From the IMG/VR virus record IMGVR_UViG_3300009132_000025, positions 1-27,426 of that record: a DNA stretch of 27,426 nt; one strand, written 5' to 3'. This DNA comes from a virus. Positions within the stretch are counted from its first letter, which is position 1, and every line of letters starts with the position of its first letter. The notes under the pieces were generated by a model, which saw only the letters and a list, made by a program, of their open reading frames with translations, was not told the origin of the DNA and ran no database searches. A program made the translations under genes and the position numbers. This document shows, in pieces, positions 1 through 27,426 of this stretch.

Positions 1-210
1 GGAAAAAGATTTAGGAGAGGCGGGTGGATTGATCTCCATGAGACAAGTGGCCTTCGAAAAACACTGGGAATGTATTTCGTTTACAGTATAAATACAGCCG
101 AAAACGGCTGGCGCTATTTATCTGTTCACGGTATGTCTACGGTAAACCAGAACCTCATCACCAACACAAATTACGGAATAGATATTTCTTCTTCGTTTGA
201 TGACGCATAA
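1..210 (+). CDS. C-terminal end of an unknown phage protein (5' truncated)
   Basis: Frame 1 is open from the first base to a TAA at 208-210, giving about 69 residues of a protein whose start lies outside the window. The segment is polar and rich in Gly, Ser, Thr and Asn, with no motif I recognise. It lies directly upstream of virion genes on the same strand, with 11 nt to the next start, so it is probably a late structural or tail-associated protein. That role is inferred from position only. Confidence 0.5.
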   Translation, partial: GKRFRRGGWIDLHETSGLRKTLGMYFVYSINTAENGWRYLSVHGMSTVNQNLITNTNYGIDISSSFDDA

Positions 211-221
211 AAGGGAGAACC

Positions 222-1325
222 ATGCTAGGGAGAACACTGTGGGCTTTGCTCACGATAGCGGTAATAACCGCTGCGGTGCAGACAGCACCACTTATTGCTG
301 ATTTCAGAAGTTCATTTTTGATAGATGGCACGGCTGAGTTAAGTACGCTTGGTTACTTGTCAGAGGATAGGAATGACAGTTGGCGAAAAAGGATTCGCAC
401 GACTGCTTTAGCCAACGGTGATACTCACATTGATATCGTCGGATGGGGATCGCGTGACCCATACACCGGGTTGGTAGATGGAGTTACCCCGGCTTGGCGA
501 CAACGGTTGCAGGGGCTAAATGATGCAGGGCTTGCTCCAATCATGTGGATGCGTAGCGACGATAGCCCGGAGCTAGATGCGCTACCTATAAAAGAGAAGA
601 TCGCTTACTACAACAATGTGATCGACAATGTGGATGACCAGGTTTCACATTACGTAGCTTGCCTGGAGTGTGACGAATACATGAGTGCGCCAGAGGTAAA
701 CGTACTCATACAGAACATGAGGTTGAAGACGGATAAGCCGATAGGTGTTCACCTTACTCCCGGTATGAGAGGTAAAGAGAAGTATGTTCAGAACGCCGAT
801 ATTATCTACTTACAAACAGGTTTTTCAAAATCTGAATCGGAGTTTAGGGCCGAAATTGAGTATGCGCTCACGCTTGGCAAACCTGTTGTGGTCAGTGAAT
901 ATAGTCTTGACTCGACAAGTGCTGAAGCCAAAAGGTACGGGGATATCGCCTGTTCTTACCCCGGAGTTGTCGGCACGGGTAATGGTAGAGGGAACACTAT
1001 TTGCGAGAGCCTTAAAGAAGATACGAAGGTCAAGTTCGTAGACCAGTACGATGATGAGATAGCGGTCTTCATGCTTGCCTTGGTAACTCTGAGTGCAACA
1101 TACGGACTAAAAATGAACCTACCGTTTAAAGCTCAGTTCAACTACATACAGGATGACAACTACGAAGTGATGATGGTTGCACCAATAACTGAGACTCTTA
1201 ATGGGGGAATGACCTTTAGTGATGACGGAAAAATGATGGGCTTCATTAGCGGCACATTCGGCTCCCTAAAGAATTTTTTTAAACCAAGATATAACAAATC
1301 CATTTCAGAAGAGGATAAAAAATAA
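222..1325 (+). CDS. Secreted TIM-barrel-like protein, possible glycoside hydrolase
   Basis: A 367-residue protein; the ATG is preceded by AAGGGAG. Residues 1-22 look like a Sec signal peptide: an Arg near the N-terminus, a hydrophobic core LWALLTIAVITAAV and small residues after it. Residues 68-260 alternate strand-like and helix-like segments (HIDIVGWGS, APIMWMRSDD, PIGVHLTP, ADIIYLQTG, KPVVVSEYS). Acidic residues E149/E152 and E226 fall at the ends of predicted strands, as in clan GH-A glycosidases. That pattern suggests a TIM barrel, but I cannot name a family and the catalytic role is inference. A second hydrophobic stretch lies near residues 285-300. The stop overlaps the next start (TAATG), so the two are probably translationally coupled. 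A phage protein with a signal peptide among virion genes could be an exported enzyme that acts on the envelope or on capsule. Confidence 0.6.
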   Translation: MLGRTLWALLTIAVITAAVQTAPLIADFRSSFLIDGTAELSTLGYLSEDRNDSWRKRIRTTALANGDTHIDIVGWGSRDPYTGLVDGVTPAWRQRLQGLNDAGLAPIMWMRSDDSPELDALPIKEKIAYYNNVIDNVDDQVSHYVACLECDEYMSAPEVNVLIQNMRLKTDKPIGVHLTPGMRGKEKYVQNADIIYLQTGFSKSESEFRAEIEYALTLGKPVVVSEYSLDSTSAEAKRYGDIACSYPGVVGTGNGRGNTICESLKEDTKVKFVDQYDDEIAVFMLALVTLSATYGLKMNLPFKAQFNYIQDDNYEVMMVAPITETLNGGMTFSDDGKMMGFISGTFGSLKNFFKPRYNKSISEEDKK

Positions 1326-1588
1326 TGCCAGTTATCGAATTTGTGGGCTGGGTAGCCCTTACCTTTGGAAGCAATATGGCTCTTAAACCGGGTCATATGC
1401 TTGAAGACTTTAACAACCACTGGGCAATGGAAGTTGACCGTGGTGAGAGCTGCTGGACTCGCGTGTCCGGTATTGAAGGGGCATACGGTGGCCCTGAAGA
1501 ATTTGATCTTGACCCCCTGTGTAACTACAGGTTGGTTAAGGAAACTGTAACCAAAGATGTATCAACCTGGACGATTAAGAGGCGCTAA
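1325..1588 (+). CDS. Small hypothetical phage protein
   Basis: An 87-residue protein whose ATG overlaps the preceding stop as TAATG. It opens with a short hydrophobic stretch (IEFVGWVALTFGS), then becomes acidic and soluble, with two cysteines near residues 40 and 66. I do not recognise it. The overlap with the secreted TIM-barrel-like gene suggests the two products work together, for instance as a membrane-associated partner. This is inference from gene order. Confidence 0.6.
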   Translation: MPVIEFVGWVALTFGSNMALKPGHMLEDFNNHWAMEVDRGESCWTRVSGIEGAYGGPEEFDLDPLCNYRLVKETVTKDVSTWTIKRR

Positions 1589-1590
1589 CC

Positions 1591-2358
1591 ATGCAATACC
1601 CTCAAAACCCTTACGGAGCCTACATGGGTGGCTCACAGTGGCACAGAACACCTGACTTTGCAGGAACCTACGGGGTGCTTGGCGACCTAAACCCGATAGA
1701 CCCCAGACGGGGTGGGCCTATCAGCAAGTCCTATGGCCCCGGCGAATGGCCTAGTCAGGAATGGCGAAAAGGTTACGAAACTGTCAATATGAATCAGCCA
1801 TGGAATATGCCGCAAGTAGCGTCTGCCGGTCATATCATGCCGAGCGATGGTGGTAGAAATTCAATGATCGCCCAACTGGCAAACCAGAATGCTATTGCCA
1901 GAGGCCCAAATGCGGCGGGCAATGGTTGGGCCGGATCAGTCAGCAACCCTTACGGCAACGTGAGATCAGGGCCGAATCAAGGAGCGCAGAGTTTTATCAG
2001 CAACTTTACAGGTGGCGGCGGTGGTAACCCACTAGGTTCACTCAGCAAGATTGCTCAGTTTGCAAGCAAGTTCAAGCCGGGTAACTCAATCTCTAGCCTG
2101 TTCTCTCAGGGCGGTTCTGTCAACAGCCTACTTGGTAAAAGCGCACTGGGTTCATCTATCGGAGCGGCACCTGCATGGGCATTACCTGTAGCGGGCTTGG
2201 CAATCGGTGGTGGCATGGCTTACCTTAATAAACGCTCTAAGCAGAAGAAAGAGCAGAAGTTTCAGATGGGTCAGCGTGACCTGATCAAACAGGCTAACGC
2301 CAACGGTCAGTACCTCACTGGCGGCCTTGGTAACTTTGGACCAGCGAAACCCTACTAA
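1591..2358 (+). CDS. Gly/Ser/Asn-rich virion-associated protein with a hydrophobic segment
   Basis: A 255-residue low-complexity protein rich in Gly, Asn, Ser and Pro. Near residues 190-213 there is a Gly/Ala-rich hydrophobic segment (ALPVAGLAIGGGMAYL) followed by a Lys-rich patch. Small proteins of this make-up next to tail and internal core genes are common in podoviruses and are often internal or ejected proteins that contact membrane. I cannot assign a family. An AGAGG ribosome-binding site precedes the ATG, and the stop overlaps the next start (TAATG). Confidence 0.6.
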   Translation: MQYPQNPYGAYMGGSQWHRTPDFAGTYGVLGDLNPIDPRRGGPISKSYGPGEWPSQEWRKGYETVNMNQPWNMPQVASAGHIMPSDGGRNSMIAQLANQNAIARGPNAAGNGWAGSVSNPYGNVRSGPNQGAQSFISNFTGGGGGNPLGSLSKIAQFASKFKPGNSISSLFSQGGSVNSLLGKSALGSSIGAAPAWALPVAGLAIGGGMAYLNKRSKQKKEQKFQMGQRDLIKQANANGQYLTGGLGNFGPAKPY

Positions 2359-3854
2359 TGCGCGTAAAAGCCTTTGATGACTTCACTGATGGCTTAGATG
2401 TCCGTAAGCCAAAGAACCTTGACAATCCAGAATCGTTGAGGACTTTGACTAATGCTTACGTTACACCAGGTGCGCAGATTCAGAGAAGGCCCGGCCTAAA
2501 GAAGGTCGGCACGGTGCGGGCTGGGGATAGTGAAGGTGAGATAGGTCTGTGTTCCTACAATGGCAGGTTGCACACCTTCAGCACCACATCAAAGGGTAAA
2601 GATGTTCTTGATGATGGCACTGAGATACATACCCATAAAATCAGGTATGACGATGGCCTGGCCTCTGAGCTGTCGATAATGGATCGCCCTGACAAGAGGT
2701 TAGGTGACGTAAGAGCCGGTGAGCAGCCTTACTACGTAAACTTTGCCGGTGGTTTCAATAACGGCCTGTACGCTTCTGTAAAGTTTACTAATGAGAAGTC
2801 TCTGCACTATTACATACCCAATGACGGTGAGCCAGGTGACGTTAGTCCAATAGGCGACTCTGCTTGCCCACACTCATCCAAGGTAACCATTGCACAGTCT
2901 AAGATTTACGCAAGCAACGGTAACACAGTCTCTTACTCCGCAACCGCAGACCCGGAAGATTCTCAGCCGGTTTGGACAAGGGATAAGGACGCAGGTTTCC
3001 TTCCCACTGGTGACCGCAGCCCAGGTAACTCAGAGTGTACTGGCCTTGGTGTAGTCAGTAACCGTCTGGTTGTATTCCATGAGGACGCCGCACAGATTTG
3101 GGCAGTTGATCCTGACCCTGCCAGAAACGAGCTAGAAGAACAGATTGCCGGAATAGGCACTCGTCACTACCAAAGTATCTCCGCAGCAAACAAAGACCTG
3201 TACTTCTTGTCAGAGGTTGGTATCCGATCCATTGGTGGCCAGTCAATGTACAAGAACATGAAGGGCAGTGACGTTGGTTCACCCATCGACATTCTTCTGA
3301 AGCATTGGATAAGGGAAGACGAGGGCAGGGTTGACTCTGTTTACTACGCAGGAGAGGGGCAATATCTGCTGACCGTAGGGGATGACACATACGTACTAAC
3401 CAAGTCTCAAAGGGATAAGCTGAACGCATGGTCACTGTACAAGTTCTCCATACCCTTTGGTCAAATGGCCTCAGTTGGTGATCGACTGTATGTTCGACAC
3501 AAGGGCGACATCTACGTTCTTGACGAGGAAACGACTGACGATAACGGTAGTGAATTCATCGTCGAGTTTGAAACCCCTTTCTACTCATTTGGCCAGGAAG
3601 GACAGTTCAAGATGTTCAAGTCAATGGAGGCAATCGTTGAGGGTGTAGGGATGATTAACCACACGGTGAACCCCAACAACAACGATGACAGAACTGCTAC
3701 GTTCCAGATCGCAGGAGATACCAGGACGGTTCCCACAATACCCCTGGGAATACTAGCTCCGGCTCTCTCGACAAGGATCACTGGCGAAGCGTCGAAACTT
3801 AAATCAATTAACTCACTTATTTATCGGTATGAACTTACTACAGGTGGAATTTAG
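2358..3854 (+). CDS. Tail nozzle / tail tubular protein B-like, beta-propeller
   Basis: A 498-residue protein. The N-terminus (FTDGLDVRKPKNLDNPES, then QRRPGLKKVGT) has the feel of podovirus tail nozzle and stabilisation proteins (T7 gp12 and P22 gp10 type): an opening segment listing 'new/old' elements, then RRPG followed by repeated beta-strand blades. Blade-like repeats of the type 'YNGRLHTF', 'NRLVVFHEDAAQIWAV', 'DLYFLSEVGIRSIGG', 'GEGQYLLTVGDDTYVLT' and 'GDRLYVRHKGDIYVLD' run through residues 65-400, as expected for a beta-propeller. Such proteins form the distal tail tube of short-tailed phages. The assignment rests on motif character, not on a search; another propeller tail protein is possible. 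Confidence 0.55.
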   Translation: MRVKAFDDFTDGLDVRKPKNLDNPESLRTLTNAYVTPGAQIQRRPGLKKVGTVRAGDSEGEIGLCSYNGRLHTFSTTSKGKDVLDDGTEIHTHKIRYDDGLASELSIMDRPDKRLGDVRAGEQPYYVNFAGGFNNGLYASVKFTNEKSLHYYIPNDGEPGDVSPIGDSACPHSSKVTIAQSKIYASNGNTVSYSATADPEDSQPVWTRDKDAGFLPTGDRSPGNSECTGLGVVSNRLVVFHEDAAQIWAVDPDPARNELEEQIAGIGTRHYQSISAANKDLYFLSEVGIRSIGGQSMYKNMKGSDVGSPIDILLKHWIREDEGRVDSVYYAGEGQYLLTVGDDTYVLTKSQRDKLNAWSLYKFSIPFGQMASVGDRLYVRHKGDIYVLDEETTDDNGSEFIVEFETPFYSFGQEGQFKMFKSMEAIVEGVGMINHTVNPNNNDDRTATFQIAGDTRTVPTIPLGILAPALSTRITGEASKLKSINSLIYRYELTTGGI

Positions 3855-3856
3855 TC

Positions 3857-4627
3857 ATGGCTAACAACGGATCACTGGGCGTTCAAGACCCAATGTACGA
3901 GCAATACGCTTTAATGCACCCTGACCTGATGCAGGATTATCAGCAGAACTGGGCGGGCAAGGGAGTAACACTCTCAGAATACGGCGCGATGCACTACCAT
4001 GAATACGGCCAGAACGAGGGCCGTGGCTTCCCCGGACAAGGTGGATCATCCGGCGGCGGTGGTGGTGGGGGTGGCTCATCCTCACAGAACGCCATGCTTG
4101 CTGAGATGCAACGACAAGAAGAAGCCGCAAGACAGGCTGAGGCGCAGCGTCAAGCTCAGGTCAACCAGAACATGGGCAACATCAATTCCGTATTTGATGA
4201 CCGTGCTAAGCAGTTTGATAAATACGGTGATGACCTGTATGCCCACAACAAAAAAATGTTTGACGATAACGCTGACGAGGGCAGGAGGCAGTCAACCTTT
4301 GCCATGGCTCGCACTGGTCAAACTGGTGGGTCTGTGGATGCAGAAACAAACGCAGAGCTTGAGAAGCTTTATCAGCAGGGACTTACCAACCTTCGGTCTG
4401 GTTCGACTGACGCAGCAGGAAGGCTCAAGTCGCAGGACAACGCCGAACGAAACTCACTCTTGCAGATGGCTTCTTCCGGTAACTACCGATCCGGCTTCAA
4501 CCCATCTTCCAATGTAGGTAATAGCACCTCAATGACCACCCTTAACTCAGGCGTAGGGAATCAGTTCTCAAGCCTGCTTGGTGGCATAGGTGGGGCGAGC
4601 AGGCGCACTAATCCCTGGGGATATTGA
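3857..4627 (+). CDS. Virion protein with N-terminal HYxxYGxxEGR motif and coiled coil
   Basis: A 256-residue protein starting 2 nt after the preceding stop. Residues 13-60 contain YALMHPDLMQDY and then HYHEYGQNEGRGF, resembling the short 'NPDL...HYxxxGxxEGR' repeat seen in bacterial surface and phage structural proteins. A glycine run follows (about residues 62-75, coded at 4045-4075). A Gln/Glu/Ala-rich coiled coil spans about 78-115, and the C-terminal half is polar and Ser/Asn/Gly-rich. Function is unknown; position and composition suggest an internal or tail-associated virion protein. Confidence 0.55.
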   Translation: MANNGSLGVQDPMYEQYALMHPDLMQDYQQNWAGKGVTLSEYGAMHYHEYGQNEGRGFPGQGGSSGGGGGGGGSSSQNAMLAEMQRQEEAARQAEAQRQAQVNQNMGNINSVFDDRAKQFDKYGDDLYAHNKKMFDDNADEGRRQSTFAMARTGQTGGSVDAETNAELEKLYQQGLTNLRSGSTDAAGRLKSQDNAERNSLLQMASSGNYRSGFNPSSNVGNSTSMTTLNSGVGNQFSSLLGGIGGASRRTNPWGY

Positions 4628-4628
4628 T

Positions 4629-5468
4629 ATGTGGCAGAACGCAAACAAATGGGGCCTTGGAGCCAACCTGATCGGTCAGGGTCTTGGGTTTGCAGGCCAA
4701 TACCTTCAGGGTAAGGCTAATGACAAAACCATGGCCGAGGCACAAGCTGCCGAAGATCAATACAACATGGCGGTTCAGGCCTTTCAGGATGAGCAGGCCC
4801 GTGCTGCACATGGTAGAGCCATGGCCGAATGGGAGGCTGCAAGAGCAAGGGAGCTCGCAATTCTCAAAGATCAGGGAGCAACACAGGATGAACTTTATGC
4901 ACACGATCAAGACTTGGCTAGGCAGTTTATGGAACAAGTTGCGCAGTTTGGCCCCGAAGAAGCGCAAGCCCAAATCGACGAAAACACAGCGGCCGCAATC
5001 GCGGAACAAGGCGAAGCGATAGAAGGGGCTAGGGCAGAGCGACCAGAAGTTGCAGCCCACATGAGCGATGCCTTCCAGAAAGCTGCGGCAGGTGCCATGG
5101 CTAAACAGGATGCGGTGGTTGACGATTATTCCACCGGACTTGCAGGCCTAACCGGGGTAACCCGACTGCGGCCCAAAGAGGACCTTGCTGCAATGACCAT
5201 TGGAACCATAGGTAACAACGGTGATCGCGTCAGAGAGCACATTGAGAGAATGGGAGGCCTGCGTCAACGCAGACTTGGGTACAACCCACCCTCACCCCCA
5301 AGTGGTCCGGGGTCTGATGCGGGAAGACCTGTAGAACCAGACATGGAATTTGCAACCCCTAACACAGGTAACTGGGTATCAGCGATTGGTTCCTTGCTGA
5401 CATCCGGCGCAAACATATTCGGTAACTGGAACCAGTTGAACAATCAAAAAACTAAGTGGGGTGGCTAG
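4629..5468 (+). CDS. Internal virion-like protein, Ala/Gln-rich coiled coil
   Basis: A 279-residue protein. I chose the ATG at 4629, just after the previous TGA (4625-4627) and preceded by a GGGGATA ribosome-binding site, over an upstream start that would lie deep in the previous gene. The N-terminus has a Gly-rich amphipathic stretch (LGANLIGQGLGFAGQYLQG). A long Ala/Glu/Gln-rich helical region follows (about residues 30-165) and then a Pro/Gly-rich tail. This resembles internal core proteins of podoviruses in composition only; no family is recognised. Confidence 0.55.
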   Translation: MWQNANKWGLGANLIGQGLGFAGQYLQGKANDKTMAEAQAAEDQYNMAVQAFQDEQARAAHGRAMAEWEAARARELAILKDQGATQDELYAHDQDLARQFMEQVAQFGPEEAQAQIDENTAAAIAEQGEAIEGARAERPEVAAHMSDAFQKAAAGAMAKQDAVVDDYSTGLAGLTGVTRLRPKEDLAAMTIGTIGNNGDRVREHIERMGGLRQRRLGYNPPSPPSGPGSDAGRPVEPDMEFATPNTGNWVSAIGSLLTSGANIFGNWNQLNNQKTKWGG

Positions 5469-5470
5469 AA

Positions 5471-6136
5471 ATGCCTATCGTCGTCAAAGAAGCGTCCAAT
5501 ACTCCCCTGGCTGTTGCAGCCTTGGCGAAGAGTATGGCAGACACATATTCCAACTATGCAGCTAACGAGCGTGAGTACGCTAAGTGGGAACAGGAATCCA
5601 CATGGCGAAACGAAGATCGCGATCTAGGCAGGAAATCTGCTGATGCCTTGGCTGCTCTTGGCGGTGATGCCTTCATTGGCGGTGATGCCGGTATGTACGG
5701 AGCCATGAGCGCGGCCAGGAACAATGAGAACTACTCCAACTACCTGCGAACCCCACCTGATCCCACAGATACTCCTGAATACAAATCAAAGATATCTGAT
5801 CTTGCAGGAGCTTACAGCAGGCGCTATCCGCAGATGTCCTGGCAGCAGGCAATGGACGCAGCTACACATTCAATTCTGAATAGCAACAAGACTTCCAATG
5901 ACCCAACTGGCTTCAACACCAGAATCGTTGATCCGGCTCTTGGTGCTGTTGGCATCGACCCTGTTCAAAGCTCAACTAGCAGTAGCGGCGAAACCACATT
6001 CAACTTTGGCTCGCCAGACGTAACACTGAAGAGCGGGGAGGTTTTACCTGGCTACGAGATCGACAGGGCTGCTATGCAGAGAAACATGACGCCTGAACAG
6101 GTCATCGAAGAACTAAGAAAAAAAGGACACATCTAA
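5471..6136 (+). CDS. Hypothetical virion protein
   Basis: A 221-residue protein if the ATG at 5471 is used; a GTG at 5456 would add five residues and overlap the previous gene. GGGGTGG lies about 10 nt upstream of the ATG. It is Ala/Asn/Ser-rich with Tyr-rich helical stretches (SMADTYSNYAANEREYAKWEQE) and no recognised domain. It sits directly before the giant polyvalent protein, whose ATG follows its stop immediately, and probably belongs to the same internal-virion module. Confidence 0.55.
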   Translation: MPIVVKEASNTPLAVAALAKSMADTYSNYAANEREYAKWEQESTWRNEDRDLGRKSADALAALGGDAFIGGDAGMYGAMSAARNNENYSNYLRTPPDPTDTPEYKSKISDLAGAYSRRYPQMSWQQAMDAATHSILNSNKTSNDPTGFNTRIVDPALGAVGIDPVQSSTSSSGETTFNFGSPDVTLKSGEVLPGYEIDRAAMQRNMTPEQVIEELRKKGHI

Positions 6137-9100
6137 ATGGCTAATCCTTATTGGGGGAATAAGGGTACGATAGATTCACTGCTGGATGGCCCGTCATTTG
6201 GGTCAGAGCCTACAGTACCTAACGCACCTAGCTCCCGTCAGTCCCAAACAGCTTCCATTGATTCCCTGCTTTCTGCTCCTGACCTACCACAGACTCAGGA
6301 GAGAAGCTGGGGTTCGCTCGCCTCTGACTTAGGCACATCATTTCTCAGCGGGACCGTGAACACGATAGGCGCTCTGTCTGCCGTGCCCGCACTCATGCCT
6401 GGGTTCAACCGGATCGCAGACCCCGTGTCTCAAGGCCTTGGCCAGGTTGCTGAGGACATCAATGAATGGGGACTGTCTGATTACCAGAAGAGCCAGAACC
6501 AGGCCTTTCAGGAAGCTATAGCTAACTCCGCAGCCCAGCTTGGGGAAGGTGCGTCCGTCTCTGATCACCTTGCCAACATCAAGAACCAAGGCGGTGCAGC
6601 GGGTCAGTTCATTCTTGAGAACCCATCACAAGCCCTCTCCTTAACTGCCGAATCACTGCCCTACCTGTTTGGCGGTAGTGGGGTAGCTCGCATTCTTGGG
6701 AAACTTGCTCCAACCATGGGCGTAGGAACTAGAGCTGCTATTGGTGAAGGTACGGTAGCTGCTGGCGCAAGCACTCAGCAAATTGTTGGTGACTTGCAGG
6801 ACCAGGGTGTTACTGGGTGGACTCCTGAGAGACTGTATGGAGCTGCTGCTGGTTTGGGTACGGCTGGTATTGGCCGACTTGGTGCCAAGCTACAAGGCCC
6901 TGTTGACGTAGACACGTTGCTTGCCGGTAAGGTTGGCAATCTAGGCAAGGCTCCTAATGCTGCTATTGGCGCAGCAAAGGGTGCTGGATTTGAGGCGGCT
7001 GAAGAGCTGCTGCAAGGTGCCCAGGAAGAGGCGTTTGGAAACCTCGCCACTGGCAGACCCATATCTGAGAACGTGGGCTCTAGTGCTATAGCTGGCTCCA
7101 TAGCTGGCGGTGGTATTGGTGGCTTAGCCGGGGCATTCGCTGGGATGGCTAGCTCATCCGCGACCCGGAACCAAAGCCCGTTGGCTCCCCCTGCCCCAGC
7201 CCAAGCAACTGCTGATCCGGCTGCTCCGGCCCAGGGTCAACAGCAGGCGGCAGCCGCCAATCAAGGGGATGGGTATGAGAACTCTGCGGCATTGGAAGGA
7301 GAGTTAAGCCCCTTTATTCAGCCTGCACCATCATTCCCAATAGGCGCGGCAGCTTCAGGCTTGCCAATTAGCCCTGATGGCCTGCCCTTTTCCCCTGTTC
7401 AGGCCCCGGCAAATGACGTACCCACAACACCCAGCAATAATACACCACAGGAAGGCCCAGGATCGCCTGTAACGGACGGTACGGCTGAGGCCATACCTTC
7501 CCCTACCCCCACGACACAGGGCAATACAGCGGCTCCACCGGCAGGATCGGAAGCATCGAAGATTCCCGTGGGCGATACGTTTGCTCCCAATAAAAGGCCC
7601 AAGGCTGCTGCTAAGCCTGTAGCGAAACCAAAGGCCCCAGCTAAAACCAAGGCCAAGAAAGCTGCGCCAAAGAAGGGTAAGGCGATCACTGACTTTCCAT
7701 CTACTGATCCAACGACCCAGGAAGAAGTTAAGAAGCTGGAGGCTCTTGTGACTCTGGCAAAAGAGGCCAGGAAGAACAAAGACAAAGCACTCCTTGAGGA
7801 AACTCAGAAGGCTATCCGAGCTCAGAAGGTGTACGTATCTAAGGCTCTGCGCGACTCCTACAAGGGTCAAACGAAAGCTGAGAAGGAAGCTGCTAAGCCA
7901 GAGCGAAAAGGCAAGGAGGCTTGGCTTGCTATTAGTAACGGCAAGATGGTGATGTCTAAGGGTAGGTCAGCTCCCAAAGATTCAGACGTTTATGTCAGAG
8001 CTGATAACAAGCCTGGACCAAAGGTTCACATAGACAAGACTAAGCGAACCAAGGCAGAGCAGGCTGTTGAGGACAAGATTCTGGACGGGCTCCTCAACTA
8101 CACAGGCCTTGACGGCAAGATGCCTATCTACATCTATCGTCAAAACCCACGCCAATACTCCAGGGCTACTAGGAAAAAACACTTCAAGGAAACCGGTAGA
8201 ACTGATCTAAACCCTGGCTCGCTCACGCCCGGTGCAGGCGGAAAAGCTGTAGCAGTAAATATCTACATTGAGGACTACCTGCTTGCGGCAGACGTTAAGC
8301 CTGGTTTTGACATAGACAAGGCTATTGAAGAAACACTTGCTCACGAAATAGGTGTGCATGGGGTCATGCGCCTTGGTGGCGATAAAGACATTGGCAAGGT
8401 TGGAACCAAGAGCGGCCCGTGGCCAGATTTCTGGAACAATGTATATGAAGAGAATAAGGAAGCCATTCGGCTCTGGATTAAAGAAGGCGGGGGTGGTGGG
8501 TACAGAGGTGTAGCGAACGGACTCAAGGCTGAGGAATGGTTTGCTGCAAAACTCCAGGGTGAGATTTCTGACATTGCCGAGGGCCGAGCTCAAACCTACA
8601 GCGCGAAAGTAAAGCGTTACCTGCGCCAGGTTCAGGCGTACCTGGATTCCATAACCGGCAAGAAGTACACATTTGACCAGGTTGCTGAGATGTTGGTTGA
8701 TGCAGCCGAGCGCACTGTCTTCAGCACTGACCAGACCTGGACCGGCAAAGAGCTTTGGTCTGAATCCAAGGATGGCGTCTTCTATGTTGATGACGTACAT
8801 GAATGGAAGAGCCGAGAGCCTAACTCACCAGCTGCAACCGATGAGCTGTATAGCCTCATTGAGGTTGGCGGTGCTAAGCCTGGTTACCCGGATAAGGGTG
8901 ATAACAACTATGCCTTCGGTGCTTGGTCTGGCAGTTACCTTAAAGGAGTGAGCAGCTGGGCATGGGGTGGCGCGACCAAGGCCATGGTTATGGATGGCGA
9001 TCTAAACCCCAAGGAGATGGGTGAGCTGTTTGGAAAGAATGTTCACTCAGCCTTTGGCTACCTTCATAGCAAGCTCAGCGGTGTACAAGGTATGGACCTT

Positions 9101-12100
9101 GAAGTTGCTTACGAGCGGCCAAACGTGGGTGCCAAGAAGTTTAAGGGAAGGGGCAGACCCTCTGTCTACGCAAAGATTCGCAGGCGTTCAGACCCAAGCG
9201 TCTTCTTCCAAGTTCGTGTTGCAGACCACGTGTCAGACCTTGGCGAGAAGATCAGAACGGACGGCCCTGTAACTATTGAGTTTGCGAACGCACACCTTGA
9301 GCAGTTTGATCAGAGCTGGAAGGATCGTATCGACCTGGCGCTGGATATGCTGCGGGATGATGGCGTCTACAAGATGAGCCCTCTCCAGGCAGCTATCGAC
9401 TATGACATTAACGATGGCTTCACGATCAAGCCACTGTCTGAGACTGCGATTACAAAGCACGGCAACCCGAAGAACGCTAGCGGCTCTGAGCTGCGTACCA
9501 TAACCAAGGGCAAGGGCAAGCTTTTGTTTGAGCGCCCTGGTGTGCCTGTTCCGAAAGACCTGGCTAGGTATGGCGAGAAGGATAGGCTTGAGCTTGGCAC
9601 ATTCACTTACCAGGAATTCCTTGATGGTCATTCAGTAAGCAAGAAGATGCTTGAAGGCGTCTACTTTGCTGAAGTCAACAAGGGTGTGCGTAAGTCAGTC
9701 ACCCTGCCTGATCCGATGGATACCGTTGAGCTGAATTCTTTGTCTGAGGTTAATTCTTCCAAAGTTGCTCAAAGTGAGAGAGAGGAATCCACGCAAGAAT
9801 ATAAAGACACCTGGGATACCCCGGAAAAACTGTTCGACAAAAAATCTCTCCAGGCTTTGCTTACAGGTAAGGGTGATTTCATACCCAAGAAAATTAGGGA
9901 TGACGTAAAGAAGCAGCTCTTTGGTTGGAACGATTACTTGATCACAAAGTCGAAGGGAAGGATTGACTTAACAGCTCTTAGCATCACTGGCTTGGGTGGA
10001 TTGAAAGATCAGGACTCCTACCTTAAAGACCGATACAAGATGATGGGCGATCTGAAGAAGGTGGAGAAGCTGGCTAAAGAGATTTACGAAACCTTCAATA
10101 AGTTCAGCAAGTCTAACCCCGACTACAACAGTGCAATCTTTGATTACCTGACGGGCGGCACCACAGACGGAAAAGGTATGTCTGCCCAAGAACAGCGGGC
10201 TGCTAACGAGCGCGAGCTAAGGCAGAGGATTAAGGATGAGTCTGTTGTGCAGCTTGCGATTAAGCTCAAGAAGAAAATTAACTCAAACGCCAAACAAGCA
10301 GTCGAGCTTGGTCTTCTCAAGAGTGATCACCCCACAGACGGCGACCAGAACTACCTACCCAGGTTGTACCTCAAACACCTTATGGAGACTGAGGACTACA
10401 AGATACTGGCAGGTGGTGGTGGGCGCATCTCTACCCGAGGTTACTCCAAGAAGAGAAAGGATTTAGGGGATGCCACTAGAGCGTACCTGGGAGAGGTAAA
10501 GGATGCTGCTTTCCTGGGCGCGTCAACTATCTCTCAGGTTGGGCGAGACATATCTATTGCAAGCTTCTTGCAGCAAATATCTGACAAGAACTGGGGAGAG
10601 GATAACAACTGGGTAATGCCTGGCTCCGTGGTCAATATATCCCTGTTCAAGGGGGGCGGCTCAAGAAGCCCGCAGACGATTGAGGTTAGAGAGGTTAATA
10701 AGGGTGCAGGCAAAGCCGTAAGCGTTCAATGGTTGATTGATGAGGCCAAAAGAATAAGGGAAAGATCAGCTCAAACCAAAGACGCCGATGCCAAGAAGAT
10801 GGCTGAGCAGGTAGCAGACCAGCTTGAGGCTCTGTACAAAAAGAAAATGGGGGAGCTGGAAACCAAAGAAGAATTCTACAAGAGAAAGAAGCAATATCGT
10901 CAGGTTCCCATATCTAGCAGGTACGGGGTTCTGTCTGGTATGTACATCAACAAAAGAATCTATAACGACCTATTCAGTGACGGAAGCTTCTCTGATAACA
11001 AATACTACAGGCTTGCTGAGCAGTATCACGCCTACTGGAAGATAGCCAAGGTTCCCCTGAACCCCCCAACAATTTTCAGAAACATCATGTCTAACATGGT
11101 GCTTCAGACATTAGATGGGATGCCGCCTCACAAGATGATGCAATATAACGTGAGGGCTTTAAACGATCTTTGGAAAGTGTACAAGAAGGGTGCCCCAAAG
11201 ACAGAGGCCATGAAGGTGGGAGATAAATATGGTCTTGGTAGCGAGACATTTGCTAGTCAAGAAATGGTATCAATTGTTGAGAACTTTAAGAATGAGGCTC
11301 TTAAAAATTCTGAAGATAATAAGAATCCGTTCAAGCTAGCACTTGCTTTCACGAAAGACAAGACGATGGATGCGACCAAGCTTTACGGTGGCGTTGAAGT
11401 TTGGCAGAAGCTTGCAGTTATCCAGTACCACCTGGATCAGGGGGCTGATGGCTGGACCGCTTTCAAACACGCTCAAGATACGATGTTTGATTACTCCCTT
11501 CTTAGTAGCGCGGGCAAGAAGTTTAGGAGATCACCTATCGGTGCGCCATTCCTTTCATTTACTTTGCTTGCGACCAGGAGACTGGGGCAGGTTATTGCCA
11601 CAAACCCAGGCAGGCTGTTCTGGTGGTACGCAGTTTCTCAAGTGCTTTGGTGGGGTATGGCCAAGTTCGAAGGCGTTGATGAAGAGGACTTGGAAGAATT
11701 GCACAAAGCCTTGCCATCCTACTTAGCGGATAAACCCAGCTTCTTCCTGCTGCCTGTTCCTGGTAGGGATGAAGAGGGCCGCATGAGGTTCTATGACTTC
11801 TCCTATACCCACCCGTTTGGGGGGTTGCTGGAGATGGCCAAAAACACCAGCAAGGGTGAGATAGACAAAGTTATGGAGATGGTTGGCATTGGTGGCGCTC
11901 CTGCATTGCAGATGATCATGGCCCTATACACGGGGGAAGACCCATTTACGAAGCAGGATATAACCAGCGAAGAGTTTACCGTTAAAGAAAAGCTTTGGGA
12001 TAGAACTAAGTTTGTCTACAGACACACCTTCCCTTCTTTGATAACAGGGCAGGGCGCTATATACAAAATGTGGCAGGCGGCAGAGTTTGAGGTTCCGATG

Positions 12101-12451
12101 CTGGGATGGAAAAAGGAGAAGGCCGTTGGCGGGAGCAAGCTTAATTGGGGTGAAACTAAGACCACAATGCCACAGGCTGTTCTCCGCTTAGGGGGTATCA
12201 ACCTTTACTCTGTAGACCCAGGGCAGACTGCTCAAAAGAACATGATGATTCTCACGTACCGGATGTCGGATTTGGATGCCGCTTACAGGAGAAAGCTTAG
12301 AGAGGCAGTGGCTAACAATAGAGAGAAGGCCATTGAGAAGATAACTGCTACCTGGAAGATGCAGAAAGAGCAGCTTGCTCAGGAGATGGAAGCTATGGCT
12401 AAGCTACAGGATGTTCATCCCAACCTCAAGATTAAGGACATAAAAAAATAG
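6137..12451 (+). CDS. Giant polyvalent virion protein with HExxxH metallopeptidase-like domain and LPD38-like C-terminal region
   Basis: A 2104-residue protein, by far the largest gene here. The N-terminus (1-340) is rich in Ala/Gly with amphipathic segments. Low-complexity linkers follow: Ala/Pro/Gln-rich (about 345-375) and Lys/Ala/Pro-rich (about 486-515). A zincin-like centre is visible: HEIGVH at 736-741, and AEEWFA at 798-803 as a candidate third ligand. The HExxxH spacing is as in M49-type peptidases and some phage polyvalent peptidases. The C-terminal third contains FRNIMSN (about 1646) and an aromatic, membrane-prone stretch (about 1800-1845), similar to LPD38-type domains of large polyvalent proteins. 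Such proteins are packaged and ejected into the host, where they may act on envelope or host proteins. Catalysis and ejection are inferred. Codon use looks like that of its neighbours. Confidence 0.65.
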   Translation: MANPYWGNKGTIDSLLDGPSFGSEPTVPNAPSSRQSQTASIDSLLSAPDLPQTQERSWGSLASDLGTSFLSGTVNTIGALSAVPALMPGFNRIADPVSQGLGQVAEDINEWGLSDYQKSQNQAFQEAIANSAAQLGEGASVSDHLANIKNQGGAAGQFILENPSQALSLTAESLPYLFGGSGVARILGKLAPTMGVGTRAAIGEGTVAAGASTQQIVGDLQDQGVTGWTPERLYGAAAGLGTAGIGRLGAKLQGPVDVDTLLAGKVGNLGKAPNAAIGAAKGAGFEAAEELLQGAQEEAFGNLATGRPISENVGSSAIAGSIAGGGIGGLAGAFAGMASSSATRNQSPLAPPAPAQATADPAAPAQGQQQAAAANQGDGYENSAALEGELSPFIQPAPSFPIGAAASGLPISPDGLPFSPVQAPANDVPTTPSNNTPQEGPGSPVTDGTAEAIPSPTPTTQGNTAAPPAGSEASKIPVGDTFAPNKRPKAAAKPVAKPKAPAKTKAKKAAPKKGKAITDFPSTDPTTQEEVKKLEALVTLAKEARKNKDKALLEETQKAIRAQKVYVSKALRDSYKGQTKAEKEAAKPERKGKEAWLAISNGKMVMSKGRSAPKDSDVYVRADNKPGPKVHIDKTKRTKAEQAVEDKILDGLLNYTGLDGKMPIYIYRQNPRQYSRATRKKHFKETGRTDLNPGSLTPGAGGKAVAVNIYIEDYLLAADVKPGFDIDKAIEETLAHEIGVHGVMRLGGDKDIGKVGTKSGPWPDFWNNVYEENKEAIRLWIKEGGGGGYRGVANGLKAEEWFAAKLQGEISDIAEGRAQTYSAKVKRYLRQVQAYLDSITGKKYTFDQVAEMLVDAAERTVFSTDQTWTGKELWSESKDGVFYVDDVHEWKSREPNSPAATDELYSLIEVGGAKPGYPDKGDNNYAFGAWSGSYLKGVSSWAWGGATKAMVMDGDLNPKEMGELFGKNVHSAFGYLHSKLSGVQGMDLEVAYERPNVGAKKFKGRGRPSVYAKIRRRSDPSVFFQVRVADHVSDLGEKIRTDGPVTIEFANAHLEQFDQSWKDRIDLALDMLRDDGVYKMSPLQAAIDYDINDGFTIKPLSETAITKHGNPKNASGSELRTITKGKGKLLFERPGVPVPKDLARYGEKDRLELGTFTYQEFLDGHSVSKKMLEGVYFAEVNKGVRKSVTLPDPMDTVELNSLSEVNSSKVAQSEREESTQEYKDTWDTPEKLFDKKSLQALLTGKGDFIPKKIRDDVKKQLFGWNDYLITKSKGRIDLTALSITGLGGLKDQDSYLKDRYKMMGDLKKVEKLAKEIYETFNKFSKSNPDYNSAIFDYLTGGTTDGKGMSAQEQRAANERELRQRIKDESVVQLAIKLKKKINSNAKQAVELGLLKSDHPTDGDQNYLPRLYLKHLMETEDYKILAGGGGRISTRGYSKKRKDLGDATRAYLGEVKDAAFLGASTISQVGRDISIASFLQQISDKNWGEDNNWVMPGSVVNISLFKGGGSRSPQTIEVREVNKGAGKAVSVQWLIDEAKRIRERSAQTKDADAKKMAEQVADQLEALYKKKMGELETKEEFYKRKKQYRQVPISSRYGVLSGMYINKRIYNDLFSDGSFSDNKYYRLAEQYHAYWKIAKVPLNPPTIFRNIMSNMVLQTLDGMPPHKMMQYNVRALNDLWKVYKKGAPKTEAMKVGDKYGLGSETFASQEMVSIVENFKNEALKNSEDNKNPFKLALAFTKDKTMDATKLYGGVEVWQKLAVIQYHLDQGADGWTAFKHAQDTMFDYSLLSSAGKKFRRSPIGAPFLSFTLLATRRLGQVIATNPGRLFWWYAVSQVLWWGMAKFEGVDEEDLEELHKALPSYLADKPSFFLLPVPGRDEEGRMRFYDFSYTHPFGGLLEMAKNTSKGEIDKVMEMVGIGGAPALQMIMALYTGEDPFTKQDITSEEFTVKEKLWDRTKFVYRHTFPSLITGQGAIYKMWQAAEFEVPMLGWKKEKAVGGSKLNWGETKTTMPQAVLRLGGINLYSVDPGQTAQKNMMILTYRMSDLDAAYRRKLREAVANNREKAIEKITATWKMQKEQLAQEMEAMAKLQDVHPNLKIKDIKK

Positions 12452-12491
12452 GCGGGGTAGCCTGGGTTTCTCCCGCCCAGGTCCCGCCTTT
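12442..12491. terminator. Bidirectional intrinsic terminator between convergent operons
   Basis: Nested inverted repeat: GGCGGG (12451-12456) pairs with CCCGCC (12483-12488), and CCTGGG (12461-12466) with CCCAGG (12476-12481). On the minus strand the stem is followed by TATTTTTTT, a strong signal to end the pilin-integrase transcript. On the plus strand only TTT follows, so late transcripts may partly read through into the next small gene. Confidence 0.75.
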
Positions 12492-12496
12492 CAACT

Positions 12497-12751
12497 ATGG
12501 ACATAGTAAGACTTCAGTTTAGAGATATCGTCGCTACGTGTGATTGGACTACGCACGACGATGTAGAAACGATGCTGGTGGACATCATAGGATGGCTAGT
12601 CTACCGAGACACGGAGACTGTGAAGCTAGCCACGGCACGGGCAGATGGCGAATACTCAGCTATCCACGCCGTGCCGACTGGCTGCATTACGAAGATTGAG
12701 ACTTTGGCTTCCGATCCAGAGCCGAAACCAAACGACCTTTCTGATTCCTGA
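12497..12751 (+). CDS. Small phage protein with 'IP-G-I' type C-terminal motif
   Basis: An 84-residue protein. The pattern 'IIGWLVYRDTETVKLATA ... AVPTGCITKIETL' resembles a frequent class of small phage proteins in which a GW-containing strand is followed by hydrophobic strands and a final 'IPxGxIxxIxxL'. Function is unknown. It has no clear ribosome-binding site; the ATG lies 8 nt after a strong hairpin. Its 3' end overlaps the 3' end of the convergent integrase by 65 nt (12687-12751), an unusual tail-to-tail coding overlap. Confidence 0.55.
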   Translation: MDIVRLQFRDIVATCDWTTHDDVETMLVDIIGWLVYRDTETVKLATARADGEYSAIHAVPTGCITKIETLASDPEPKPNDLSDS

Positions 12752-13685
12752 GATAGTGCTTATTCGTCGTAGACTGATCTGAGTGACCCAGCGCATAGGA
12801 GGCCATCACCGGGTCTTCCCGATCCGTAGCTGACTTAGCTCTCAAGTCTTTGAGAACAAACGGCTCAACACCTTCAGGGAAATTCTTTCGGAACCTCTTC
12901 TGAATCCAATCATAATTCTTGATTGACTTACCCTGATCATCACGAACCACGGTGAATCCCATTGGCTGACGCTTGCGGCTATTCTCTACAAGCATCCTCA
13001 GCTCTTCAGACCAGTAGAACCTTACCTTCTTACCAGTCTTGCCTTCAGCGCAATACAGCCACTCGTCAAAGCAATCACTGAACCGCACTGCTAAGGCGTC
13101 ACCAGGACGCAGGCCAGTGAGATAGATCAGCATCATCAAGTCTTTAACGTCTTGAGGCTGAGCTTTATACACAATCTCAAACTCCTCATCAGTCACGTAC
13201 CGATCCCTAGCCAGCTCACGATTACGCTTAACCCCAAGGCAGGGGTTTGATTCCAGGTGGCCACGATTAACTCCCCATCCAATCATCTGGCTGAGCGTAG
13301 CTATCTCCCTATTCGATTGATACCTCGCTCCTGAATCCAAGTAGCTCTGGATTTCATGCGTCTTAATCTCATCAAGGCGCTTCTTGCCAAACATCCGATC
13401 CAGCCTTTTACCTGGAGCCAGTTGCTTGCGATACTCCTTGAGAGTCTTTGGCGAAAGCAATCCATCCTCGACCTCTCTTTGACGGCTAGATAACCATATC
13501 CGGGCAAGAGGTAGTAGCTTGTCCTTCCGCTCCTCATACTCAGCTTTCTTTTCATGGTACGCAGCCATGATCTTTTCCATTGGCTCATCTATGTGTCCCA
13601 AGTTGTGATACTCCCGTTCACCACGAATAGTGATACTGAAGTACCAGTGATTACGCTTCTTGCTAAGACCTTTATATTTACGCAT
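12687..13685 (-). CDS. int: Tyrosine recombinase (phage integrase)
   Basis: A 332-residue protein with the start placed at the ATG at 13683-13685, which has AGGGAGAA upstream; longer versions add an unlikely leader. Residues 1-60 form a basic beta-rich arm-binding-like region and 65-165 a core-binding helical domain. The catalytic domain shows TGLRPGDAL (R193), a beta-hairpin Lys (K216 or K219), KDLR (K279 in the position usually His, R282), LGH (H301) and the nucleophile Y311 in NKHY. It would integrate and excise the phage at att sites. It is the last gene of the leftward operon that includes recE, recT, ssb and the pilins, and ends before a strong terminator. No tRNA-like sequence lies next to it; the best attP candidate is about 9 kb away. 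Confidence 0.93.
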   Translation of the reverse strand: MRKYKGLSKKRNHWYFSITIRGEREYHNLGHIDEPMEKIMAAYHEKKAEYEERKDKLLPLARIWLSSRQREVEDGLLSPKTLKEYRKQLAPGKRLDRMFGKKRLDEIKTHEIQSYLDSGARYQSNREIATLSQMIGWGVNRGHLESNPCLGVKRNRELARDRYVTDEEFEIVYKAQPQDVKDLMMLIYLTGLRPGDALAVRFSDCFDEWLYCAEGKTGKKVRFYWSEELRMLVENSRKRQPMGFTVVRDDQGKSIKNYDWIQKRFRKNFPEGVEPFVLKDLRAKSATDREDPVMASYALGHSDQSTTNKHYLRNQKGRLVSALDRKPKSQSS

Positions 13686-13717
13686 ACGGTTCTCCCTGTA
13701 GTGGTTAAGCGGTGCCC

Positions 13718-13753
13718 CCGGTGGTGAGGAGGTAGCAGACGTTGGACCACCGG
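13718..13753. repeat. Inverted repeat upstream of integrase
   Basis: CCGGTGGT (13718-13725) and ACCACCGG (13746-13753) form a perfect 8-bp inverted repeat with a 20-nt loop. It lies between the pilX-like stop and the integrase start. No U-tract follows on the minus strand, so it is more likely a translational or RNA-processing element, or an integrase or regulator site, than a terminator. Confidence 0.5.
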
Positions 13754-13804
13754 AGGCTTTCACTGGCTCCCGCAATCACCAGACACAACCCAACGTCCCA
13801 TGAA

Positions 13805-14356
13805 TTATTCGTAATACTGAACCCAAGATAATCTTCTTGGTTGATCTCCGTACTTCTCTATGCAAGTGGCCCAAGGATCATCGGGAACCTGATCCCCACA
13901 ATTCCCCAAGTAATCTCCTTCGTGTTGCATATGTCCATGAGTTTCGTCTCCAACTGCATTGATACTCACAGACAAATCGTTATCGTATTTGTGGCATATG
14001 GCGACCTTATTACCACCACCATCACCCCAATTAAATCCGTTTGGTGGTGGGTTGTAATAGAAGGTTCTGACCTTGGCACCACCCTCAAATCCCTCAATCA
14101 TTTTGATCCCACATTCCAGGTCTTCTAACTCTTCCCCGCTCAAATCGGTTAGTGCGGCAAATGCGTCTTCTTGTTGAGCTACAGATGTTTCAGCGTAAAA
14201 CAGGTCATCTGTTATTGCCTTGGATGATCTTGAAACCTTCTCCTGGATAAATGCAGTCTTGAACATCGGCAGGGCCGTGCCAGTCAACAAGACCAGCACG
14301 ACCATTGCCATGATGAGGACGAATCCCCCCTGCCTTACGTAGCCGTTGTCGTGCAC
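13805..14356 (-). CDS. PilX-like minor type IV pilin with Cys/His C-terminal module
   Basis: About 183 residues if the GTG at 14354-14356 is used; this gives an 11-residue leader before the prepilin cleavage site G11/F12 ([13 protein letters not shown]). An upstream GTG at 14404 would give a 27-residue leader. The N-terminal hydrophobic helix, the absence of Glu at mature position 5 and the downstream QEKVSRSSK...[10 protein letters not shown] match PilX/GspK-type minor pilins. The C-terminal part holds AICHK (C121, H122), SINAV, then H140/H142/H145 and GDYLGNC (C153), resembling a small secreted 'ICH...AHxxHGDxLGxC' module. It overlaps the 3' end of the pilA-like gene, so the two are coupled. 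It is expected to be processed by host PilD and assembled at the pilus tip or base. Placement in a phage operon is unusual. Confidence 0.75.
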
Positions 14357-14826
14357 GTATTCGGCAAGTGATTTGCTACGATTGTGGTGGACGTACAAGC
14401 CCACGCCGTGCTACCACCGTTGGCAGTAGGTGTGAGGATCACGCTATTCCCGGACTCAACTGCCGGGGCTGCGAACAGGATTGTGATTGCACCACCAGTC
14501 CCAATAGTGACGCTCGTCACATATGTGCCGTTGATTGTCGCGGCACCAGCAATGCCAGCCATGGCATTTGTCGTGGGAAATGCTCCTGTCTCAGCGTAAT
14601 ACAAGCTGACGGCAGATTTAGCTGCGGATGCGAGACTGAAGGCTTCACTAACCTGAGCCTTAGCCGTATAATCCTGATATGCAGGGATCGCTACCGCTGC
14701 CAGGATGCCAATGATCGCGACCACGATCATCAACTCAATCAGAGTGAATCCACCCTGCTCACTTTCACGCCTCTTCTGATCTCTCTCCAAGGCTCTTTTC
14801 AACATCTTTTTTAAAATACTACTCAT
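14335..14826 (-). CDS. pilA: Type IV pilin (PilA-like major pilin) encoded by the phage
   Basis: A 163-residue prepilin. The ATG at 14824-14826 has GGGAGA upstream. Residues 1-26 form an unusually long, Lys/Arg-rich leader ending in QGG. Cleavage at G26/F27 would leave [20 protein letters not shown], with Glu5 of the mature protein at E31. The mature form is about 137 residues with the spine helix continuing through [13 protein letters not shown]. The C-terminus has a WACTS...LPNTC D-loop with C144 and C158 placed for the disulfide of type IVa major pilins. All features of a working pilin are intact. It follows a 95-residue unknown gene and overlaps the minor pilin gene. It would need the host PilD, PilB and PilC machinery. 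The symbol is by similarity; it may act as an alternative or dominant-interfering subunit. Confidence 0.88.
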
Positions 14827-14848
14827 AAATTCTCCCGTGTGAATTAGG

Positions 14849-14873
14849 TGCCCCATTTGTCACGGCTGGGGCA
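14849..14873 (-). promoter_or_regulatory. Hairpin in the leader of the pilin gene
   Basis: TGCCCCA (14849-14855 on the plus strand) and TGGGGCA (14867-14873) form a perfect 7-bp stem with an 11-nt loop. It sits between the stop of the 95-residue gene and the pilin ribosome-binding site. There is no U-tract, so it is more likely an mRNA processing or stability element than a terminator; it could set pilin expression apart from the rest of the operon. Confidence 0.45.
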
Positions 14874-14888
14874 TGACCGCACTGATGC

Positions 14889-15176
14889 TTAGCTAAGATC
14901 AGATTCTTTGTTGAGGGCTTTCACCTCATCTTCCGTCAACAAGCGATGTAGGATGCTCCCATCCTCATGGCGCTCGACCTTGTAGGTCTTCGGCACCATC
15001 TCGTAGACGGTATAGATACCTTTGACCGGATCGTTGACCACGGCATTGGCATCCACCTCGATTTCGCGAGCCACTTGGCCCGCCCATTCCAGCGGGGATT
15101 TGAATCCCGCAGAACGGCTTAGTGCTTCAAACACTCTGTCGAATGCTCTGGCACTGTTCATTGTCATTAAAGACAT
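14889..15176 (-). CDS. Hypothetical phage protein
   Basis: A 95-residue protein with an acidic C-terminus. It shows a segment 'DPVKGIYTVYEMVPKTYKVERHEDGSILHRLLTEDEVKAL' (split here only in reading; residues about 50-90) but no domain I recognise. Start choice is ambiguous: the ATG at 15176 and a second ATG three codons later both lie downstream of three GGAGT repeats. It sits between ssb and the pilin genes in the leftward operon. Confidence 0.6.
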   Translation of the reverse strand: MSLMTMNSARAFDRVFEALSRSAGFKSPLEWAGQVAREIEVDANAVVNDPVKGIYTVYEMVPKTYKVERHEDGSILHRLLTEDEVKALNKESDLS

Positions 15177-15197
15177 ACTCCTGTACTCCTATACTCC
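15177..15197 (-). promoter_or_regulatory. Triple Shine-Dalgarno repeat
   Basis: Three GGAGT units with an 8-bp period (plus-strand ACTCC at 15177, 15185 and 15193) lie directly before the 95-residue gene. The middle copy is best spaced for the first ATG and the nearest copy for the second. The arrangement may raise initiation or allow two starts. Confidence 0.5.
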
Positions 15198-15226
15198 GTG
15201 CGCCCATCGAAGGGTGAACGCTTCCC

Positions 15227-15607
15227 TTAAAACGGCAGATCGTCATCGAAGTCTGCTGTTGGCTTGGCTGCCGGGGCTGAGTCACCACCCTTGCTATCCA
15301 GGAACTTGAAGTCGCGTCCCTTGATATTGGTGGCAGTCATCTCAACACCATCGCGCTCATACTTGCGGTACTCCAAGGAACCACCGACATACAGCTTGCT
15401 ACCCTTACTCACATACTGAGCAATGATTTCGGCAGGCTTGCCCCAAAAGCTCACACGATGCCACTGTGTGTTCTCCTGCTGCTCACCATTACGATCTTTG
15501 TATCGCTCTGTGGTGGCGATTGAGAAGTTGACAACAGATGTGCCGCCAGCTTCACGTAGCTCCGGGTCTTGACCCACGTTGCCGATGATGTTTACTTGAT
15601 TAAGCAT
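15227..15607 (-). CDS. ssb: Single-stranded DNA-binding protein
   Basis: A 126-residue SSB. The N-terminal OB fold begins LNQVNIIGNVGQDPELR and continues with NFSIATTE, QWHRVSFWGKPAEI, GSKLYVGGSLEYRKYE and YERDG, all typical of bacterial SSB. A short linker leads to the acidic tip DDDLPF, which docks partner proteins. It coats single-stranded DNA during phage replication and recombination. Its ATG overlaps the recT stop by 8 nt, and it sits with recT and recE as a complete recombination module. Confidence 0.95.
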   Translation of the reverse strand: MLNQVNIIGNVGQDPELREAGGTSVVNFSIATTERYKDRNGEQQENTQWHRVSFWGKPAEIIAQYVSKGSKLYVGGSLEYRKYERDGVEMTATNIKGRDFKFLDSKGGDSAPAAKPTADFDDDLPF

Positions 15608-16202
15608 TAGCTTTTTCTCCCTTGGTTACGATCTCGTTTAAGTTGACAACTTCCGCTTCCGACTCTGTGACGAGGCCCAGGTTGTCCCGGTATTCGTCAA
15701 CGTCTCCCAGCCCACTCAGTCCGAAAGCTAACCGGATGGATTGGATAGTGGATTTGTGACGCAGCATCCGTGCTGGCATCTTCTTCCAGATAGGGGAGTT
15801 ACCCCGACACTCAGCCATGTACTCCGTCACGACTGTTGGCTGCTTACGATCCTTGCGATAGACCATGCAAGTGATCGCTTCCAGCTCGCCAGACTCAGAC
15901 CGAATCTCCTGATAGGTAATGCCGTCAAAGTTCGGGTTACGGTTGGCGATGGTCACGTAACCATCCACACCAACCAAGGCCTTCACTGTCCCGTTAGCAG
16001 GGAACGCGAACACCTCACCACTGAAAGGGTCTAGCTCGTACCGCTCACAGATCAGCAGGAACGCTGCCGCCTGTTCAGGGGTTGCCTTGGAAGGCATCAC
16101 AGTCTTACCAAGGATTTGCATGAACCCTTTTTCGGTCATGCCATAACGGTCAGCCATGGCTTTGGAGATTGACCGCTTCTCGTCTTCTTTTTTCTCTGTC
16201 AT
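15600..16202 (-). CDS. recT: RecT/Bet-family single-strand annealing protein
   Basis: A 200-residue annealase. Characteristic segments are ICERYELDPFSGEVFAFP, VGVDGYVTIANRNPNFDG, CMVYRKDR and WKKMPARMLRHKSTIQSIRL followed by AFGLSG, matching the RecT superfamily (lambda Bet-like branch). It pairs complementary strands resected by the exonuclease. It starts 31 nt after the recE stop and overlaps ssb, forming the order recE-recT-ssb. The charged C-terminus is variable in this family. Confidence 0.9.
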   Translation of the reverse strand: MTEKKEDEKRSISKAMADRYGMTEKGFMQILGKTVMPSKATPEQAAAFLLICERYELDPFSGEVFAFPANGTVKALVGVDGYVTIANRNPNFDGITYQEIRSESGELEAITCMVYRKDRKQPTVVTEYMAECRGNSPIWKKMPARMLRHKSTIQSIRLAFGLSGLGDVDEYRDNLGLVTESEAEVVNLNEIVTKGEKANA

Positions 16203-16233
16203 AAATTTCCTTTACGGTTATTGAAATGTGATG

Positions 16234-17079
16234 TCACCGCGCAGCTTGTTGACGCTTGAACCACTGCGGCAGCTTCATCCTTTGAATCTCGTCACTGTAT
16301 GGCAGGTGAGCTAGCTCAGGATTGCTTTCACCAAGCTCCAGATTCTTGAAGCCCTGCTCCCTTAGCGCCTGCCCGTACTCATAAATCTCAGGTGTGGCCT
16401 GGAATATCTGGCACCCATAAGGCGGCTGCTTCTCCACCGGAATCCAGATAAACGATACGTCCATACCTGGGTGTAGAACCTCAAACCCGCGACGATAATG
16501 TTGGGCCTGGGTGCAGTAGTCCCACTTCATTACAGACCTCTGGAAGGCGTCATAAGTCGCTTCCTGAGTAGTCTTTAAGTCGAGCACCAAGAGCTGATCA
16601 CCGATTACCTTTACGTAGTCGGCACGACCCTTCATCTTGTATGTCTTGCCGTTGATCTCCTCTTCCCAAACCACTGGCACCTCAGCCATGCCCCCAGTAA
16701 ACAGCTCAGCAGCTCGCTCATTGCGCATTACATGATGACGGATAACCATGGCTTTGTCATACTCTTCAGCAGTCAAAGCAAACTTGTCTCCGTTCTCAGC
16801 TTCCCACTCAGACCACTCCTCTTTGCCAGCTTTAGTGCGCTTGTTGATCTCAGGCGGGACAACAAACTCCTCATCAAACCTCTCAGGTTCCAGGACGCAA
16901 GCATGGACTATGGTTCCAGCTCGCAGTGCTGCGGTGTATGAGTAGTCCTCTGGGAAGTCGATCTTGTGCTTGTAGTGACCGTAAGACTTGGCCAACAGCC
17001 TAAGATCGGATGCGGCCCACCCATCAGCAGACCGATATACCTTCTCATCCAATAAACTTTTCTCGTAATTCAGTTTCAA
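16234..17079 (-). CDS. recE: RecE-like 5'-3' exonuclease (PD-(D/E)XK)
   Basis: A 281-residue nuclease matching the C-terminal catalytic part of exonuclease VIII. Motifs are GTIVHACVLEPE (H59), MKGRADYV (D154), LVLDLKTT (D167, K169) and QAQHYRRGF (Q193, Y195), the order seen in RecE/YqaJ-type enzymes. It resects double-strand ends for the annealase. The start is TTG (17077-17079), overlapping the previous stop as TTGA with AGGGGG upstream; no ATG occurs before residue 111. It is much shorter than E. coli RecE, as is normal for phage forms that lack the large N-terminal region. Confidence 0.88.
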   Translation of the reverse strand: MKLNYEKSLLDEKVYRSADGWAASDLRLLAKSYGHYKHKIDFPEDYSYTAALRAGTIVHACVLEPERFDEEFVVPPEINKRTKAGKEEWSEWEAENGDKFALTAEEYDKAMVIRHHVMRNERAAELFTGGMAEVPVVWEEEINGKTYKMKGRADYVKVIGDQLLVLDLKTTQEATYDAFQRSVMKWDYCTQAQHYRRGFEVLHPGMDVSFIWIPVEKQPPYGCQIFQATPEIYEYGQALREQGFKNLELGESNPELAHLPYSDEIQRMKLPQWFKRQQAAR

Positions 17080-17282
17080 ATGTCCCCCTCTTTTCCTTCT
17101 GCGATTCTGTATTTAACTCCGTCTGGCGTGTCTGCTCTCTCCAAGTCCCCCGACTCAGTGAGATGATCTACCCATGACTTTAAAACGTAGATATCCATCC
17201 CAGTCCTGTGCGAAATTTCGCTAACGCTCTCAAAACGTCCACCTGCTGAAGCAATTGCTAAGCGCGTAAATAAAATCTGCAT
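17076..17282 (-). CDS. Small winged helix-turn-helix protein
   Basis: A 68-residue protein. The ATG at 17280-17282 follows GAGGGAGAGT closely and lies downstream of promoter A; longer in-frame versions would start inside the promoter. Residues 18-62 read as a winged helix: VSEISHRTGMDIYVLKSWV (recognition helix region), then LTESGDLERADTPDGVKY. It is the first gene of the recE-recT-ssb-pilin-int operon, so it may be a Cro- or Cox-like regulator of that operon. That role is inference. Confidence 0.65.
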   Translation of the reverse strand: MQILFTRLAIASAGGRFESVSEISHRTGMDIYVLKSWVDHLTESGDLERADTPDGVKYRIAEGKEGDI

Positions 17283-17308
17283 ACTCTCCCTCTTTTTTTT
17301 ATGTCTCT

Positions 17309-17345
17309 CACTCCCATTATAACACGGAGCGTAATCAAATATCAA
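17309..17345 (-). promoter_or_regulatory. Promoter A for the wHTH-recE-recT-ssb-pilin-int operon
   Basis: On the minus strand TTGATA (17340-17345), an 18-bp spacer and TATAAT (17316-17321) with a TG extended -10. It is followed by GGGAGTGAG, the motif shared with the other early promoters here. CGCTCC sits 10 bp before GGGAG, making an imperfect palindrome around the -10. Confidence 0.8.
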
Positions 17346-17360
17346 GTATTTACATGCTAA

Positions 17361-18008
17361 TTACTGAATCTTTTTCCACACGCTATCGACAGAGCCGATT
17401 ACCTCAAGATCGGACGAGCTTATCTCTCCGTACTCATCTGATATGGCAGAACCATTGGGCATTATCTTGATTTTGTCGTGAACTGCTACAGACCCAACCT
17501 TAATCATCCACCATCCAGAGCGATTGATATCTGTGATCTTTCTGTTGACATAAATTAAATCACCCGCAGACGCTATCTCAGACGATCTATCCGCGCTGAA
17601 CACGGCATATTTCTTTGCTGAATCCTCATCAATCAGCGGCGAGGCTGGATCAATGATGAAGGGATCAATTGAATTTGACACCTCAGACATCCCAAGAGTC
17701 TTAGTTAGATTTCTTGGAATGTTGGACTCTTCCGCAACCTTCTTCAAAGCTCCCTCAACGTGCTCAAGCTGCATACCATCAAGATCGTCTGGATCAAAAA
17801 ATTCTTTCGGGCTTGCGCCAGAAACCGCTATGATCCTAAGCAAATCTTCTAACGATGGGGCTCTTTTGCCCGTTTCATAATTAGACAGTCTGCTCTGGCC
17901 TGTGGGGCCGAATCCGCACATCTTGCTGAACTCCCCCTGACTTATTGCATACCCAAGCTTCTGTGAAAGATTGAGCCTTGCATTCCTTATCTTCTGTGAG
18001 ACTTTCAT
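17361..18008 (-). CDS. XRE-family phage repressor with S24-like C-terminal domain
   Basis: A 215-residue protein. Residues about 23-62 form an XRE helix-turn-helix (SQGEFSKMCGFGPTGQSRLS, NYETGKRAPSLEDLLRI). The C-terminal domain has the layout of S24/LexA-type repressors: a GDLIYVN strand at 149-155, GWWMIKVGSVAVHDKIKIMP, then LEVIGSVDSVW. The usual 'GDSM' Ser nucleophile is not evident (ADRSSEIASAGD instead), and the expected catalytic Lys position is unclear, so self-cleavage may be lost. It is probably the lysogeny repressor. It has its own promoter B and lies just upstream of promoter A, which it may control. Confidence 0.82.
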   Translation of the reverse strand: MKVSQKIRNARLNLSQKLGYAISQGEFSKMCGFGPTGQSRLSNYETGKRAPSLEDLLRIIAVSGASPKEFFDPDDLDGMQLEHVEGALKKVAEESNIPRNLTKTLGMSEVSNSIDPFIIDPASPLIDEDSAKKYAVFSADRSSEIASAGDLIYVNRKITDINRSGWWMIKVGSVAVHDKIKIMPNGSAISDEYGEISSSDLEVIGSVDSVWKKIQ

Positions 18009-18069
18009 TTCTTACCCTGCAAAATCCGATGATTTGCAATGCTGGTTTTACTTAACTCGTTCCCTTACT

Positions 18070-18104
18070 CACTCCCAGCATAGCATGATATGACAAACGG
18101 TCAA
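18070..18104 (-). promoter_or_regulatory. Promoter B for the repressor gene
   Basis: On the minus strand TTGACC (18099-18104), a 16-bp spacer and TATGCT (18077-18082) with a TGC extended -10. GGGAGTGAG follows immediately. A leader of about 60 nt leads to the repressor ATG at 18008, allowing autoregulation if the shared motif is the operator. Confidence 0.75.
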
Positions 18105-18136
18105 GAAATATGTTCGTTTTAGATAAAAGAACACTT

Positions 18137-18160
18137 AATCTGCCATTTATTTGACAGATT
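18137..18160 (-). terminator. Possible terminator after the PD-(D/E)XK nuclease gene
   Basis: AATCTG...CAGATT arms with one internal mismatch surround a TTTATT loop and overlap the stop codon of the nuclease gene at 18147. Downstream on the minus strand lies TTCTTTTAT. The stem is AU-rich and the T-run is interrupted, so termination is probably partial, separating the replication block from the repressor. Confidence 0.4.
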
Positions 18161-18488
18161 TTAGTAGATTAAAAAAGAATTCTGCATTTACTGCAACCAT
18201 TGGTATCGTGCGGTTTTTTGCAAAAACAACCACTGGTTCATGTTCCCCGGCATTGGCTTTGGCCTGTTCGTAGGCGCTCCAGATTTGTAATTTCTCTGAA
18301 TTTTTGCACTCAATACTCACTGGAAAGATGGCCCTGGCTGCACTGCTCATGGGTATATCTTCCCCACCAGCCCCCATACTTGCACTGCGCACATCATCCA
18401 CAGTCAGTGACTCATCAAGTGAGACTAGGAGATCGCGAACCCACTTTTGGAGCTTCCGTCCTTTCGCTTTGGCTGAGGCTGGTTTCAA
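18147..18488 (-). CDS. Putative PD-(D/E)XK endonuclease (resolvase-like)
   Basis: A 113-residue protein. An N-terminal helix GRKLQKWVRDLL is followed by GGEDIPMS (E43, D44) and PVSIECKN (E60, K62), the D/E...ExK core of the restriction-like fold, then an aromatic helix QIWSAYEQAKANA. Phage proteins of this size and layout act as Holliday junction resolvases or nickases, but I cannot choose between them. The start is TTG (18486-18488), overlapping the previous stop as TTGA; no ATG occurs before residue 38. Confidence 0.65.
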   Translation of the reverse strand: MKPASAKAKGRKLQKWVRDLLVSLDESLTVDDVRSASMGAGGEDIPMSSAARAIFPVSIECKNSEKLQIWSAYEQAKANAGEHEPVVVFAKNRTIPMVAVNAEFFFNLLKSVK

Positions 18489-18667
18489 AGCTCGTCTTCC
18501 TCAATGTCTGCGCCTGGAACGTACTGGAACTGAGGGCAGTTAGCCCCCAGGGCAGTAGCAAGAACCATGTCAACCATGGCATCACATAGCGTCAGGTGTA
18601 TACCTTGGCCATAGTCCGGGCTGTTGATGCATTTGCGGCAGTCTGTGGTCTTCTTGGGCGGCTTCAA
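18485..18667 (-). CDS. Small Cys-containing hypothetical protein
   Basis: A 60-residue protein with DCRKCINSPDYGQG near the N-terminus, LCDAM and ANCPQF, so four cysteines that could bind zinc. The start is TTG (18665-18667), overlapping the DUF3310 stop as TTGA. An in-frame TGA lies four codons upstream, so no longer version is possible. The C-terminus is acidic (DIEEDEL). Function is unknown. Confidence 0.55.
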   Translation of the reverse strand: MKPPKKTTDCRKCINSPDYGQGIHLTLCDAMVDMVLATALGANCPQFQYVPGADIEEDEL

Positions 18668-18879
18668 TCTTCTGCCTCAAACGCTTCCATCATCTTGGTT
18701 GCGTAGGCAATGATCTTTCGGCAGTCCTGTATAGCGTCCTGCTTGCCCCCTTTCCTGCCAGCTCTCACCGCATACTTGATGATGCACCCCTGGGGGAAGT
18801 CGAGGCCATTGGCCATTATGAAATCTAGTGGCGAGATAGGATATTCATAGTGTTTTGGATTCGTGATACTATCAGACAC
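18664..18879 (-). CDS. DUF3310-domain protein
   Basis: A 71-residue protein. NPKHYEYP, PLDFIMANGLDFPQG and IIKYAVRAGRKGGKQDAIQD match the DUF3310 signature (HY...ID...G..F..GN..KY..R...K......D..KA). Its role in phages is not well defined. The start is best placed at GTG 18877-18879, which has AGGAG 7 nt upstream; a TTG at 18885 would put the ribosome-binding site too close. It overlaps the end of the helicase gene by 8 nt. Confidence 0.8.
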   Translation of the reverse strand: MSDSITNPKHYEYPISPLDFIMANGLDFPQGCIIKYAVRAGRKGGKQDAIQDCRKIIAYATKMMEAFEAED

Positions 18880-19837
18880 TTTCAAGCTCCTTAATTCTGA
18901 GTGTTTTGTTTGGTCGGTCTACAAACTGTCCAGCTTCATTAAAGTAGAGACTGATGCTAGGCATCTCGCCGCCTTCTCTGTTTTTCAGGCACTCAAGAAA
19001 GGCGTCCGGCTCCTTCATAACGTCTTCAACCTGATCCGGCGTGAGCTTCCCCGTGAGCCCCTTCTTTACTTCAGACTTCCTGATGTTCCTGTTCATTGCG
19101 AATAGGGTGGAAGCCATGTCAGTGATACCGGCTGAACCACGGAGAGAGAACTTGTCCACCCGTGACCGCTCGGATTCCGTTTTACGGGCGTGGGCTACCA
19201 TGAGAAACATCATGCCTGTGTCCCGTGCAGTGATAGCCAGCTTGTCAGCAAGGTCTGTCTGAACCATGTTCATATTGGCTGCCGTAGCTGTTGGCGTGTA
19301 GATTTTGACCAGCGAGTCGATCACCATCATCGTCACACCAAGGCGCTTCTGTGCAAACAGGGCTATGCCTATGAGCTCGTCAATGGTCACCCTATCTGTG
19401 CGCTTGTAAATCCAAACCCGGTCTGCCATGTAGTCGAGAATCTTGTCGAAGTATTCCCGCGTAGGCTGCTTGATACCGCCAGCTAACTGAACGAACCGTG
19501 ACACAATGGCCTCATTCGTCATTTCTGCCGACCATAGCAGGGCCTTCTGAGGCGTAGGCGCTGACCCGTCCTTAGTGGCATGAAGGATCAACTGTTGCGT
19601 CACCTGGCTCTTCCCGCTGCCTGACTGCCCCATGATGATGTTCATCGTTCCAGGGCTGAACCTAAAGTCGAAGTTTTGCCATGGCGTAGTGACCCCACGC
19701 TTCTGCGTTATGCCATTCAGATACTCCCAAGCTCCGTCTGCAAAGTCTTCCGGGGCCTGTAGATCGCCCGCTGTAGGTGGCACCTCAAGCTCAGACTCCC
19801 AGTCCACGTTCTCCAGGATCAAGTCTTCGTAACTCAT
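18872..19837 (-). CDS. DnaB-like replicative helicase (RecA-fold ATPase)
   Basis: A 321-residue ATPase. Walker A is GQSGSGKS (70-77), Walker B is MMVIDSL with D174, and the sensor-like segment is MFLMVAHARKTE. The fold matches the C-terminal domain of DnaB or T7 gp4-type hexameric helicases, without a primase or DnaB N-terminal domain. It should unwind the replication fork. The ATG overlaps the stop of the preceding wHTH gene (ATGA), a likely initiator-helicase pair. RepA-like monomeric folds are an alternative. Confidence 0.82.
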   Translation of the reverse strand: MSYEDLILENVDWESELEVPPTAGDLQAPEDFADGAWEYLNGITQKRGVTTPWQNFDFRFSPGTMNIIMGQSGSGKSQVTQQLILHATKDGSAPTPQKALLWSAEMTNEAIVSRFVQLAGGIKQPTREYFDKILDYMADRVWIYKRTDRVTIDELIGIALFAQKRLGVTMMVIDSLVKIYTPTATAANMNMVQTDLADKLAITARDTGMMFLMVAHARKTESERSRVDKFSLRGSAGITDMASTLFAMNRNIRKSEVKKGLTGKLTPDQVEDVMKEPDAFLECLKNREGGEMPSISLYFNEAGQFVDRPNKTLRIKELESV

Positions 19838-20187
19838 GCTATGGCTCCGTCAAACACCTTGCCAAAGATGTCATTGCCCTCATCCTCAATGCTCTCAACG
19901 ATCTCTGGCACCCATGCAAGGTGATAGGTGTTGGCACTGTTCTTGTACTTCACGATTGGATTGCGGGTTCTCTCGACCCTTAGCAGCTTCTTAGTGACCA
20001 GTAGGTCTACCGTCTGAGCTAAATAGTGAGCTGAGAGCCCTGATTTGTGCTGTAACTTCGGCAGACTAACCTCTGCGTAGTTTCTCTTCCTGATTGCAAA
20101 GTAGGATAGGGCGGCCATTAGAGCTCTCTCATTTGCTGAGAGCTTATCCTCAACTTGAAAGCAGTAATAAAGTGCGCTTGATGACAT
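19834..20187 (-). CDS. Winged-helix replication-initiation-like protein
   Basis: A 117-residue protein. Residues 18-75 (LSANERALMAALSYFAIRK, then EVSLPKLQHKSGLSAHYLAQ, VDLLVTKKLLRVER) form a winged HTH of the type found in phage replication proteins (O-like or DnaD-like). It sits immediately before the helicase with an ATGA overlap, which is the usual context of an initiator or loader. No origin repeats are obvious inside it. Confidence 0.6.
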   Translation of the reverse strand: MSSSALYYCFQVEDKLSANERALMAALSYFAIRKRNYAEVSLPKLQHKSGLSAHYLAQTVDLLVTKKLLRVERTRNPIVKYKNSANTYHLAWVPEIVESIEDEGNDIFGKVFDGAIA

Positions 20188-20194
20188 AGTTCTC

Positions 20195-20611
20195 CTATAA
20201 GTATTTGTGCTTGGCTAGCTGGTGAGCTTTGCCCGCGTCTACCACCAACTCCTCTCCCTTGTTGATGATGTCAAGAACTTCCTTGGTGTACCCCTGAACT
20301 CTGTAAACGTACTCCACGTGGTTTTCCATCAGCACCTTGGTCAAATGCTTGGAGTAGGTGCTTGGGCTCCAACCGATTGGGTATAGCCACGGGTCTGAGC
20401 CGACAATGAACTCCCAGTCGTACTCAGCCGGATCAAGCTTGTCATCCACCAGAACCCATGCAATGTCAGACCTCGTTAGCAGGGGGCAAGTGACAACCAA
20501 GGGGGCGTGGTGGCCGTAATAGATGCGTACAGATCGGTTACCTTCGCAACCCCCACCCCAGGGTCGAGGGTGCTGCCAGTCGATATGGTCAGAGTAGGGA
20601 ACCTTTATCAA
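20195..20611 (-). CDS. Hypothetical phage protein
   Basis: A 138-residue protein, rich in Trp and Tyr (WQHPRPWGGGCEGN; DPWLYPIGWSPSTYS). It has a Lys/His-rich tail and no recognised domain. The start is TTG (20609-20611), overlapping the previous stop as TTGA. It lies upstream of the replication pair in the same transcription unit. Confidence 0.6.
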   Translation of the reverse strand: MIKVPYSDHIDWQHPRPWGGGCEGNRSVRIYYGHHAPLVVTCPLLTRSDIAWVLVDDKLDPAEYDWEFIVGSDPWLYPIGWSPSTYSKHLTKVLMENHVEYVYRVQGYTKEVLDIINKGEELVVDAGKAHQLAKHKYL

Positions 20612-20856
20612 AGGATCACCGCGTCCCGTGTCCTGTGAGCCACGTAGTCGGCAACCAAGGTGCGCAGTGTTTCCAGGTCCTGCGCCAGCTCTTCTATGCC
20701 GTCCTCAAGCACATAAAGGATGTCTTCAGCATCACACTCTGGAGAATCCATGAGCTCGTCAGTGCCGTCAGCAAGCTGCACAAGCTTCAGAATCATTCCC
20801 CGTGCCTGATCGTCGATTGGATGCTCTTCAATGTATTGTGAGTCATCTATCATCAT
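20608..20856 (-). CDS. Small acidic hypothetical protein
   Basis: An 82-residue strongly acidic, helical protein (ECDAEDILYVLEDGIEELAQDLETL). Its ATG overlaps the stop of the basic protein before it (ATGA), with AACAGGAGATT as ribosome-binding site. Small acidic phage proteins are sometimes inhibitors or DNA mimics, but no function can be assigned here. Confidence 0.6.
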   Translation of the reverse strand: MMIDDSQYIEEHPIDDQARGMILKLVQLADGTDELMDSPECDAEDILYVLEDGIEELAQDLETLRTLVADYVAHRTRDAVIL

Positions 20857-21023
20857 TTATAATCTCCTGTTGTTGAAACGTCATTATTGGATGCAAAATA
20901 AAGGGCCTTACTCCTTCTGTAAGACCCCTTTCCCTTGAGCGGCTTAATGGGGCCACCTGGGCGACCCCTGGCCACTGCCTTCCTCGCTGGATTACGAGGC
21001 TTCATCTGTCTCGCCTTCTTCAT
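20853..21023 (-). CDS. Small very basic protein, possibly nucleic-acid binding
   Basis: A 56-residue protein if the ATG at 21021-21023 is used (GAGAGGAAG upstream); an ATG at 21005 is also possible. It is dominated by Arg, Lys, Gly and Pro (PRNPARKAVARGRPGGPIK). The charge suggests nucleic-acid binding; the partner is unknown. It overlaps the end of the preceding gene and precedes a strongly acidic gene, so a basic/acidic pair is formed. Confidence 0.5.
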   Translation of the reverse strand: MKKARQMKPRNPARKAVARGRPGGPIKPLKGKGSYRRSKALYFASNNDVSTTGDYK

Positions 21024-21312
21024 CTTCCTCTCCGAATATGTCTTTGATCCAATCGTTGATTTCCTCAACTGAATAACCGAAATGCAGCAGGCCTACCACA
21101 CCATCTCCAACGCAGGCGAAGGCCATGTCCTGCATACTCAGGCCCTCATCCTTGATCTGCTTCATGGCGTCTTGCATAGCGTCGATTACGATTGCTTGGG
21201 CCTTGTCGAACTCCTCTTGATCCCCATCCTCGCTTTGACTTGAGACAACCACAGTCTCGCCAAGAGCTACCGCAGTCTTACGAAAATCAGCCATTGAAAT
21301 TACATTTGCCAT
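20992..21312 (-). CDS. Hypothetical acidic protein, paralogue of the next upstream gene
   Basis: A 106-residue protein with an acidic C-terminal tail (EEDEEGETDEAS). The segment VVGLLHFGYSVEEIND matches VNGLVHHGWSEEDILK in the adjacent gene (21313-21585) in spacing and chemistry, so the two look like tandem duplicates. The ATG directly follows the upstream stop (TAGATG). Function is unknown. Confidence 0.6.
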   Translation of the reverse strand: MANVISMADFRKTAVALGETVVVSSQSEDGDQEEFDKAQAIVIDAMQDAMKQIKDEGLSMQDMAFACVGDGVVGLLHFGYSVEEINDWIKDIFGEEDEEGETDEAS

Positions 21313-21585
21313 CTAGTGCGTCTCCTCTTCTGAATTGAATTTATGCAGGCTCACCCGCTTCAAAATGTCTTCCTCACTCCAACCGTGATGGACTAAGCCA
21401 TTAACAGCTATCGTGAACAACTGAATAACCATGATCTGCCTTGGGATTGACTCCTGATCCGCGCTGATCATCATCGGCTTCACATTCTCCTCAGTGATAG
21501 CCATGGCCCTGGAGAAGACTGCATCCCATTCCGCTTTCGTCTTCGGGGCCACTTCGTCGCTTTTAAAATCTACATCCACCTTCAT
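21313..21585 (-). CDS. Hypothetical protein, paralogue of the downstream gene
   Basis: A 90-residue protein with ribosome-binding site TAGGAG. The C-terminal half carries VNGLVHHGWSEEDILKRV, shared with the next gene. The N-terminus differs (VDVDFKSDEVAPKTKAEWDAV). Probably an ancient tandem duplication with divergence; function unknown. Confidence 0.6.
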   Translation of the reverse strand: MKVDVDFKSDEVAPKTKAEWDAVFSRAMAITEENVKPMMISADQESIPRQIMVIQLFTIAVNGLVHHGWSEEDILKRVSLHKFNSEEETH

Positions 21586-21594
21586 ACTTTTCTC

Positions 21595-21885
21595 CTATGT
21601 GATAAATTTCCTCATCTGCTTGATAGACGCATCCGTCAGCTCAATACCGCTGATAGTCTTCTCCTCAAGCGCCTCATCCAAACCTTGCAGCATCCCGTGG
21701 GCTAGCTCGTCAGAAGCTTGCTCACTTGCCTTACGAAGGACACGATTCATAATCCGCACCTGGCGAACCGTCCTCGTATCCCTGATGCGACCATCTAGCC
21801 ACTCCTCAGCTTTATTGCTGTAGGCTTGGCATTTGTGTCTCCACCAAGTGTCTCCGCTGGGGCTCCACTTATTTTTTCTGACCAT
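21595..21885 (-). CDS. Small hypothetical helical protein
   Basis: A 96-residue protein. The ATG at 21883-21885 has AGGAGA upstream; longer versions would lie inside the zinc-ribbon gene. The N-terminus is basic and Trp-rich (MVRKNKWSPSGDTWWRHK); the rest is helical and amphipathic. It overlaps the preceding gene by 17 nt. Function unknown. Confidence 0.55.
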   Translation of the reverse strand: MVRKNKWSPSGDTWWRHKCQAYSNKAEEWLDGRIRDTRTVRQVRIMNRVLRKASEQASDELAHGMLQGLDEALEEKTISGIELTDASIKQMRKFIT

Positions 21886-22132
21886 GTTTTCTCCTGATTT
21901 CTCTCTCTCGTCTATGCCAGCTAAAAAAGGTTCTGGTGCCACCCTCGTACAGGTACTCCATCCACCGTTTGATGCGCTCCCTTCTGCGACAGTAGGGGCA
22001 GGGTGATTCACCTTCCTGCTGCCCCCGTGTGTCCCAACCAATGTCAGCTTGGTACGGGTACTTCATGCACAAAGTGCATACGGTGGAAAACTCGTCGATA
22101 TTTATATAGCTCAAATAATCACTCTCTGTCAT
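21869..22132 (-). CDS. Small zinc-ribbon-like protein, first gene of the leftward replication unit
   Basis: An 87-residue protein with CTLC (C19, C22) and CPYC (C45, C48), a probable zinc ribbon, followed by a very Arg-rich tail (RRRERIKRW; RREREIRRKHGQKK). It is likely a nucleic-acid or transcription-complex binder. The ATG begins only 4 nt after the -10 of promoter C, so the transcript would be leaderless or start within the codon; a TTG at codon 7 (22112-22114) is an alternative. It could be an early regulator. Confidence 0.55.
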   Translation of the reverse strand: MTESDYLSYINIDEFSTVCTLCMKYPYQADIGWDTRGQQEGESPCPYCRRRERIKRWMEYLYEGGTRTFFSWHRREREIRRKHGQKK

Positions 22133-22164
22133 TCCCAGTATAACACGAAATGACGTTATGTCAA
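22133..22164 (-). promoter_or_regulatory. Promoter C for the early replication unit
   Basis: On the minus strand TTGACA (22159-22164), a 16-bp spacer and TATACT (22137-22142) with a TGT extended -10, then GGGAATGACA. GTCATTTC lies 10 bp before GGGAATGAC, giving the clearest palindrome of the promoter family, centred on the -10. Confidence 0.8.
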
Positions 22165-22226
22165 AAACTATGGGGTTATAGAATAGCGATCCCAATAAAA
22201 ATGGGAACGGCAATCATGTATAATGC

Positions 22227-22236
22227 CGCCCCCGTA
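22227..22236 (+). repeat. CGCCCCCGTA direct repeat, copy 1
   Basis: A 10-bp sequence found again twice at 22323-22355, with the tRNA-Lys-like segment between. Copies on both sides of a candidate attP core could be integrase arm sites. Confidence 0.5.
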
Positions 22237-22257
22237 GGCTGGTGCCACTATATAAAG

Positions 22258-22307
22258 GATGACTCTTAATCAGCGAGTCGAAGGTTCGAATCCTTCACGG
22301 CCCACCA
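22258..22307 (+). other. 3' half of tRNA-Lys(CUU): candidate attP core
   Basis: The segment matches a tRNA from the anticodon stem to CCA: loop CTCTTAA with anticodon CTT, variable region, T-arm GAAGG-TTCGAAT-CCTTC and 3' acceptor ACGGCCC with CCA. The upstream bases do not form a matching 5' acceptor (GGGCCGT expected) or D-arm, so it is not a complete tRNA gene. Phages that integrate in tRNA genes carry exactly such a 3' half, with crossover in the anticodon or T-arm, to restore the host gene. It lies in a 230-nt intergenic region about 9 kb from the integrase. A relic tRNA or tRNA mimic is the alternative. Confidence 0.6.
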
Positions 22308-22322
22308 TAATAATAGACTCTG

Positions 22323-22355
22323 CGCCCCCGTAAGATGATCCCAAGCGCCCCCGTA
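22323..22355 (+). repeat. CGCCCCCGTA direct repeats, copies 2 and 3
   Basis: CGCCCCCGTA occurs at 22323-22332 and 22346-22355, a 23-bp period (about two helical turns), downstream of the tRNA-Lys segment. The second copy sits in the loop of a TGATCCC/GGGATCA stem. Possible integrase or excisionase arm sites. Confidence 0.5.
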
Positions 22356-22386
22356 TAGCGGGATCAAGCTGTTGTGGATTTGTCAT

Positions 22387-22629
22387 TTATGTATCCATAT
22401 CTGTAATCGCAGAAAGGGTTATCGCTGACTCATCAGCGGGCGGCGGTAGCTGGGCGCCGGTACGAACATATTCCCGGAAGGCCTCGCAGGCTCTAACTTT
22501 GGTTGCACAGTGTTGGTAGAACTTGCAGCCCCGCTCGCATGGTGGCGGCTCCTGGGAGAGGATTTCTACTACCAGGCGCTGAGATGGGAATAGGCTATGA
22601 CCCCAGGGTAACCGCTCCTGTGCGATCAT
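22387..22629 (-). CDS. Small Cys-cluster protein
   Basis: An 80-residue protein with C31-x3-C35-x5-C41-x6-C48 in CERGCKFYQHCATKVRACEA and FREYVRTG. This 'GC-FY-CA-AC-AF-YV-G' pattern recurs in small phage and bacterial proteins and suggests a zinc-binding knuckle. Start and the previous stop overlap (ATGA). It is the last gene of the leftward small-gene operon before the attP-like region. Function is unknown. Confidence 0.6.
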   Translation of the reverse strand: MIAQERLPWGHSLFPSQRLVVEILSQEPPPCERGCKFYQHCATKVRACEAFREYVRTGAQLPPPADESAITLSAITDMDT

Positions 22630-22793
22630 TGCAGCTTCTCCAGGGCTTCCAGGCCTCTCACAAACTCCCCCCCACCATTGCAGGCCTCCTGCTCTGATTG
22701 GTGGACGTAATCAATATAAGGCTGATTTTCAGGGCACAAGCACTCGTCCCGCAAAAATCTATCGCACTCTTCGCAATAGCCGTTGACGTACAT
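22626..22793 (-). CDS. Small Cys-rich protein
   Basis: A 55-residue protein; the ATG at 22791-22793 has CACAGGAG upstream as part of the repeated leader. The N-terminus has CEECDRF and ECLCPE, four cysteines in a zinc-knuckle-like layout; the rest is acidic and helical. Its stop overlaps the start of the next gene. Function is unknown. Confidence 0.6.
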   Translation of the reverse strand: MYVNGYCEECDRFLRDECLCPENQPYIDYVHQSEQEACNGGGEFVRGLEALEKLQ

Positions 22794-22827
22794 AATTAAA
22801 TTCTCCTGTGGTGGATTTGTGATACTG

Positions 22828-23481
22828 CTAGGCATAACGAAAGCCGTTTTTTTCTGCGCGAGCCCAGCGAGAGATACTGCTATGCGAATAACCCTCATAT
22901 TTGGCGCACTCTTTTGCTGAAGCGTAGCGAACCTCCTTGCCAAGGGCTAAAGTTTTAACAACCTCTTTTCTACTTGACTCGCTCATTTTTCTTCGAGCTT
23001 CTGCTGACACCTTGTGCCCCATTAAGCTTTCGCTAGTTTTCCGGCGAGTCTCGGAAGATCGTCTGAGCCCGTAATTGGGATTTTTTTCACCCAAATTGAT
23101 TTCTCTTAATTTTGCCTTATGCTTAGAAGATAGCTTTTTCCCTTTGTGACCCTCGGCAATCTTCTTACAAGTTTCGGAAGAGTGCTTATACCCGCTGGAA
23201 AAGAATGGAAACGCTACACAAATATTCGTGATTCGGCTGCCGTATTGATCCATTAAGGCGCGAATCAGAGCGGGCTCATCTTTCGCAATAGAATCATAAT
23301 CCGAAACATATAAAACCTCCTTCTCAAATTCGGAAGGATCACACGCTTCTAACAGGCCCCGCATGATATTGCGGCCCGTGGGGCTGCCCATATAGCTATC
23401 CCCATCCGGGGTGCCTTTACGGGAACCGGCATACATAAACCCGGTGGGCTTATGTGTTGTGAGATATAAATAACCTTGCAT
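22828..23481 (-). CDS. GIY-YIG-type homing endonuclease with NUMOD repeats
   Basis: A 217-residue protein. The N-terminus GYLYLTTHKPTGFMYAGSRKG is a GIY-YIG-like catalytic start with GYLY and YAG in place of the canonical triplets and R21 following. Residues about 95-170 hold three to four NUMOD3-like repeats (HSSETCKKIAEGHKG; KLSSKHKAKLREINLG; RSSETRRKTSESLMG; SAEARRKMSES). The C-terminus (YASAKECAKYEGYSHSSIS) is a NUMOD1-like HTH. This is the architecture of free-standing phage homing endonucleases, a selfish mobile gene. It has been adopted into the small-gene operon and has the same leader type as its neighbours. Confidence 0.8.
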   Translation of the reverse strand: MQGYLYLTTHKPTGFMYAGSRKGTPDGDSYMGSPTGRNIMRGLLEACDPSEFEKEVLYVSDYDSIAKDEPALIRALMDQYGSRITNICVAFPFFSSGYKHSSETCKKIAEGHKGKKLSSKHKAKLREINLGEKNPNYGLRRSSETRRKTSESLMGHKVSAEARRKMSESSRKEVVKTLALGKEVRYASAKECAKYEGYSHSSISRWARAEKNGFRYA

Positions 23482-23506
23482 GATAATTTCCTGTGAAAAT
23501 GGTAAA

Positions 23507-23523
23507 GAGCCCGTTAAGGGCTC
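23507..23523 (-). repeat. Intergenic hairpin unit
   Basis: GAGCCC and GGGCTC arms with a 5-nt loop, then TTTACC and CACAGGAA before the homing endonuclease ATG. It belongs to the repeated junction series but lacks the UNCG loop. Confidence 0.5.
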
Positions 23524-23526
23524 AGG

Positions 23527-23775
23527 CTAGCCCCAGCCCTCGCAAGTCTCGCAGGCTGGAACTATCTCCCTTGGGCCTCCAGACGGGAACTCCAGGCCCG
23601 TCCCATCGCAGTCGGGGCAAACTCCAGACTCATCAAGGGCCTCATAATCGCGGATTATTTCCTTTAGGGCCTCAATCGTATCCAGAAGCCGCCCGTCAAA
23701 TATGGGCGCCTGCGCTGCTGATTTTTTCTCGGCTTCGGCCAGCTGCTTTTGAAAATAAGCTTTGTCGTATTCCAT
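23527..23775 (-). CDS. DnaJ-type zinc-finger mini-protein
   Basis: An 82-residue protein. The N-terminal half is a charged helix (FQKQLAEAEKKSA). The C-terminal half has CPDCDGTG and CETCEGWG, two CxxCxGxG elements like one DnaJ zinc centre. Small phage proteins with this element probably bind zinc for protein or nucleic-acid contacts; the partner is unknown. Preceded by the repeated CACAGGAGA leader. Confidence 0.65.
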   Translation of the reverse strand: MEYDKAYFQKQLAEAEKKSAAQAPIFDGRLLDTIEALKEIIRDYEALDESGVCPDCDGTGLEFPSGGPREIVPACETCEGWG

Positions 23776-23800
23776 TCTCTGTCTCCTGTGTTGTGGTAAC

Positions 23801-23814
23801 GCCCCCGCAGGGGC
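23801..23814 (-). repeat. UNCG tetraloop hairpin at gene junction
   Basis: On the minus strand GCCCC-TGCG-GGGGC, a 5-bp stem with a UNCG loop, followed by GTTACCACAACACAGGAGA leading to the next gene. No U-tract. Confidence 0.7.
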
Positions 23815-23822
23815 TTAGGCGC

Positions 23823-23882
23823 TCAAAGCAGGCTAACCAGCAGCCAGCCTGCAAAGGGCGCTAGATAGGCGACATGACTCAT
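23823..23882 (-). CDS. Possible 19-residue membrane peptide
   Basis: A 19-codon reading frame whose ATG overlaps the previous stop as ATGA. The product is hydrophobic (YLAPFAGWLLVSLL) and could span a membrane. The overlap and the location before a junction hairpin suggest it is translated, but at this length it may be chance. Confidence 0.35.
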   Translation of the reverse strand: MSHVAYLAPFAGWLLVSLL

Positions 23883-24187
23883 TGGCTCGCCTCCTCGTAG
23901 CCCGCATCCGTGACCAGGTGGCCAAGCGGGACTTGGGCCTTATTAAAATCAAGGCCTTTCGTCTGACCGACAACGCCCTCTACCAGCATGAAGCTCACGC
24001 CATGCCCGTGATGGGGCTTGAGAGACACGCGGAAGCGATCCACGCCAGCGGAATCATCGTGCCAAACATCCGTCTCGATCCGGCCCGACCATGACGCCAC
24101 GTAAGCGCTCAGCCCGTCATCTTTGAACCCTCTGCTCGTCGCATTCTTGCGGTGGCTCGGCATGATCTCGGAATAGAAATGGGACAT
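23879..24187 (-). CDS. Hypothetical phage protein
   Basis: A 102-residue soluble protein rich in His, Gly and Ser (VSLKPHHGHGVSFMLVEG). The ATG at 24185-24187 has an AACAGGAGA leader; a GTG further upstream would include the leader and is unlikely. Function is unknown. Confidence 0.6.
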   Translation of the reverse strand: MSHFYSEIMPSHRKNATSRGFKDDGLSAYVASWSGRIETDVWHDDSAGVDRFRVSLKPHHGHGVSFMLVEGVVGQTKGLDFNKAQVPLGHLVTDAGYEEASQ

Positions 24188-24270
24188 TTTCAAATCTCCT
24201 GTTGTGTTGTGGTACGGACTGCCCTGCCAGATATCCACCAGGCTTGGAAACACTGAGAGGCCTGCAACAA

Positions 24271-24281
24271 CCCCGAAGGGG
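24271..24281 (-). repeat. UUCG tetraloop hairpin at gene junction
   Basis: On the minus strand CCCC-TTC-GGGG, which folds as a short stem closed by a C(UUCG)G loop, between the 47-residue membrane protein gene and the next gene. It is farther from the following start than in the other junctions. Confidence 0.55.
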
Positions 24282-24309
24282 CGCGACTCTCCGGCAGGGA
24301 CTTACGCCA

Positions 24310-24453
24310 CTAAATTTCGACGAATCTTGGCTCGTCATCGGCCATGTCTGGCAGCTCCTTAAAAGCTTCCGCGCTCTTGATCTGCGCGAAGAGAACCAGA
24401 GCAGTGACCGCAACGCCAACCGTCAGACCAAAAATTACAAATAGGCTCATCAT
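24310..24453 (-). CDS. Small single-pass membrane protein
   Basis: A 47-residue protein, starting at the ATG 24451-24453 with GGAGG upstream. Residues 3-20 are one hydrophobic helix (SLFVIFGLTVGVAVTALVL); the C-terminal 25 residues are acidic. Probably an inner-membrane protein with the tail in the cytoplasm. Function is unknown; candidates are lysis timing or exclusion. Confidence 0.6.
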   Translation of the reverse strand: MMSLFVIFGLTVGVAVTALVLFAQIKSAEAFKELPDMADDEPRFVEI

Positions 24454-24480
24454 CTTGAAACCTCCGTTTAAATTGGTTCA

Positions 24481-24494
24481 GCCCCCGAAGGGGC
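24481..24494 (-). repeat. UUCG tetraloop hairpin at gene junction
   Basis: On the minus strand GCCCC-TTCG-GGGGC, a cUUCGg hairpin placed after the 68-residue gene. The leader that follows differs from the usual TTACCACAA type. Confidence 0.7.
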
Positions 24495-24501
24495 AGGGCG
24501 C

Positions 24502-24708
24502 TTAATCAGCGCCGGGGAAGGGCTGCCGAACCCCTCGGACATAATGGGCACCGTCTCCGATGTCTAACGCCAGGCTCAGGCCTTCGTCTGCGCGAGGGAC
24601 GTGCAAATGCATGGCTGCCCGGCCTCCGACCATTAGGAACTCGCCCAGGGGCGTCCCGCCCTGCATCGTCTTGGCGCTCAGCTGCTCTAATATCTTTTGA
24701 TCGTTCAT
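24502..24708 (-). CDS. Hypothetical phage protein
   Basis: A 68-residue protein with the ATG at 24706-24708 after CAGAGGAC. It contains GGTPLGEFLMVGGRAAMHLH and LSLALDIGDG; no family is recognised. The stop lies 8 nt from the junction hairpin. Confidence 0.55.
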   Translation of the reverse strand: MNDQKILEQLSAKTMQGGTPLGEFLMVGGRAAMHLHVPRADEGLSLALDIGDGAHYVRGVRQPFPGAD

Positions 24709-24746
24709 AATAAATGTCCTCTGTGATTGAATTGTCATGTGGTAAG

Positions 24747-24760
24747 GCCCCCGAAGGGGC
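24747..24760 (-). repeat. UUCG tetraloop hairpin at gene junction
   Basis: On the minus strand GCCCC-TTCG-GGGGC, then CTTACCACATGACAATTC and a GAGGAC ribosome-binding site for the next gene. Confidence 0.7.
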
Positions 24761-24766
24761 GAGGGC

Positions 24767-25138
24767 TTAGGCTGCCTGATTGACATCCCAATCCCATAAG
24801 GGGCGATCATCTTCGAACTGGCCAACAGCGCCCGTCTCATCGGCATCAATCGCCGCTAGACGCTCTTGCAGCTCCAGGAAGGATTGCAGCCGAACCCGAT
24901 CTTCGCACCAGGGCTGGCCGCCATTGAGAACCACGGGCTCTCCCTTGGCGTTGAATACTTCGAACCCATACTCGACCGTCTTATCCTGATTCGGCCCTAC
25001 AACGTGGACACGCTCAGCCAGGATCATGTCTACGTCCCGCATCATGTCGGCAAAATCATCGTGACCCGCACGTGACCGAATATCTGAGAACCATTCGATC
25101 TCCGGGCGATTAACTGTGAAAGCATTTTCAAAACTCAT
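24767..25138 (-). CDS. Hypothetical acidic phage protein
   Basis: A 123-residue acidic protein (HDDFADMMRDVDMILAERV; IDADETGAVGQFEDDRPLW) with a Trp-rich C-terminus. It has the standard CACAGGAGA leader. Function is unknown. Confidence 0.6.
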   Translation of the reverse strand: MSFENAFTVNRPEIEWFSDIRSRAGHDDFADMMRDVDMILAERVHVVGPNQDKTVEYGFEVFNAKGEPVVLNGGQPWCEDRVRLQSFLELQERLAAIDADETGAVGQFEDDRPLWDWDVNQAA

Positions 25139-25168
25139 AATAGATATCTCCTGTGATTTGTGGTAATG

Positions 25169-25182
25169 GCGCCCGAAGGCGC
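25169..25182 (-). repeat. UUCG tetraloop hairpin at gene junction
   Basis: On the minus strand GCGCC-TTCG-GGCGC abutting the TAA of the 27-residue gene, then ATTACCACAAATCACAGGAG before the next ATG. Confidence 0.75.
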
Positions 25183-25266
25183 TTAAATGTCTCCCAGGGC
25201 TAAGCAGGCAAGAATCGCACCAACGCCCAGGAATACGACTAACATCATAATAAGATCGGCAAGCAT
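25183..25266 (-). CDS. 27-residue membrane peptide
   Basis: The ATG at 25264-25266 follows CACAGGAGATAATT in the repeated leader and the TAA abuts a tetraloop hairpin, so both ends are marked as a real gene. The product is almost wholly hydrophobic (IMMLVVFLGVGAILACLAL), a single membrane helix with an acidic tail. Function is unknown. Confidence 0.6.
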   Translation of the reverse strand: MLADLIMMLVVFLGVGAILACLALGDI

Positions 25267-25292
25267 AATTATCTCCTGTGAATTGTGGTAAC

Positions 25293-25308
25293 AGCGCCCG
25301 AAGGCGCT
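25293..25308 (-). repeat. UUCG tetraloop hairpin overlapping a stop codon
   Basis: On the minus strand AGCGCC-TTCG-GGCGCT; the first two bases lie inside the TAG of the 58-residue gene. GTTACCACAATTCACAGGAG follows before the next ATG. Confidence 0.75.
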
Positions 25309-25483
25309 AAGCAGGCAAGGCCCGGCCCGAATCCAAAAAGGCGCGAACATCCTCCTTCCTGGATTTTTGAGACGCCCGATCAAGGCGCTCAATTGCGGAA
25401 GGCTGCTGGATAATTTCCAGCGTTGAATCTTCCACCTTTACGACAGTGCGGCTTACAGTTGAATCTTTTTGATCGTAGCCCAT
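25307..25483 (-). CDS. Hypothetical protein, first gene of the small-gene operon
   Basis: A 58-residue, charged protein (STVSRTVVKVEDSTLEIIQQ; IERLDRASQKSRKEDVRAF), starting at the ATG 25481-25483 with CGGAGAT upstream. It lies about 40 nt downstream of a strong promoter. No family is recognised. Confidence 0.6.
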   Translation of the reverse strand: MGYDQKDSTVSRTVVKVEDSTLEIIQQPSAIERLDRASQKSRKEDVRAFLDSGRALPA

Positions 25484-25525
25484 AAAATATCTCCGTTGTG
25501 GTTGGTTCGTGATACAACAGAGCGC

Positions 25526-25554
25526 AATATAATCAATTCAAATTGGCTTGTCAA
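25526..25554 (-). promoter_or_regulatory. Strong sigma-70 promoter for the small-gene operon
   Basis: On the minus strand TTGACA (25549-25554), a 17-bp spacer and TATATT (25526-25531). It lacks the GGGAGTGA motif of the other promoters, so it may escape the same control. Confidence 0.75.
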
Positions 25555-25591
25555 GGCTTTTTGAAATCTTTTATTAAATGCGTTGTGCTCT

Positions 25592-25628
25592 CACTCCTAT
25601 TATATCACACTCCGTCATTTAAATACAA
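25592..25628 (-). promoter_or_regulatory. Promoter D, upstream of the small-gene operon
   Basis: On the minus strand TTGTAT (25623-25628), 18 bp, TATAAT (25599-25604) with a TGA extended -10, then AGGAGTGAG. A second GGAGTG lies 10 bp upstream as a direct repeat. It is back to back with promoter E. Confidence 0.7.
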
Positions 25629-25685
25629 GTTTCATCCGGGTGAACCATAGGGCACAAGATACGTGCAGAGCATTGGTTTTTTTAA

Positions 25686-25703
25686 TGCTATACTGGGAGT
25701 GTA
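25686..25703 (+). promoter_or_regulatory. Promoter E for the terminase-side operon
   Basis: Extended -10 TGC-TATACT (25689-25694) followed by GGGAGTG; no good -35 is visible. It lies about 45 nt before the terminase small-subunit candidate. Confidence 0.6.
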
Positions 25704-25742
25704 TTGTCTAGGTTAATAATAGATTAAACAAAGGGAAATTGG

Positions 25743-26159
25743 ATGCCAACGAAAAAGAAACATATAGATACCAGGACGCCAGAGGGAAGAGCTATTAAAG
25801 GGCCTAGATTGATATCCAGGAACCTGGTGCAGCACGGGTTACGGGATAGAATTGATGGGGAGAGGCTTGTCGATAGGCTGACTGACCTTAGCATAAAGCT
25901 GGGTCAGTACCACGACGAGGGGAAATTCCTGGAAAATGGGCAAGAAAAGAGCATTCGGCTGGAGCTGGACACTATAACGAAGTCTCTGAGCTACATTCTG
26001 CCTACACTGAGCGCACAACGTGTGGAAAGCAGCGAGAAAGAAGGCAATGTTATCGAGTCAGGTGTGGTCATGCTGCCTGAGCTGGATGAGGAGCTGACTG
26101 AGGAACAGCGGGGAGCAGGGAAGAAAGCACTGGAAACAAAGGGTAAAAGGGAAGAGTGA
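25743..26159 (+). CDS. Putative terminase small subunit
   Basis: A 138-residue protein with AAAGGGAAATT as ribosome-binding site. The N-terminus is basic (MPTKKKHIDTRTPEGRAIKG), the centre helical (RLVDRLTDLSIKLGQ), then SIRLELDTITKSLSYILPTL and an acidic C-terminus. Size, basic DNA-binding-like N-terminus and position about 1 kb before the large subunit fit a terminase small subunit. No signature motif proves it; HNH and Cys-rich genes intervene. Confidence 0.5.
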   Translation: MPTKKKHIDTRTPEGRAIKGPRLISRNLVQHGLRDRIDGERLVDRLTDLSIKLGQYHDEGKFLENGQEKSIRLELDTITKSLSYILPTLSAQRVESSEKEGNVIESGVVMLPELDEELTEEQRGAGKKALETKGKREE

Positions 26160-26380
26160 TCCCAGTTTGCAAGGGAACACTGGGGAAAATGTGTGTGTAA
26201 TGTGCCTGAATGAAGGGGCCAGCACCCACCCGGCGCGAGATGGAACGATGCGTCAAACTAATATTTAATCAAAAGAACCTCACCACCCTGGCTAGGAACC
26301 CTATCCCAAAAATATTCTGGGGGGTGTGTTGTTTTTCTACCAATAAATTATGGCAATTTCCTGCAAAGTATAACATTACC
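26160..26380 (+). other. Noncoding stretch after the terminase small subunit
   Basis: No convincing gene. CCCAGT/ACTGGG (26161-26184) is a weak stem directly after the stop without a U-tract. A 64-codon frame from 26210 has no ribosome-binding site and runs into promoter F, so it is not called. Confidence 0.5.
26298..26336 (+). terminator. Possible intrinsic terminator
   Basis: ACCC and CCC arms (26298-26307, with a TAT bulge) pair with GGGGGGT (26319-26325), followed by GTTGTTTTTC. The stem is G-rich and the tail T-rich, so it may end transcription from promoter E. Confidence 0.4.
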
Positions 26381-26410
26381 TTGACACAGCGTCATATTTT
26401 ATGATATAAT
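26381..26410 (+). promoter_or_regulatory. Promoter F, near-consensus
   Basis: TTGACA (26381-26386), 18-bp spacer, TATAAT (26405-26410) with a TGA extended -10, then GGCAGTGATAG. Nothing is encoded for the next 200 nt; it drives a structured RNA or a long leader. Confidence 0.8.
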
Positions 26411-26416
26411 GGCAGT

Positions 26417-26511
26417 GATAGAGGGGAAAAAACTATAGAGGGAAAAACCTATTACCCAAGGCTCGCAAACTCGCCTTTGGACCTCTTTCCCTATGGTTCT
26501 TGCTGATCACT
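26417..26511 (+). ncRNA. Candidate structured noncoding RNA
   Basis: An ORF-free stretch after promoter F folds as an outer stem AGGGAAA (26439-26445) with TTTCCCT (26486-26492) and an inner stem CCAAGGC (26456-26462) with GCCTTTGG (26473-26480, one bulge). On the minus strand the same hairpin is followed by TTTTTT (26427-26432), and an extended -10 (26518-26523) faces into it, so an antisense product is also possible. It may be a regulatory RNA or a 5' leader of the HNH-terminase unit. Confidence 0.35.
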
Positions 26512-26515
26512 GATT

Positions 26516-26526
26516 CCAGTATAACA
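26516..26526 (-). promoter_or_regulatory. Possible promoter H, antisense to the structured region
   Basis: On the minus strand TGT-TATACT (-10 at 26518-26523) followed by GGAATCAGTGA, one base short of the shared motif. No -35 is visible. It points into the candidate noncoding RNA. Confidence 0.35.
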
Positions 26527-26582
26527 ACAAGAGGCTATCAGGGGAGTGTAGAAATAATATGTATTCTGTCATAGATACATAG

Positions 26583-26617
26583 TTGAGCCCATCACACTTC
26601 GTCATATAATGGGAGTG
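26583..26617 (+). promoter_or_regulatory. Promoter G for the HNH-terminase unit
   Basis: TTGAGC (26583-26588), 16 bp, TATAAT (26605-26610), then GGGAGTGATG. CATCACACTTC lies 10 bp before GGGAGTGATG, forming a long palindrome around the -10. The HNH ATG lies at the expected transcription start. Confidence 0.75.
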
Positions 26618-27004
26618 ATGGGGGAGAAACATTGCAAAGGCTGTGACCGTGATAAACCTTTTAAGGATTTCTATAAGCAGAAATCTTCTAAAGATGGCCA
26701 TCAACCCTTTTGCAAGCCATGCGATCAAGAGAGACTTAGGGCTCGTAAGTTCGGATTAACCATTGAAGAGCTCCGTGCCTTGGTCAGCCAAAACCACTGT
26801 GATGTGTGCGGGAGAACCAAAGAAGAAGTAGGGGGAGATAGAGACTTCCATGTAGAGCATCACCATGGTTCAGGCAAGGTAAGGGGGTACGCTTGTCATT
26901 ACTGCAACATAGCAATCGGAATGTTGCTTGATGACCCGGAACGTGCCAGGAAAGTAGAGCTTTATCTCAATAAACATAACTATGACGAATCCAACACACT
27001 TTGA
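26618..27004 (+). CDS. Endonuclease VII-type HNH nuclease
   Basis: A 128-residue protein. CKGC (C6, C9) and CKPC (C32, C35) form an N-terminal zinc site. A second site has CDVC (C61, C64) and CHYC (C93, C96), with the His-Me core FHVEHHH (78-83), KVRGYACHYCN (N97) and IGMLLDD. This matches the recombination endonuclease VII / HNH family. Proteins of this type beside the terminase assist DNA packaging or resolve branched DNA. The ATG at 26618 coincides with the predicted transcript start of promoter G, so the message is probably leaderless; an ATG at 26609 lies inside the -10 and is rejected. Confidence 0.85.
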   Translation: MGEKHCKGCDRDKPFKDFYKQKSSKDGHQPFCKPCDQERLRARKFGLTIEELRALVSQNHCDVCGRTKEEVGGDRDFHVEHHHGSGKVRGYACHYCNIAIGMLLDDPERARKVELYLNKHNYDESNTL

Positions 27005-27149
27005 TGAAGAGCCAGAAATTTACGTATGCAACTGTCCTGATTGCCTGGATGGGCACTGCACCTGTACTAATAAACAGCATGAGCATTTTACCCCCTGTGA
27101 CTGTCTTTGCCCTGAATGTAATGGCAGCGAGCCGATAGCCTGTTCATGA
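26982..27149 (+). CDS. Cys-rich mini-protein before the terminase
   Basis: A 55-residue frame with 11 cysteines arranged as CNCPDC, HCTC, CDCLCPEC and a final C, a likely double zinc-binding knuckle. It overlaps the end of the HNH gene by 23 nt, and its TGA overlaps the terminase ATG (ATGA). The overlaps at both ends support it as a real coupled gene. Function is unknown; packaging partner or nuclease cofactor are guesses. Confidence 0.6.
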   Translation: MTNPTHFDEEPEIYVCNCPDCLDGHCTCTNKQHEHFTPCDCLCPECNGSEPIACS

Positions 27150-27426
27150 CAGAGGTAAAGATACATCGCTGGAAGCCGTTACCAGGACCGCAGACCGCGT
27201 TTCTGAAGTACCCAGGCCAGGAGGCTTTGTTCTCTGGTGGCCGTGGTTCAGGCAAGAGTGAAGCCATGTTGGCCGATTTTGCCCGATACGTAGGCAAGGG
27301 CCATGGTATCAACTATCGCGGGGTCATATTCCGTAGGCAATACCGAGAGCTGGCTGACCTAATCGTCAAGAGCAGGAAAATGTACGGGCCAGTGTTTAAG
27401 GGAGCTAAGTTCCACGAATCCCCCAG
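27146..27426 (+). CDS. terL: Terminase large subunit, N-terminal part (runs off the window)
   Basis: The first 93 codons of the packaging ATPase. FSGGRGSGKSEA at about residues 29-40 is the Walker A of phage terminase large subunits, followed by GVIFRRQYRELADLIV, typical of this family. The nuclease domain lies beyond the window. The ATG overlaps the stop of the Cys-rich mini-protein gene. It pumps DNA into the prohead together with the small subunit. Confidence 0.9.
   Translation, partial: MTEVKIHRWKPLPGPQTAFLKYPGQEALFSGGRGSGKSEAMLADFARYVGKGHGINYRGVIFRRQYRELADLIVKSRKMYGPVFKGAKFHESP

Follow-up and report, generated by a model that had tools for sequence, protein, structure and literature searches.

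Repeated hairpin-leader units at the gene junctions of a small-gene operon in an uncultivated temperate phage

Why would an operon of small phage genes carry, at one junction after another, a similar hairpin just past the stop codon and a repeated leader just before the next start codon? We addressed this question in a 27,426-base IMG/VR virus record, analyzed over its whole length and called the window here. It comes from a temperate tailed phage known from metagenome DNA only and encodes an integrase, a RecT/exonuclease pair, a repressor-like protein, a primase/helicase and the start of TerL. The small-gene operon, genes A to K, lies on the minus strand from 25483 to 22387, as do all features given below with window coordinates. 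At its head is a strong promoter-like sequence, predicted by a consensus scan as σ70-like (TTGACA-17-TATATT, 11 of 12 matches, 25526..25554).

The operon begins with A (58 aa, 25307..25483), the hydrophobic B (27 aa, 25183..25266) and C (123 aa, 24767..25138), followed by D (68 aa, 24502..24708), E (47 aa with a hydrophobic N-terminus, 24310..24453), F (102 aa, 23879..24187), of an MSHFY family present in many phages, and the hydrophobic G (19 aa, 23823..23882), which overlaps F by 4 nt at a junction that carries no unit. The remaining genes are H (82 aa, 23527..23775); I, a homing-endonuclease-like gene (NUMOD3; 22828..23481); J (22626..22793); and K (80 aa, 22387..22629), which anchors the operon end. 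Genes A, C, E and H were taken from the list of open reading frames, and A, B and E were read from their translations. Pfam and PHROG searches, where tried, assigned no function to A, C, D, E, F, H or K, and gene A had no match in either database.

Hairpins and leaders at the junctions

A scan for strict cUNCGg hairpins, with stems of at least 5 bp, revealed five in 2,010 nt, all on the message (minus) strand and all at gene junctions, and none away from junctions in the rest of the window. Their perfect, GC-rich stems of 5–7 bp are closed by cUUCGg in four cases and by cUGCGg in one, UGCG being a member of the UNCG tetraloop class, and they lie 0–8 nt 3′ of the stop codon and 13–25 nt 5′ of a Shine-Dalgarno (SD) site. 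Among 2,000 dinucleotide shuffles of the 2,010 nt, none reached three strict hairpins (none had above two). The hexamer CTTCGG shows no enrichment within the window (14 copies against 12.1 expected); the excess resides in the stems at the junctions.

The A/B hairpin, UAGCGCC-UUCG-GGCGCUG (25292-25309; −12 kcal/mol, z −2.74), contains the stop codon UAG in its 5′ arm, and the B/C hairpin, GCGCC-UUCG-GGCGC (25169-25182), follows its stop at 0 nt. The C/D (24747-24760) and D/E (24481-24494) hairpins are both GCCCC-UUCG-GGGGC, 6 and 7 nt after the stop, respectively, and the G/H hairpin is GCCCC-UGCG-GGGGC (23801-23814), 8 nt after the stop. At C/D and G/H the minimum-energy fold is a hairpin in a different pairing register, slightly favored at C/D. 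The H/I junction carries GAGCCC-UUAAC-GGGCUC (23507-23523, 3 nt after the stop, z −3.31), followed by UUUACCAUUUUCACAGGA. The 8 nt past the stem include one or two U at the UNCG hairpins and four at H/I. The 122-nt gap between E and F (24188..24309) holds the leader GTACCACAACACAACAGGAGA and a cUUCGg with a CCC/GGG core of only 3 bp, ~32 nt after the stop. The gap folds no better than shuffled sequences (z −0.40), and we rejected this insert as a structured RNA on that ground.

The leader, TTACCACAA, occurs exactly before B, C and H and with one mismatch before D and F, and leaders end in an SD site followed by ATG. The versions ahead of B (TTACCACAATTCACAGGAGATAATT, 25267..25291), C (TTACCACAAATCACAGGAGATATCTATT, 25139..25166) and H (TTACCACAACACAGGAGACAGAGA, 23776..23799) belong to the A/B, B/C and G/H junctions, respectively. 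Before A, I and J stand looser A/C-rich versions of the leader, which at A and J (the latter GTATCACAAATCCACCACAGGAGA) come with no hairpin. A unit is ~45–60 nt long; the A/B and B/C units form a 44-nt direct repeat of 89% identity, and a 14-nt perfect repeat links the end of gene A with the 3′ part of gene B. In IMG/VR, the exact leader pattern had 23 matches, attributable to chance or coding sequence and none of them a unit, and the combined hairpin and leader pattern had no match.

These results uphold in part a preliminary description of the locus, which had placed the hairpins at these coordinates and junctions, close to upstream stops and lacking U-tracts. Its tally of five UUCG hairpins and one UGCG hairpin becomes four and one under the strict definition, with the E/F hairpin weak and distant from its stop, and had overlooked the hairpin at H/I. 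The stems it called near-identical are mainly of two kinds, GCGCC/GGCGC and GCCCC/GGGGC, and the leader it saw repeated before the next ATG is exact at only some of the starts.

Related operons and the exchange of genes

Queries with the primase and RecT found a sole close relative, L027 (12.8 kb; identities of 74% for the primase, 79% for the exonuclease and 85% for RecT). A query with gene C found no relatives, the sequences of TerL relatives stop short of the operon, and scans of genome contigs and of two bacterial classes, represented by 369 and 385 genomes, gave no syntenic prophage. Gene order around the operon is alike in L027 and the window, but the gene set differs. D, F, G and K are recognizably common to both (G keeping YLAPFAGWLLVSLL, with a 41-nt match at 90%) and E occupies the equivalent position; C, H, I and J are absent, and new genes a, b and X are present, X having been gained without a unit. 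The L027 D/E junction carries a syntenic cUUCGg hairpin (stem GGCCCCC/GGGGGCC, 5240-5257), and its E/F junction has no hairpin. Between G and K, just after G, lies a 13-bp cUGCGg hairpin followed by AUUUUUUU (seven U), a genuine terminator whose UGCG loop recurs in the G/H hairpin of the window, which has no U-tract. L027 carries just one unit of the kind described here, so the lineage can do without the array.

With gene F as query, a scan added 19 further contigs, including the syntenic G014 (L086, 19.9 kb), in which a plus-strand ORF of 480 aa takes the position of TerL and is followed by a minus-strand operon and then by orthologs of K, O, S and T. The L086 operon contains eight stop-hairpin units (14908, 14545, 14162, 13874, 13586, 13253, 12285 and 11952, minus strand), six of which pass a strict scan for stop, hairpin, SD site and ATG. 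Their stems are (A)GCCCC/GGGGC(T) or pair-preserving variants, with UAAC, AAAC, UACG or GAACU loops. The L086 leader is of its own type, TTAAACACAACAA and then GAGGA or a site resembling it, and leader similarity is significantly greater within a genome than between genomes. A strong U-tract terminator occurs in L086 only at the operon end, after K. L081 and L082, two further contigs that encode F and are close relatives of one another, carry cUACGg or cUGCGg hairpins after stops. Rfam searches gave no match in the window at gathering thresholds, a PhotoRC-I hit at C/D remaining sub-threshold (17.5 against the 45 bits needed), and no match in L027 or L086 up to E 0.5.

Only F and K of the window's operon proteins are recognizable in L086, and C and H have no counterpart in either relative. 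Within L086, homology between the p3 unit and the p4 unit begins at the upstream stop, runs through hairpin and leader and reaches about the sixth codon, with no relation between the two genes beyond that point. The same junction-limited homology is seen between the unit ahead of p9 and the one ahead of the gene that follows, and p1 and p3 are paralogs separated by the unrelated p2. Gene exchange at the units is well supported by these sequence comparisons, drawn from two syntenic relatives (L027 and L086), because most operon genes differ and because unit homology ends just inside the flanking genes. The L086 pattern is the footprint expected of recombination joints, and does not prove that exchange took place at every unit.

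Pairing of the stems was assessed in a gap-free alignment of the 13 hairpins, out of 15, that have 4-nt loops, the two with 5-nt loops being left out. In this alignment 91% of the cells were paired, four of the six stem pairs showed two-sided changes, none of 500 shuffles reached the covariation score, and slid versions of the alignment paired far worse. The covariation is inflated because the hairpins were picked for pairing, and copies within one genome are kin. The preliminary description had suggested a structured unit that also lets small genes shuffle, and had named uncompensated stems and a lack of gene exchange in relatives as observations that would speak against it. Neither was encountered: stems change on both sides, and gene content differs around homology confined to the unit and a few flanking codons, so the suggestion of a structured unit and recombination joint is supported.

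Frequency of the layout and similar known elements

To compare frequencies we used an automatic rule, a post-stop hairpin of at least 5 bp followed by an SD site and ATG, which undercounts, missing for example the D/E hairpin of L027. By this rule the layout reaches ~30 per 10 kb within the window's operon, compared to 0–2.3 per 10 kb across 21 further contigs or segments, 1.0 in the first 50 kb of T4 and 0.6 in lambda; the window outside the operon has one other case. Single junctions with the stop-hairpin-SD layout include lambda E/FI (7163) and T4 44/45 (31899). The element type is already known, and what stands out is the array with its shared leader.

CUUCGG hairpins are common in phage intergenic regions (Tuerk et al. 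1988, in the summary given by PMC8948821), and the same summary reports that a 5′ CUUCGG hairpin stabilizes T4 gene 32 mRNA. A further trait of the class is an RNA structure stable enough to stop reverse transcriptase or to stabilize the message. Like these, the window hairpins place a cUUCGg-closed stem between co-transcribed genes, often after a stop and before an SD site. Four of them fit the definition (X)2-8 CUUCGG (Y)2-8 with complementary arms, and the five strict hairpins all lie at junctions, in keeping with elements found mostly between genes. In contrast, the members described here with UGCG, UAAC or AAAC loops fall outside that definition, five or six hairpins lie within 2 kb and have a leader in common, and L086 retains the stem but drops the UUCG loop.

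The start-associated sequences (SAS) and extended SAS (ESAS) of cluster K mycobacteriophages are repeats with an SD core, located just upstream of many small non-structural genes; about half of them have an upstream inverted repeat, whose consensus varies between phages (PMC3203893). The window leaders likewise lie a few nucleotides upstream of start codons, and SAS/ESAS are a close counterpart of the hairpin-leader units. The 13-bp SAS consensus, GGGATAGGAGCCC, had no match at two or fewer mismatches and only chance-level matches at three, and ESAS arms are 17-bp imperfect inverted repeats, unlike the perfect 5–7-bp stems tied to an upstream stop. The PeSL (promoter-stem-loop) cassettes of T4-type phages (Arbiol 2010, Comeau 2014), in the account quoted in PMC4503421, are repeated intergenic stem-loop units where small genes shuffle. 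The window and its two relatives resemble them in that gene content differs and homology is limited to the units, but the window units have no internal promoter (a promoter scan gave a 9/12 match at B/C alone) and no terminator U-tract.

Function of the units and competing explanations

We put at about even the chance that each unit is an mRNA hairpin between cistrons whose main role is to bar 3′ exonucleases, joined to a standard start leader. The unit has two parts. A GC-rich hairpin of 5–7 bp with a compact 4–5-nt loop, often cUUCGg, begins 0–8 nt past the stop; behind it comes a leader that is A/C-rich, specific to the genome and concluded by an SD site and the next ATG. In the polycistronic RNA, 3′-to-5′ exonucleases of the RNase II/PNPase type would be halted at the hairpin, so that each cistron's message would be stabilized and kept apart from that of its neighbor, and the leader would allow translation to restart independently at the next cistron. 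Being short and near-identical, these expression joints may also let recombination insert, duplicate or swap small genes, and that would help keep the copies in one phage alike. What the sequence itself establishes in support of this proposal is that the unit is repeated, lies just after stops, is conserved in synteny, changes in ways that preserve pairing, and is homologous across junctions whose flanking genes differ.

That the hairpins act on the mRNA we infer by analogy, and on the same footing protection of 3′ ends by them is plausible. The nearest tested model is the galE hairpin, with an 8-bp stem and a 4-nt loop near an internal stop codon, which blocks exonucleases and stabilizes the upstream message (PMC11925234). 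Together with REP elements (PMC11925234, PMC12306157), it illustrates how a hairpin in this position may work; these are E. coli chromosomal elements of other sequence, and we claim no membership for the phage units.

Some junctions count against the exonuclease-barrier reading, namely E/F, weak in the window and lacking a hairpin in L027, and C/D and G/H, where the stems prefer another register. The single unit of L027, its gain of X with no unit and the inflated covariation count against it as well. RNase III is generally understood to need stems longer than these, and by inspection we rejected processing by this enzyme. Processing by RNase E was likewise rejected, inspection of the leaders having revealed no constant RNase E-like site.

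The main competing explanation, which we regard as rather unlikely, is that the hairpins are weak intrinsic terminators or attenuators at which partial passage of polymerase grades expression down the operon, derived from true terminators whose U-tracts disappeared as genes came to be inserted after them. It stays alive because L027 has a U-tract cUGCGg terminator after G, where the window has a cUGCGg hairpin without one, and because some L086 units, as well as H/I, have 3–4 U past the stem; T4 and lambda examples of the layout often have 4–6 U. However, the window UNCG units, with 1–2 U in 8 nt, gave U-run scores of 0.6–1.8 compared to 2.8 for the L027 terminator, no unit was called as a terminator-like site, and the strong U-tract terminator of L086 is confined to the operon end. 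The preliminary view that these are not ordinary terminators therefore holds for the window, but the L027 terminator with the same loop leaves room for a terminator-derived or attenuating role. Translation control, by a hairpin within ~15 nt of the stop that slows ribosome release and lowers upstream output or blocks reinitiation or coupling, appears unlikely. The strict units all begin close enough, 0–8 nt after the stop, and a passage of PMC12306157, citing Liang 2015, reports ribosome stalling at E. coli REPs less than 16 nt from stops. Nevertheless, shuffling the hairpin left the predicted accessibility of the next SD site unchanged (for example 0.43/0.40, 0.45/0.43 and 0.43/0.46) in a test that considers local folding and has ribosome behavior outside its view. 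As local folding does not show the next ribosome-binding site being freed by the hairpin, insulation of the ribosome site lacks computational support.

There are two further explanations. The units could be kept mainly as recombination cassettes, in the manner of PeSL and with no strong RNA function, as unit-limited homology, differing gene content and the homing-endonuclease-like gene I between units would suggest; we consider this improbable, because homologous recombination needs neither pair-preserving changes nor a fixed post-stop position, and the units are short (~45–60 nt). They could also be DNA sites for a phage regulator (operators or stoperators), given that the stems are palindromic and repeated, or sites of translational bypass as in T4 gene 60, whose annotated bypass region contains a cUUCGg hairpin. 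Both appear highly improbable, and we rejected them: the units go with stop and start codons, not with promoters, stems vary with compensation as loops change, and inspection of the sequence showed that the last sense codon before the stop varies and that every downstream gene has a start site of its own.

Beyond the exonuclease-barrier reading, we entertain as a long shot that the unit is a lineage-specific expression cassette evolving in concert within each genome, on the premise that the hairpin-leader pair peculiar to that genome would be read by an RNA-binding protein or nuclease of the phage; small genes captured between two units would thereby share post-transcriptional control.

In sum, the unit appears to be a reusable joint that separates the messages of neighboring genes and lets the genes be swapped. 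These findings suggest that small-gene operons of this uncultivated phage lineage may be built from a standard joint of stop, hairpin, leader and start, conserved while the surrounding genes change. Because one operon provides six to eight natural replicates, each with different flanking genes, the function of intercistronic phage hairpins and start-associated repeats becomes testable, making a long-standing question addressable.

A probable attachment site beyond the end of the operon

A stretch of the window resembling the 3′ part of tRNA-Lys(CUU) (22260-22312) matches the attP sequences known from the phages HP1 and S2. Flanking this tRNA-like end are three copies of CGCCCCCGTA, compared to 0.06 expected (flanks 22227-22355), and judged from sequence the two elements together are probably an attP with integrase arm sites. 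Despite this reading, the integrase gene lies ~8.5 kb from the attP-like site. A comparable tRNA end is also found in L027 (6418-6462), one of two relatives syntenic with the window phage around the operon.

A leader-like sequence, ATGACAAATCCACAACAG (22369-22386), lies 3′ of K, the last small gene of the operon, with no gene after it. Its 83-89% likeness to the other leaders suggests that it is perhaps the relic of a gene lost beside attP.

Small genes and hairpins

Gene G (23823-23882) encodes a hydrophobic peptide of 19 aa, whose core, YLAPFAGWLLVSLL, is kept in L027 although silent changes are present, making it likely that G is a real microprotein. In L086, the second relative, the first operon gene, p1 (14928-15170), falls just short of matching Pfam DUF7249 (26.5 bits, threshold 27), and its tandem paralog, p3, lies two genes further. 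Gene F belongs to the MSHFY family, which has no known function, and occurs in many phages with varied neighbours (L060, 611-895; loci L062-L080), including Pelagibacter phage HTVC022P, where the leader upstream of F is similar to that of L027.

An identical hairpin, GCCCC-CGCAAG-GGGGC, is found on two contigs carrying TerL relatives (L041, 8692-8707; L098, 6849-6864), in both cases 3′ of a stop codon and not within the small-gene operon.

The operon head and promoter-like sites

In both relatives, a promoter-like sequence is followed by a long folded 5′ leader and then by the first operon gene (L027, 4450-4700; L086, 15180-15400), in contrast to the short leader at the operon head of the window. 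Folding was strong in both (z = −3.21 in L027 and −1.88 in L086), and neither long leader matched an Rfam family.

By eye, and partly by consensus scan, promoter-like sites were located in the window at 22140-22165, 25590-25620, 25690-25710, 26381-26410 and 26583-26610. These sites have TATAAT-gGGAGTGA in common, with TGACG/CGTCA half-sites nearby on both strands; these shared motifs raise the possibility that such sites form a repressor regulon.
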